In this document: positions 1-47,644 of the stretch, piece after piece
How the letters are laid out: the number at the start of each line of letters is the position of its first letter
Numbering within the stretch: the first letter of the stretch is position 1
IMG/VR virus record: IMGVR_UViG_3300003885_000006
Coordinates: 1-47,644 of that record
From: a virus
Direction: 5' to 3' (one strand)
Length of the DNA: 47,644 nt
Made by a program: the position numbers and the translations under genes
The notes under the pieces: model-generated
What the model saw: the letters and a program-made list of their open reading frames with translations, nothing else
Databases searched by the model: none
What the model was told of the DNA's origin: nothing

Positions 1-9
1 GGGGGGGTT

Positions 10-29
10 GTTCAGAGATTGAACTTTTT
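10..29 (-). terminator. GTTCA-type hairpin at the left end (family member 1)
   Basis: GTTCA, five-base loop GAGAT, TGAAC, then five T on the plus strand. On the minus strand it lies downstream of the leftward small genes and reads AAAAAGTTCA-ATCTC-TGAAC, the same core as the hairpins near 29450 and 40695. It could be a terminator or RNA-processing site. A run of seven G occupies bases 1-7, where the contig ends. Confidence 0.45.
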
Positions 30-125
30 GTAGTTAGTTTTTTATTTGTTGTGGGCATTTTGTTTTCTTTCTTTGTTTATCATTTTCACATGTACCGTTT
101 TTTAGTAGTAAGCTACAGCAACAAT

Positions 126-248
126 CTAGTTTATTCTTATTGTATTCCACACAACAAAGGTTTTTGGTTCAACTTTATAGCATGTAGCTATTTTGGCAGT
201 CCAAATACAAATTTTTATTGTATCCTCTATCTTATTAATCTTTGGCAT
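126..248 (-). CDS. Small hypothetical protein (40 aa)
   Basis: A 40-codon frame starts at ATG 248 with an AAAGG motif about nine bases upstream, 18 bases after the stop of the 57-aa gene, in the same direction. The product is basic (begins MPKINKIEDTIK) with two Cys and an aromatic-rich tail. No family is recognised. Support is position in a packed minus-strand series plus a fair SD site, so it is only a probable gene. Confidence 0.4.
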   Translation of the reverse strand: MPKINKIEDTIKICIWTAKIATCYKVEPKTFVVWNTIRIN

Positions 249-266
249 TGTATTAGCCTTTGTGTC

Positions 267-440
267 TCATTTGTTAATATATCCATTATCACTGCAAGCA
301 TTTTTAGCTTCTTGGAAAGTGAGAAAGCCTTTTTCGTTCTTTCTTTGTAAATCTTCTTGTTTAATTAGGCCAACCATAGAATACTTCTTGGTTTGGCTAT
401 TGTATATAATAGCTAACTCATTAAAATTCCAGTCTTTCAT
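267..440 (-). CDS. Small hypothetical protein (57 aa)
   Basis: The frame opens at ATG 440 behind a strong AAAAAGGAGG site with good spacing, 16 bases after the preceding gene ends at 457. The protein begins MKDWNFNELAIIYNSQTKKY and is soluble, charged and of mixed composition. It is not recognised. It sits in the leftward run of small genes that, if the genome is circular, continues into the helicase at the right end. Host-takeover genes of this size are common early in phage operons, but that role is inference only. Confidence 0.7.
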   Translation of the reverse strand: MKDWNFNELAIIYNSQTKKYSMVGLIKQEDLQRKNEKGFLTFQEAKNACSDNGYINK

Positions 441-456
441 GCTGCCTCCTTTTTGT

Positions 457-849
457 TTAGCCTCCTAAATGAACCCGAAACAAACAAGCCAACATCTTCC
501 TCTGTTCAATATTCCTAGCTTCATTCTTTACCTGAACCAATAAACTAGCAAGTTCCAAAGTTACTTTCTCTTTCTTTTCTATGATTTGTTCCAACTTAAT
601 CTTAACTTCTAAATAACTATTGAAAGTTATATTCTTTCTTTTTCTAACCAAATCTAGTAAGAACTTAACTTTTGGAGTATCTATCTGATTGAGTTCAAGA
701 AGTAATTTATGGTATTCTTTAAGGAGGGAGGTTGCTTGTTTCTCTACTTTGTTTCTTAGTTCCCAAAGCTCTGAAAGTTCCGTCTCAAGTTCTCTAAGCT
801 GGGAACTCTGTTGCATTGGAAGTTTTGTTAGTGCGGGTTTTAGATACAT
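457..849 (-). CDS. Hypothetical coiled-coil protein (130 aa)
   Basis: 130 residues, almost entirely helical with heptad-like Leu/Glu/Lys spacing over roughly residues 15-115, so a coiled coil is likely. Start 849 is chosen because GGAG lies about 11 bases upstream; the internal Met at residue 12 has no SD site. It is the first gene after the minus-strand sigma70 promoter at 906-934 and is followed closely by the 57-aa gene. No catalytic motif or membrane segment is visible. Function unknown. Confidence 0.7.
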   Translation of the reverse strand: MYLKPALTKLPMQQSSQLRELETELSELWELRNKVEKQATSLLKEYHKLLLELNQIDTPKVKFLLDLVRKRKNITFNSYLEVKIKLEQIIEKKEKVTLELASLLVQVKNEARNIEQRKMLACLFRVHLGG

Positions 850-905
850 TAAAGGGTAGCTCCATTATCAAATAGTTAATGTGTACTATGTAATAAAGTA
901 ACTAC

Positions 906-934
906 ATACTAGCATACAATTTAATGCTTGTCAA
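906..934 (-). promoter_or_regulatory. Sigma70-type promoter, leftward early genes
   Basis: Read on the minus strand: TTGACA (929-934), 17-bp spacer, TAGTAT (906-911) with an extended -10 TGC just before it. Transcription should start near 899, about 50 bases ahead of the 849 start codon. The AACACTTGACAAG context is shared with the promoters at 2537-2565 and 4028-4056. Confidence 0.75.
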
Positions 935-1199
935 GTGTTATTTTAGCTTAATATCAAGTTAATTAAAGTGTAATAAAATCAAGTAGTTACATATCTTATA
1001 TAGTTATAATTTAATTCTATACAGCTTGTAGATGTAGATAAGAGTAAGTGTAGCAATAAATAAGCTACTTGATATACAAACTAATAGTAGAGTATCAACT
1101 ACATTAAGAAAGTTGCTTAGGATTGATTACAGAGCCTTTGTTTATTTAGTACATACAAGAGAAGTGTAGTGATATATATGTTACTAGACTTAACAAAAG
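935..1199. other. Non-coding spacer
   Basis: Very A+T-rich with no convincing gene. It holds a 9-bp inverted repeat (ATCAAGTAG 978-986, CTACTTGAT 1065-1073). It also holds an 18-bp sequence at 972-989 that recurs, inverted, at 2706-2723 inside the loop of the 2676-2761 hairpin. Confidence 0.5.
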
Positions 1200-1230
1200 A
1201 AAACCCAGCCACAACAAGTAACTGGGTTTT
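1200..1230 (-). terminator. Rho-independent terminator of the 1258-1812 gene
   Basis: AAAACCCAG (1200-1208) pairs with CTGGGTTTT (1222-1230) across a 13-base loop. On the minus strand the stem is followed by a T-rich tail (TTTTCTTTTGTT), and it begins 28 bases past the stop codon. Confidence 0.8.
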
Positions 1231-1257
1231 CAATCTGCAATCTCAAAACTCGTTCAC

Positions 1258-1812
1258 CTACACATCAAACACGATACATTGACATGCCTGATTGATTGCA
1301 TTCATTTCCTCAACCGTCAAACTCTTAATATCTCTACCAGTGATTGACAGAGTTGCTTTGATGTTAGCAACCGTCTGAACTCTAAACTGTTCAGACGCTT
1401 TTGCAAGAGCCTCCCGGACTTTCTTTCCACCAGTTCCAACCCGTTTCCTGGTTTCCAGATAGGTTACCCAGTTGTCCTGAGTTACAACAACCTCAACCTG
1501 GGAAGCGTCAACGTCAACCTCCGCTTCGTTTGCTTCCTTGACAGCAGCTTTCAACGGAACTCTCAAAGCATTGGCTAGCTTGATTGTAACTGCCATATCC
1601 AATGTGTTGAACGTGGCAGAGCAACCAGCAACTTTCAGGAAAGCCAGGATGTTCGTGGGGAGTTCCAGGTTAGTTGTCACCTCGGCGTGGGTAGTCTCTC
1701 CCTCTGTATTTTCCCCAATTGCAGTCTTAGCCGAAATCTGCTTGGAGCTTAAATCACCCTCAACTAACTCATAGCCATCAATCAACTTCTGTAATTTTTC
1801 TAATCCAGTCAT
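1258..1812 (-). CDS. Hypothetical protein in a self-contained unit (184 aa)
   Basis: 184 residues, helical, moderately acidic, rich in Ala/Val/Glu/Thr, with no membrane segment or recognised domain. The start at 1812 has a near-perfect SD (AAGGTGGTGAT). The gene has its own sigma70 promoter (1850-1878) and its own terminator (1200-1230). Its codons are visibly richer in G+C than the flanking DNA, the architecture of a moron-type insertion. It could equally be an ordinary monocistronic early gene. Its clean expression signals suggest strong, early, independent production, but the function is unknown. Confidence 0.85.
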   Translation of the reverse strand: MTGLEKLQKLIDGYELVEGDLSSKQISAKTAIGENTEGETTHAEVTTNLELPTNILAFLKVAGCSATFNTLDMAVTIKLANALRVPLKAAVKEANEAEVDVDASQVEVVVTQDNWVTYLETRKRVGTGGKKVREALAKASEQFRVQTVANIKATLSITGRDIKSLTVEEMNAINQACQCIVFDV

Positions 1813-1849
1813 TTAGTATCACCACCTTTCGTTTTTAGATTATACATAC

Positions 1850-1878
1850 AGTCTAACACATTAAAATACGTTTGTCAA
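1850..1878 (-). promoter_or_regulatory. Sigma70-type promoter of the 1258-1812 gene
   Basis: Minus strand TTGACA (1873-1878), 17-bp spacer, TAGACT (1850-1855). The expected start is near 1843, giving a short leader carrying the AAGGTGGTGAT ribosome site. Confidence 0.65.
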
Positions 1879-1923
1879 GTATAAAATGTAGTATCAAGTA
1901 TAAATGTAGATGTAAATAAGAAT

Positions 1924-1940
1924 TGCAATATCTATGCCAA
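1924..1940 (-). promoter_or_regulatory. Sigma54-like -24/-12 element F
   Basis: Minus strand TTGGCATAGATATTGCA: GG and GC separated by exactly 10 bases, matching TGGCAY-N5-TTGCA. It is nearly identical to the element at 3667-3683. It lies upstream of the 1850-1878 promoter in the same direction. Confidence 0.5.
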
Positions 1941-1972
1941 TTTTAAACACATACAAGATACAAGATAGTATG

Positions 1973-2002
1973 ATTGAGATACATTGAGATACATTGAGAG
2001 GT
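1973..2002. repeat. Three tandem 10-bp repeats (ATTGAGATAC)
   Basis: Units at 1973-1982 and 1983-1992 are identical; the third at 1993-2002 differs at its end. One helical turn per unit is suited to cooperative protein binding. Confidence 0.7.
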
Positions 2003-2060
2003 ATTATGTAAACATGTTATTTATAAAAACCTAGAGAAAACAAGGAGATAGCAAGGTGCA

Positions 2061-2146
2061 ATGTGATGAAATGTACTTATAACAAGCTACAGAAACTCAA
2101 TAGAAACAATAACTTAATCAAATAACATAAGTACATTTAATTACAT
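2061..2146 (-). repeat. 21-bp inverted repeat with 44-base loop (module 1)
   Basis: Arms 2061-2081 and 2126-2146 match at 18 of 21 positions around a 44-base loop. The 2061-2081 arm is identical to the left arm of the 2676-2761 repeat. On the minus strand the hairpin begins 36 bases after the GC of the sigma54-like element at 2181-2197, the same spacing as in the second module. Confidence 0.75.
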
Positions 2147-2180
2147 TTAGAGCCAGTGTGTGCGTTTTTAAATAAATCTA

Positions 2181-2197
2181 TGCAAAAGACGTGCCAA
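2181..2197 (-). promoter_or_regulatory. Sigma54-like -24/-12 element I
   Basis: Minus strand TTGGCACGTCTTTTGCA fits the sigma54 consensus YTGGCACG-N4-TTGCW at every defined position. Downstream it shares further sequence (AAAAAC, then ACACAC, then GGC) with element B, then the module 1 hairpin. Confidence 0.65.
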
Positions 2198-2245
2198 GTT
2201 TTGTATCAAAATAAATATTTATTTTCTCGCTTAAAATACATAAAA

Positions 2246-2261
2246 TGGTATGAAACTTGCA
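2246..2261 (+). promoter_or_regulatory. Sigma54-like -24/-12 element A
   Basis: TGGTATGAAACTTGCA: GG (2247-2248), ten bases, GC (2259-2260), followed by TACA as in elements B and C. A small hairpin CTTAG-ATTT-CTAAG follows at about 2267-2280. Confidence 0.45.
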
Positions 2262-2359
2262 TACAGCTTAGATTTCTAAGTAGTTGTATTTATTAAGATT
2301 CCCTTTAGAATTAGAAGTTTATGTTTGTAGCCTGAATTTTACGGTTTTGATACTTGGTG

Positions 2360-2389
2360 TTAGAGTATTAGAATATTCTAATACTCTAA
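2360..2389. repeat. 30-bp perfect palindrome
   Basis: TTAGAGTATTAGAAT followed by its exact reverse complement, with no spacer. Such a site suits a dimeric or tetrameric DNA-binding protein or cruciform extrusion. It sits between the divergent sigma54-like elements I and B, a typical distance for an enhancer site. Confidence 0.8.
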
Positions 2390-2402
2390 TATAGACTAAA
2401 CT

Positions 2403-2452
2403 ATCTTCTTGTATCTTCTTGTATTTACTTGTATCTTCTTGTATTTACTTGT
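2403..2452. repeat. Five tandem 10-bp repeats
   Basis: Units ATCTTCTTGT (three copies) and ATTTACTTGT (two copies) in the order 1-1-2-1-2, directly beside the 30-bp palindrome. They could be iterons of an origin or a repeated operator. Confidence 0.75.
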
Positions 2453-2536
2453 ATTCTTAATACAGACACACCTCTCCCCTCCTATCTCCTATAGGAAGGA
2501 GAAGGTTAGGTTAGAATTTAGATAAAGTACAGATAG

Positions 2537-2565
2537 AGTATATTATATTTAAATACACTTGTCAA
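2537..2565 (-). promoter_or_regulatory. Sigma70-type promoter, leftward
   Basis: Minus strand TTGACA (2560-2565), 17-bp spacer, TATACT (2537-2542), with start near 2530. No gene follows directly. The transcript would cross the polypurine/pyrimidine stem at 2470-2505, the 10-bp repeats and the palindrome, so it may be a regulatory or origin RNA. Confidence 0.6.
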
Positions 2566-2624
2566 GTGTTATTTTCATCTGTAACAATCTTTTTTAATTT
2601 TGTAATGATGATTTATATACAAAG

Positions 2625-2641
2625 CTGGCACGAACCTTGCA
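2625..2641 (+). promoter_or_regulatory. Sigma54-like -24/-12 element B
   Basis: CTGGCACGAACCTTGCA is a textbook match to the sigma54 (RpoN) consensus: TGGCACG, four bases, TTGCA. The expected start is near 2652, ahead of the 2676-2761 hairpin. Confidence 0.7.
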
Positions 2642-2667
2642 TACACTCAGTCAAAAACAGACACACG

Positions 2668-2766
2668 GCCTCACAATGTGATGAAATGTACTTATACTTC
2701 ACACTTAACTACTTGATTTTATTCCCCTTTTCCTAGCTACTATAAGTACATTTCATCACATGAGGC
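2668..2766 (+). ncRNA. Hairpin RNA candidate with 21-bp perfect stem (module 2)
   Basis: Arms 2676-2696 and 2741-2761 are perfect 21-base reverse complements around a 44-base loop. The stem is extended by GCCTC (2668-2672) pairing with GAGGC (2762-2766) after a three-base bulge. It begins 36 bases after the GC of element B. It holds no reading frame. It is either a structured small RNA or, as DNA, a large inverted-repeat binding site. Confidence 0.5.
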
Positions 2767-2869
2767 ATAGCTAAGTTGTTGTATTTACTCATATTTTGTA
2801 ATTTGTAGGTTTACATAATCGGGTTAGCTACAATCAATTTTGTATAGGGGTTATCTACAACAAGATTAA

Positions 2870-2980
2870 AAGCTCCAAAAAGAGCGAGAACCCCCCCCCC
2901 CAAAGAAAAGCCCTCCCAAGTTCCGTACCAGTTTGTTGGGAGTTAACTGGCGTCTCGGAAAGGCTTCTCTTTTGGAGCTT
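2870..2980 (-). terminator. Large nested stem-loop downstream of the small-gene operon
   Basis: The outer stem is 2870-2884 with 2967-2980 (14 bp plus one bulged A). Nested pairs are AAGCC 2908-2912/GGCTT 2962-2966, TTCCG 2921-2925/CGGAA 2956-2960 and CCAGTT 2928-2933/AACTGG 2945-2950. A competing pairing is CTCCCAA 2913-2919/TTGGGAG 2936-2942. On the minus strand it follows the stop at 2987 and ends GGAGCTTTT, so termination is likely. Eleven C lie at 2891-2901. The nesting and the alternative fold also fit a structured RNA. Confidence 0.55.
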
Positions 2981-2986
2981 GAAAAA

Positions 2987-3136
2987 CTAAGCGAGCTTTA
3001 AAACGTCCTGAATATAGCCTAGTTTATACACAAACCATCTCATATTTCCTTTTCTCTTACAACATACAATGCTACATTTCACATTGTAGATTGATTGAGC
3101 TTGTTGCATGACTTGGAATGCTTTGGTTAGGGTCAT
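2987..3136 (-). CDS. Small hypothetical protein (49 aa)
   Basis: The frame starts at ATG 3136, overlapping the stop of the upstream 58-aa gene as ATGA, and ends 7 bases before the large stem-loop. The product is basic (MTLTKAFQVMQQAQSIYNVK) with an adjacent Cys pair (IVCCKRKG) in the middle. The overlap implies translational coupling. It is not a recognised family. Confidence 0.6.
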   Translation of the reverse strand: MTLTKAFQVMQQAQSIYNVKCSIVCCKRKGNMRWFVYKLGYIQDVLKLA

Positions 3137-3309
3137 TTGTAACAAGCCTCCCTAAATTTGGATGTGGTAAAGTTAGGGTTATTAAACGCAAGTACGTTGC
3201 ATAATTTATCAACTATATCTCCAAACATACAATCAGCGGCTGTATTGAGAGGCTTGCTTCTAACTGACCGCAAAGCTCTTGCGATTAAGATGTAGTCTTT
3301 TCTGCTCAT
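3133..3309 (-). CDS. Small conserved phage protein of unknown function (58 aa)
   Basis: Starts at ATG 3309 behind AAAGGAGGTGA, the best SD in this region. The sequence opens MSRKDYILIARALRS and closes FNNPNFTTSKFREACYK. It has the layout of a short protein seen in many phages (DYxxIAxAL ... NPxFxxxxFxxAC), recalled without a search. It is the middle gene of a three-gene minus-strand operon, 20 bases after the zinc-finger gene and coupled to the 49-aa gene. Role unknown; it is probably expressed early. Confidence 0.75.
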   Translation of the reverse strand: MSRKDYILIARALRSVRSKPLNTAADCMFGDIVDKLCNVLAFNNPNFTTSKFREACYK

Positions 3310-3329
3310 ATTACAAACTCACCTCCTTT

Positions 3330-3500
3330 CTATCTGTATCTATTTGCTTTTAACTTCTTAAAGCATGAGTAACAAATTACATACTTTTCTCTTGTTATCT
3401 TATTCTTAAGTGTTGTTCCTTGCATTCTATTGCCATAAGCTGTGGCCGTAAAACGTATTAACTTTTTGCAGTGCTTACAATGTATGTTTGTATTTAGCAT
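3330..3500 (-). CDS. Small zinc-finger protein (56 aa)
   Basis: Starts at ATG 3500 with GAGGG close upstream. Two CxxC pairs (CKHC near residue 8, CYSC near residue 44) in a Lys-rich background predict a zinc-binding nucleic-acid or adaptor protein. A promoter candidate at 3507-3536 would start transcription almost at the ATG, so the mRNA may be leaderless or made from farther upstream. It heads the 3500-2987 operon. No family name is assigned. Confidence 0.65.
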   Translation of the reverse strand: MLNTNIHCKHCKKLIRFTATAYGNRMQGTTLKNKITREKYVICYSCFKKLKANRYR

Positions 3501-3506
3501 ACCCTC

Positions 3507-3536
3507 ATTCTAGTATATATCAAGGTTGTATGTCAA
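3507..3536 (-). promoter_or_regulatory. Possible sigma70 promoter of the small-gene operon
   Basis: Minus strand TTGACA (3531-3536), 18-bp spacer, TAGAAT (3507-3512). The predicted start is within a few bases of the ATG at 3500, which weakens the call. Confidence 0.4.
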
Positions 3537-3666
3537 GTCCGGTTTAAGCCTGTTTAAAGCTATCTAAGCTACTCTAGCCTGTTTATCCTCTACTCTCTTA
3601 CATTCTCTTAGATTCTCTCTCATTCTCACTCTATCATAGCTATGATTGTAGCTATTGTAATAGATA

Positions 3667-3683
3667 TGCAATATCCATGCCAA
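3667..3683 (-). promoter_or_regulatory. Sigma54-like -24/-12 element E
   Basis: Minus strand TTGGCATGGATATTGCA, one base different from element F over this stretch. It points toward the 3500-2987 operon. A 7-bp hairpin (ATAGCTA/TAGCTAT, 3636-3655) lies just downstream. Confidence 0.5.
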
Positions 3684-3726
3684 TCCATAGCTACATAGCT
3701 ATGTAAGACGGCATGAAGGTTGTAAT

Positions 3727-3742
3727 TGCAAGAAGTATGCCG
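3727..3742 (-). promoter_or_regulatory. Sigma54-like -24/-12 element J
   Basis: Minus strand CGGCATACTTCTTGCA: GG and GC ten bases apart. It abuts element C (opposite strand), and a weaker plus-strand match (GG 3710-3711, GT 3722-3723) lies beside it, making a dense divergent cluster. Confidence 0.4.
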
Positions 3743-3756
3743 GTATAAATCTTGCA
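3741..3756 (+). promoter_or_regulatory. Sigma54-like -24/-12 element C
   Basis: CGGTATAAATCTTGCA followed by TACA, as in elements A and B. It is the last such element before the late genes. The transcript would start near 3767, cross the G10 tract (3792-3801) and read into the late operon. Confidence 0.45.
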
Positions 3757-3942
3757 TACAATCAGTGAGATAGAGAGTGAGAGAAGGGGTAGGGGGGGGG
3801 GTTTGGGTTGGAGTATATTTATATCTTATACAACCAAGAGTTAAAAATTTTCCAGACTAACCTATACAAATCTGTAGCCTCTATCCTTGTAGGTTACAAA
3901 CTTATAGAATATAAACTTCTCATACCTTATTATATAGGCTTG

Positions 3943-3981
3943 CAGCTACTTATTACAGCTACTCATTGCAGCTACTCATTG
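3943..3981. repeat. Three tandem 13-bp repeats (CAGCTACTCATTG)
   Basis: Units at 3943-3955 (two differences), 3956-3968 and 3969-3981 (identical). They end 47 bases before the -35 box of the late promoter, a plausible operator position. Confidence 0.7.
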
Positions 3982-4027
3982 TAAGTTATTGATTTCTTTT
4001 ACTTAACTATATAGTTACAAAAAACAC

Positions 4028-4056
4028 TTGACAAGCTTACTTATTTATGTTATGCT
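4028..4056 (+). promoter_or_regulatory. Sigma70-type promoter of the late operon
   Basis: TTGACA (4028-4033), 17-bp spacer, TATGCT (4051-4056), with start near 4063, 30 bases ahead of the first late gene. The AACACTTGACAAG context matches the leftward promoters. Confidence 0.75.
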
Positions 4057-4092
4057 TATCTTAACTACAGTTCAATTCAAGGTTAAAACAGA

Positions 4093-4656
4093 ATGGATGA
4101 CGTAAGAAAATACGATGCACTACCCGCAGACCAGAAGCACAAGCTCTCCACTAGAGACTGCCGCATCCAGCGAGTAGCTATTATGGAATCTTTGGGTATG
4201 TCCCCTAGGGAGATTAACAAAGCTACTAGAGGTTCGGAGAAACTTGCTCCAAGTACTACATACTACGATAGGAAACTAGCACACCATAAAGGATATGTAA
4301 AGAAAATCCAAGAGGGGATGAGAAACACAGCAATCAATCTTGTGGAAGAGAGAAGGATTTTGGCTGAGAGATGTTTTGGGATTGTAAATAAAAAAGCTCA
4401 GTCCATTTTGGAAAGCTCTGAGGAACTTGATTTAGCAACGGGAACTCAAAAAGGAATCAAACTAAAGGAAGCAGAATTTGCTTTAAAAGCTATTGGAGAA
4501 ACAGAACATTCAGGAAGAAAGACTGAGCCTCCAAAGGTCGTTGTAAACGTAATGAAAGAAGCTAGTTTAAATATACAACAAAACTTCCAAGAGATTGGAA
4601 GTATTTTGGATAGGGTTGGGCTGGGGTTTGGGGAAGTTATTGGGGCAGAAACTTAG
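4093..4656 (+). CDS. Terminase small subunit candidate
   Basis: 187 aa. Residues about 25-62 look like a helix-turn-helix (IMESLGMSPREINKATRG ... STTYYDRKL) that would bind packaging-site DNA. A helical middle (75-140) would suit ring oligomerisation and the C-terminal tail would contact the large subunit. It is the first late gene and the terminase large subunit lies two genes downstream, the normal order. Small terminases diverge quickly, so the call rests on position and HTH character; a regulator is the alternative. AAGG lies about 10 bases before the ATG. Confidence 0.65.
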   Translation: MDDVRKYDALPADQKHKLSTRDCRIQRVAIMESLGMSPREINKATRGSEKLAPSTTYYDRKLAHHKGYVKKIQEGMRNTAINLVEERRILAERCFGIVNKKAQSILESSEELDLATGTQKGIKLKEAEFALKAIGETEHSGRKTEPPKVVVNVMKEASLNIQQNFQEIGSILDRVGLGFGEVIGAET

Positions 4657-4668
4657 AAAGGGAATAAG

Positions 4669-5034
4669 ATGAGAGAACTTAGTGGTACAAAACGATTTAC
4701 AAAGGTTGTTGTAAAAGACGAACCTGGAGCTGGTGGAGCTTGTCATGAGTATTATATTAATGGTGCTGGAACAGTAACACCTGAGGGACCATTTGGTGAA
4801 TATGGGTATGTTCACTTTCAGAACGGCCCAATCAAAGAAAATGGAGTTAATGGTTGCCATCAGGAAGATTTGTTAATTATTGTAGCTGACCGGTTAGAAG
4901 GATTTCAATCTGGGGAGTTTAGTTGTGTAGCAAATGGACACGCATTACAACATGTTTATGATGCTATAGAATGTTTAAGATTACAAACTAAGGATAGAGT
5001 AAACCGAGGAGTTGAAGGAACAAATCAAAAGTAA
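4669..5034 (+). CDS. Tad1-like anti-Thoeris sponge candidate
   Basis: 121 aa, soluble. The C-terminal half has the pattern I recall for the Tad1 family: FQNGPIKENGVNGC (50-63), EDLLIIVADRLEGFQ (66-80), FSCVAN (84-89), then a helix ending DRVNRGVEGT. F79 and N89 are ten residues apart and R110 follows, the spacing I recall for ligand-contacting F82, N92 and R113 of CbTad1; the equivalent of R109 is Gln. Tad1 proteins are hexamers that sequester the TIR-made cyclic ADP-ribose signal of Thoeris and some cyclic oligonucleotides. It sits between the terminase subunits with a good SD (AAAGGG). No search was run, so it could be an uncharacterised relative. Confidence 0.55.
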   Translation: MRELSGTKRFTKVVVKDEPGAGGACHEYYINGAGTVTPEGPFGEYGYVHFQNGPIKENGVNGCHQEDLLIIVADRLEGFQSGEFSCVANGHALQHVYDAIECLRLQTKDRVNRGVEGTNQK

Positions 5035-5059
5035 GAAGTTCAGACTCTGAACTTCTTAC
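5031..5059 (+). terminator. GTTCA-type hairpin (family member 2), 12-bp perfect stem
   Basis: GTAAGAAGTTCA, loop GACTC, TGAACTTCTTAC: a perfect stem whose left arm contains the TAA stop of the Tad1-like gene. There is no T tract, so attenuation, RNA processing or 3' protection between this gene and the terminase large subunit is more likely than full termination. Confidence 0.6.
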
Positions 5060-5099
5060 AACGAAAGCGACCCTGGAAATAAAAAAGCTAAAGTATAAA

Positions 5100-6779
5100 A
5101 TGGAAGAAACAGAAACAGGAGTAAAAGAGCAAGAAATAAATCGCCTCAAATCCATTCTAAGTCTCCCACAAGAGACATTATTGGATTTGGGGCTTACTCC
5201 TGATGATTTAGAAACAATCCAGGGTAAGTTAGTTCAAATAGAACGAAACTTACTGGAAATAGAGCAATACAAACAAGACAATAAGATTGAGGATTTCAGT
5301 CCGAACCCCCCTCAGTTAGAATTCCTTATTGCAACTCTTAATCCAGTATATATGATTTTCACCTACACTGGAGGTAATAGACGAGGCAAAACTTCATTAG
5401 TCACTACAATCTCAACCATAGCTGAAATGATTGGATATTATCCATTCATTTGGGAGTGTAAGAATAACGACGGGGATGTAATAAAAACTTGGGAGAAAGT
5501 TTACGAGGAAATCCAAGAGTGGGAAGGGATAACTTGGAGGTTTCATAAGAATATACCTGGAACGTTCCATCATAGCGAAAAACTGATTGAGCTAATCTTC
5601 CCCCATTCCCAGCCAAGAAGAATTAGAATTGTAGGTCAAGGCTGGGAAGACCACATAAAAGAAGTTATTGTTCCTGAGTTTTATAAGTGGTGGCCAAAGA
5701 ACAGACCGGTTACAATAAAAAAGAACATGATTGGGATTGAAGTCTGGTGGACTGATGTAGAAACACAATCCCAAGTTCGTATAATGAGTAATGACCAACC
5801 AGTAAGGAAGTTTGAGGGTTGGAGTGGAGATAGGGCAAAATATGATGAGCCGTGCAAACGGGAAGTTTACATTGCAAACGCTAGAGGGCTTGTAGATAGG
5901 GACGGCAAAGAATACTTTGCAATGACTATTCTGGGAGAAGCTTGGATTGACCGGGAAGTCATTAAGAAAAAGCTCCCAACAGGTAAAGCAGACCCCTCAG
6001 TCTATAACAATCATGGAACTATTTACGATAATGTAGGATTTGGATTAAGAAACCATAAGAGTATAGAAGTTTTTGCAAGTAAGTTAAGAGAAGATGAGAA
6101 ACAAGCTAGGATTTTAGGAATTCCAAGTTACTTGAGTGGAATTATCTTTTCAAGGTTTAAGCGTGAAACTCATTTAGTAGAACGGTTTAAAATTCCATTA
6201 GATTGGATGGTAGATATAGCTATTGATTACCACCCCAAGGTAGAGCAAGCTGTTCTTTTCATGGCTACTTCCAACTGGGGGCTAAAATATCTTGTAGATG
6301 AGATTTGGTGTCATGGGAATGTGGAAGAGATTGGTACACAGATTCTCAGCCGTGTGAAGATGAGACAGTACAGAGTTGGGAGAATAATTATTGACCCAGC
6401 TACAAAAGGCCAGGGAGAGAATGTTGCAATTGAGAAATCAGTGTATCAGAAATGGGAAGATTTCTTATTTAGGTTTGAGCATGTATTAGAAACTGGAAGT
6501 AAAAGGAGAACAGACGGAATTATCTTATGTAATGAGTTGTTGTATGGGTTAAATAAACAAGCTGGAGTTCTTGTTTTTGATGATTTAGTTAGATTCTTGT
6601 ATGAAATTGAAGGTTGGATGTATGATGAAAAGACAGCTAAACCTGTGGATAAAGATGACCACATGATGGAAAACTTTGGAAGGTTAGTCCTGTTAGATAC
6701 AACTTGGGAACCAGAAGAGTATGAGGAGTATTATTCTGAGTCAACAAGTAAGAATGCTAACTCTGTGACGGGGTATTAA
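5100..6779 (+). CDS. terL: Terminase large subunit
   Basis: 559 aa, usual length. The N-terminal ATPase has a variant Walker A, GGNRRGKTS (91-99), and an acidic pair in AKYDEP (about 246-251) that fits Walker B plus catalytic Glu. The C-terminal RNase H-like nuclease shows DIAIDY (372-377), IIIDPATKGQG (429-439) and a closing DKDDHMMENFGR. It pumps DNA into the prohead through the portal encoded two genes downstream. The ATG at 5100 lacks a clear SD and follows a long hairpin, so its translation may be limited or coupled. Confidence 0.93.
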   Translation: MEETETGVKEQEINRLKSILSLPQETLLDLGLTPDDLETIQGKLVQIERNLLEIEQYKQDNKIEDFSPNPPQLEFLIATLNPVYMIFTYTGGNRRGKTSLVTTISTIAEMIGYYPFIWECKNNDGDVIKTWEKVYEEIQEWEGITWRFHKNIPGTFHHSEKLIELIFPHSQPRRIRIVGQGWEDHIKEVIVPEFYKWWPKNRPVTIKKNMIGIEVWWTDVETQSQVRIMSNDQPVRKFEGWSGDRAKYDEPCKREVYIANARGLVDRDGKEYFAMTILGEAWIDREVIKKKLPTGKADPSVYNNHGTIYDNVGFGLRNHKSIEVFASKLREDEKQARILGIPSYLSGIIFSRFKRETHLVERFKIPLDWMVDIAIDYHPKVEQAVLFMATSNWGLKYLVDEIWCHGNVEEIGTQILSRVKMRQYRVGRIIIDPATKGQGENVAIEKSVYQKWEDFLFRFEHVLETGSKRRTDGIILCNELLYGLNKQAGVLVFDDLVRFLYEIEGWMYDEKTAKPVDKDDHMMENFGRLVLLDTTWEPEEYEEYYSESTSKNANSVTGY

Positions 6780-6780
6780 G

Positions 6781-7086
6781 ATGAAGATTCCAAAGAAAAT
6801 TAAGATTAGTTGTCATAAGTTTGAAGTTAAGTGGCGGGAGAAACTCTGGGACGATAGTGATAATAGAGGGTACTTTAAACCCTCAAAGGCTTGTATTGAG
6901 TTGGCAGAGGACATGCCAGAACAATATAAATTTGAGGTTTTTATTCATGAAGTAATAGAAGCAATTAAGTGGTCTTATAATTTAGATATAAAACATCAGG
7001 ACTTAATCGTTCTAAGTATGGAAATAGCCCAAGTCATCCAATCAATAGAAGAAGAAAAATGCCTAAAGAACAAGATAACAACTTAG
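6781..7086 (+). CDS. ImmA/IrrE-like metallopeptidase-fold protein (101 aa)
   Basis: 101 aa. Residues about 50-64 read EVFIHEVIEAIKWSY, an HExxE arrangement like the HExxH helix of small phage M78/IrrE-like zinc peptidases, where the third ligand is often Glu or His. The N-terminus (KIKISCHKFEVKW) and the C-terminal helix match the overall plan of these small proteins. It sits between terminase and portal, starts one base after the terL stop, and overlaps the portal start. A prohead protease role is possible but unproven; activity is uncertain because the second His is replaced. Confidence 0.55.
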   Translation: MKIPKKIKISCHKFEVKWREKLWDDSDNRGYFKPSKACIELAEDMPEQYKFEVFIHEVIEAIKWSYNLDIKHQDLIVLSMEIAQVIQSIEEEKCLKNKITT

Positions 7087-9047
7087 TTTCAATTCTCTCT
7101 ACCCAAAAACTTGAGACAATTGGAGACAACTGTACAGAAGAGTACCAAGAGGATATAAAAAGTAGGAGTGAATGGGACACTCAAAATGCAACTTTTCTGA
7201 GGCTTTTTGCTGGAAAAACAGACCCTAAAAGTATCCCAATGTTAGAGAACTCTAGCAATGTTGTAGTTCCTCTCCTTACAATTGCCTGTCTCCAATTCCA
7301 AGCTAGAGCGTATGATTCTCTTATTCCCTCCTCCACTGAAATTGTACGAGCTTTATCAACTGATGGAAAAACAGTGGATGAAGCAAACAGAGTAACCAAG
7401 CATTTAAACTGGCAATTGATGGAGGATATTCCAAGATTTGAGAAAGGAATGGATAAGTTATGTTTGAAACTTCCAATCTTTGGTTCTGCTTACAAGAAAA
7501 CATTTTATGACCACAGAAATAAAAAAGTAAACTCCCAATTAATTGGAGTAGAGCAACTTGTAACAAGTTACCACTGTGAGGAGTTGGAAACTTGTGAACG
7601 TACTACTCATATTATAGAATTAACTCCTAATGAAGTTGCTATACGAGAGAAAACTGGAATCTTTAAGAACACAAGTAAGCTACATAAGAACACTCTAGGG
7701 GAAGAAAAGAACAAAGAGATTCAACCTGGAACTCCCCACAGGATATATGAACTTAATAAAGTTAAAGAAGTTATAGATGATTTAGCTGGGATAGAAGAAA
7801 CTCCTTTCACCTCAGACAAGCCCAGAGTTTTCTTGGAGCAACACAGATTACTCAATCTTGATGGAGATGGAAATTACAGTAACATAGCTAAACCCTACAT
7901 AGTAACAGTAGATGAAGAGACTAAGTCTGTAGTTAGAATTGTAAGTAGGGAATACACGAATCCATTAACCAACGAAAAGGAACCCTGGAACTTCTTTACA
8001 GATTACAACTTCATCCCCAATCCAGAAAGCCACCTGAGCTTCGGTTTCGGTTTGATGCTTAGACACCTAAATGAAGCTGCTAACACAATTGTAAATGAAC
8101 TTACAGATGCTGGAAACTTTGCTAACATGCAGGCGGGGTTCATAAACTCCAAGAGCGGGATAAAAAAAGGAAGTTTATCATTCACTCGTGGAGAACTAAA
8201 ACCTATACAAGCTAGAACTGATGATTTAAAGAAGGATATTTACTTATTCAACTTTAAGCCTCCTTCTCCAGCACTCTTTTCTCTCTTAGGTTTGTTATAT
8301 CAATATGCTAAAGAAGTAAGCAGTGTAAGTGATGCAATGTTAGGTAAGCTCCCCGCTTCGGATACAACAGCCACAAGTTTTATGGCTGCTATGGAACAAG
8401 GACTCAAAGTTTTTAGTGTGATTCATAAGAGATTGCATAGGAGCTTTAAAGAGGAGCTTAAAAAAATCTTCCTGCTTAATAGTTTATACTTACAGGAAAA
8501 AGTTTACTTCGCTGTCCAAGATTCATCACGCACCAAGTTTACTTCTTATTCTAGTGGAAAGAGCGACTACAGTAGCAATATAGATGTAATCCCAACTAGT
8601 GACCCAACTAAGATAAGTAGGATAGAAAGAATCAATAAAGCCCAAGGAATACTCCAGTTTGTTAAAGAAAGTCCATTACTTAATAAGAATCTAAAAGCTG
8701 AGTATGAAGCAACTAAAATGGTTCTGGAAGCAAATGATGTTCCAAACATTCAAGATATTTTACCCTCTGAGGATGAGTTAGAACCAACAGAATTTTCTCC
8801 TGTGGAGGAGAACGCAAGGTTCCTGCAAGACCTAAATAGCCCAATTCTTCCAACTCAGAATCACATGGAACACCATCAAGTCCACATTGAGTTTCAGGAA
8901 AGCCAATTTGGAGATTCATTAACCCCAAACGGGAAGAATATATTGGAAGCTCATTTAAGAGAAACTCTTTCCAATATGTACTTACAACAGATTCAGCAGG
9001 AACAAGGTCAAGGTGGAGAGATTGGAGTAGAAGATGGATTGGGGTGA
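7059..9047 (+). CDS. Portal protein
   Basis: 662 aa, in the range of large podovirus portals. It begins inside the preceding gene (ATG 7059). The N-terminal half has the soluble alpha/beta composition of portal wing and clip regions. Residues about 335-400 resemble the portal stem and crown helices (LMLRHLNEAANTIVNELTDA, then GRLPAS-like GKLPASDTTATSF), and the C-terminus is Gln/Glu-rich. It would form the dodecameric channel at the capsid vertex for DNA entry and exit. The call combines size, position after terL and composition. Confidence 0.85.
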   Translation: MPKEQDNNLVSILSTQKLETIGDNCTEEYQEDIKSRSEWDTQNATFLRLFAGKTDPKSIPMLENSSNVVVPLLTIACLQFQARAYDSLIPSSTEIVRALSTDGKTVDEANRVTKHLNWQLMEDIPRFEKGMDKLCLKLPIFGSAYKKTFYDHRNKKVNSQLIGVEQLVTSYHCEELETCERTTHIIELTPNEVAIREKTGIFKNTSKLHKNTLGEEKNKEIQPGTPHRIYELNKVKEVIDDLAGIEETPFTSDKPRVFLEQHRLLNLDGDGNYSNIAKPYIVTVDEETKSVVRIVSREYTNPLTNEKEPWNFFTDYNFIPNPESHLSFGFGLMLRHLNEAANTIVNELTDAGNFANMQAGFINSKSGIKKGSLSFTRGELKPIQARTDDLKKDIYLFNFKPPSPALFSLLGLLYQYAKEVSSVSDAMLGKLPASDTTATSFMAAMEQGLKVFSVIHKRLHRSFKEELKKIFLLNSLYLQEKVYFAVQDSSRTKFTSYSSGKSDYSSNIDVIPTSDPTKISRIERINKAQGILQFVKESPLLNKNLKAEYEATKMVLEANDVPNIQDILPSEDELEPTEFSPVEENARFLQDLNSPILPTQNHMEHHQVHIEFQESQFGDSLTPNGKNILEAHLRETLSNMYLQQIQQEQGQGGEIGVEDGLG

Positions 9048-9234
9048 ATGGTTTAGTTTACCAAGAACAAGGGATTTCTTTTCCCATCTTTCTGATTTAA
9101 GCTCCCAGGAGCTTACACAGCTTGCAACTATGTCTGAGCTTCACGCCATGTTAAGAATTCAAGGAAGATACACTATACTTCAAGAAGTATTGGAAATAAC
9201 ACAGGAGGAGTTAGAAGAATGGAAGAAAAGTTAA
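9034..9234 (+). CDS. Small hypothetical protein (66 aa)
   Basis: Starts inside the 3' end of the portal gene (TTGGAG before ATG 9034) and overlaps the GroES-like gene by 16 bases, so all three are probably translationally coupled. The product is helical and acidic (LSSQELTQLATMSELHAM ... ITQEELEEW) with no membrane segment. Small helical proteins at this position can be head-completion or assembly factors, but no family is recognised. Confidence 0.7.
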   Translation: MDWGEWFSLPRTRDFFSHLSDLSSQELTQLATMSELHAMLRIQGRYTILQEVLEITQEELEEWKKS

Positions 9235-9641
9235 AGCTGGTGAAAGAGTTAGGTAAAACTAAGTTAAAGTTGAAAGAGAAAAAGTTTGAAGATTTAAGTC
9301 TGGAGGATATTTTTAATCCTGTTGGAACTAGAATCTTGGTTAAACAAACAATTGCTCTAATGAGTGGCATGATTATTATACCTCAAAATGGAACTTGTGG
9401 AGAGAAAGATGAAGGAGTTATTGTAGCTTTAGGAAGTGAAGCTACTAAGTTGGAGCTTGGAGATTATGTAATCCACGGAAAGTATGCTGGACTTCCTTTT
9501 AGGTATAAAGGAACTCAATATCAGTTAATGGAACAAGGTGACGTACTTGCTACTATTCTTTCCCCCAAGAAATGGAAAGAATCTAAAGGGATTAAAGAAC
9601 AGTTGGATATGAAAGATAGACTTTATAAGGAGGTTGGATGA
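9219..9641 (+). CDS. Phage GroES-like co-chaperonin
   Basis: 140 aa. Residues 33-114 follow the GroES/Cpn10 fold: NPVGTRILVKQ (33-43), a short mobile loop ending MIIIP (51-55, in place of the GroEL-binding IVL), GEKDEGVIVALGSEA (61-75), LGDYVIHGKYAG (80-91) and LMEQGDVLATI (103-113). Unlike GroES it has a 30-residue charged N-terminal extension and a 25-residue C-terminal tail. Phage co-chaperonins such as T4 gp31 cap host GroEL to fold the capsid protein; the place between portal and scaffold/capsid genes fits that. SD AGGAGG. Confidence 0.85.
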   Translation: MEEKLKLVKELGKTKLKLKEKKFEDLSLEDIFNPVGTRILVKQTIALMSGMIIIPQNGTCGEKDEGVIVALGSEATKLELGDYVIHGKYAGLPFRYKGTQYQLMEQGDVLATILSPKKWKESKGIKEQLDMKDRLYKEVG

Positions 9642-10444
9642 TGGGGGAAACCCAGGATTTAGATGTAACAAAACAGGCAGAGCTGGAAGATAAAGATAAG
9701 ATAGACCCAAAGAAAGCTCAAGATGCTTTAACTCCAGACCACCCAAGATTTCAGGAAGTTTGGAAGAAGCAGCAAATTGCAGAGCTAGAAGTAGGTAAGT
9801 TACAATCTTCTTTTAATGAGTTGGCTTCCCACAATCAAAAGCTAGAAGAGAAACTACTTGAGCAGGAACAAAAGAATACTTCCAGAGTAACTTCCAATGA
9901 GATAGGAGAACTAAGGAAAGCTAAAAGACAAGCTATGGAAGAGGGGGATTGGGCTACTGTAGATTCTGTTGATGATAAGATGTTGATGTTAAGAGAGGAG
10001 CAACTTGTAGCTAAGTTACAGAAGAATAACTCTCCTAGCTCAGTAGTTACTACAACGGTTGACCCAGCTAAACAACTGTTTGATGCTACTGTTGAAGGAT
10101 TTATCTCTGCTACTCCTTGGTATAAAAAGGGTTCTACTGACTACGATTCATACATGGCAGGGGCGGCTGAAAGGTTAGATACTGAGTTAGCTCAATCTAT
10201 GCCAGATGTTGCTACTCGGTTGAAGGAAGTTAAGAAAAGAGTGGAGGAGAAGTTTAATTGGAAGGGGGCTGGAACTGGAATCCCCGGAGTTGAGACTCAT
10301 GGTAAGCCAGGTTCTACTTCTGGTGGGGATAAGATAGAACTGAATACAGCACAAAAAGAGATTATAGCAAGATTATATAAAAACGACCCAGATGGGGAAA
10401 AGAGATATATTAAAACGCTTCAAATAATGAAGGAGAGGGAATAA
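9641..10444 (+). CDS. Scaffolding protein candidate
   Basis: 267 aa, very charged, no Cys, with a long coiled coil (about residues 40-90, LEVGKLQSSFNELASHNQKL), a low-complexity middle and a basic helical C-terminus. This is the profile of capsid scaffolds, and it lies between portal and major capsid. Start 9641 is preferred because it sits seven bases after AGGAGG; ATG 9638, immediately before, is the alternative. Scaffold would nucleate coat assembly and leave before or during packaging. No sequence motif proves the call. Confidence 0.6.
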   Translation: MGETQDLDVTKQAELEDKDKIDPKKAQDALTPDHPRFQEVWKKQQIAELEVGKLQSSFNELASHNQKLEEKLLEQEQKNTSRVTSNEIGELRKAKRQAMEEGDWATVDSVDDKMLMLREEQLVAKLQKNNSPSSVVTTTVDPAKQLFDATVEGFISATPWYKKGSTDYDSYMAGAAERLDTELAQSMPDVATRLKEVKKRVEEKFNWKGAGTGIPGVETHGKPGSTSGGDKIELNTAQKEIIARLYKNDPDGEKRYIKTLQIMKERE

Positions 10445-11109
10445 TGCCTGAGGAAACTCTGGGAACAAAGAAGGAAAACGTTAAACCTAATTCTAAATCA
10501 CTTACAAACTCAAAGCCTGTTGGTAAGGTTATAGATAAAGAAGTTCTAGTAGCAATAACAAATGAAACAAACCAATTAAAAGTTAACTCACAACTTACTG
10601 TAAATGCATTTAATGAAGTAAAAGAACTAAAAACTAGAATAAAAGAATTGGAAGCTAAGATTCAAGAATCTGAAGTTGATAAACAACCGGAGTTAGATGG
10701 GGATGAAAAGAACAACCAAATCAAATGGAATAAAAGCTGGACTTACTCCGGCCCACAACATATCCCAAATGAACTAAAAGACCCAAGATTTGAGTATGGT
10801 TGGGTAGATTATCTCTCTTCTGGGAAACTAAGTGCAGCCCAAAGACAACATTGGGAAGTAGATAGGGAAATTAGAAAGAAACTTGGAGAAGGTTATACTC
10901 TCCCTACTCTTGACCATAGCATACCGATTGAAGGAGCTTTAATTGTTGGGAGTTCTTTACTGGTTCGTAGATTAAAAGAGATTGGGAAACAAATATTTGC
11001 TGCTGAACAAGCGTTGGTTCCTGAACCTAGAAAGGTAGCAAAGGCACGGCTACAAGCTGAGATTGGCTCTGATATACAGCTTGTTGGAGATGTGAATACT
11101 AGGATTTAA
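10444..11109 (+). CDS. Hypothetical head-region protein (221 aa)
   Basis: Overlaps the scaffold candidate's stop as TAATG. The N-terminal 90 residues are charged with a coiled coil (VKELKTRIKELEAKIQESEV). The central part carries a Trp/Tyr-rich segment (WNKSWTYSGPQHIPNELKDP), and residues about 155-190 contain a small-residue segment (PIEGALIVGSSLLVRR). It resembles nothing I can name. Its place before the capsid genes and the following terminator suggests a head-assembly or scaffold-associated role. Confidence 0.6.
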   Translation: MPEETLGTKKENVKPNSKSLTNSKPVGKVIDKEVLVAITNETNQLKVNSQLTVNAFNEVKELKTRIKELEAKIQESEVDKQPELDGDEKNNQIKWNKSWTYSGPQHIPNELKDPRFEYGWVDYLSSGKLSAAQRQHWEVDREIRKKLGEGYTLPTLDHSIPIEGALIVGSSLLVRRLKEIGKQIFAAEQALVPEPRKVAKARLQAEIGSDIQLVGDVNTRI

Positions 11110-11131
11110 CTCTGCTTCGCTGGTTTTATCT

Positions 11132-11186
11132 GAGTGGGAGAGACACTGTATCTTATATGGTGCCTCTTCCATTCAGCCCTCTTTTT
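11132..11186 (+). terminator. Terminator or attenuator before the capsid genes
   Basis: An 11-bp stem with two G-U pairs (11132-11142 with 11164-11174) and an inner CACT/GGTG pair, then CTCTTTTT ending about 11186. It lies in a 161-base gap between 11109 and 11271. No clear sigma70 promoter is seen in the rest of the gap, so partial read-through is likely. Confidence 0.6.
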
Positions 11187-11270
11187 AAGTGGCTCCATCC
11201 AAAGTAACATTCAATCTGTCTTTCCGACTGGCAACATACAACTAAAAACTAAGTAAGAAAGGAGAGTAAA

Positions 11271-11867
11271 ATGGCAAATGCCGATACTCCTTTTGGATTT
11301 AAGCCCATTAGGCACATGTTCTTAGGGACATTACCTGGGGTTAATTCCGTAAAAGGGAGTCCTTATACTTGTGCTGTAGCTTATGCAACAGCCTTGTTCC
11401 GTGGTGATTTGGTGGTACCTGTAGCTGCTGGTGGTATTGAAGCTGCTGCTGCAAATGATGGGGTTATAGTCTGTGGTGTTTTCTGGGGTTGTTCTTATGT
11501 AGATGCTAATGGAGACCAGAAACATTCAGATTACATTCCAGCTACAAAGACTGGGTTCACTGAGATTAAACTAGATGTGTATGATGACCCGTTCATTGTA
11601 TTTGAAACTCAGGCTGATGATGCTGGGGCTGACCCTCTTGCAGAAGCAGATAGATTTGCAACTGCTAACCATGTAGCTGGAGCAGGTTCAACAACTACTG
11701 GCTTAAGTGGGCATGAGTTAGACTCAAGTGATGCTGGAACTGGACTACAGTTTAGAATCCTGGAGAAAAGCACTTCATATAGCCCTAATGATTGGGCTGC
11801 GAGTGTCATTGTCCAAGTAGTCTTTAATGAGCATTTCTATAACACTGGTAGTGGAGCTACTGTTTAA
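11271..11867 (+). CDS. Capsid decoration/cement protein candidate
   Basis: 198 aa. The start (MANADTPFGFKPIRHM) matches the N-terminal signature I associate with small structural proteins encoded just before major capsid genes in many environmental phages. The rest is Gly/Ala/Thr-rich, acidic and beta-predicted, without membrane segments, as expected of a capsid cement protein. SD AAAGGAG seven bases before ATG. It lies 20 bases before the capsid gene, implying shared high expression. Function is inferred from position and composition. Confidence 0.65.
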   Translation: MANADTPFGFKPIRHMFLGTLPGVNSVKGSPYTCAVAYATALFRGDLVVPVAAGGIEAAAANDGVIVCGVFWGCSYVDANGDQKHSDYIPATKTGFTEIKLDVYDDPFIVFETQADDAGADPLAEADRFATANHVAGAGSTTTGLSGHELDSSDAGTGLQFRILEKSTSYSPNDWAASVIVQVVFNEHFYNTGSGATV

Positions 11868-11887
11868 ATTGAAAGGTGGTGAGTTAG

Positions 11888-12781
11888 ATGATTACTCCTA
11901 GTAATTTTGCCAGGAGCATTGAACCTATTATGCGGGATAAGTATGGTCTTGCATACAATAGATATGAAACTGAATACACTGAGTTCCATGATGTTCAGAC
12001 TTCCAATAAGAAATATGAAGAGCATATTGGAATGGCTGGATTTGGGTTAGTTCCTGAAAAAGGAATTGGTGTAGCTGTTTCATACAGTGACCCCAAAGAA
12101 GGATTCCTTGGACGTATAAGTCAAACAGTCTATGGGCTTGGTTTTATTGTTGCCTACGAAATGTATCTTTGGCAACAAGATAGACGGATTGAACAGCTCC
12201 CAAAAGCATTAGCTCAATCTGTCCATGAAACTAAGGAAACTTTAGGTATCAATACATTGGATAGGGCTTTTAATAGTGCGTATAAGGGTGCGGATGGGTT
12301 GGAGTTGTGTTCAGAGGTGCATGTTAGGGAAACTGGTGGAACTTATGCCAATGAACCTACTACTGCTTCGGATTTAAATGCTGACTCGTTTGAGCAGGCA
12401 TTGATTGACATTGCAGCTTACACAGACCCCGCAGGCTTGAAGTTCAAAGCTCGTCCAAAGAAGCTAATTACTGGAATGAATAATTGGAGGAATTGCACTG
12501 AGTTATTTGGTTCTCCACAAGAACCTGATACTGCAAACAATGCAAAGAACTTTGCATACAATGCAGTTCCCTGGATGATTTCTCATTACTTAACCAGCAC
12601 AAAGGCTTGGTTCATTGTTCTTGAAGGTGAGAATGGGTTGATAAACTTCGTTACTCGTAAACCTGATTTTACAAGGGACAACGAGTTCTCCAGTGAGAAT
12701 GCACTCTTTAAGACTGTATTCAACATGGGCTTTGGGTGGGAAGACCCCAGACGGATTTATGGAAGTCCTGGAGTTAGTTAA
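11888..12781 (+). CDS. Major capsid protein
   Basis: 297 aa, HK97-fold length without a propeptide domain. The N-terminal helix region (ITPSNFARSIEPIMRDKYG) is followed by an E-loop-like stretch. The C-terminal P/A-domain pattern includes RPKKLITGMNNWRNCTELFG and the closing NMGFGWEDPRRIYGSPG. It follows the decoration protein and is followed by a strong terminator, the usual arrangement for the most abundant late product. The SD is GGTGG, ten bases upstream. Confidence 0.85.
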   Translation: MITPSNFARSIEPIMRDKYGLAYNRYETEYTEFHDVQTSNKKYEEHIGMAGFGLVPEKGIGVAVSYSDPKEGFLGRISQTVYGLGFIVAYEMYLWQQDRRIEQLPKALAQSVHETKETLGINTLDRAFNSAYKGADGLELCSEVHVRETGGTYANEPTTASDLNADSFEQALIDIAAYTDPAGLKFKARPKKLITGMNNWRNCTELFGSPQEPDTANNAKNFAYNAVPWMISHYLTSTKAWFIVLEGENGLINFVTRKPDFTRDNEFSSENALFKTVFNMGFGWEDPRRIYGSPGVS

Positions 12782-12790
12782 TTAAACTGT

Positions 12791-12828
12791 TGGAAGGAGG
12801 TAGCCATTCCTCCTTCCACTTTTCCTTT
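12791..12828 (+). terminator. Rho-independent terminator after the capsid gene
   Basis: TGGAAGGAGG (12791-12800), loop TAGCCATT, CCTCCTTCCA (12809-12818), then CTTTTCCTTTT. A perfect 10-bp stem with a T-rich tail ten bases after the capsid stop, so downstream genes should be expressed at a lower level. Confidence 0.85.
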
Positions 12829-12843
12829 TAAGGAGATTATACA

Positions 12844-14478
12844 ATGGCGCTAGATAGATATTCAAATTACCCAAATGGATTTCCCAAAGGATTGGAATTA
12901 AGAGGTGTTCCTCTTCATTCTGTCGCTCCTGGAAATGTATTTTGGGTTGGTAATAATACACCTGGGGTTGGGGCTTCTAACCTTGGAACTTTCGGTAAAA
13001 GTAGGAATCGTCCTTTCTCTACTGTAGATTATGCTGTTGGCAATTGTACTGCCGATAATACGGACGTTATCTTTGTTCTTCCTGGGCATGCTGAAACTCT
13101 AACTGCTGATTCTGCTGTTGATATTGATGTAGCTGGAGTTCTAGTTATCTGTCTTGGTACAGGGGAGAAACGAGCTACCTTTACTTTCACAACCGATACA
13201 GATGCAGATTTTAAACTTGCTGCCGCCAATACTGGCATTTTTAATGCTATTTTTAAATGTAACATCGCCAGTCAAGTAATGATGATTGAAACAAGTGGCA
13301 AGGACTTTGCAATTGTTGGCTGTGACTTCAGGGAAGGCACACAAACTCCATTAAACTGTATCACTGTTGGTGTTGCAGATAATGATTCTGACCGTGGGTA
13401 TATTAAAGGCAACAAGTTCTATGTACCTACCGCTGGGAATGGTGATTCTGCAATTTCTTTTGCTAAAGACCATATTGGTGTTAGCGTTGAAGATAATGAC
13501 ATCTATGGTGATTTTGACTTAGCTGGTATTGATATTCCTGCTGGTGGAAATGCCCAGGTTGACTGCACAATTGAAGGCGGTAAGATTACTAATTTACAGT
13601 CTGGTCAACATGCAATTCAGGTCAATGGTAGCTCCTCTACTGGAACAATTTCAGATGTTTATGCTATAACAGATGCTATTACAACCAGTGTGGATGCTGG
13701 TGGTTTGGAGATGTTTCAGGTTTACCATAATGATGGAACAGACCAGGCAGGTTGGTCGCCAATTGTTGTTCAACCAGATTCTGCAGCTAACATTCTTGGA
13801 GCAGATGATAATGATAATGGATTTTCCTCCACAAATGTTGTTGCCAACAAGGACGGCTCCATTTTAGAGCGTCTTGAGCAGATTATGGAGGCTGTAAATC
13901 CAGACTCTGGGACTTCTTTAGCTGCTAACAACTCCCTAGCTGATATTTTGTATGCAACAAATGGAATAGCAGGGTTTCCAACTGCTGCAATCCCCGCAGA
14001 TGGTGTCTCTATTGCAGAAGTTTTAAGAGAGTCATATGAACAACAAGAGAAATCAATCTCTTCAAATAACCCAGTAGTCATGGTTAATGCGGATACTGTT
14101 TTTACTGTTACTGGTGGGCCAATTGAAATACTTGCATTGGTAAGTGAATGTATCACTCTCAACGATGCAACTGCTTCTACACTTCAATACAGTGCTGACC
14201 CAACAGTTGGAGCTGCAACTACATTCTCTGGAGCTTCTGCTTCGTTGGCGAATGCTGCTGCAGGTTCTGGTGTAGTTTTAAATGGACTTACCTTGGCGAC
14301 TGCGCCAGACTTGATTGACCCCTTAGTTGGTTTAACTGGTGACCATAATAGAGGAGTTATAGTTGGAGCTGGAATAATAACACTTGTTATTGGAGTAGGT
14401 TCTACTACTGGTACTTGGAGGCATTACATTAGATACCGTCCATTAGCAAGGGGAGTTACCGTAACAGCAGCAACATAA
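12844..14478 (+). CDS. Beta-helix virion protein (544 aa)
   Basis: 544 aa, rich in Gly, Asn, Asp, Val and Thr. Residues about 35-270 show the periodic short beta strands and Asn/Gly turns of a right-handed parallel beta-helix (pectate-lyase-like), for example VIFVLPGHAETLTADSAV and later IVGCDFREG, IKGNKFYV, VEDNDIYGD. The C-terminal third is a different beta domain. Such proteins are usually tailspikes or capsid fibres; the place directly after the capsid gene rather than in the tail module favours a head-associated fibre. No catalytic residues can be assigned. Confidence 0.6.
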   Translation: MALDRYSNYPNGFPKGLELRGVPLHSVAPGNVFWVGNNTPGVGASNLGTFGKSRNRPFSTVDYAVGNCTADNTDVIFVLPGHAETLTADSAVDIDVAGVLVICLGTGEKRATFTFTTDTDADFKLAAANTGIFNAIFKCNIASQVMMIETSGKDFAIVGCDFREGTQTPLNCITVGVADNDSDRGYIKGNKFYVPTAGNGDSAISFAKDHIGVSVEDNDIYGDFDLAGIDIPAGGNAQVDCTIEGGKITNLQSGQHAIQVNGSSSTGTISDVYAITDAITTSVDAGGLEMFQVYHNDGTDQAGWSPIVVQPDSAANILGADDNDNGFSSTNVVANKDGSILERLEQIMEAVNPDSGTSLAANNSLADILYATNGIAGFPTAAIPADGVSIAEVLRESYEQQEKSISSNNPVVMVNADTVFTVTGGPIEILALVSECITLNDATASTLQYSADPTVGAATTFSGASASLANAAAGSGVVLNGLTLATAPDLIDPLVGLTGDHNRGVIVGAGIITLVIGVGSTTGTWRHYIRYRPLARGVTVTAAT

Positions 14479-14492
14479 TAATTAACCTATGG

Positions 14493-14546
14493 AAACGTTC
14501 TCTTGCCAATTAAGGTAAGAGGACGTGTCCTAACCGACACGTTTTC
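14493..14546 (+). terminator. Paired hairpins between two virion genes
   Basis: Hairpin 1: CTCTTGCC (14500-14507)/GGTAAGAG (14514-14521), one G-U. Hairpin 2: ACGTGTC (14523-14529)/GACACGT (14536-14542), followed by TTTC. AAACG (14493-14497) can also pair with CGTTT (14540-14544), closing a three-way junction. It may be a weak terminator or a structured leader. Confidence 0.5.
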
Positions 14547-14563
14547 ATAAGGAGATTTAAGTA

Positions 14564-15289
14564 ATGGCAAGTCCTATTAGGTATAGCGATGGAGTTACAA
14601 ATGCAGCGGCTGGAGGCCTTTTTGGGCAGTTCCCCATGTTAGTCCCCACTAAAATGATTAGTCTTTTTGAGGATTTCCTGCCGTACACTGCTGCCGATTG
14701 GGTAAAAACAGCTACTTCCGCAGGGGCGGGTACATCTGCCGCTGCCCAGTCTGATACTGGGATTGGTGGAGCAGTAATAATTACAACCGCTGCAAATGAA
14801 GATGATAGTCTTTGGTTGCAAAGAAGCCATGATGGTGGAACTAATGATTTAGAGGCCATACAGTTTGCTGTAGGTAAGAAAGCTTGGTTTGAGTGTAAGT
14901 TTCAAGGAAACGAAGCTGAACAGCAGGATTTTATTCTTGGCATTCATAAAGTTGCAACAGACCCAATTGACACCGCTCCGACTGATGGTATTTGGTTCCA
15001 AATGGACGATGGGGACGAGAATATAGACCTCCATATTGTTAAAAATAGTATATATACTACAGCTTCCGCTATAGGCACTATTTCGGACGATACCAACGTT
15101 ATTCTTGGTTTTTATTGGGATGGAGTAGATACTATTCATTATTTTGTTGATGACATTGAAAAAGGAACCTTGAGTTCGGGCACCCTACCTGATGATGAGT
15201 ATATGACACTTTCTTTTGGCACTCAAAATGGCGCTGCTGCCGCAAAAACTATGACAACCGACTTTCTTGGTATCTGGATGGAAAGATAA
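14564..15289 (+). CDS. Virion protein with lectin-like beta sandwich (241 aa)
   Basis: 241 aa. After about 40 residues (PMLVPTKMISLFEDFLPYTAADW) comes a concanavalin-like jelly-roll pattern: alternating strands, FECKFQGNEAEQQDFILGIH, GIWFQMDDGDENIDLHIV and a closing LSFGTQNG. Such domains bind glycans or decorate capsids. SD AAGGAG. It lies after the hairpin pair and before the small zinc-ribbon gene, so a minor head or tail component is likely. No enzyme activity can be claimed. Confidence 0.6.
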   Translation: MASPIRYSDGVTNAAAGGLFGQFPMLVPTKMISLFEDFLPYTAADWVKTATSAGAGTSAAAQSDTGIGGAVIITTAANEDDSLWLQRSHDGGTNDLEAIQFAVGKKAWFECKFQGNEAEQQDFILGIHKVATDPIDTAPTDGIWFQMDDGDENIDLHIVKNSIYTTASAIGTISDDTNVILGFYWDGVDTIHYFVDDIEKGTLSSGTLPDDEYMTLSFGTQNGAAAAKTMTTDFLGIWMER

Positions 15290-15292
15290 CTA

Positions 15293-15490
15293 ATGGGTAT
15301 GTATCCATTAAGAAGATATGTTCCTGGAACGTTCAAAAGACGCTGCGATGTTTGTGGGTGGGACTATCTTAGGACTCAATTAAAAAAGACATGGGATGGT
15401 TTAATTGTGTGTCAGAAGGATTGGTACCCAAAACCATTACAAGAAGAGGGATTTAAGCTACCTTTTCATAAGCCACAGAAGTTTGATTAG
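15293..15490 (+). CDS. Small CxxC structural protein (65 aa)
   Basis: 65 aa, basic and aromatic: RRCDVCGWDYLRTQLKKTWDG followed by LIVCQKDWYPKPLQE. The pattern (CxxC/S, W-D/N-G-L-V-V/C, W-x-P-x-x-Q-E) occurs in short proteins of podovirus structural operons, recalled rather than searched. Three Cys could bind zinc with a His. It starts two bases after the preceding stop and is followed by a GTTCA-type hairpin. Confidence 0.65.
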   Translation: MGMYPLRRYVPGTFKRRCDVCGWDYLRTQLKKTWDGLIVCQKDWYPKPLQEEGFKLPFHKPQKFD

Positions 15491-15496
15491 TCTTAC

Positions 15497-15520
15497 AAAA
15501 AGTTTAGAGTCTGAACTTTT
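15497..15520. terminator. GTTCA-type hairpin (family member 3)
   Basis: AAAAGTTTA (15498-15506), loop GAGTC, TGAACTTTT (15512-15520); nine pairs with one G-U. The loop is the reverse complement of that in member 2, so the element is in the opposite orientation. Confidence 0.5.
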
Positions 15521-15538
15521 GGAACAAGAGGTATAAAA

Positions 15539-15967
15539 ATGGCAGATGCAGTAGCAATTAAATGGATTTATCCAGCTAACTGGGATGGAAACCCTCCATC
15601 TTCTGGAGGTTGGAATAGAGTTAAGGTTCAGCTTACTTGCCTGAGTGATGGAACTGGGGAAACTAATGTCAAGAAAGTAGATATAAGTGAGTTTAGAACC
15701 ACAGAGGGCATAGCTCCGATTGGAACAATAATTGATAGGATTGAGTATGATGTTTCTGGGTTTAATGTACTGTTAGAGTGGGATAGAGCTCCAGCAGCAG
15801 AAATTACTAGGTTGATTGGAGCTCCTAGTGGTATCTCTGGGGTGATTGGCTACTCGCTTGTTGACCCCTCTGATGGGACAGACGGCACTGGAGATATTCT
15901 TATTACAACTACTGGAGCTACCTCTGGAGATGGGTATCGGATTTTGTTGCATATGAGGTTTAAATAG
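15539..15967 (+). CDS. Hypothetical virion protein (142 aa)
   Basis: 142 aa, beta-rich and acidic with Gly/Thr-rich loops; begins MADAVAIKWIYPANWDG and ends in a short hydrophobic strand (GYRILLHMRFK). No signal or membrane segment. It sits in a row of small structural genes between the lectin-like protein and the tail-tube genes. Likely a head or neck surface protein; no family is recognised. Confidence 0.6.
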   Translation: MADAVAIKWIYPANWDGNPPSSGGWNRVKVQLTCLSDGTGETNVKKVDISEFRTTEGIAPIGTIIDRIEYDVSGFNVLLEWDRAPAAEITRLIGAPSGISGVIGYSLVDPSDGTDGTGDILITTTGATSGDGYRILLHMRFK

Positions 15968-15982
15968 AGAGGAGTGTAGGAA

Positions 15983-16270
15983 ATGGCGTTATTTGGAAAG
16001 ACCCCAACAATTAAGAATCTAACTTTAACTAATCAGGACACTGAATATTCCTATGAACTTCCTAATGGCACTAAAAAGTTTACAATTCGGTGTCGTACTG
16101 ATGATGACATAAAGCTAGCTTACATTAAGGGACAAAGTGGAATTGAATATATTAACATCCCAGAAGGTGCAGACCATTTTGAGGATGGAATTAACACTGC
16201 TGCTTTGATACTATATTTACAGTCTCCAACTGCTGGAGTTGTAGTTGAAATAGTTAGTTGGGCTACCTAA
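15983..16270 (+). CDS. Hypothetical virion protein (95 aa)
   Basis: 95 aa, predicted all-beta (YSYELPNGTKKFTIRCR ... AALILYLQSPTAGVVVEIVSW), a compact sandwich. SD GAGGAG. Small beta proteins of this kind are often decoration or joining proteins, but nothing diagnostic is visible. It is followed after 13 bases by the repeat protein gene. Confidence 0.6.
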   Translation: MALFGKTPTIKNLTLTNQDTEYSYELPNGTKKFTIRCRTDDDIKLAYIKGQSGIEYINIPEGADHFEDGINTAALILYLQSPTAGVVVEIVSWAT

Positions 16271-16283
16271 TAAGGAGATTATT

Positions 16284-16850
16284 GTGCCAACATCCAGTAA
16301 GAAAAAAATAGAGGTTATACACGAGCCTGAGGGAGATTTTAGTATTAAACTTTCTTCTATCAAGGTTGTGGAGAAATCAGTTAATATTGAGGTTCCAAAC
16401 TACATTCCTAAGGATGTAGAGGTTCCAAAGTACGTAGAAAAGGTTTATGAAAAACCAGTTATTAATGAGGTGGAGTACGAGAAACCAGTTACTAAACTAA
16501 AAGAAGTAGAGCATATAATCCCCAAACTGGTGGAAAAAGAATATGAAAAGCCAGTTATTGTTGAAAAAGAGTATGAAATTAAACAAATAACAATCGTGGA
16601 AGAAGATAGGAAGATTGTTGTTGATAGGGTTGTTTGGAGAGATGTAGAGGTTGACCGAGTTACCTATAAGGATATTGTGGTTGATAGAGTTACTTATCGG
16701 AAAGTGGAAGAGACCATTAAAGTACCCAGAGTTGAATATGTGGATGAGATAATTAAAGTACCTAAGATTAAGTATGTACCAGAAACTGTAATTAAGCCAA
16801 CCTTCATAGAAAAAACCTACAAAATAAGTAAGGTTCAAGTGGTAGATTAA
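16284..16850 (+). CDS. Val-Pro/Lys-Glu repeat protein (articulin/alveolin-like)
   Basis: 188 aa starting at GTG 16284 (SD AAGGAG). Residues about 28-185 are near-continuous short repeats of alternating Val/Ile and charged residues punctuated by Pro and Tyr: NYIPKDVEVPKYVEKVYEKP, later VDRVTYKDIVVDRVTY. This is the composition of eukaryotic articulin/alveolin (VPV) cytoskeletal repeats and implies a long fibrous beta structure. It contains no Cys. It is placed among virion genes, so a filament on the particle is likely. The resemblance is probably convergent. Confidence 0.65.
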   Translation: MPTSSKKKIEVIHEPEGDFSIKLSSIKVVEKSVNIEVPNYIPKDVEVPKYVEKVYEKPVINEVEYEKPVTKLKEVEHIIPKLVEKEYEKPVIVEKEYEIKQITIVEEDRKIVVDRVVWRDVEVDRVTYKDIVVDRVTYRKVEETIKVPRVEYVDEIIKVPKIKYVPETVIKPTFIEKTYKISKVQVVD

Positions 16851-17281
16851 TGCCTAGCGCTAAAAGTACCAAGAAAGTCTCCGCAGATTTAACAGAAGCT
16901 CCATCAACAAAGAGCCACGGCAGTTCTGATGGAGGGACTACTTGGGTTCCTGAAGCTGTAGATTCTGATGGACATTTACAAGTAGATGAGAATGCTTTCA
17001 GCGGAACGACTGGGGATGGGACAGTAGCTCTTGCCTCTGCTAATACTTGGTACGCTGTTCCAAGTTCTGCTCCAACGGTTGATTATCTTTTGGTAGTTGC
17101 GTTAGAAAATAAGGTTGGAACTGTACGCTGGGGTTATAATAATGGAGGAACTCCCTCTACCACAAATGGAAACAAAGCCCCCAGGCATTTAGCTATTTTA
17201 GTTGCAGCTAATAAAACTTTGTACTTTGGGAGTTCAACTGCTGGGGATGATGTTAATTATACTTATGTGGAGAGGTCGTGA
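16850..17281 (+). CDS. Hypothetical virion protein (143 aa)
   Basis: 143 aa; the start overlaps the previous stop as TAATG and its own stop overlaps the next GTG start, so the three genes are coupled. Ser/Thr/Gly/Asn-rich, beta-predicted after a disordered N-terminus (MPSAKSTKKVSADLTEAPST). It contains an Ala-rich strand pair (HLAILVAANKTLYFG). It resembles fibre-associated or head-decoration proteins in composition only. Confidence 0.55.
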   Translation: MPSAKSTKKVSADLTEAPSTKSHGSSDGGTTWVPEAVDSDGHLQVDENAFSGTTGDGTVALASANTWYAVPSSAPTVDYLLVVALENKVGTVRWGYNNGGTPSTTNGNKAPRHLAILVAANKTLYFGSSTAGDDVNYTYVERS

Positions 17282-18033
17282 TAGGAAACACACATATACA
17301 GATTGACGATTCTATAGATGACCACTCCGAACTGGTCAATTTAGCTTGGTCAGTAGCTGGACATACTATAGATGCTAATATTGACTTCGCTGGGTATGAT
17401 ATTGATGATGTAGGTGATATATCTCTGGATAGTATTACTTCTGCTGGTGCTGTAGTAATCCCTATAGATGCAGGTTTAAATATTACTCTTGGGTCGGCTT
17501 CAATGATTGGTATGAAGATTAAAGGAGCAGTTTCCCAAGCCGTTAGTTATGTCGAATTACGTGATAGTTCGAATAGTATCTTAATGTCCTTTGATAAGTT
17601 TGGGCGGTTCGGGTTTCGTACTGCATTTCCTACTGCACCATTTGACTTTCGACAGGCAGCACATAATGCGGCTCTACGCTTTGTTGGGTATGATACGCAA
17701 TCTGGAGTGGTAGTCAAAACTGCCATTGATGCTGCCGGTAGCTGGAAAATGTCGGGTGCGCCTGTTATAGTAAGTGATGATTTATCTGTATATAATATTA
17801 CGGTTGGTATCGGTGCCGCCGGGGTTGATTATACACTTACTTTTAATGGGGAAACTAATGACGGTGTACTCACTTGGATGGAAGATGAAGCGCACTTTAA
17901 ATTTGATAGCCCTATTTTACTCCCATATTTAGGTGCCGCCCCAGCGACATTAACGAATGGACTAATTTGGATGGAGTCTGATGGTTTACACATATATTAC
18001 GCTGGGGCGGAGAAACTTGTAGCAGGAGTTTAA
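17278..18033 (+). CDS. Fibre-like virion protein (251 aa)
   Basis: 251 aa from GTG 17278 (GGAGAGG before it). The sequence has fibre-type features: GHTIDANIDFAGYDIDDVGD, LNITLGSASMIGM, and SFDKFGRFGFRTAFPTAPFD, the last like the image/property repeats before phage-fibre C-terminal domains. The C-terminus (GLIWMESDGLHIYYAGAEKL) resembles small terminal modules of fibres. It has no S74 catalytic pair. Likely a minor fibre or attachment protein. Confidence 0.6.
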   Translation: MIGNTHIQIDDSIDDHSELVNLAWSVAGHTIDANIDFAGYDIDDVGDISLDSITSAGAVVIPIDAGLNITLGSASMIGMKIKGAVSQAVSYVELRDSSNSILMSFDKFGRFGFRTAFPTAPFDFRQAAHNAALRFVGYDTQSGVVVKTAIDAAGSWKMSGAPVIVSDDLSVYNITVGIGAAGVDYTLTFNGETNDGVLTWMEDEAHFKFDSPILLPYLGAAPATLTNGLIWMESDGLHIYYAGAEKLVAGV

Positions 18034-18044
18034 AGGATAATAAG

Positions 18045-18233
18045 ATGGAAAGAAATTTTGATAGCTTAGAAAGGATAGAAAAACGAATTGAGGCTCTCTC
18101 TGATGAACTCCAACAGCACACCACAGAACTGAATGCACTTGAAAGACGGAAAAATGAGCTTGTTACTAACATTGTCAGTAAAAATGGTGCTTTGATAGAA
18201 CTTAGGAAATTAAGCAAGAAAGAAATTAAATAA
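18045..18233 (+). CDS. Small coiled-coil protein (62 aa)
   Basis: 62 aa, highly charged and helical with heptads throughout (FDSLERIEKRIEALSDELQQ). It lies 11 bases after the fibre-like gene and 12 before the tail-tube adaptor. It could be a trimerising fibre segment or an assembly helper. No family is recognised. Confidence 0.65.
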   Translation: MERNFDSLERIEKRIEALSDELQQHTTELNALERRKNELVTNIVSKNGALIELRKLSKKEIK

Positions 18234-18245
18234 AAGGAACAAAGA

Positions 18246-18920
18246 ATGGCTCTATCCGCAAGTTATGATTATAATATAACTGGAACTCAACTTATTGCAG
18301 CTTCCCATCGTTTGATTGGTATCTCTACAGCTACAACTACTCAAAAAACCAATGCTCTGGAAGCCCTGGAGATGCTTCTCAAGTCTTTAAGCTCAGAGGG
18401 TTTTAATCTTGTGTTCCCCTGGAGTCAAGAATGGATAACCCAGGCTCTTGTTGTCTCCACAGCTTCTTATACTCTTGACCAAAAGGTTATAACAATAGAC
18501 CAAGCCTTTATTAGGGACTCTGATGGAAACGATACTCCAGTTATTCCAATAAGTGCAGAGGAATATTTTGCACTTGGAACTAAGGATACAGAATCTCGTC
18601 CTTCCCAGTTTTGGGCAGATAAACAACTTGCAGGAATTAAACTATATCTATACCCAGTCCCAGATGATGCCACTGATGTTCTCCATTTATTGGTTGTTAA
18701 TAAACTCCAAGATATGGATGTTGAGGGGAATAACATAGATATAAACTCAGCTTGGTTTATGGCTTTGAAATATTTGTTGGCGGCAGAGATTGCTCCAGAG
18801 GAAGGGATACTAGTAATGGAGGTTGAGAGACTTTATTTAATGGGGTTGAGATTAAGAGGTGAGGCTGAGAGTTCGTCTGGAGATTTAGCTTCTGTTTTTA
18901 TAACCCAGGGAAGAAGATAA
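18246..18920 (+). CDS. Head-tail adaptor (P22 gp4 / T7 gp11-like)
   Basis: 224 aa. The pattern fits the podovirus adaptor ring: an N-terminal helical bundle (LIAASHRLIGISTATTTQKT then ALEALEMLLKSLSSEGF), a central beta segment (YTLDQKVITIDQAFIRDSDG), the conserved type of junction RPSQFWADKQLAGIKLYLYP, and a C-terminal helix with a tail. It docks under the portal and receives the nozzle protein. It is followed directly by that gene, as in P22 and T7. Length is close to T7 gp11. Confidence 0.75.
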   Translation: MALSASYDYNITGTQLIAASHRLIGISTATTTQKTNALEALEMLLKSLSSEGFNLVFPWSQEWITQALVVSTASYTLDQKVITIDQAFIRDSDGNDTPVIPISAEEYFALGTKDTESRPSQFWADKQLAGIKLYLYPVPDDATDVLHLLVVNKLQDMDVEGNNIDINSAWFMALKYLLAAEIAPEEGILVMEVERLYLMGLRLRGEAESSSGDLASVFITQGRR

Positions 18921-18923
18921 ATA

Positions 18924-21900
18924 ATGGCTAGTGAAGGACAAACATTTGTAATTGATTGTAGCCAGGGCGGCTTTAATGCTAGTAAGAACATTGAATCCAT
19001 AGCTCCAGAGTTGATGGTGGTGCCAACTAAGAATTTGAAGTTGGGGGAGGGGCTGAGAGAGACTAGGGATGGGTCGGACATAGTTAACTCACTAAACATG
19101 ACACAAGAAGGAACTGCTTGGGTTGAAGTTGCACCCAAATTAGATAGTGAAGCCAATATTAGGTCATTAATTGTTTTTAATTCTGCATTGTATGGAGGAA
19201 CTAAACCAAATGGGAAGTTATACAAATGGAATGGGTCAAATTTATGGGTTCTAGTTGCAGGTAAATTAGGGTCTGTAACTGACATTTATCGAATGGCTGT
19301 ATTTAAAGAACGACTGTATGCTGCAACCAATACTGGACAGTTGTATAGATTAAACTCTGGAGGCACTGCATGGGAAGAAGCTGCACCTGCCCCTGCTGGG
19401 ATAACACAAATAAATTCAATTATTGAATTTAACGGTTCTCTTTATGCTGGGGGTCAAGATGGTAAGTTATACAGATGGAATAACACAGATACTCTAGTTG
19501 AGGTAGCTTCTAATCCAGCCGGTGAAACAAATGTTGGTTCTTTAGTTATTTTTAACTCTCAACTTTATGGTATTCTTACAACCAACGGGAAGTTACATAG
19601 GTTTAATGGTACAGATGCTTGGATTGAGGTTACTTCTGTGGGTCTTGGAACTCCTATTTCAACCACTCGTTCCATAGTTTTTGACGGTACTCTTTATGTT
19701 TCTGTTACTCTCGGAGGTGGAATATCTACATTTGATGGTATTAGTGCTTGGGTAACAACAAATCAATTACCTATGCTTCAAGGTCATTTTGTTATATTTA
19801 ATTCCAATTTATACATTATACGATTATCTTATGGAGTACATAAACTTGCAAATTCTCTCTGGCCCGAGGTTATCCCAGGTCAAGATAGTATCGACCCTGT
19901 TGTTGTATTTAATGGTAAAGTCTATGGAGGTGGTCTTACAACAGGAAAATTGTACGAATTTGGACAACCAACTAAAATAACAGGCATCTACGACGCAACT
20001 TTCCAAAACCTCCAACAATCTGTAATCAACTCCGACTCAGAGGGCAAAATCTGGAAAGACCAGACCTCAATCCTTAAAACTGGCCTAGCCAAAAATCGTT
20101 TTACCTCTTTTGCTTTCCTAAACAACACACTCTTTATGACTAACGGAGCCAATGTCCCACAAACCTGGGATGGCCTTGCAACCGAAACAGTTAATTTAGG
20201 GCTTGGTGGGGTAAGCGCCCCAGGAGTTATATCATTTGATGGTTTGAATAGAGTTACAACTGCAACGGGTTTAGCAATAGGTTCCACGTTACCTAACGTT
20301 GCCAATGGCGCTTTTACTTTTTATCTGGAGGACAGTAGTTATTCTCAGGATGCAGATGCAGTTGGTGTAGCATTATCGGGTAGCGATATCCCAAAAAATA
20401 GGTATGGTGCCTGGAGATTAGAAGTTGGCGGGGATGCTACAGTTGATATTATAGCTGCAACAGATAATGCTAATGGTTATGATGACGCAGACGAAGCTAT
20501 TGCTGGGCTGCCGATGTTATCCTCAGTCCATGCAAGTATGGGAACTGTTACTGTATCTAAATCTGATGCTGTTTTTGTGCCTGGAACTACTAACCTAGAC
20601 GATGTCAGTACTATGGTAGTTTATACGGATGGAGGACTTTCTGGTAATGTAGAAGATGGTACTCATTCATATAAAGTAACTTTTTTAGACTCCTCTGGAG
20701 AAACTACGGGTGGAGCTACTTCTGATGTTATAACAATTAGGGCTAAAGCCTTTGATGGGCAGGTAAGTCTATTGACTATTCCACTTGGGGGTGCTTTAGT
20801 TTCCCAGCGTAAACTTTACAGGACTGAAACAGGGGACACAGGTGACTACAAGCTATTAACCATTTTAAGTGATAATATAACTACAATATACACAGATAAC
20901 ACCGCTGATGCAGACTTGGGGGCAGTTATCCCAACTATAAATACAACCTCAACCAGTGCAGCGGACTGGTCAGTTAATAACGATGCCCCAACTCAATTCT
21001 TTGTCCACTCCAGAGGGAACTCAAGAAGACTGGTGGCAATAGGGGCTGCCGGAACCCCAACTACTATTTATCTAAGTGCTTCCAATAACGGAAATGATTT
21101 TGTAACTGGAGTTGTAACTCTAATAATTGATACTGATGATGGATATGGAATTGTTGGGGGGGTATCTTTTATTGGGCGGCTTATTTTATTTGGCAGGAAA
21201 CAATCCTTTATTGTAAATGATTCCAGTTCAACTACTTCTGATTGGGGGTATGGAAGCACGGCTTGGCAGGGCGGAGCGATTAACTGGCGTTGTATAGTTG
21301 AGACTGATACTGATGTCCATGTAATGGCTGATGATGGAGAAATATACAGTATAACTGGAGCGCAGGAGTTTGGTGACTACAAACGGGCAAGTTTAACAGT
21401 TGGGTCTTTCATACACAATTGGGTAAAAAACAATGTAAAATTGGAAGCTAGTGAGAAGTTTCATGGAGTTTATGACCCGATAGAAAGAGCAGTTAATTGG
21501 TTTGTTGTAAGGAAAGGTCAAGTTGATGTGGATACTTGCTTGGTGTTCTATTTGGACAGACCTATAAACTATGCCTGGATGATTAGGGACAATCAAGATA
21601 ATCCAAGTGGCTATAACGCTCAGTGTTCTACTATTGTTCGTTACAACAAGAAACATCCTACTGTTTTTACTGGAGATGGTTCTGGTTATATTTGGAAACT
21701 TAATCAAGTTGAAGCTAAGGATAATTCCTTAGCTTATAATTCAAAATTCAAAACTCCTGTTTTGACCTTTGGATTACCTAACAGCAAAAAGAAATATCTA
21801 CGTGGGAGAATATTAGCAATTCCGTATGGAATTAACACAACAACTGTTGATATATGGGTAGATGGTATTAAACAAACTTCTCAAACTGTTACTCTTGGAG

Positions 21901-22097
21901 GTTCTGGGGATGTGTATGGGACTGGGGTTTATGGGACTGTTGTATATGGTAGTGTTAGTACAATAGATGTTACCTTCCCAATAAAAGCAATAGGAAAAAG
22001 AATACAGCTGGAAATAAGTAATTCAACTAATGGAGGAAGGTTTAAAATAATGCAGTTAATGATAGATTTTGTTCCTTTAGGTGTTGTTATAGAATAA
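18924..22097 (+). CDS. Tail nozzle / DNA-stabilisation protein with 7-bladed propeller
   Basis: 1057 aa, larger than T7 gp12 or P22 gp10. Residues about 80-347 hold seven repeats of about 40 residues, each with VFN-x-x-LY-(10)-G-KLY-(3-6)-W: near 80-110, 120-150, 160-192, 204-236, 247-278, 285-315 and 324-347, with a strand before the first that could close the ring. The rest looks like the nozzle scaffold: an N-terminal GGFNASKNIES, a long beta region, and a C-terminal receptor-like beta domain. It would form the tail tip after the adaptor. The propeller may bind a receptor; alternatively the whole protein is a divergent tail fibre. Confidence 0.65.
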   Translation: MASEGQTFVIDCSQGGFNASKNIESIAPELMVVPTKNLKLGEGLRETRDGSDIVNSLNMTQEGTAWVEVAPKLDSEANIRSLIVFNSALYGGTKPNGKLYKWNGSNLWVLVAGKLGSVTDIYRMAVFKERLYAATNTGQLYRLNSGGTAWEEAAPAPAGITQINSIIEFNGSLYAGGQDGKLYRWNNTDTLVEVASNPAGETNVGSLVIFNSQLYGILTTNGKLHRFNGTDAWIEVTSVGLGTPISTTRSIVFDGTLYVSVTLGGGISTFDGISAWVTTNQLPMLQGHFVIFNSNLYIIRLSYGVHKLANSLWPEVIPGQDSIDPVVVFNGKVYGGGLTTGKLYEFGQPTKITGIYDATFQNLQQSVINSDSEGKIWKDQTSILKTGLAKNRFTSFAFLNNTLFMTNGANVPQTWDGLATETVNLGLGGVSAPGVISFDGLNRVTTATGLAIGSTLPNVANGAFTFYLEDSSYSQDADAVGVALSGSDIPKNRYGAWRLEVGGDATVDIIAATDNANGYDDADEAIAGLPMLSSVHASMGTVTVSKSDAVFVPGTTNLDDVSTMVVYTDGGLSGNVEDGTHSYKVTFLDSSGETTGGATSDVITIRAKAFDGQVSLLTIPLGGALVSQRKLYRTETGDTGDYKLLTILSDNITTIYTDNTADADLGAVIPTINTTSTSAADWSVNNDAPTQFFVHSRGNSRRLVAIGAAGTPTTIYLSASNNGNDFVTGVVTLIIDTDDGYGIVGGVSFIGRLILFGRKQSFIVNDSSSTTSDWGYGSTAWQGGAINWRCIVETDTDVHVMADDGEIYSITGAQEFGDYKRASLTVGSFIHNWVKNNVKLEASEKFHGVYDPIERAVNWFVVRKGQVDVDTCLVFYLDRPINYAWMIRDNQDNPSGYNAQCSTIVRYNKKHPTVFTGDGSGYIWKLNQVEAKDNSLAYNSKFKTPVLTFGLPNSKKKYLRGRILAIPYGINTTTVDIWVDGIKQTSQTVTLGGSGDVYGTGVYGTVVYGSVSTIDVTFPIKAIGKRIQLEISNSTNGGRFKIMQLMIDFVPLGVVIE

Positions 22098-22119
22098 ACT
22101 TGGAAGGAGATGGGATAAG

Positions 22120-23409
22120 ATGGCAACGGGAGCAACTTTCAATAAATTAAAAGATAGAGAAACTGGAGCTACAGTTATAGCTGACGATGATGATAATGAG
22201 TTTTCAAATATCCTAGACAACTTAGACCCCACAGGTCTTGGCTCAGGAATAGCAACAACTGCTGAGCATAATGCAACTAGCGACCCATATTTAAACTCAG
22301 CAAACCAGATTCCGTCAGACCTAGAAACATTTCTCCAACAGTTTGCATACCAAATAAAGCTGCTGTCTGGAAAGTCTAACTGGGTTAATGATTGTGCAGC
22401 CTTTGGCTCTAAGGGAGCAGACGTTGCCAGTGCGAATGCTTTGGTACTTGGTAAAGATGGTAATCAGTTTGATATTACGGGTACAACCACTATTCAGTCC
22501 ATTGGGACTTTGGAAGTTGGAGCAGTAGTAACTCTCCAATTTGATGCTATTCTAACATTGACCCATCATGCCACGGATTTAATCTTGCCTGGAGCTGCCA
22601 ATATTACTACGGCAGCAGGAGATATAGCTGAGTTTGTGGAGTATGCCAGTGGAGATTGGAGATGTAGTAATTATTCTAGGGCATCTGGAGTTTCTGTAAT
22701 AACTCAGGACATTAGAGATACCTCAAGGGGGCTTATTGTAAAAACCAATACTGGAGATACTGACCACGATGTTGATATTGATGCAGATGAAATTATTTTG
22801 CAGAATGCAGCCGGAGAGAGTTACCGAGCTTCTTCTGTAAATCTAACAATGGTAGGAGATGCAACCGTAGGTATTAATGCTTTAGATGCAGGCACCCTTG
22901 CAAACTCCACTTGGTATTATCTTTGGGTCATTTATGATGGAACTACTGTTGCAAGTTTAGGTTCCACCTCTTCAACCGCTCCAACGATGCCCTCTGGATA
23001 TACATATAAAGCATTGGTGGGGGCTGTAATAACAGACGGAAGTGCGAATTTCTTGGGGTTTTACCAGGCTGATACTTATGTTGAATACAATGTTATTCAA
23101 GCAATTAAGAACGGTAGTTTTACAACAGGGGCATGGACATCTCAATCTATTACATCTTTTTTCCCTCCAACCGCGAAGAGAATAAAAATTGCTTTTAATA
23201 CTCCTGGCAACCAATTGGGCTTAAGCCCTCGCTCAGATGGCCATGCCGGAGAATATTTTAATTTTGGGGGTGGCGTTGCTACTGATTTTGGTATATTTGC
23301 CTCTAGCAACGCAATGGCAATGACTCTTGAAATTAGATATGTAGCTACTATTTATTACTATGTAAATAATGCTGGGGGAGCCTTGGCTGCTGTGGGTTGG
23401 GAATATTAA
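22120..23409 (+). CDS. Tail fibre protein (429 aa)
   Basis: 429 aa. The N-terminal 70 residues (GATFNKLKDRETGATVIADD ... SDLETFLQQFAYQIKLLSG) are typical of particle-binding ends of podovirus fibres. The remainder is beta-rich with Gly/Thr/Asn and a C-terminal compact domain. SD AAGGAG. It follows the nozzle gene and is followed by an acetyltransferase gene whose start lies 8 bases after this stop. It most likely recognises the host surface. Confidence 0.7.
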   Translation: MATGATFNKLKDRETGATVIADDDDNEFSNILDNLDPTGLGSGIATTAEHNATSDPYLNSANQIPSDLETFLQQFAYQIKLLSGKSNWVNDCAAFGSKGADVASANALVLGKDGNQFDITGTTTIQSIGTLEVGAVVTLQFDAILTLTHHATDLILPGAANITTAAGDIAEFVEYASGDWRCSNYSRASGVSVITQDIRDTSRGLIVKTNTGDTDHDVDIDADEIILQNAAGESYRASSVNLTMVGDATVGINALDAGTLANSTWYYLWVIYDGTTVASLGSTSSTAPTMPSGYTYKALVGAVITDGSANFLGFYQADTYVEYNVIQAIKNGSFTTGAWTSQSITSFFPPTAKRIKIAFNTPGNQLGLSPRSDGHAGEYFNFGGGVATDFGIFASSNAMAMTLEIRYVATIYYYVNNAGGALAAVGWEY

Positions 23410-23419
23410 GCAGGAAGCT

Positions 23420-23827
23420 ATGATTAGATTCTTTCAACCAGACGATTACATTCAAGTCTGGCATCTCTTAAACAACAATGGAGTAGAGCCTCCACACGAA
23501 CCATCAGACCTCAATGGGCTTGGTTTAGTGGCTGAGGAGAACGGACAGATAGTAGGATTTATCTGGGCACTTGTCAGTAACTCTACACAGGCGTATGTAG
23601 ATTACTATGTTACTGATTATAAGACGAATTCGCAGAATGGAATACGAGCGAATAGAGTTGGATTGGAGCTTGTGAGGGAGTTGGAGATACTCTTAATAGA
23701 GCTAGGAGTTAAACGATATACATTCTATGTAGAGATATACAACCCAGAGTTTGTAGAAATGGCAAAAAGGTTGGGAGCAGAAGAGTTAAGAGATTTAACT
23801 TTTATGCGGAAGGAGATTTCTAAGTGA
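23420..23827 (+). CDS. GNAT-family N-acetyltransferase
   Basis: 135 aa. The start at 23420 is chosen because AGGAAG precedes it; an upstream frame extension runs inside the fibre gene. The GNAT pattern shows an N-terminal IRFFQPDDYIQVWHLL, GLVAEENGQIVGFIWALVS (strand pair), YVTDYKTNSQNGIRANRVG (motif A region, acetyl-CoA P-loop of Q/R-x-x-G-x-G type, here degenerate) and a C-terminal FYVEIYNPEFVEMAKRLG. The substrate is unknown. Between fibre and internal proteins it may modify a virion protein or a host factor. Confidence 0.75.
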   Translation: MIRFFQPDDYIQVWHLLNNNGVEPPHEPSDLNGLGLVAEENGQIVGFIWALVSNSTQAYVDYYVTDYKTNSQNGIRANRVGLELVRELEILLIELGVKRYTFYVEIYNPEFVEMAKRLGAEELRDLTFMRKEISK

Positions 23828-24894
23828 AGATTTATACTAAGGTAGTGATTGATATACAAAGTGGACAAGTTTTGCAAGAAGATAGTTACAACTATGTTGG
23901 AGGTATTGCTGAGTGTAAGGGTGGGACATCAGCAGCACCATCTCCCCCAGCTGACCCGGAAGTAGCAATAATGGAACGCCAGACAGCAATATTGGAAAGT
24001 CAATGGGCACAGCAACAAGAATTTGCTCCATTTATTTTGGAGAGTATGGGGCTGGCAAGAAACCCAGATACAGGAGTTTTGGAGCGGTCTGAAATTCCCA
24101 CAACCACTGCTGAACAACTTGCCGCAGATATAACTAGAGCATCCGGGGAAAGAACGCTGTCAGCGTTACAAGGCGACCTTCCTATTCAATCTGGTGTACT
24201 CCAAATGTATGACCAAGGAGAGAAGGCATTGAGGGAGGAATTAAGTTCCAGACTAGGCTCCAATTATGCACTAACAACTGGTGGGGGAAAAAGATTAGAG
24301 GAATTTAGAAAAGGTAAGGCGGCTGCTTTTGATGCAGCCATGAGGGGGGAAATAACCACAGGAACTGCCTCATATCTCCAAACTTTAGGCGCATTACCAG
24401 GATTGAGACAACAACAGTATAATCAGTTACAGGGAGCTGGCGCTCCTAGTCTTGCTTTAAGTGCGGGTTATGGGCAAGCTCTGCAACCCTACCAATTCCA
24501 GAGACAAATGTCTCTCCAGGCTAGTATGCAGGGTGCAAACCTGAAAAACCAAAGAGTATTAGCGCAGTATCAACTTGCTGGTTCTGCTATGGGTGCTGCG
24601 GGTACCGCATACGCCAGTTCCAAAAGTTTTAAAGGTGATATAATCCCTGCTGTTGTGGACTCTATCCTACAAGAGTTGTTAGATATTGATGTAGTGAAGT
24701 ATAGATATAAATCCGAAGTTACAGATGATGGTAAGAACCACATCGGAGTAATAGCGGAGGATATTCCACAACAACTTGTAACCTCAGATGGGAAGCATAT
24801 TGATTTAATGGATTTTACTACTTATTTATTGGTAGGGATACAGCAGTTAGCTAAGAAGATAGAGAAGTTAGAGCAGAAAGAGAGGATAGCCTAA
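23824..24894 (+). CDS. Virion protein with C-terminal peptidase S74 chaperone domain
   Basis: 356 aa from GTG 23824 (AAGGAG). The N-terminus (MKIYTKVVIDIQSGQVLQED) matches the start of podovirus internal/ejection proteins. Residues 45-250 are helical and Gln/Ala-rich, including a small-residue stretch (AGSAMGAAGTAYA). From about 262 it carries an intramolecular chaperone: S265 and K270 (SSKSFKGDI) form the Ser-Lys self-cleavage pair, then DIDVVKYRYK, HIGVIAEDIP (306-315) and a closing coiled coil. S74 domains trimerise a fibre and then cut themselves off. Pairing with an internal-protein body is unusual. Confidence 0.7.
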   Translation: MKIYTKVVIDIQSGQVLQEDSYNYVGGIAECKGGTSAAPSPPADPEVAIMERQTAILESQWAQQQEFAPFILESMGLARNPDTGVLERSEIPTTTAEQLAADITRASGERTLSALQGDLPIQSGVLQMYDQGEKALREELSSRLGSNYALTTGGGKRLEEFRKGKAAAFDAAMRGEITTGTASYLQTLGALPGLRQQQYNQLQGAGAPSLALSAGYGQALQPYQFQRQMSLQASMQGANLKNQRVLAQYQLAGSAMGAAGTAYASSKSFKGDIIPAVVDSILQELLDIDVVKYRYKSEVTDDGKNHIGVIAEDIPQQLVTSDGKHIDLMDFTTYLLVGIQQLAKKIEKLEQKERIA

Positions 24895-26402
24895 TGGGAG
24901 TATTAGCTGAGTCACAACAAACAGAAGGTTCTTTAAAGTTCACAAGTTTATTGGGTGAAAATCAATATTGGGAGAATCAGGTAAAAGAACTCCAACTGTT
25001 GAGACAGCAAAATCAACAAGGTAAGAAACAAGCTGGGACAGATTTAATTTCTACTTTAAACGAGATTGCGGGGGATGATTTTTTATCCCGGTCGCCCAGC
25101 AGTCAGAAAAAGACTTTAAACTCTGCATTTAGGAATTACTCCAGGTCAACTGCTCCTGGAAACTTTGACGAGTTTGGAGAGGGGGAAGATATTCCTTTAG
25201 AAACTTTAAAGGAGGTACAACCCAGGATAAAGAAGATTATGAAAAGTAATCTAAGTCTTAATCGGAAGTTACAGGAAATTAGAAGTTTAATTGCCGATGT
25301 AACTACTTTATCTGTTGAAAGAGCAGAAGAGGAACCTCCTTCAATTGCAGGTTTTGGGCGTTTAAAAGCGTTTAGGGTTAAAAAAAAACTTGAGCAACAA
25401 CAATCTCAGAATGTTTTAGATTTGTTGCAGAAAGTGGAAGCTAGAACTTTAAACAACGTCCAAATAGAAGGTATTATAGACCAACTTCTATTGAATGATA
25501 AAATACATCCCCGTGATGTTCCATCCGTAAAAAGGTTGTTGCAGGGGGGAGGGGAAATAGCTAAGGAATTTTTGGAGGGTGCTTTTGCTGTAGCTAAGAC
25601 CGGGGGGGCTAAACCATTCACACTAGCTCCCGGTAGCCGAGCCTTCATACAAAGACCTGGGGAAGCTAAGGCTACTGAAATTGCAAGGGGGGCGGATAAA
25701 CCTACAACCAGCCCAAAAACATTTGAGCAGGCACTACTTACTCCTAATTTACCCACAAAAAGAAGAGCAGAGATACTTGCTAACGCCAAAGAGTTAAAAC
25801 GTGCCCAACAGAAAAAAGTATCTGGAGTTGAGTTGTCTGCCAAAGAGAAATTGCAACTAACTAATGATACTATAAAGACTTTTAGAGGTGACCAAAGAAT
25901 AAAAAGTTTTGAGACAATAGATTTTTCCTTTAAGTCCATGGAACAATTAGCAAAACAAGCAACTGGGGCAGAAGGTTTTATTGCTTTAGACCAAGGATTA
26001 ATTACCTTGTTTAATAAGATAACAGACCCTAACTCAGTTGTCAGGGAAAGTGAGTTTGCAAGAACCGAAGCAGGGCAAGGATACTTAGATAGGGTGCAGG
26101 GATTTTTTCAGCGGGTGGCTAAGGGAGGTGCAGGCATAACTCAGGAAAACAGAGAATCTTTGGTGGAGGCAGCAAGAGCTATGCACGCTATTGCACAAGG
26201 GAAAGCTAATGAAGTAAGGGCTGATTTTACCCAAATAGCTTCTGAGGCGGGTTTAAACCCCGAATTAATAGTGGGTCGTACCAGAGCAAGGAAAGAATTG
26301 GGAGATTTAGGTTTTCCAGAGTTACCGCCAGGATTGGGGCCGACAAGTAAAGTTGATGATAGACAAGAACAACTCAGAAATATCCTTCTTGGGGGTCAGT
26401 AA
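24894..26402 (+). CDS. Internal virion (DNA ejection) protein candidate, 502 aa
   Basis: 502 aa, helical and rich in Gln, Lys, Glu, Leu, with coiled coils near residues 25-50 and 150-175 and no membrane segment. The start overlaps the previous stop (TAATG) and the stop overlaps the next start. Size, composition and position after the tail genes match the mid-sized ejection proteins (T7 gp15-like, P22 gp20-like) that leave the capsid to build a conduit into the cell. No conserved motif can be named. Confidence 0.6.
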   Translation: MGVLAESQQTEGSLKFTSLLGENQYWENQVKELQLLRQQNQQGKKQAGTDLISTLNEIAGDDFLSRSPSSQKKTLNSAFRNYSRSTAPGNFDEFGEGEDIPLETLKEVQPRIKKIMKSNLSLNRKLQEIRSLIADVTTLSVERAEEEPPSIAGFGRLKAFRVKKKLEQQQSQNVLDLLQKVEARTLNNVQIEGIIDQLLLNDKIHPRDVPSVKRLLQGGGEIAKEFLEGAFAVAKTGGAKPFTLAPGSRAFIQRPGEAKATEIARGADKPTTSPKTFEQALLTPNLPTKRRAEILANAKELKRAQQKKVSGVELSAKEKLQLTNDTIKTFRGDQRIKSFETIDFSFKSMEQLAKQATGAEGFIALDQGLITLFNKITDPNSVVRESEFARTEAGQGYLDRVQGFFQRVAKGGAGITQENRESLVEAARAMHAIAQGKANEVRADFTQIASEAGLNPELIVGRTRARKELGDLGFPELPPGLGPTSKVDDRQEQLRNILLGGQ

Positions 26403-28801
26403 TGCCTTTGTTGAAGAGAATACAAGAAGCTAGGCAACAAGGTTTTGAGGATGATGAAATACTGTCTGTTTTATCTCAAGACCAGGATTTAGCTCCTAGA
26501 ATACAAAAAGCTATTGATGGCAAGTTCTCTTCTTCTGAAATACTTGGAGTTCTTTCGGAACCCCAACCGATAGTTACGGAAGTTACGGAAGTTAATATCC
26601 CACAGCCAGTATTATCTGATGTCTCTCCAGACATACCTGCTCCTGGTGCTGAGGAGAGTTTTGCCCAACAACTAAAACCAGCAGTACGTCCAACCTTACA
26701 GGCGGTTGGGTCTATCGGTGGAGGATTGCTTGCTGCTCCTGGTGGCCCACTAGCTATTGCTGGGGGTGGAGCATTGGGATATGCTACCGGAGATGAATGG
26801 GCAGATTTACTCCTGGGGGAACAAACTGGGACTTTAGTAGAAGAACTCGCTGAGGCCGGGGGAAACATCCTTGAGGGTGCCAAGTTAGAAGCTATGGGAC
26901 TCCTTGGAGGACGAATATTAACAGGGATAGGAACAAAGTTATTCAAACCTTTGACTAAAAAACTTGGGGCAGAAACCTTAAAAAGACTCCAGTCCGCTAA
27001 GGAACTGGACGTGCCTGTTACAATTGGAGAGGCAAGAAGTTCCGCTGTACTAAAAAAAGGAGAAAACTTCTTTAGGAAACTCCTAACAGGAGCTGGGAAG
27101 TTTGAGCGATTTGACCAGAAAAGGTTTACAGCGTTAATAAATGCAAGGGAAAAACTAATAAAAGATATATCTAAGGGCGTCAAACGTAAGGAAAGCCTGG
27201 AATCTTTAGGTGTGCAAATCCAGAAAGAAGTAGATACTTTACTTGCCGGTAAAGTACAAGCAAAAGGGCGAGTCTTAAACAAGTTGAAAAATGATGTATT
27301 GGAGATGTTTGGTTCCTCTGAAAGTTATGAAGAACTAGGTAGAATTACAAAAGAAGCTGTACAGGGGAGGCAGAGAGAGTTTGAATCTGTGGCTAGTTCG
27401 TTTTTTAACGGAGCAAAAGAAGCATTACCCCAAGTTGGTGATGATATTGTACCTACTCCCAATATACTAAAAGCCATACATAAAGCATTGCAAGAGGAAA
27501 CTAAGGCATTAACAGTTGCGGGGAAAGGCAACACTGCTTTGCTACAAAGTATCCAGGGTGATTTTATAGAAGGAGCTACCAGTTTCAATTCTCTTGTGCG
27601 GCGGCGGAGTGATTTAAATGATATAATTAGTAGAATTGAATCCATAACTGGGCTACCTGGACAGGAACAACTTGTTGTGGCAGGGAAAAAATCCTCAAGG
27701 TTATTTAGGGGAATAAAAATGGCTTTGGACAAAGATTTATCTGAGTTTGCCAAGGTATCAGGAACCCAAGTTGATGATTTAATCCAGGCCGGGGTTGATA
27801 CGTCCAAACAGAAGTTTGATTTCATAAAGACTCCAGGAATTAAAAAGTTAATAAATAGTGACCCTGGGGCTGTTTTAGATGTTATACTTAAACCAAAACA
27901 GGAGTTCCTTGCTAAGTTACTGAAACGAGAACTGAACGAAAAAGGACTCAGGTCAGTACAGCAGGCAGCAACCAATAAACTCTTGAGGTTGGATATTGAT
28001 GATGTTTTTTCTGGGACTGCTTTAAACGCAGAAATTAAGAAAGCTGGTGAAGGAACTGTAAGGTCTTTACTTGGTGACGAAACCTTTGAATCTTTACAAG
28101 ATTTTGCTGCCCAGGCAATCGCACATGAAAGGGTTGTTGCCAGATTTCAGACAACTGGAGTTGTTCCCAAAGGGTTGGGGTTAAGTCAGATTGACCTTGC
28201 AGGAAACAGATTCTTTAAAACTTTGGTTAGAAGTCAAAAACCGCAGAACTTAATCAATTTAATCTACCAACCAGGAAACACAAAAAACATAAGACGTACC
28301 TACGCCGTGTTAAGGTCAATGGGTAAACCAGAGAAGATACAGGATTTAAAGGCAGCTTTTCTTGAAAGTTTGATGGAAATTGACCCCAAAACAGGGAACT
28401 TCCTGCCTGGGGACTTGGTAAATAAGTTAAAAAGATTAGATTCTGCAACTTTAAAAGCTGCTTTTTCTCCAGAAGAGTTAAAGGGTTTTACTGATATTGC
28501 TAACGTAGCAAAGTTAATTGACCCTAAAGTTGCGGGGAAAGAAGGTTCATTGGAGGTTATAAGATTTATTGTAGAGCCTATAGGTGACCCCCTGTCCAGG
28601 ATGTATTTAAGTAGGGGCGGCAGAAATTTGTTAGAGAAGTCCATTAGACAAATTGCTAAAGCAACTACGGCAGCACAAAAAAATGAAATTTTGGCCAAAT
28701 TGTTTGCATTTGGAATTACTGCCTCCAACAGGGCAAAGACTAGGAGACTACAAGAACAAGGTAAACTAAATATTCCACTTCAACCTACTCTGTCAAGGTA
28801 A
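26402..28801 (+). CDS. Large internal virion (ejection) protein candidate, 799 aa
   Basis: 799 aa. It begins with two short repeats resembling flexible adaptors (QGFEDDEILSVLSQD; GKFSSSEILGVLSE). Then comes a Gly/Ala-rich hydrophobic stretch near residues 100-125 (VGSIGGGLLAAPGGPLAIAG) able to insert in a membrane, followed by more than 600 residues of helices. This is the plan of the largest podovirus ejection proteins (T7 gp16, P22 gp16), though no lytic transglycosylase motif is visible. It is coupled to the 502-aa gene upstream and precedes the lysis genes. Confidence 0.65.
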   Translation: MPLLKRIQEARQQGFEDDEILSVLSQDQDLAPRIQKAIDGKFSSSEILGVLSEPQPIVTEVTEVNIPQPVLSDVSPDIPAPGAEESFAQQLKPAVRPTLQAVGSIGGGLLAAPGGPLAIAGGGALGYATGDEWADLLLGEQTGTLVEELAEAGGNILEGAKLEAMGLLGGRILTGIGTKLFKPLTKKLGAETLKRLQSAKELDVPVTIGEARSSAVLKKGENFFRKLLTGAGKFERFDQKRFTALINAREKLIKDISKGVKRKESLESLGVQIQKEVDTLLAGKVQAKGRVLNKLKNDVLEMFGSSESYEELGRITKEAVQGRQREFESVASSFFNGAKEALPQVGDDIVPTPNILKAIHKALQEETKALTVAGKGNTALLQSIQGDFIEGATSFNSLVRRRSDLNDIISRIESITGLPGQEQLVVAGKKSSRLFRGIKMALDKDLSEFAKVSGTQVDDLIQAGVDTSKQKFDFIKTPGIKKLINSDPGAVLDVILKPKQEFLAKLLKRELNEKGLRSVQQAATNKLLRLDIDDVFSGTALNAEIKKAGEGTVRSLLGDETFESLQDFAAQAIAHERVVARFQTTGVVPKGLGLSQIDLAGNRFFKTLVRSQKPQNLINLIYQPGNTKNIRRTYAVLRSMGKPEKIQDLKAAFLESLMEIDPKTGNFLPGDLVNKLKRLDSATLKAAFSPEELKGFTDIANVAKLIDPKVAGKEGSLEVIRFIVEPIGDPLSRMYLSRGGRNLLEKSIRQIAKATTAAQKNEILAKLFAFGITASNRAKTRRLQEQGKLNIPLQPTLSR

Positions 28802-28814
28802 GGAGCAGGGAAAC

Positions 28815-29171
28815 ATGAAAACTCTTGTACTCAGAATACGTTTCAAAGAGGACACAGACCACGAACACTTCCAAGAATTGAACCCTAAACTCAGAGGGAT
28901 TGTGTTGGACTTAGCTACTTATTGTAGTTTCCATTTCAATAGAGATATTATGGTTACTTCTCTATTTAGGTTGGAGAATAAGAAATCCGTACATGCTTAC
29001 GGAAGAGGAGCAGATATTAGGAGTTTGGATTTTAATGCTGAGGAGATTGCTCAGATAGAGAGATACCTAAACACTACCTATATTTATGACCCAAGCAGAC
29101 CTAATAAACTAACCTGTCTATACCACAATGTAGGGTTTGGTGACCACTTCCACTTACAGGTGATGGGATGA
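28815..29171 (+). CDS. Endolysin, M15-type peptidoglycan peptidase
   Basis: 118 aa. The zinc ligands fit the M15/VanY pattern: SVHAYGRGADIRS gives H60 and D67 (HxxGxAxD type) and GDHFHLQV gives H111/H113. M15 phage endolysins cut peptide cross-links (L-alanyl-D-glutamate or D-Ala-D-Ala type). Length matches minimal single-domain endolysins; there is no signal peptide, so release needs a holin-type partner, probably the next gene. SD AAGGAG. Confidence 0.85.
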   Translation: MKTLVLRIRFKEDTDHEHFQELNPKLRGIVLDLATYCSFHFNRDIMVTSLFRLENKKSVHAYGRGADIRSLDFNAEEIAQIERYLNTTYIYDPSRPNKLTCLYHNVGFGDHFHLQVMG

Positions 29172-29437
29172 CTGAACGGAGAGTAGGATTGGAAGAGTTC
29201 CAAGGAGTTGTGCTTACCAAACTTGATTCATTAAAGGAAGGCCAACAAGAGATTAAGGATGGATTATGGGGGAAAGATGGGGTTAAAGATAGAGTTGGAG
29301 TTTTAGAAGGAGATGTTAAAGTTCATGGAACTGAGATAAGTGATTTGAAGAAAGACAGACCAAGGGTATTCTGGCTAGTTGGGATAGCTAGTTTAATTGG
29401 TGGGTTTCTAGGGAGATTGATTCCTTGGAGGGGTTAG
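29168..29437 (+). CDS. XhlA-like holin-associated membrane protein
   Basis: 89 aa. The N-terminal 65 residues form an amphipathic coiled coil (VLTKLDSLKEGQQEIKDG). A single membrane segment lies at about 70-84 (VFWLVGIASLIGGFLGRLI), ending with a basic RG tail. This is the XhlA arrangement, a membrane partner in lysis cassettes. The start overlaps the endolysin stop by four bases. It is the last plus-strand gene. A stand-alone pinholin or a spanin component is the alternative. Confidence 0.7.
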   Translation: MTERRVGLEEFQGVVLTKLDSLKEGQQEIKDGLWGKDGVKDRVGVLEGDVKVHGTEISDLKKDRPRVFWLVGIASLIGGFLGRLIPWRG

Positions 29438-29447
29438 TTCTTATTCC

Positions 29448-29470
29448 AAAAGTTCAATCTCTGAACTTTC
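29448..29470. terminator. GTTCA-type hairpin (family member 4) in the convergence zone
   Basis: AAAGTTCA (29449-29456), loop ATCTC, TGAACTTT (29462-29469), 11 bases after the last late gene. About 30 bases here are identical to member 5 at 40694. The position suggests bidirectional termination of the two converging operons. Confidence 0.6.
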
Positions 29471-29478
29471 TTCCAACA

Positions 29479-29659
29479 TTAAGGCCAAGTCAACCAATCT
29501 GCCGCTTCCTGTAGTTCCTTATCTTGTGAATCTAACAAGGCAAGTAGTTTATTTCTCAAATGCCGAAAAATCTTCTGCAACGAAAATAACTACTGGAACT
29601 TGGTCAAGCCCATCTGGAATTAAGTCTCCCGGCACTATATAGTATCCATACTTCTTCAT
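29479..29659 (-). pseudogene. Small frameshifted gene remnant at the end of the minus operon
   Basis: A 36-codon frame starts at ATG 29659 (AAGGAG nine bases upstream; MKKYGYYIVPGDLIPDGLDQ) and stops at 29549. A second frame, open from about 29587 to 29479, reads on with a coding-like helical sequence ending KELQEAADWLTWP but lacks a good start. An upstream extension of the first frame is also open. The picture fits one gene broken by a frameshift, or two tiny overlapping genes. It lies after the 83-aa gene and before the shared hairpin. Confidence 0.35.
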
Positions 29660-29769
29660 TCTTCCTAACTCCTTCTTCCTATTATGGTGGGCAGCAAAAC
29701 CCAAACCTCTTACACTCTTTTTGCTTGGGACTACCTCAGAAAACGGTCTTATTTAGAGAGCAAAATTTT

Positions 29770-30021
29770 TCATTCCATATCTTCCATCAAGCAAGTATAT
29801 TCAATTAGCTCCATTATCATGAAGGCGACGTCTTGAGGAGTTAGTTCCAACGCCGAGACTGTTCTACCTGTTACAGACTTTCCAGTCCCGTATTTGTTGT
29901 GTAAATACTCCGTCCACCTCCTTGCAATACTTCCAAAACTATCCTCCGGTTTCTCATAACTATCCTGTTTAACTGTGTTTATTTGGTTTAGTGCTTTGTC
30001 TGTTAGTTCTTTTCCAATCAT
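29770..30021 (-). CDS. DUF6378-like phage protein (83 aa)
   Basis: 83 aa, helical. The order of motifs resembles the small DUF6378 family of phages: a Lys/Asp-rich N-terminus, EDSFGSIARRWTEYL (24-38), then LTPQDVAFMIMELIEY (about 60-75). Function of that family is unknown; an association with nucleotide metabolism is often suggested by neighbourhood, and here it follows thyX. SD GAGGGA before ATG 30021. Assignment is from memory of the pattern. Confidence 0.6.
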   Translation of the reverse strand: MIGKELTDKALNQINTVKQDSYEKPEDSFGSIARRWTEYLHNKYGTGKSVTGRTVSALELTPQDVAFMIMELIEYTCLMEDME

Positions 30022-30042
30022 TTCTTTTCCCTCTTTTTATTG

Positions 30043-30657
30043 TTAAACTTCTGGCCAAATATCATCGTATAGAACTGGGATTCTTTCCTTAACTTCCTTC
30101 AAAAGTGGCTTCATAAGTGCTACCATTTGAGGGTGTGCTTTTGGGCTACAGCGGAGTTTGAAGATATGTCTCCACTCTCGGAGGTTAGCCTGGACTACTA
30201 TCTCGGTTTTGAGTGCGTTAGGTAGAACCTCACGGGCTTGTTGGGGAGACCAGCCAAGGTTAAGTAGTCTATTGTAAGATTGTTCTGCTTCCCATAACAA
30301 CTGGTTAAACTCTCCAATAGGTTTTGGGTCTTGTATGTCAACCCAAACCGGTCTAATAAACTCCATATCCTTCCCACCGTAATTACAATACCTTGTACTT
30401 TCCTGTGCAAAACTACATAATCTGTGTCTCACCAACTCGTGTGTCACACCTCTATTGGTAATAAACCTAACCGTCATAAACCCAAACTCCAACATCGCAT
30501 GGTGACCTCTATCACGTAACATAGCCACAAACTTCTCAGCGCTTCCGTCTGTTATTTTATCCTCAGACTTGTAACAAGTTCGGCCAACAGCTTCTATATC
30601 ATGGCAGGCATCGCTTGGGTAACTTAATATTTCGTGGGATTGTTCAATTAGTTTCAT
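30043..30657 (-). CDS. thyX: FAD-dependent thymidylate synthase ThyX
   Basis: 204 aa, normal length. It carries the ThyX signature RHRLCSFAQESTRY (RHR-x7-S) at about residues 77-90, plus HHAMLEFGFMTVRF near the N-terminus and LREWRHIFKLRCSPKAHPQM near the C-terminus. The tetrameric flavoenzyme makes dTMP from dUMP with methylenetetrahydrofolate. It sits 3' of DNA ligase with a two-base gap, part of the nucleotide/replication cluster. Phage ThyX supplies thymidylate for replication independently of the host enzyme. Confidence 0.95.
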   Translation of the reverse strand: MKLIEQSHEILSYPSDACHDIEAVGRTCYKSEDKITDGSAEKFVAMLRDRGHHAMLEFGFMTVRFITNRGVTHELVRHRLCSFAQESTRYCNYGGKDMEFIRPVWVDIQDPKPIGEFNQLLWEAEQSYNRLLNLGWSPQQAREVLPNALKTEIVVQANLREWRHIFKLRCSPKAHPQMVALMKPLLKEVKERIPVLYDDIWPEV

Positions 30658-30659
30658 TC

Positions 30660-31556
30660 TTACTCTCCCTTTCCCCTAAATCCCTTAAATACTGGAATTC
30701 TAGGTAAGTTTTTAACCCCATGTGGTTGGTACTTATATGTTATTCCCTTCCCAAGATACTCAGTCCTACTCTCCCAAATCTCCCTCCTCAACTTATCGGT
30801 TAATCCGACTCCAGTCCCAATTCTAAACTCCAATCCATGCCAGGGAGTCTCTCCAATCTCCCTCACCAGGAAAGCTCCAAGAGTATTCTTTCCAACTTTA
30901 AATTCCTGATTTGTTGCTCGCTTTGCATAACCAAGTTCATTCTTCTGTAGCTCATTCTGATTCTCCATCTGTTCTTCCAACCCATAGATTACAGCCTCAC
31001 TATCCTGGAATCTCTTAATCTTAATCAGGTATCCTTCTTTCTCTGTGGAACGACCACACTTGTAGGGGGAGTTTGGAGTTCGGATGCAGATACCTTCGTG
31101 GCCAGCTTCTACGTGTTCTTGTTCATATTCTAATAACTCTTCTTGATTATGTATTTCTTTTGGAAATAGTTTAAAAACTTCTTTACCTAGTTTATATACA
31201 GTTGTTATCCGTAAATATTGTAATGAATGTAATCTACACTTATATGGAGGCCAAATTCCTTGTTCTTTGTAATCAAAAACAAAATAAGTAAAATCTGGCT
31301 CTCCTCCGATACTCATAACTCCAGAACTTGTTTCCTGGAAGCTCCTTCCAACAACTAACTCTCCGTCCAATCCATCTGGAAGTCCTCTCAGTTTCTTTCT
31401 AATATACAGATTTGGAATAGACTTGAAGCTACGAGATACTGCCTCCCCATTAATAATCAAACATCTAATCCCATCAATCTTAGGGGTGGCTAAGACTGGA
31501 TATTGAATCTTACTCCAGTCTGTAAGTTTAGCTGCAAGCATTGGTTTTGTTATCAT
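30660..31556 (-). CDS. ATP-dependent DNA ligase
   Basis: 298 aa. Motif I TPKIDGIR (Lys of KxDG at about 26 receives AMP). LDGELVVG (63-70) is motif III, FTYFVFDYKE is motif IIIa, EGICIRTPN is motif IV and EGYLIKIKRF is motif V. A short OB-type C-terminus follows. Compact ligases like this seal nicks in phage DNA (T7-like). The start overlaps the upstream gene's stop by four bases. Identity is secure; specificity for DNA is inferred from T7-type similarity. Confidence 0.92.
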   Translation of the reverse strand: MITKPMLAAKLTDWSKIQYPVLATPKIDGIRCLIINGEAVSRSFKSIPNLYIRKKLRGLPDGLDGELVVGRSFQETSSGVMSIGGEPDFTYFVFDYKEQGIWPPYKCRLHSLQYLRITTVYKLGKEVFKLFPKEIHNQEELLEYEQEHVEAGHEGICIRTPNSPYKCGRSTEKEGYLIKIKRFQDSEAVIYGLEEQMENQNELQKNELGYAKRATNQEFKVGKNTLGAFLVREIGETPWHGLEFRIGTGVGLTDKLRREIWESRTEYLGKGITYKYQPHGVKNLPRIPVFKGFRGKGE

Positions 31557-31876
31557 TTCTCAATCTCCCTTAAATACATTGTTCCATTTCCCTTTGCAAA
31601 CTTAAACTTTTTTGTGCAATTTATTTGTACTTCATGAAAACTATTTTGGTTCCTATGTGTGGCCTCAAAATAATGGAACATTCTAGCATCAAACTCTCCA
31701 ATTGTTTGGAAATCTATTTGATGTACAAACTCAAGTTTAGTGAGTCCGTTTCGTGTTCCCACGACTTGAAAAGTTACTCCGCCACTTACATTTTTATACG
31801 CTTCCACTTCAAATTCAATCTCTGTCATGCTCCTTTGACTGGACAGACAAACACTATCCTTTTCATTAGCTTTCAT
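31553..31876 (-). CDS. Hypothetical protein (107 aa)
   Basis: 107 aa, mixed alpha/beta: FEVEAYKNVSGGVTFQVVGT then a C-terminal basic strand (KKFKFAKGNGTMYLREIE). Start 31876 has GGGAG eight bases upstream; an internal ATG at residue 17 has an SD too close to work. It overlaps both neighbours by four bases, so it is tightly coupled to the DUF1937 gene and the ligase. Not recognised. Confidence 0.65.
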   Translation of the reverse strand: MKANEKDSVCLSSQRSMTEIEFEVEAYKNVSGGVTFQVVGTRNGLTKLEFVHQIDFQTIGEFDARMFHYFEATHRNQNSFHEVQINCTKKFKFAKGNGTMYLREIEK

Positions 31877-32262
31877 TCTTCAATCTCCCATCTTCTAAGT
31901 CCTTTATCAAACTTACAGAACTTGATTGGAATTCTCAACTTGTGTGCTTTCTTTAACTCTACCTTAATCCCACAACTTTCTTCCCAACCTTCAACCTCAA
32001 CTATCACCAAAATATCACAACTTGTTAACATCCTTAAATCAAACTCCCTCCAACTTTCAAAGCCCTCAAAATCTTTCCCTAATCTTTGTGCAATATGATG
32101 TGAATGAGCTATTGGAGAGAACACTAAGTAACCTTGTCTAATCAAATCTGCCGCACATTCCACAGCTTTCTTGTATCTATAAACTCGTATTTCGGAAACA
32201 GGATTTGAATAGGGACTTGCTAGGTAGATTAGGTCTTTTAATTCTATTCTAGTTGTATCCAT
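31873..32262 (-). CDS. DUF1937 family (nucleoside deoxyribosyltransferase-like)
   Basis: 129 aa. The start at 32262 has GGGGGATTG upstream and directly follows the preceding gene's stop; a longer frame runs back inside that gene. It has LIYLASPYSNP (about 10-20), LVFSPIAHSHHIA (about 46-58), EFDLRMLTSCDILVIVEVEG (about 70-90) and EESCGIKVELKKA. This is the DUF1937 layout related to nucleoside 2-deoxyribosyltransferases, with the Glu of the WExSxGxxxE stretch as likely nucleophile region. It probably acts on nucleotides or their salvage. Confidence 0.8.
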   Translation of the reverse strand: MDTTRIELKDLIYLASPYSNPVSEIRVYRYKKAVECAADLIRQGYLVFSPIAHSHHIAQRLGKDFEGFESWREFDLRMLTSCDILVIVEVEGWEESCGIKVELKKAHKLRIPIKFCKFDKGLRRWEIEE

Positions 32263-32263
32263 T

Positions 32264-33460
32264 TCAATCCCCCTCAATCCCCTTGAATAAGTAAGTTGGA
32301 CTTCCCCCAACACTCTCCACCTTCAATCCTCCAATCTCAACTAACCTCCCTAAAATCTCCTCCATAGTTAGAGCGTTAATATCTCTCATAAAAAATCTAA
32401 TAAGTTGTCTCCTGGAAACCCAGGTTCCAATATGAGATTGGAAGTATGTAATAACAGCATTTAGTTGTTCTGCATCTGGAGCAGAGCCTCCAGTTTTAAG
32501 TCCCGCAGTCAAATATTGTTCTGCATCCTCTATTATCTCAATCGCTTCCTTAACATGCTTTGGGCATATTTCTTTTATTACTTGTTTTTCCCCAATATAA
32601 TCCATAGCCCACAACACTAAGGCTACTTTCCTAACATGAGTTTGTTTACGCCCATAGTAAGCTAAGGTTGCTGTAGTTCCTTTAAAATCTTCTAGTTTTG
32701 TTGGAAACTCTTTATACCAATCAAAGAAGGTATCTTCTGCAACTTCCGAGAATTCTATCGCTCCAGTAATTTGCATCATCTTTAACAAATCTTTTTGGAT
32801 TTCTTTCTTTAACTCCTGGTCTGGCTTTGCAGTCCTAAAGTTCCCTTTCTTCCTATCTAAATATAATATAATACATCTACTGGTAAAGCCAGAACTAACG
32901 TAAGCATTGTAATCTTTTCCCTTAAAAAAGTCGTGGGTTGTTGCAGTTAAGAGACTGTAGCTTACATTGAATAGGCTAGTCGTACCTCTATATCTAGTTC
33001 CATGTTTATGTTCTACTTTTCCCTTGTACAATCCAAGTAGGAATGAATGTAGAATTCTATCTTCTTTAGGGAGGAAGTTGGTAATCTCATCATTTACTGT
33101 GATGAGATTCATATATGTATGAGGTTCAACTTGACCTGGAATTTTACAGCTAAGCTGTGAAGCCTCAAACTCATCAATTAAATTAGCAGCACTTCCAGAT
33201 TCGCTACTAAAAAATACATACTCATTTCTTAGTGGGGAAACCATTTCTGTGATTAAATCAAGGGCATCTGTTTTTCTTGGAAGTGCAGGCGGGCCAGCAA
33301 GAACAAGAAAGAAGTTGGGATTAAGTTTGAAGTACCCTAGATGTGTCCAACATCTCCCACTAAGTATTGCCCCAACCATTGCAATCATACACCACTTGTG
33401 GTAGATTTCACAACTTTCATGGTTTTTTGTGTATTCTAGGTAGTTATTTAGTAGGCTCAT
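32264..33460 (-). CDS. Primase/helicase-like P-loop ATPase (DUF3987-like)
   Basis: 398 aa. It begins MSLLNNYLEYTKNHESCEIY and continues with NPNFFLVLAGPPALPRKTDALD (about 48-68), a degenerate Walker A in which the usual GPPGxGKST is GPP-ALP-RKT. ITVNDEITNFL (about 123-133) fits Walker B. The C-terminus has a winged-helix-like segment (WVSRRQLIRFFMRD). This resembles phage helicase/primase-type DUF3987 proteins and would serve replication near PolA. SD is weak (AGAGAT). The altered P-loop is family-typical or reduces ATPase activity; which is unclear. Confidence 0.6.
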   Translation of the reverse strand: MSLLNNYLEYTKNHESCEIYHKWCMIAMVGAILSGRCWTHLGYFKLNPNFFLVLAGPPALPRKTDALDLITEMVSPLRNEYVFFSSESGSAANLIDEFEASQLSCKIPGQVEPHTYMNLITVNDEITNFLPKEDRILHSFLLGLYKGKVEHKHGTRYRGTTSLFNVSYSLLTATTHDFFKGKDYNAYVSSGFTSRCIILYLDRKKGNFRTAKPDQELKKEIQKDLLKMMQITGAIEFSEVAEDTFFDWYKEFPTKLEDFKGTTATLAYYGRKQTHVRKVALVLWAMDYIGEKQVIKEICPKHVKEAIEIIEDAEQYLTAGLKTGGSAPDAEQLNAVITYFQSHIGTWVSRRQLIRFFMRDINALTMEEILGRLVEIGGLKVESVGGSPTYLFKGIEGD

Positions 33461-33625
33461 TCAGGTTAGTTCATCTCTTTCTATTGTGTGTAAATCAATC
33501 AACACTGTCTGTAGTGAGCTATATCAAGACTTCTGACTTAAGACATAGGTTAGTATTAATTAACTAAGATAAGAGCTTAGAATGAAGCTCAGAGAGTGTT
33601 ATGATTTGTAACTTGTTGGAATGCA

Positions 33626-33946
33626 TTAAAACGGAAGTTCCGTACACACAAACCCAGCAGCCCCTTTATGTCCACCATCACCATAGCGATACACATAATC
33701 TCTGGCTGTATTATGATGGTCTCCCCAATGGATGCGTTTAGCTTGAGTAACTGCTAAAAGCTCCTGCATTTTATCTGGTTTAAATGAGAAATCTACGATG
33801 TACACAAGTTCGTTCTCTTGCACCTCTTCAAGAAAATCAGGATTGTCTTTATAATTAATCTCCCTCATTTTACATTCTGGATACTTCTTTAAAACAATTG
33901 CTGCAGCACATCTTCCATCTAAATCATTGTGGTGATAACAAATCAT
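33626..33946 (-). CDS. Minimal DHH-family phosphoesterase
   Basis: 106 aa, about a third of the usual size. CYHHNDLDGRCAA (3-15) is DHH motif I; YIVDFSF (49-55) carries the next Asp; IHWGDHHNTARD (72-83) is the DHH motif. It then jumps straight to GDGGHKGAAGFVC, the DHHA1 GGHxxAAGF motif, so the linker and most of DHHA1 are absent. Family members hydrolyse nanoRNA, pAp or cyclic dinucleotides. It may clear short oligonucleotides or signalling nucleotides. SD AAGGAG. Confidence 0.75.
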   Translation of the reverse strand: MICYHHNDLDGRCAAAIVLKKYPECKMREINYKDNPDFLEEVQENELVYIVDFSFKPDKMQELLAVTQAKRIHWGDHHNTARDYVYRYGDGGHKGAAGFVCTELPF

Positions 33947-33967
33947 GGGCTTCTCCTTTATTGAAGT

Positions 33968-34222
33968 TTAATGTATCGTTTCTGTTGGAGTGAGAAACTC
34001 CACTGCAATTATTTTTTGAACAAACAAAATATCTTCTTTGGAATATTTAGTTAGTAAATAGTTGTGTAAAACTAGTAAGAGGTAGGTATAACAAGTCCAA
34101 ATATTACTAAGGTTGGAATAAGTTTCTCCTGTTTCTGTTGCACCGTTTAATATTTGTTCCATAATTTGTTCAATTAGGTTAGGGAGTTCCTCTGGAGCTC
34201 CTTTCCAAACTATTTTATCCAT
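33968..34222 (-). CDS. Hypothetical protein (84 aa)
   Basis: 84 aa, helical with a hydrophobic middle (IWTCYTYLLLVLHNYLLTKY, about 41-60) that could be a membrane segment or a buried helix. The start directly follows the polymerase stop (AGGTTGAT before ATG). It is located between the UDG-polymerase and the mini-DHH gene. Not recognised. Confidence 0.65.
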   Translation of the reverse strand: MDKIVWKGAPEELPNLIEQIMEQILNGATETGETYSNLSNIWTCYTYLLLVLHNYLLTKYSKEDILFVQKIIAVEFLTPTETIH

Positions 34223-34223
34223 A

Positions 34224-36578
34224 TCAACCTCCCCAATTCTTCTGTATGGTTGTTTCCCAGGGAATCACAACATCTTTGTATTTTCCTATTGTTATGGGAT
34301 AGTTAAAAGCTACATCTAGTTCCTCTAAGTGTTTCTTTCGTTCCTTCTTGCTACAACTCGTATTAGTCTCGTCATGCACTGGAACAATTAGAGTTCCAAC
34401 TGTTTTAAGTTCTTCCCACTTCAAGATGATTAAATTTAATAAGTCTCCAATTGTGCTTTGGGGTTTGTATGACACTGCTTGTCTAAGTAATTCATTTGAA
34501 CCTTTCTCAGTTCCATCAAAAAATCCAAAGAACCTTCTTTCCCTCCCCAAGCAAGTTCTTAATGTCAGGTTATTTACTTTCAATTCATGTAGAACTCTAA
34601 GATGCCAAACAGGGATTTCTGGAACTAATCTGTAATATGCTTCTTGATACTGTTTTGCTTGGGTTTGAGATATATGAATATCTAATTTATTTCTAATTGT
34701 GTTAGCTAGTGTTCTTGGGCCAGCTAGATAATTTGATTCGTGGACAACTTCTTTCCCCATTGCATATTCATCGGTTCCTTTTTTAACTTCTTCATACTTT
34801 TTACCTCCAATAATCGAAGCCATAAGTTGGTGGGGTTTTAGACCTTGTTTCATTTTTTGTAGCATTCTATCTGCTCCAGCTTCGTAGTAAGTAAGCCAAG
34901 CCTCTGCTTGGCTTAAATCTCTATGAACCCAAAGTTCGTTATTTGGAAGAAACATCTTTCTTATCTTCTTATCTCTTGGGATAACGTGCAGAGATTGGCC
35001 TGTCCATCTGGGGGATGAAGTTGAAGCAAGCCTTCCACTACTTGTATCCTGTTTATATGCACACCTGATACGATTATCTTTATCTATTTCAACTGAAAGA
35101 ATACCATTCTTTGGTTGTTCCACTTTCCTATATTTAAGTATCCACTCTAATTCAGGTATTCTATATTTCTTATATTTATATTTAAGGGTTTTAAGTGCAT
35201 CCTCGTTTGTTGTAACAACAACCTTACCTTGTTGGTTCTTCTTTGTAATTGGTTTAAGTTTCAAATCTGTATATAAAAGAGTGGCTATTTGTTTTGGAGA
35301 AGCTAAGTTAATATGAATTCCAGTTTTCTCTGCTAATTTAAGGGATAAATATTCACACTCTTTCTCTGCTCTTTTCTTTAAGGAAGCTCTATAGACTACA
35401 TCTATTTTAACTCCCCGTTCTGTTAAATCATGCAGGATTGTACGAGCTAACTTAGTCTCAAAGTTAAATATTTTAGTTTGTTTTTTAAGCTGTGGGTGTT
35501 GGATTTGTTTGGAATAGGTTTCAAGTGTTGTGAATACATCTTTTATGTTATAAAGGCCATAAACATTATCTTTAGGTGGCCTTCCTTCAAGTTTTTTTGC
35601 TTCATCTTTGTAATAGGGTTCATTTGTGTAGATTGAAGCCAAGAAAGCTAAACTCAACGGTTTAATCAACTTAGGCAAGCCTGGAAGTATATTATGCTGG
35701 GCAATCATTGTGTCAAATATGAAGTTCGGAAAATGGCACCCATAAGATTCAAGCCAGGGTAGGTCGTAATTTATAAAGTTCTGGCCTACTATTTGCTTCC
35801 TAGATAGAAGTTCTTGAATTCCAGGCCACATCCAATCATTGTGAAATGTAACTCCTGTTTCTACATTTCTAAATGGGATTGAGATTGCGTACTCTAAATC
35901 TACACACATTCCAATTCTAGTGATTTGATTCCCTGCTGTCTCAATATCCACACTTAGGGGGTTCTTAGATTTGTAAGCTCTGTCTTGGAAGAACTTCCAA
36001 TCTTCCTCTGTTGGGTATATAACCATTTGCCTGTCTGAAAGGAGTTGTTTCTTGTCTTTATTTCTAAGTCCCTTTTTTAAATCCATTAAGACTATGATGT
36101 CATAGGCTGGATTACGGAGAAGGAAGGATGGGTGGAGGGTGAAGAGAATCTTTGGAGGAAAAGAAGATTCTATATTATGTAAGGAAGCATAGTCTAAAAT
36201 CGTTCCCCTCTGCTTCATAATCCCATCAAGTCCACTTAGCACAAACATAGCTTGCCTACCCAAACAAATAACAAGCTCCAAGTTAGGCATCCCAAGCAGG
36301 AAGTTCTTCAGAGTCTGAATCTCCCCCTCAAGCATCTTTGTTGGAACAGTTTGTTTCTTATCAATCCAGAACTCTGCAAATTTATTTCTCTCTGGTCTGT
36401 ATCTACAAACATTGGCAAGGAGGACATCTTCTCTACATAAACCAACCCTATTCAGGAGGTTCATCAACCTTCTTCCAGCTTTGCCAACGAAAGGCTTCCC
36501 AGCTTTAACTTCGTCTGCACCTGGAGCTTCTCCCACAATACAAATCTTCGCAGTTTTTGGGCCGTCATATGGAACCAT
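34224..36578 (-). CDS. Uracil-DNA glycosylase-DNA polymerase I fusion
   Basis: 784 aa. Residues 1-175 form a family 4-type UDG: GEAPGADE (16-23), KPFVGKAG (28-35) and TLHPS (147-151); the N-terminal CxxC of iron-sulphur enzymes is missing. A 3'-5' exonuclease follows (VDIETAG, D211/E213, and YDLPWLESYG). The family A polymerase has motif A HRDLSQAEAWL, motif B around GKEVVHESNYLAGPR and motif C VHDE (734-737). In motif B the E. coli F762 position is His. SPO1-type polymerases also carry an N-terminal UDG-like domain, from memory. This is the replicative polymerase. Confidence 0.92.
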   Translation of the reverse strand: MVPYDGPKTAKICIVGEAPGADEVKAGKPFVGKAGRRLMNLLNRVGLCREDVLLANVCRYRPERNKFAEFWIDKKQTVPTKMLEGEIQTLKNFLLGMPNLELVICLGRQAMFVLSGLDGIMKQRGTILDYASLHNIESSFPPKILFTLHPSFLLRNPAYDIIVLMDLKKGLRNKDKKQLLSDRQMVIYPTEEDWKFFQDRAYKSKNPLSVDIETAGNQITRIGMCVDLEYAISIPFRNVETGVTFHNDWMWPGIQELLSRKQIVGQNFINYDLPWLESYGCHFPNFIFDTMIAQHNILPGLPKLIKPLSLAFLASIYTNEPYYKDEAKKLEGRPPKDNVYGLYNIKDVFTTLETYSKQIQHPQLKKQTKIFNFETKLARTILHDLTERGVKIDVVYRASLKKRAEKECEYLSLKLAEKTGIHINLASPKQIATLLYTDLKLKPITKKNQQGKVVVTTNEDALKTLKYKYKKYRIPELEWILKYRKVEQPKNGILSVEIDKDNRIRCAYKQDTSSGRLASTSSPRWTGQSLHVIPRDKKIRKMFLPNNELWVHRDLSQAEAWLTYYEAGADRMLQKMKQGLKPHQLMASIIGGKKYEEVKKGTDEYAMGKEVVHESNYLAGPRTLANTIRNKLDIHISQTQAKQYQEAYYRLVPEIPVWHLRVLHELKVNNLTLRTCLGRERRFFGFFDGTEKGSNELLRQAVSYKPQSTIGDLLNLIILKWEELKTVGTLIVPVHDETNTSCSKKERKKHLEELDVAFNYPITIGKYKDVVIPWETTIQKNWGG

Positions 36579-36579
36579 G

Positions 36580-36786
36580 TTACTTAGTTTCCTTTTGTTG
36601 GCGGCTCTCTGCTCTATCTTTTAATACTTCTGCACATAAACATACACATTCATTACAAATAAATGCTTGAATTACTGTTCCAGGGATAAGCGGCCCAGCA
36701 AGTAATTCTGTTACGTTAAGGTCGGTATTGGCTTTCCCACAAAAAGAACACATAGATACAATATGTTTCCAATCCTGTCTCTTCAT
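36580..36786 (-). CDS. Stand-alone ClpX-type zinc-binding domain
   Basis: 68 aa. CSFCGKANTDL (13-23), TELLAGP (26-32) and FICNECVCLCAEVL (42-55) reproduce the ClpX N-terminal zinc domain (CSFCGK, LIAGP, YICDECVxLCxxII). Zinc ligands are C13, C16, C44 and C47; the linker is about nine residues longer than in ClpX. There is no AAA+ domain. In ClpX this domain dimerises and docks adaptors and substrates, so a free copy could compete with host ClpX or act as a phage adaptor. SD AGGGAGAGG. It sits between HTH regulator and polymerase. Confidence 0.82.
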   Translation of the reverse strand: MKRQDWKHIVSMCSFCGKANTDLNVTELLAGPLIPGTVIQAFICNECVCLCAEVLKDRAESRQQKETK

Positions 36787-36795
36787 TCCCTCTCC

Positions 36796-37032
36796 CTATC
36801 CAGTCTGAGGCTCACCAAGAAAATACTGTAATCGCATATCAGCTTCTAGCTCCGTGTTTAATTTCTCTACCAACCCCTGAGCAGTTTCCATACTAATATT
36901 AGTTCTACCCCCTCTCCATCTGTAAAAAGAATTAACACCAATCCCAAGAATTCTACATAACTTTTGGATTGACCACTCCTGACCTTTTGCAAAGTTGGTT
37001 AAATTTCGCATAAATACTTGTGTTATATCCAA
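36796..37032 (-). CDS. HTH transcriptional regulator (Cro/XRE type)
   Basis: 78 aa. WSIQKLCRILGIGVNSFYRWRGG (about 21-43) is a helix-turn-helix and TNISMETAQGLVEKLNTE completes an XRE-like bundle. The best start is TTG 37032, eight bases after AGGAGG; GTG 37041 lies too close to that SD. It is probably a dimeric repressor or activator, and the palindromes and tandem repeats at 2.0-4.0 kb are candidate sites. It overlaps the 31-aa membrane gene's end. Confidence 0.8.
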   Translation of the reverse strand: MDITQVFMRNLTNFAKGQEWSIQKLCRILGIGVNSFYRWRGGRTNISMETAQGLVEKLNTELEADMRLQYFLGEPQTG

Positions 37033-37033
37033 C

Positions 37034-37129
37034 CTATTCACCTCCTGTTCTGTTATTTACTTGTAAAAGACATATAATAAAAATACCTAGAAAAGTTCCA
37101 ATGAGCAATCCACACAGAAAATCAATCAT
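37034..37129 (-). CDS. DUF3789-like single-span membrane peptide (31 aa)
   Basis: 31 aa from ATG 37129 (AGGAGG seven bases upstream; ATGA overlap with the methyltransferase stop). FLCGLLIGTFLGIFIICLL forms one membrane helix, then VNNRTGGE. The pattern (short start, G-rich helix, Cys-Leu-x-x) is like the tiny DUF3789 phage peptides, recalled not searched. Role unknown. Confidence 0.65.
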   Translation of the reverse strand: MIDFLCGLLIGTFLGIFIICLLQVNNRTGGE

Positions 37130-37518
37130 ATTACTCCCTCCTGCAGCAACCTACTGTAAACATCCAAACCTCTCTCCTCTGCAAACACTCTATACTCTTT
37201 CTTAATCTCACTTGCATGGATTGCCAACCTCAATTCTAAAGCTGCTTGAATGGACGCTCCACAGCCACAGAAGGGGTCAATCACAACATCTCCAGGAAGA
37301 CAAGAACGCTCCATCAAGTTCTTATACACACTTACAGGAAACTCAAGTGGGTGTCTTTTCTTACTTGGTTCCACCATTCTTTCTATAATCACATTTGGTT
37401 GCCCCATCTTTACAAGTCTTTTCTTGGTTCCCTTGTTGAAAGCCATTAGGCATGGTTCATACACCATAGCTGGATGAAACTCAGGTTGTTGGGTTGAACC
37501 TATTAAGGGTTGTTTCAC
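37126..37518 (-). pseudogene. ParB-methyltransferase, C-terminal part after frameshift
   Basis: Continues the gene at 37481-38521 in another frame. The coding sense starts upstream of the GTG at 37518 (HPLIWVKQPLIGS if one C is removed from the six-C run). It holds the target-recognition and AdoMet parts: MVYEPCLMAFNKG, RHPLEFPVSVYKNLM and DVVIDPFCGCGASIQAAL (motif I). The order motif IV then motif I is that of beta-class N4-cytosine/N6-adenine methyltransferases. If the shift is not a sequencing error, this half alone cannot be active. It ends by overlap with the DUF3789-like gene. Confidence 0.7.
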
Positions 37519-38521
37519 CCAGATTAATGGGTGGGGGGTAGATAGAGAAGTCGCAGGCTTTGAGGATGTAAGTTAGGAGTTCCAGGGCTCTGAAAGAAAA
37601 GAACATATAGAGATGTGAACCGGGTTTTAGAACCCTAGAGAGTTGGATACAAACTTCCACCATTAATTCTCTGTATTCCTGCTCTAAATCTTTATTTTCA
37701 TACACTCCTTCCTGTCTCCCTTTCATAGCTTCAATTTTTATCCCAAAAGGAGGGTCAGCTACACAATAATCTATAGAGTTGTCTGGAAGTTGAGATAGCA
37801 TCTCTTGGGCACTGCTGTATATTTGAAAAGGTAAAATAGTTGGGATGGCTTCATGTTTAACTCCTTGGATTGTTATTTCTCTATCATATCCAGCTGCACT
37901 TGGACTAGGCCAGTCTATTATTCTTTTATTCCTAGTTTTTATTCTTTGTCTCTCCCTCAAATTCTTCTCTTCCACCAAAACCTGAACCTTCTTCTTCCTA
38001 ATCTCCTCGTAAGCTCCTGTTACTCCAGATTGGAGAATTAGAGTTGGAGTGGTAGAGAGTTCAAAATATACACAGAGTTCCATACTGGTTAAACCTTTAG
38101 ACTGCCCCAGAAGCTCTGAGAACTCTTCTTGGGTGTATTTCTTATTCTGTTGGGTTAAAGTACACCAAATATCCCCCTTGAGTTGTACTTCTTCAAACCA
38201 GGTAAAATTCTTACGTCTAAGGTTTTCATCTAGTTCCAAGAGTTGAGCTTGTTCTTTGGAGACTTCTGGGAAGATTGTGCATTCAACTTCGTAGTCTGGG
38301 CCGTAGAGGTCTAGGAGAGCTGTGTAACGACGGGCACCACAGAGGAGTTTGTAAGATTCCTTTCCTTCTATTGTAGTAACTCTAACAAGATTAGGAGCAA
38401 CAGCCAAAGGATTAATCAACCCATTAACTCTAATAGACTCCTTTAAGTTCTCAAACTCTAAATCTTTCTTAACTTGTCTGGTTCTATTCTCCACTAGTAT
38501 GTTCTTAAGTTGTATTTTCAT
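37481..38521 (-). pseudogene. ParB-like nuclease domain fused to DNA methyltransferase, N-terminal part
   Basis: Start 38521 is chosen for AGGAGC seven bases upstream. Residues 1-110 are ParB/sulfiredoxin-like: LKESIRVNGLINPLAVAPN, KLLCGARRYTALLDL and QLLELDENLRRKNF. From about 215 a methyltransferase begins, with DYCVADPPFGIK (motif IV DPPF). The frame then closes at 37481, 60 bases after a run of six C (37533-37538), while the expected HPLIWVK sequence continues in the next frame. Removing one C restores a single protein of about 460 residues. Such fusions modify phage DNA. It may be sequencing error, mutation or phase variation. Confidence 0.75.
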
Positions 38522-38529
38522 TCTTGCTC

Positions 38530-38664
38530 CTATCCACACTGGCAACCAAAAGGTTCTACAATGCAGATACAAAGTCTGTTACAGATTGGGAAACAACTTC
38601 CAATGTAGTAGATACTGGAAACCAACAACAGGAATAAAATACAAAGCCTCAGTTTCAGTCTCAT
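38530..38664 (-). CDS. Small Cys-rich exported peptide candidate (44 aa)
   Basis: 44 aa from ATG 38664 (GGGGTTGAG upstream, ATGA overlap with the preceding stop). A basic start (MRLKLRL) and hydrophobic core (CILFLLLVSSIYYIGS) look like a signal peptide, followed by a tail with six Cys (CFPICNRLCICI ... CQC). IGSC could act as a weak lipobox. No family is recognised; an envelope-targeted toxin-like or spanin-like peptide is possible. Confidence 0.5.
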   Translation of the reverse strand: MRLKLRLCILFLLLVSSIYYIGSCFPICNRLCICIVEPFGCQCG

Positions 38665-38891
38665 CTCAACCCCCCACCCAACAATATATTATCCAACTTA
38701 GCTTTCAATAAATCTTCCTCACTCACACCCAAAATCTTATTAATATCCAGTTTAATCTCATTGTCTGTTTTCTTTCTTTTCTTTCTTTTTACATCCTTTT
38801 TAACTTGTCTCTGGATTGGCAAGGCTCTAAGTCTCTCCAATTCCTTGTCTAACTCCTCATCATTTAAGTCAACTACAAATGTTTCAGTCAT
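38661..38891 (-). CDS. Small basic hypothetical protein (76 aa)
   Basis: 76 aa. The acidic helical start (VVDLNDEELDKELERLRAL) is followed by a very basic segment (VKKDVKRKKRKKTDNEIKL) and a C-terminal helix. The Lys/Arg cluster suggests nucleic-acid contact. GGAG lies eight bases before ATG 38891. It lies between the GlyRS-like gene and the Cys-rich peptide. Not recognised. Confidence 0.65.
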   Translation of the reverse strand: MTETFVVDLNDEELDKELERLRALPIQRQVKKDVKRKKRKKTDNEIKLDINKILGVSEEDLLKAKLDNILLGGGLR

Positions 38892-38904
38892 CTTTATCTC
38901 CGTT

Positions 38905-39594
38905 TTATTGGCCTTCTCTTAACAAAGCACAAATTCTATCCAACCCACAAGCTATTTCCAATACAGGGCAGTCAAAATCTGTTCTATTACTTATCCCAAC
39001 TATTTCACAATTTTCAACGTAAATATCAGTAGTTTTAATAGAATAATGGGGCAATTTATCTTTTGGAATAATTATTTTAACGGGATATGCTCCTGGGAGT
39101 AATCTACCTAAATACTTAATTAAACTACTTGCTATATGTTGATGATAATCAACCTTGGTATCTTCTGTATAAACCAACTGATACTCAAGTTGATAGAATT
39201 CTTTGAACCGTAATTCAGAAAAAGGTCTGGTTTGTTCATTCCTATAGCTCTTGCCCACCTGCCAAATACAAACAGGAAGTGCCTTTTTAAGCTGAGATTC
39301 TTGGGGGTAGATTAACTTTAAGGCTTCAAACGTTCCTCGTGTTGTCTCTGGTCTTAGATATAGCTTATTAGCTTTGATTAATTCAAACCCAGTGTCTATA
39401 TGAGATTGCAAATATTCAGCCGGAATTAGGGTAGGGGTTTCAACCTGGACAAATTTAATGCCAGGGTTGATACCCCTCAAAATCTGCTTTAGCCTGGAGG
39501 TAATTAACCTGACTGTACTCTCTCTAAGTAGAAGGTCATATTCGTCATACCAGACAAGTCCGTGGGGATAATTTTTAGGCAGAAATGGCTTCAT
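38905..39594 (-). CDS. Glycyl-tRNA synthetase-like class II catalytic core
   Basis: 229 aa. Class II aminoacyl-tRNA synthetase motifs resemble alpha2 GlyRS: KLYLRPETTRGTFEALKLIY (80-99), motif 2 QVGKSYRNEQTRPFSELRFK with EFYQLEYQ, and motif 3 LEIACGLDRICALL (about 213-226). The anticodon-binding domain and the N-terminal insertions of a real GlyRS (over 400 aa) are absent. The protein may ligate an amino acid to a non-tRNA target, modify a host factor or act as a paralogue regulator; aminoacylation of tRNA is doubtful. SD AGAGGT. Confidence 0.8.
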   Translation of the reverse strand: MKPFLPKNYPHGLVWYDEYDLLLRESTVRLITSRLKQILRGINPGIKFVQVETPTLIPAEYLQSHIDTGFELIKANKLYLRPETTRGTFEALKLIYPQESQLKKALPVCIWQVGKSYRNEQTRPFSELRFKEFYQLEYQLVYTEDTKVDYHQHIASSLIKYLGRLLPGAYPVKIIIPKDKLPHYSIKTTDIYVENCEIVGISNRTDFDCPVLEIACGLDRICALLREGQ

Positions 39595-39598
39595 ATTA

Positions 39599-39979
39599 TT
39601 ACAAACCTCTTTCTACATCAAAATGTTCCTGGCACCTGCCTTGTTCTACAGCTAATTTTAAGCACCCGGAGTGACAACAACTTTCCTTCTTCAAAACAAC
39701 CCTAGCCAATAAAATATCTCTTCCTCCAAATCTACATATAGATTCAACTCTTGGATTTAAAGAGGAATTAACAAAAGAAGTCTTGTTAAAGGCACACTCA
39801 CTTCCATAACATAGATTAAAATTAAATCTGTTGCAGATTAAACCGACACTTAATTTAGTGCCAACAAAGATTTCTGGGATTATGTTATCCCCACTGGTTA
39901 TTACCAATCCTCTCCTTTGATTGTCTAAAGTAGATTTAAACTCTTCCAACTCTTCTTTAGAGATTTCTTTATATTTCAT
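39599..39979 (-). CDS. Cys-rich hypothetical protein (126 aa)
   Basis: 126 aa from ATG 39979, preceded by GGAGGG with good spacing; a longer upstream frame has no SD. Cys are clustered: LICNRFNFNLCYGSECAF, then SICRFGG, and a C-terminal ESCCHSGCLK ... GRCQEHF that looks like a small zinc site (C-C-x-x-x-C ... C-x-x-H). It starts just upstream of the GlyRS-like gene, and the five-base gap implies coupling. Function unknown. Confidence 0.65.
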   Translation of the reverse strand: MKYKEISKEELEEFKSTLDNQRRGLVITSGDNIIPEIFVGTKLSVGLICNRFNFNLCYGSECAFNKTSFVNSSLNPRVESICRFGGRDILLARVVLKKESCCHSGCLKLAVEQGRCQEHFDVERGL

Positions 39980-40093
39980 CTTTCCCTCCGGCCAAGGCTT
40001 GCACTGGCCGTAACCATTCACCCCACTCAGTCTCCTAGGATTCTGCATTGGGCTACACGCTAGCGCTGGTTTGCTGGTTAGTTGTTTGTATGT

Positions 40094-40561
40094 TTAAAAA
40101 AGGTCATCTAAATCCATCAAGACAAGAGGCCATATCCAAACACCAAATCCTATATAAAACAAATACCAATATCTTGTCCAAAGAACAGCCTCCGCAGGAT
40201 TAGGTATCTCCCGGATGGTGCCTCTCATGTCATCCAGAGCAACCTGGTAAGCTGTCGCATTTTTGGCAATTGTTTTTATTGCTTTTAATCTACCAAGCAA
40301 GGAAGTAACTGTTTTAAAATGCAGTGCTAGATTATTGTTCGGGGCTGTAAAAATCACTGCTGTATATCCTTCTGTCATTCCGTGCTTTTCCATATTCTTT
40401 TTGAGTTGGGTAAGATAATGTTCCATGTCCCCCCGGTCTGCGGCAATTTGTGCCCTATCAATTAAGGCATCCACGTCCTTGAACATGGGATACCAGGCCA
40501 AGGTTAGAAAAACTGCAACAAGTACAGACACAATGCTCGAAAAAATTAACGACGTTTTCAT
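40094..40561 (-). CDS. Two-span membrane protein, exclusion candidate (155 aa)
   Basis: 155 aa. Membrane helix 1 at about 5-24 (LIFSSIVSVLVAVFLTLAWY), a 100-residue helical extracytoplasmic or periplasmic region, then helix 2 at about 128-148 (YWYLFYIGFGVWIWPLVLMD). Strong SD (AGGAGGGGAGG). The codons look richer in G+C than its neighbours. A weak promoter (TTGATA-17-TAACTA) precedes it and a cluster of hairpins lies upstream, so it may be an independently expressed moron. Superinfection exclusion or lysis timing are possible roles; neither is shown. Confidence 0.7.
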   Translation of the reverse strand: MKTSLIFSSIVSVLVAVFLTLAWYPMFKDVDALIDRAQIAADRGDMEHYLTQLKKNMEKHGMTEGYTAVIFTAPNNNLALHFKTVTSLLGRLKAIKTIAKNATAYQVALDDMRGTIREIPNPAEAVLWTRYWYLFYIGFGVWIWPLVLMDLDDLF

Positions 40562-40693
40562 TTTTGCCTCCCCTCCTAGTTTAGTTATCCCCTGGTAAGT
40601 CAGGTATCAAGTTATTAGCAGATAACATGTACCTAACTCGGTGCAGCCCCCCACACCGGGGCAAATTGTAATCTATATTTAAATTCTAACCCC

Positions 40694-40716
40694 AAAAGTT
40701 CAATCTCTGAACTTTC
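40694..40716. terminator. GTTCA-type hairpin (family member 5)
   Basis: AAAGTTCA (40695-40702), loop ATCTC, TGAACTTT (40708-40715). It lies in the 311-base gap between the membrane protein and the DUF669 gene, with flanks identical to member 4. Confidence 0.6.
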
Positions 40717-40738
40717 TTCCAGAACTAATCAACTTATA

Positions 40739-40787
40739 GGAAAGAAAGAACTATTTATCTTTTTAAATAGGTAAGCTCTTTCTTTCC
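40739..40787 (-). terminator. Long hairpin, 11-bp outer and 7-bp inner stems
   Basis: GGAAAGAAAGA (40739-40749)/TCTTTCTTTCC (40777-40787) outside, and CTATTTA (40751-40757)/TAAATAG (40764-40770) inside. On the minus strand it follows the 40796-40868 structure. It likely helps end or stabilise the upstream transcript. Confidence 0.55.
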
Positions 40788-40795
40788 CATAAATA

Positions 40796-40868
40796 TTTGG
40801 TGGCTGGCACGTATAAACTTCTTGCTCGCAAATACAAGTCTCTGTACTTATTATATCCAGCCACCAAA
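40796..40868 (-). ncRNA. Structured RNA element after the DUF669 gene
   Basis: TTTGGTGGCTGG (40796-40807) pairs with CCAGCCACCAAA (40857-40868), a perfect 12-bp stem closing a 49-base region that can form further short stems (TTGC/GCAA, AAGT/ACTT, TATAA/TTATA). It starts four bases past the DUF669 stop. It is too large and branched for a simple terminator; a stable 3' RNA or processed small RNA is possible. It is not a tRNA. Confidence 0.45.
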
Positions 40869-40872
40869 CTAT

Positions 40873-41391
40873 CTATTCCTCTACACTCTCTCCATCCATC
40901 CTCCCTAAATACTCCTTGAAGTCCACATTCACTCCCTCCCCATCTTTTTGCTTGCGGACTTTAACCTTAATCATCATTCCGAGTACCTTCTCAATGGCTG
41001 CAGGAATTGCTTCACTTAAAGGTGGAACTAGAGGAATGCCTAAGATTGAGAAGTCTCCTTTGATGTAGGGAAGAGATTTGGGTGAGGTGAACACATGATT
41101 CTTAAACAACTTACGTCCTTTTAGTTCTCCCTCAAGGATGCTCATTGTGTAGGAAAGCATCTTATTCCCAGCCTGGGAAGTTCTCTTCTCAACCTTCTCC
41201 ACAACAACATCATAGCTTGCTGGGGGGACATCATCAAACCCCTTTTTTTCCTCTGCCGCATCCCAAGCATGGTCAATTGAGGAATCTAACTCCCAACTTT
41301 CATCTCCATCCCCAGTCTGGTCTGTATCGTCTGGGTTCCAATCTTTAAACTCTTCCTCTTTTTCATCTACTTTATTTGTTGTTTCTGCCAT
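40873..41391 (-). CDS. DUF669-like single-stranded DNA-binding protein candidate
   Basis: 172 aa. The first 50 residues are acidic and disordered (DDTDQTGDGDESWELD). The core from about 54 (VPPASYDVVVEKVEKRTSQA; SYTMSILEGELKGRKLFKNH) matches the DUF669 pattern of phage proteins encoded beside Sak/Sak4 annealing proteins and thought to bind ssDNA. It follows Sak4 with one small gene between. SD AAAGGA. It probably coats ssDNA during replication and recombination. Confidence 0.75.
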   Translation of the reverse strand: MAETTNKVDEKEEEFKDWNPDDTDQTGDGDESWELDSSIDHAWDAAEEKKGFDDVPPASYDVVVEKVEKRTSQAGNKMLSYTMSILEGELKGRKLFKNHVFTSPKSLPYIKGDFSILGIPLVPPLSEAIPAAIEKVLGMMIKVKVRKQKDGEGVNVDFKEYLGRMDGESVEE

Positions 41392-41440
41392 TTCCTTTTT
41401 CCTTTCTTAATTTGGTTAGTGGTTTGTGTTAAAGTGTTTG

Positions 41441-41563
41441 TTACTCCCCTTCCTCACCTTTCTCACATTGCCAATCATCATTAATAGTTATCTCCTTCAA
41501 GGTACAATTTCCCTCTACATAATATTTACATTCTTCCGTACTACAAGACTTAACAACTGTCAT
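41441..41563 (-). CDS. DUF1540-like Cys-rich small protein (40 aa)
   Basis: 40 aa from ATG 41563, overlapping the Sak4 stop by 14 bases (GGAG upstream). CSTEECKYYVEGNCTL and QCE give the C-x4-C-x-Y-x3-G-x-C ... C spacing of tiny DUF1540-type metal-binding proteins. Role unknown. Confidence 0.6.
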   Translation of the reverse strand: MTVVKSCSTEECKYYVEGNCTLKEITINDDWQCEKGEEGE

Positions 41564-42317
41564 TTCCTTCTCCTCCTACAAGTTTTTCCAATTCTTGAAT
41601 AAGAATCCCAGATTCCAATGGAATTGGGTCTGGAAGTATTCTACCATCTACTTCTTGACACTTAGCTGCGTACTTTGTAGTTCCTATTGTTCTAATCCTT
41701 CTTACTGTTTTATACATTAGTTCACCTCTGCTATTCTTACCTTTCAACCTCTCATTTTGGAATAGAAGTGTTATGTTAGACATGGAAGATATTGTAGTAC
41801 AGACAGACTTACTTAGGTTAGGTCTTAGGTATTTAGAGGTATCATTAGGAGTATCTTTATCTCTGACATGGGAGATTAAGATACGCCCATAACCTAAAAC
41901 AGCTAAACTTCTGATTAACATGGAGATTTCTTTTGTGATTTCCTTCCATGTCTTACCAAAGTCTCCTTTTCCATCGTTAATATCACTTGGGTGTTCTACA
42001 TCTTTTTTCTTGCTGACATAAGTCAATACAATATCATACATCTCTTCAACTAAATCTATTACAACCCAATCAATTCTTTCTTTGTTTTTAGGTTGTTTAA
42101 GCTCTGCATATATTTGTTGAACTTGCTCCCATTTAGTGATTACAGGAGACTTGAGTACATCTAATCCTCCAAGTCCTGAGTTAAAATCTAAGAAGAATAC
42201 GTTAGGGAACTTAGCACAGGTACTAGATTTTCCGATGCCTGGTGGGCCGTAGATTAAGATTGTTAGGTCTTTGATGGAACGGTTAACTCCTGATTTTTCT
42301 GTTGGGATTAGGTTCAT
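41550..42317 (-). CDS. Sak4-like RecA-fold recombinase/annealase (AAA_24)
   Basis: 255 aa. Walker A GPPGIGKSS (24-32), FFLDFNSGLGGLD (41-53), Walker B WVVIDLVEEMYD (about 83-94), and ILISHVRDKDT as a sensor-like segment. The arrangement is typical of phage Sak4/AAA_24 proteins, single-strand annealing ATPases that work with an SSB. The DUF669 candidate next door and the PD-(D/E)XK nuclease upstream complete a recombination module. The start overlaps the 59-aa gene by four bases. Confidence 0.85.
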   Translation of the reverse strand: MNLIPTEKSGVNRSIKDLTILIYGPPGIGKSSTCAKFPNVFFLDFNSGLGGLDVLKSPVITKWEQVQQIYAELKQPKNKERIDWVVIDLVEEMYDIVLTYVSKKKDVEHPSDINDGKGDFGKTWKEITKEISMLIRSLAVLGYGRILISHVRDKDTPNDTSKYLRPNLSKSVCTTISSMSNITLLFQNERLKGKNSRGELMYKTVRRIRTIGTTKYAAKCQEVDGRILPDPIPLESGILIQELEKLVGGEGNDSC

Positions 42318-42493
42318 TCTTCATCTCCAGGTTGAGGAGTTGGATTCTGTGTTTGTTGGTATGACCAACTTAAAAATTCTCTGAGTGTAGTTTCACTTGG
42401 TAATTTTTTAGTGTGAAATATAAAGTCAGCTAACAACTCATCAAATTCTCCACGAAGAATTTGATGTCTTTCTAGGTGTTCTTTTAGGTTCAT
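42314..42493 (-). CDS. Small hypothetical protein (59 aa)
   Basis: 59 aa from ATG 42493 (TGAGGA upstream). Begins MNLKEHLERHQILRGEFDEL, helical, ends Pro/Gln-rich. The stop overlaps the Sak4 start (ATGA), so it is translationally coupled to it and may be a Sak4 partner. Not recognised. Confidence 0.65.
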   Translation of the reverse strand: MNLKEHLERHQILRGEFDELLADFIFHTKKLPSETTLREFLSWSYQQTQNPTPQPGDEE

Positions 42494-42618
42494 TTTGTTT
42501 CCTCAGGTGTTTGGAGTAAGCATACACCGTCCTCGGTTATACGTACCCGCTCAAGATTGCAATCTGTTTTTGGGGTTGCTTCAACTGAACCATTAAGATT
42601 ATGTTCACAGCTTACATT
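42490..42618 (-). other. Coding-like Cys-rich frame with no standard start codon
   Basis: The frame from about 42618 to the stop at 42490-42492 reads as a plausible small metal-binding protein (CEHNLNGSVEATPKTDCNLE, then VRITEDGVC), similar in spacing to the 40-aa gene at 41441-41563. No ATG, GTG or TTG lies in frame after the upstream stops. Possible explanations are frameshifting from the 59-aa gene at 42617, a rare start, a sequence error or decay. Confidence 0.35.
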
Positions 42619-42796
42619 AACAGTTTATCAATTTATTATCTCTTTTTGTTCTGTTTAAAACTTCCAACAACTTTTCAGTCTCTGTAACCGAGAGCATAAT
42701 CCTAACTTCTCCATCCACTGTATCCTTAACTATCTGTAAGCTAAAATCATCCAACAGGACAATCTTGGTTCGTTTACTAAGTTCTTGTTTTGTCAC
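42617..42796 (-). CDS. Small hypothetical protein (59 aa)
   Basis: 59 aa from GTG 42796 (GGAGGAGC upstream), overlapping the end of the 104-aa gene. Begins MTKQELSKRTKIVLLDDFSL and continues with beta/alpha sequence (VRIMLSVTETEKLLEVLNRT). It looks like a small alpha/beta domain. Not recognised. Confidence 0.6.
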   Translation of the reverse strand: MTKQELSKRTKIVLLDDFSLQIVKDTVDGEVRIMLSVTETEKLLEVLNRTKRDNKLINC

Positions 42797-43091
42797 TCTG
42801 CTCCTCCCTCTCCTTGGTGTATAACATAAAATTATGTAACAGTTTCTTAGCTTGGCTTCTTTCCTCTATATCAGCAAAAACTTTCATTGCTTGTCTATAA
42901 ATAACAAATCTCTCAAATAAGTTAAACTGTTGTGATTTAGGCCAAGTGTCACAGAACATAAATCCTGTTGTAACCCAAAGCTGTAAGTTTGTAGGGACGT
43001 GTTTAGCTGTAAATAAATCTTTCTGCCACTCTTCTGGATTGTTTTTTAAAGAAAGTATAATCTTTTTCGCTTCTTTTCTAATAAACTTCAT
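42777..43091 (-). CDS. Hypothetical protein (104 aa)
   Basis: 104 aa, helical and basic, with a Trp/Phe-rich middle (NLQLWVTTGFMFCDTWPKSQ) and helices FERFVIYRQAMKVFADI. SD GGAGGGAGG. The start overlaps the PD-(D/E)XK nuclease stop by four bases, suggesting cooperation with it. No family is recognised. Confidence 0.65.
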   Translation of the reverse strand: MKFIRKEAKKIILSLKNNPEEWQKDLFTAKHVPTNLQLWVTTGFMFCDTWPKSQQFNLFERFVIYRQAMKVFADIEERSQAKKLLHNFMLYTKEREEQSDKTRT

Positions 43092-43972
43092 CCTTGCTCC
43101 TCCCTCTCCTTAAACAACATATCATCCACAATAACATCTTCAAACTTTCCTTGTTGGCACAACTCTTTGTAATCACATCCCCAGGCTTTTGTTGTATCTG
43201 TACATAGAGAGCAGCTTTTTGGGAAGATTTGATTAGCCCTCTCTAATCCAGTTAGATTATCTTGTTCCAAACTTCGTATCTTCCTCAAAATAGTATGACA
43301 AATACTCTTAATCTCTTCTAACCAGATGGCTATAAACTCAGTGGGATAATCTAAGAAATAAGGAGCATAGGCTTTAGGCTTCTGAATGCAATGGAGTGGG
43401 ATAAGTCCAAGTTGTGTTGTTTTTGAGAGCCAACAATACCCAGTAAACTGCCTAGCCATCTCCATTTTGATATAGTAACTAGAAGAGAACCTGGAAACTG
43501 TTTTGAAGTCGTAGATGTGTGTAGCTTTAGGAGTTTGAACAGTTAAATCAATCTTCCCGGTGTATTTAACCTGTAAGCCTCCAACTTCTATAAGAGAAAC
43601 CTCAATCTTTCTTTCTGGGGTTACTTCCCCAATTCTATGCAACCCAAAGTTTATAACATCCCTCAAGAATTTAAGACCTGCTTCTATGGTCTTATTTGTA
43701 TGTTCTATTTGATTATCACAATATTGCTCAATTAATAGAGACTTGGCAGCTTCAAAGGCTTTAGATTCACTTCCTGTTTCATTCCAAACAGAATAGAAAG
43801 TTTGGAACATTGAGTGGATAATCTCTCCATACTTCAAATCTACATTCTTACCTGTTCCAACTAAGTTACGGATATACTTCCAATAGAACATAGATGGACA
43901 GGTAAGGTAGATGGAGCTGCGGGAGTCACTAAATTTATATGTTTCTTGTTCTGTTGCTATATTTCCTTGCAT
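43088..43972 (-). CDS. PD-(D/E)XK nuclease, RecB/Cas4-like
   Basis: 294 aa. SIYLTCPSMFYWKYIRNL (20-37) is the RecB-type N-terminal helix. GEIIHSMFQ supplies the His. KIDLTV and IYDFKTVSRF (about 150-178) give the D-(E/D)xK core, with MARQFTGYCW as the QxxxY motif. A C-terminal Cys cluster (CSLCTDTTKAWGCDYKELCQ) could hold an iron-sulphur cluster, as in AddB/Cas4. It is the processing exonuclease partner of Sak4. SD AAGGAG before ATG 43972. Confidence 0.85.
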   Translation of the reverse strand: MQGNIATEQETYKFSDSRSSIYLTCPSMFYWKYIRNLVGTGKNVDLKYGEIIHSMFQTFYSVWNETGSESKAFEAAKSLLIEQYCDNQIEHTNKTIEAGLKFLRDVINFGLHRIGEVTPERKIEVSLIEVGGLQVKYTGKIDLTVQTPKATHIYDFKTVSRFSSSYYIKMEMARQFTGYCWLSKTTQLGLIPLHCIQKPKAYAPYFLDYPTEFIAIWLEEIKSICHTILRKIRSLEQDNLTGLERANQIFPKSCSLCTDTTKAWGCDYKELCQQGKFEDVIVDDMLFKEREEQG

Positions 43973-43988
43973 GTTTTAATTCTCCTTA

Positions 43989-44414
43989 TTAAATGTCTTG
44001 GGAATCATAAGCTGGTTCACATAAACAATTAACCCAGCATAAACCACAATCTTCACAAGTTTCTGTCTTAAACTGGTCTTGTTTTAGTGTATTCATACTT
44101 TGACTTCGTTTTATAGTAATTGTATCTCCATTATAAGACCATTTTAATGGAAATGGTAAGAATGTTTTTCTATTTTGTCCCTCAATAGCTATTTCTAAAT
44201 CTTGTAATATACTCCAAAACCCCTCTTTAATCTTTTCATCTTCAAACTTAATTAGGATTCGGTTGTGTCTCTTTTTACTCTCACAGAATTTACAGATAAA
44301 TTTACCATGAGCTACACAACAGCCAGGTATTTTATCTGTGCATTCTCTAGGCATTTTATCTGTGCATTCTCTAGGCACTATAATCATCTTGTTGTTACAA
44401 TTTGAACAGTTCAT
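43989..44414 (-). CDS. Cys-rich zinc protein with internal tandem duplication (141 aa)
   Basis: 141 aa. MNCSNCNNK and FICKFCESKK form one CxxC pair set; CEDCGLCWVNCLCE near the C-terminus adds another cluster. Residues about 15-32 contain an 8-residue duplication (PRECTDKM-PRECTDKI) from an exact 24-bp tandem repeat at 44329-44376. SD AAAGGAG. It precedes the nuclease gene. Possibly a zinc-ribbon nucleic-acid or protein-binding adaptor. Confidence 0.7.
   Translation of the reverse strand: MNCSNCNNKMIIVPRECTDKMPRECTDKIPGCCVAHGKFICKFCESKKRHNRILIKFEDEKIKEGFWSILQDLEIAIEGQNRKTFLPFPLKWSYNGDTITIKRSQSMNTLKQDQFKTETCEDCGLCWVNCLCEPAYDSQDI
44329..44376. repeat. Exact 24-bp tandem duplication inside a gene
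   Basis: Two adjacent identical 24-base units (44329-44352, 44353-44376) in frame, adding eight residues. Identity implies a recent slippage or duplication event. Confidence 0.85.
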
Positions 44415-44719
44415 TCTAAGCTCCTTTCAAACCTAACAACTCTAGTTTTCCTCTTATGTTTCCAATCAACCCTAACAACCCACCTCTTCTTACCTTTACA
44501 ATCTTCTAATTCTAAGTGTGGAATAGGCCTAGGCCACTCTGTATATGTTTTCTTTCTAAAATCAGATTGTAACCATCTAAACAATCCAGTTAACCTATCT
44601 CTTATATACAAACCCTCTGATTTATCAACAACTGGGATTGTTACTTCTTTTCCCTCTAGGATTTCCTCTATTGGGAGAGAAAGTGGCTCTGTTTGTGGGT
44701 TGTATTTTATTGGTCTCAT
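44411..44719 (-). CDS. Hypothetical basic protein (102 aa)
   Basis: 102 aa. The N-terminus (KYNPQTEPLSLPIEEILEGK) is followed by GLYIRDRLTGLFRWLQSDF and a basic beta C-terminus (KKRWVVRVDWKHKRKTRVVR). The charge pattern suggests nucleic-acid binding. It overlaps both neighbours by four bases. Not recognised. Confidence 0.65.
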   Translation of the reverse strand: MRPIKYNPQTEPLSLPIEEILEGKEVTIPVVDKSEGLYIRDRLTGLFRWLQSDFRKKTYTEWPRPIPHLELEDCKGKKRWVVRVDWKHKRKTRVVRFERSLE

Positions 44720-45108
44720 TCATTTTTATCCCCAGTATAAAGTCCAACCATTCCTTGTAAAGCTAATTCTTTACTGGTATATGTTTTTGTTGCTTTTGGC
44801 TCCCCAAGTAGATTTTGATTAATCCAATTCAGGTGTTCTTGCCATTCTCGTCTTATGGAGGCACCCCCATTTTGCATTGCAGAAATTGAATAAGTTAAAT
44901 ATCTTTCTGCATCTGGGAGGTTAGGATTATAGATATTACTAAGCCATCTTCCGAGTTTTTTATCCTCTATAATTGAAATATGAATTACACCAACTAAAAC
45001 TGAGGCACTAACAATGTTAAACAAAGCTACTACATTATTCCAGAAGGTAGCTTGTATTAAGTTGCCAATAATACAAACGAAGTTAAAGCCAAGTGTGATT
45101 AAAACCAT
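44716..45108 (-). CDS. Two-span membrane protein (130 aa)
   Basis: 130 aa. Hydrophobic helices at about 2-20 (VLITLGFNFVCIIGNLIQAT) and 26-46 (VVALFNIVSASVLVGVIHIS), then an 80-residue cytoplasmic part with a helical repeat. SD AGAGGGG. It sits among early small genes; a host-membrane modifier role is possible but unsupported by any recognised family. Confidence 0.65.
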   Translation of the reverse strand: MVLITLGFNFVCIIGNLIQATFWNNVVALFNIVSASVLVGVIHISIIEDKKLGRWLSNIYNPNLPDAERYLTYSISAMQNGGASIRREWQEHLNWINQNLLGEPKATKTYTSKELALQGMVGLYTGDKNE

Positions 45109-45111
45109 TCT

Positions 45112-45366
45112 TTATCCCCTCTCCTCATTTACATTCTCTACTTCCAAAAGTAGAGAAATTAAGAAGTTCAATTCCTTTTTCAGGAACTCCACCATAAATT
45201 CTTTGGTAAAATCTTCTTCATCCTGGGTCTGTTCGTAACCAGTGTATGGAGTTCCATCACATAGGCTCTCTCCTGTTTTTTTAGATATTGGACAATTTTG
45301 GCAGGAAGATATTTGACACAATGGACACTCACCTGTCCCAAATTTTATTTCTTTTGTATCCCCCAT
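45112..45366 (-). CDS. Cys-rich small protein (84 aa)
   Basis: 84 aa. GECPLCQISSCQNCPISKKT (13-32) plus SLC form a compact zinc-site cluster; residues 50-84 are an acidic amphipathic helix (EDFTKEFMVEFLKKELNFLI). The start lies inside the 52-aa gene that precedes it. It has the layout of phage proteins that use a zinc knuckle plus helix for host-protein binding, but no family is recognised. Confidence 0.65.
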   Translation of the reverse strand: MGDTKEIKFGTGECPLCQISSCQNCPISKKTGESLCDGTPYTGYEQTQDEEDFTKEFMVEFLKKELNFLISLLLEVENVNEERG

Positions 45367-45487
45367 CTTTAAAAATAAGTTTATGCGGGTATTTTGGAAT
45401 TACCTCAATCGCATCTGCAAATAACTTGAGTTTTTCGGTGTAACTTGTTATTGGTTCTTTTAATGCTTGTAGAGCTTTGTCTGTCAT
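45329..45487 (-). CDS. Small hypothetical protein (52 aa)
   Basis: 52 aa from ATG 45487 (GGAAGGAGAG upstream). Begins MTDKALQALKEPITSYTEKL and ends with a basic tail overlapping the start of the 84-aa gene by 38 bases. Helical; not recognised. Confidence 0.6.
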   Translation of the reverse strand: MTDKALQALKEPITSYTEKLKLFADAIEVIPKYPHKLIFKDGGYKRNKIWDR

Positions 45488-45489
45488 TT

Positions 45490-45648
45490 TTACTCTCCTT
45501 CCTCTTTGTATTCTTTAACGAAAACAGCTATTGTTCTCCAACAAACTATTCTTTTTCTTAGAATTGGAGCTATAGCAATAATTTTTCCTGTATCTGTAGT
45601 TTCAAACCCCGCACATAGATAAGGTGTAGTAACTTGGTATAGTTTCAC
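45490..45648 (-). CDS. Small conserved phage-type protein (52 aa)
   Basis: 52 aa from GTG 45648, overlapping the helicase stop (GTGA). MKLYQVTTPYLCAGFETTDT then KIIAIAPILRK is a short beta-hairpin protein. A similar pattern (Y-x-V-x-T-x-x-x-x-A-G-F ... AP-I-L-R) recurs near helicase or replication genes of other phages, from memory. Function unknown. Confidence 0.65.
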   Translation of the reverse strand: MKLYQVTTPYLCAGFETTDTGKIIAIAPILRKRIVCWRTIAVFVKEYKEEGE

Positions 45649-47612
45649 TTCCCAGCATAAATCCTCATAATCCCAGTTAACAAATCTTCTTCCATAACTT
45701 CTTTCCCATCCAACACAGCCCCAAGTGTTTTCATCTTCTCACTAATAAGCCGCATCAGATATTCCTCAATTGTATTCTCAGCAATGAAGTAATAGCAATT
45801 AACTGTATCTTTCTGTCCCATTCTATGACATCTATCCTCTGCTTGGACATGTGAACCTGGTGTCCAGCCAAACTCTGCAAATGCAACATTGCTTGCGGAG
45901 GTTAAGTTGATAGAATCTCCAGCAGCTATTAAGTTTCCGATGAATAATTGTGTATCTCCAGATTCATTAAACTTATCAATACTAGCTTGCTTGTCCTCCA
46001 GCTTCATCCCTCCCACTAACTTCGTACTCTTTCCATTGTATTTCTGTTCTAATTGTTCTACAACAAACTTGTGGTTGCAGAATAATACGAGTTTCTCTCC
46101 AGATTCCATAAAATCATCCAACCAGGTTTCTAAGGCTTGGAGCTTCCCTTTCGCAGCCAACATTTTCATCCTATTTATGAATACAAGTTGTTCTGCTCTA
46201 CTTGCAGCTTTTGCACTTTTTTCTCCAAAGTTTTCTCTTACCCATTGGATGAATTCTTTTTCTGCTCTTTTATACTCTTCCCTGTTTGTCATTTCTAATG
46301 GAATCACACTTCTTAGCTTATCTGGGAGTTCACTTAAAACATCCTTTTTTAATCTTCTAATCATTACCTTGGAAACTTCTTGATGTAACTCAAGCATTCT
46401 CTCTTTCTTTAGTCTCTTGTCATAAAATCCATCTGCTTTAAAACAGTATCTTTTCTTATAAAACTCCCAGGTTGGGAACTCACTTGGATTGAGAATGTTT
46501 AGGACTGTAAAAAACTCATCTGGTCTATTTACAATTGGAGTTCCACTCATTGGGATTATCTCCAACTCTTTTCTATCTAACTTCCAATCCTGTGTTTCAA
46601 TTTCTTGTTTTGTTCCTTTACAGAGAGCCTGGAACGCTCTTGTTCTGAGTGCGTCCTGATTCTTAACTGCTTGGCATTCATCCACAATCACGATTTTAGG
46701 TTTCAAGACTTCCAAGATTTGGTTCAATCTCTTTCCAAGAATATCATAATTACAGATATAAATGGAGAAGATTGGATTTATTTCTTCCCCCATTCTACCT
46801 TCTAACAATCTTGCGAATTCGTTTGGAAGCCACTCCGCACATTCTCTTAACCAGTTTATTTTAGCAGAGGCTTTACATAGTATAAGGACAGGTCGCTTCT
46901 CCTTGATAGTAGCTAAGTATCCCAGAGCCTCAATCGTTTTTCCAAGTCCCATCTCATCTGCTATTAGGGCTTTCCCTTTTTGAAGGTGGACAAACTTAAT
47001 TCCTTCAAGTTGGTAGGAAGTGAACCGAAACTTAGATTTACTTTCATACTCAACTAACCAATCTGGAACTTCCCAATCTTCTTGTTTTGTCTCTTCTACT
47101 TTTTGTATATTATAGTTATTTTTAGTGAGAACACTAACAACAAGAGGAATGTTTGGAAGAAACCAAGTTCCTGTTTTAGGGTCAATATTAAGCTTCCCTG
47201 AAACACTTTCCCAGCTTTTCCAATAACTAAGAGTTAGCTTTGGGTGTCTATTCCCTTTTGTAATTTCAATGTTGTTTTTATGCTGGATTGCAATTCTTAT
47301 TTTGAGGGAAGGAGCTAGCTCCCCTTCTGGTACTCTTGCAAGGCTCTGGGTACCGCCACACCTTGAACTCAACCTACTTCGGACTAGCTCCTTCCCCACA
47401 ATTTTATTGACTGCATAAATATGAACAAAACCCCAAACCCTCACAAGCTCCAGATTAGCGTCTGAATAGGGAACAGTCCAGCATTTAACTTCTTGGTTCC
47501 ACCACCATCCTCTTATACTTTTAATCTTTTGGATTTGTTGCACATCATATTTGAATTTTAGCCAGATTTTATCGCTGGAGATTTTGTAGGCTTTCTTTCC
47601 TTGTTCCTTCAC
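45645..47612 (-). CDS. SNF2-type helicase with HARP-like N-terminus
   Basis: 655 aa from GTG 47612 (AAGGAG seven bases upstream). Residues 15-65 and about 105-170 look like two HARP-type wings (WLKFKYDVQQIQKIKSIRGW; SYWKSWESVSGKLNIDPKTG). ATPase motifs: Q-motif region FTSYQLEGIKFVH, Walker A DEMGLGKT (219-226), Walker B IVDECQ, motif III PMSGTP, and C-terminal SNF2 motifs ending DRCHRMGQKDTVNCYYFI. Residues 73-104 come from a palindrome-bounded G+C-rich DNA segment (47306-47396). It probably remodels forks or protein-DNA complexes during replication. Confidence 0.92.
   Translation of the reverse strand: MKEQGKKAYKISSDKIWLKFKYDVQQIQKIKSIRGWWWNQEVKCWTVPYSDANLELVRVWGFVHIYAVNKIVGKELVRSRLSSRCGGTQSLARVPEGELAPSLKIRIAIQHKNNIEITKGNRHPKLTLSYWKSWESVSGKLNIDPKTGTWFLPNIPLVVSVLTKNNYNIQKVEETKQEDWEVPDWLVEYESKSKFRFTSYQLEGIKFVHLQKGKALIADEMGLGKTIEALGYLATIKEKRPVLILCKASAKINWLRECAEWLPNEFARLLEGRMGEEINPIFSIYICNYDILGKRLNQILEVLKPKIVIVDECQAVKNQDALRTRAFQALCKGTKQEIETQDWKLDRKELEIIPMSGTPIVNRPDEFFTVLNILNPSEFPTWEFYKKRYCFKADGFYDKRLKKERMLELHQEVSKVMIRRLKKDVLSELPDKLRSVIPLEMTNREEYKRAEKEFIQWVRENFGEKSAKAASRAEQLVFINRMKMLAAKGKLQALETWLDDFMESGEKLVLFCNHKFVVEQLEQKYNGKSTKLVGGMKLEDKQASIDKFNESGDTQLFIGNLIAAGDSINLTSASNVAFAEFGWTPGSHVQAEDRCHRMGQKDTVNCYYFIAENTIEEYLMRLISEKMKTLGAVLDGKEVMEEDLLTGIMRIYAGK
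47306..47396. mobile_element. Palindrome-bounded insertion inside the helicase gene
   Basis: GGGAAGGAGCTAG (47306-47318) and its exact complement CTAGCTCCTTCCC (47384-47396) bound a 91-bp segment, with an inner GGTAC (47329-47333)/GTACC (47350-47354). It is clearly richer in G+C than its surroundings and adds about 30 Arg/Gly/Ser-rich residues between two HARP-like units without breaking the frame. It resembles small palindromic elements that insert in coding regions (as in Rickettsia); no copy is seen elsewhere here. Confidence 0.55.
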
Positions 47613-47644
47613 TCCGTGGCTCCTTAGCTCCTTGTCTTCTTAGC

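Follow-up and report, generated by a model that had tools for sequence, protein, structure and literature searches.

The window, by which we mean the whole stretch of DNA that was analysed, is a whole 47.6-kb virus record (47,644 nt, linear). Its plus strand carries a packaging/structural arm with the TerL-like and portal genes, its minus strand a replication arm (Table 1). Between the two arms, at ~1.8-4.1 kb, lies a long and mostly non-coding control region that holds two hairpins, A and B. This AT-rich region includes palindromes and tandem 10-mers, and the genome's skew switches within it. Between the modules that carry the hairpins, a perfect spacerless 30-bp palindrome (2360-2389) adjoins five tandem 10-mers (TATCTTCTTG / TATTTACTTG; 2402-2456). 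Three small minus-strand ORFs at 3500-2987, one of which encodes a 56-aa CxxC...CxxC protein with a Com / zinc-ribbon look, are followed by a terminator-like structure on the same strand (~2915-2872).

Elsewhere in the window, a palindromic element GTTCA(G)A..TCTGAAC recurs at the ends of gene blocks (1-25, 5036-5057, 15497-15529, 29438-29482 and 40684-40728), and is probably a terminator or a protein site. A 229-aa protein (38905-39594, minus) resembles the core domains of class II aminoacyl-tRNA synthetases weakly and below threshold. A ParB-like domain and a DNA methyltransferase domain (37126-38572, minus) are apparently split across two overlapping frames. In addition, a 24-bp tandem duplication, 96% identical, sits within an ORF at 44325-44372. 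Genes for sigma54, a sigma54 activator or IHF/HU are not encoded in the window, and searches with ORF 1258-1812 or ORF 4093-4656 as queries found no relatives.

Table 1. Features of the control region and the adjoining packaging/structural arm; promoters and binding sites are predictions.
Feature	Position	Strand	Remarks
Sigma70-like promoters with a CTTGACAAG-like motif	934, 1878, 2565	minus	
Sigma70-like promoter with a CTTGACAAG-like motif	4028	plus	
Stand-alone copy of the loop B IHF site	965..989	minus	23/25 match, no hairpin; upstream of the sigma70-like promoter 934 (minus)
Sigma54-type promoter D	1924..1939	minus	~100-nt leader to ORF 1812-1258
TTATGTAAAC box, outer end of copy A	2004..2013	plus	identical in copy B
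Copy A arm 2	2060..2080	minus	20/21 identical to B arm 2
IHF-like core of loop A, TAAGTTATTGTTT	2104..2116	minus	one mismatch to YAANNNNTTGATW; predicted bend centre 2103.5
Copy A arm 1	2127..2147	minus	19/21 pairing with arm 2 (inverted repeat I4); 19/21 identical to B arm 1
Sigma54-type promoter A, TGGCACGTCTTTTGCA	2181..2196	minus	exact consensus; predicted start ~2170, leftward
Sigma54-type promoter C	2246..2261	plus	diverges from A, 49 bp separating the boxes
Sigma54-type promoter B, TGGCACGAACCTTGCA	2626..2641	plus	exact consensus; predicted start ~2652, rightward
Copy B arm 1	2676..2696	plus	perfect 21-bp inverted repeat I3
IHF consensus of loop B, TAACTACTTGATT	2706..2718	plus	exact; AATCAAGTAGTTA on minus; predicted bend centre ~2718.5-2719
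Copy B arm 2	2741..2761	plus	pairs 21/21 with B arm 1
TTATGTAAAC box, outer end of copy B	2809..2818	minus	identical in copy A
Sigma54-type promoter E	3667..3682	minus	upstream of small minus-strand ORFs 3500-2987
Two overlapping divergent sigma54-type boxes, one palindrome	3727..3756	3742 minus, 3741 plus	one mismatch each
Packaging/structural arm	from 4093	plus	
TerL-like gene	5100-6779	plus	in packaging/structural arm
Portal gene	7059-9047	plus	in packaging/structural arm

A preliminary description of this DNA had noted sigma54-like promoters in front of the hairpins. The window holds five exact occurrences of the pattern TGGYAYRN4TTGCA against 0.04 expected, and all five fall inside 1924-3682 (1.8 kb), with GG and GC at the fixed spacing of TGGCACG-N4-TTGCW. 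Promoters A and B have zero mismatches to TGGCACGN4TTGCA, the -24/-12 box of both copies being the consensus TGGCACG-N4-TTGCATA; the sigma54 consensus of D. vulgaris is tGGcacg / tTGCt (PMC4641369). The two boxes at 3727-3756 overlap head to head, so that only one could be occupied at once. Since sigma70-like promoters are present alongside the sigma54-type boxes, both polymerase forms may serve the control region.

The hairpins belong to two diverging copies, A (minus, 2212-2003) and B (plus, 2611-2819), that represent one inverted duplication. A BLAST search of the region against itself matched 2003-2212 to 2611-2819 with 69% identity including gaps, and MAFFT aligned the copies over 206 bp without a single gap (131/206 identical, 64%). 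The homology is ~210 bp long, more than initially described, and ends in GTTTACATAAT at 2003/2819. As had been claimed, the geometry is fixed: counted from the predicted start, arm 1 occupies +24..+44, arm 2 +91..+111 and the TTATGTAAAC box +158..+167 in both copies. The 21-base repeat with a 44-base loop, initially ascribed to both, is exact in B (21/21 pairs, 44 nt), whereas A pairs at 19/21 positions around 46 nt; with the shared ACTTAT/ATAAGT edges as reference, 46 nt lie between the arms in either copy. The short motifs AAAAAC and ACACAC coincide as stated, and GGC, also reported at matching positions, is off by one base (TGGCTC vs GGCCTC).

Identity between the copies is unevenly distributed. 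The box, the arms and the TTATGTAAAC box are 90-100% identical, including TGGCACG (7/7), the 7 bases of TTGCATA and the end block GTTTACATAAT (11/11), compared to 20/46 (43%) in the loop and 23/44 in the tail. Such identity in the box, arms and end block, free of indels and set against 64% overall, indicates selection on these elements, and zero indels in 206 bp despite such divergence suggests that spacing matters. The longest exact inverted repeat spans 21 bp, whereas 200 dinucleotide-shuffled versions of the non-coding region gave at most 15 bp. Moreover, the 17-bp core of the arms, with 0.21 matches expected, occurs in the window solely in these four arms, which have no clear internal dyad. 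The duplicated module is real and beyond chance, and, judged from the sequence, the sigma54-type promoters and a single conserved unit of fixed geometry are well supported.

The loops had been described as different, which holds for their overall identity; however, they are homologous, with 14 of the middle 19 nt identical against 6/27 in the remainder. Clustering of this kind arose in 40 of 5000 trials in which matched columns of the loop were shuffled, and in 4 of 3000 in which loop B was shuffled. A scan for IHF sites found the consensus WATCAANNNNTTR in this conserved part, exact in loop B and with one mismatch in loop A. In the IHF-DNA co-crystal (H' complex), the DNA is bent around a point about one base away from the WATCAA end of the consensus, and placing the bend centres by this rule brings them onto the loop midpoint in both copies (2103.5 in A, 2718.5 in B). 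Strict IHF sites number four in 801-4092, among them the site at 965-989, against 0.39 in shuffled sequence, and 0 of 300 shuffles reached four. Because the consensus is conserved and centred, and a hairpin-free near-copy is found at 965-989, the core of the loop resembles a DNA site, to which IHF would bind.

Boxes, arms, spacing, duplication and a consensus IHF core are all present at the locus. We propose that each module is a sigma54 promoter with a downstream paired operator folded by IHF, duplicated for leftward and rightward transcription, and give this reading a probability of about one half. Host sigma54 RNA polymerase would bind each -24/-12 box, downstream of which two ~20-bp protein-binding sites would lie in mirror orientation at +24 to +111. 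Host IHF would bind midway and fold the DNA such that the mirror sites come to lie opposite one another, where a single dimeric or multimeric protein could hold both. Whether the promoter fires would then depend on this complex, which would be a downstream enhancer used by a host sigma54 activator, or else an operator; the regulator could also be a phage protein. As the module is present once per direction, a common signal would control transcription to the left and to the right at once. That sigma54 and IHF bind here, that a protein binds the arms and in which sense it regulates are inferences.

The folded operator agrees with the concentration of conservation in the box, arms, loop core and end box. 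On the other hand, the arms have no clear internal dyad, the window encodes no sigma54, sigma54 activator or IHF/HU, no relative was found to carry the arm-IHF-arm module, and both transcripts would also fold as hairpins. At sigma54 promoters, IHF usually binds upstream, in the interval from the activator site to the promoter. This classical order of the IHF-assisted enhancer (activator site-IHF-promoter) differs from that found here, with the IHF consensus downstream and between the arms. Of the two readings offered by the preliminary description, the better fit is a promoter followed by an inverted-repeat operator, and a hairpin RNA with an interchangeable loop is unsupported.

An RNA reading would have promoters A and B produce two leader or small RNAs, each folding into a stem of 20-21 bp with a loop of 44-46 nt and serving as an antisense, processing or antitermination element. 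The stem of B is perfect (folding z -9.2), that of A has a z of -3.3, and both begin at +24 of the predicted transcript. However, over a longer stretch the A transcript barely beats shuffled sequence (z -1.5), and the six further pairs that lengthen the B stem (GCCTCA/TGAGGC) are missing from A. The two stem differences between A and B are uncompensated, which weakens the reading, although covariation is poorly judged from two sequences. In addition, the conserved part of the loop is the DNA consensus of IHF, also found hairpin-free. A covariance model of the module, the kind of search that the preliminary description had called for, was run across 70 sources (~0.69 Mb of related sequence) and recovered the window alone with no convincing relative, which gives the RNA reading no backing from comparison; nor was there an Rfam match. 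A weak match in L015 (E 0.69) falls on its IHF-like site without further support and was discarded, and neither the exact stem core nor arm-gap-arm patterns had matches in viral contigs. Loop B matches the minus strand at 989-965 in sense and is thus not antisense to a leftward transcript; a role as antisense to the leader of ORF 849-457 was rejected on that ground and because the site lies upstream of the promoter of that ORF. Altogether, we consider an RNA element unlikely.

In another reading, a terminase or an initiator would bind the arm-IHF-arm, much as in R3-I1-R2 of lambda cosB, the inverted pair would flank a packaging site or origin, and the promoters would either be neighbours or supply transcription. 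In lambda cosB, IHF is used to bring two TerS sites face to face (PMC4856287). Both copies end in TTATGTAAAC, which in relatives is part of an IHF / TCTGATAA / TTATGTAAAC site between the TerS-like and TerL genes, and the AT-rich region with its tandem 10-mers, palindromes and skew switch is also in line with this reading. The TTATGTAAAC 10-mer is found just past the TerS-like gene in at least seven relatives, in an aligned block of an IHF-like site, GTCTGATAA and TTATGTAAAC, and the IHF site precedes TTATGTAAAC by exactly 39 bases in three of them. Since this block looks like a packaging-site element, a packaging role stays under consideration. Nevertheless, a cos site would not be expected to come in two inverted copies, the TTATGTAAAC boxes of the window have no adjoining TCTGATAA, and the 10-mer alone has, by our estimate, a ~2% chance of occurring in the region. 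Moreover, inverted arms around the IHF-like site of relatives, promising by eye, were not significant after shuffling and were dropped, skew in the window follows gene direction, and the fixed spacing to the promoter is left unexplained. We regard a packaging or replication site as rather unlikely.

The intergenic site of relatives deserves description in its own right. Eight loci (L011, L012, L015, L018, L019, L024, L027 and L096) share an IHF-like site, GTCYGATAA and TTATGTAAACTTT between the TerS-like and TerL genes, several with a C- or G-run and TATATATAG further downstream. This conserved site is a candidate packaging site of the phage group. A conserved, apparently structured non-coding segment (GCCCGG...CGCCCACTGRAATGGTGGGGTAAMGGATAAACAGAC...) lies between the same genes in L015 (~1170-1360), L018 (~7565-7790) and L021 (~900-1080); it has no Rfam match and could be an undescribed phage RNA. 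ORF 4093-4656 was considered as a possible TerS, and hhalign detected no homology to the TerS-like proteins of relatives (probability 0.4%).

A combination of both roles, in which an IHF-folded DNA hairpin would be operator and packaging/replication site at once, coupling a life-cycle step to host sigma54 status and gating bidirectional sigma54 transcription with one kind of nucleoprotein complex assembled once for each direction, appears a long shot. Finally, phage control regions frequently duplicate, and only two copies without orthologues were found, yet it is very unlikely that an intergenic promoter was simply duplicated as a segment, carrying a hairpin by accident and arms without function, given arms, box and end block that are 90-100% identical against 64% overall in an indel-free 206 bp.

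The best terminase relatives of the window are 42-53% identical, so that non-coding DNA is unalignable. Bacterial contigs with related terminases are labelled as Deltaproteobacteria, Desulfarculaceae and Desulfobacterales MAGs, and two such MAGs have 34 and 35 matches to sigma54 activators, compared to none in ten phage records and the window. The phage probably infects sulfate-reducer-type bacteria, and the likely hosts of its relatives are Desulfobacterota. Among 24 related loci, 33 divergent gaps contain five sigma54-like boxes, against a mean of 0.44 for permuted consensus sequences, of which 0/300 reach five. The boxes are enriched in divergent gaps upstream of TerL, yet in a minority of loci. 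L019, L027, L122, L129 and L135 each have a box facing the leftward genes, and L019 has a further divergent pair. As such boxes recur in the divergent gaps of relatives, sigma54 use at this spot is probably a lineage trait, though most loci have no recognisable box. A divergent sigma54 pair pattern had two matches in viral contigs, both within coding sequence and judged to be chance.

Phages are generally described as relying on the main sigma factor or on their own. A limited literature search found no described case of a phage with several host-sigma54 promoters in its central control region; such promoters would tie phage expression to host activators, i.e. to nutrient or stress state.

Among known systems, phage leader RNA hairpins for antitermination or processing share the stem-loop soon after a promoter, but here covariation is lacking, the loop core is a DNA-bending consensus and the promoter is of sigma54 rather than sigma70 type. 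Lambda cosB, whose IHF bend turns two grooves towards one another to receive a dimeric protein (PMC4856287), resembles the proposed module, in which two predicted protein sites lie around a predicted IHF bend, in a phage genome and near terminase genes. By contrast, the window has two inverted copies, each tied to a promoter, and no identified cosN, and its arms may bind a protein other than TerS. The closest parallels in promoter type are the sigma54 (RpoN) and IHF promoters of the orp1/orp2 and nif/NtrC kind, with TGGCACG-N4-TTGC boxes, an IHF consensus nearby, the likely host group and divergent promoters in common; IHF is known to work together with sigma54 promoters in this bacterial group, as at D. 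vulgaris orp1/orp2 (PMC7962754). They differ in that the promoters described here are phage-borne, with at least five within 1.8 kb, and the predicted IHF site and paired sites lie downstream of the start, with IHF midway between mirror arms instead of separating an upstream enhancer from the promoter. A downstream sigma54 enhancer has a precedent in rocG (PMC3844500), and an arm-IHF-arm arrangement downstream of a sigma54 start would represent an unusual regulatory geometry that is directly testable.
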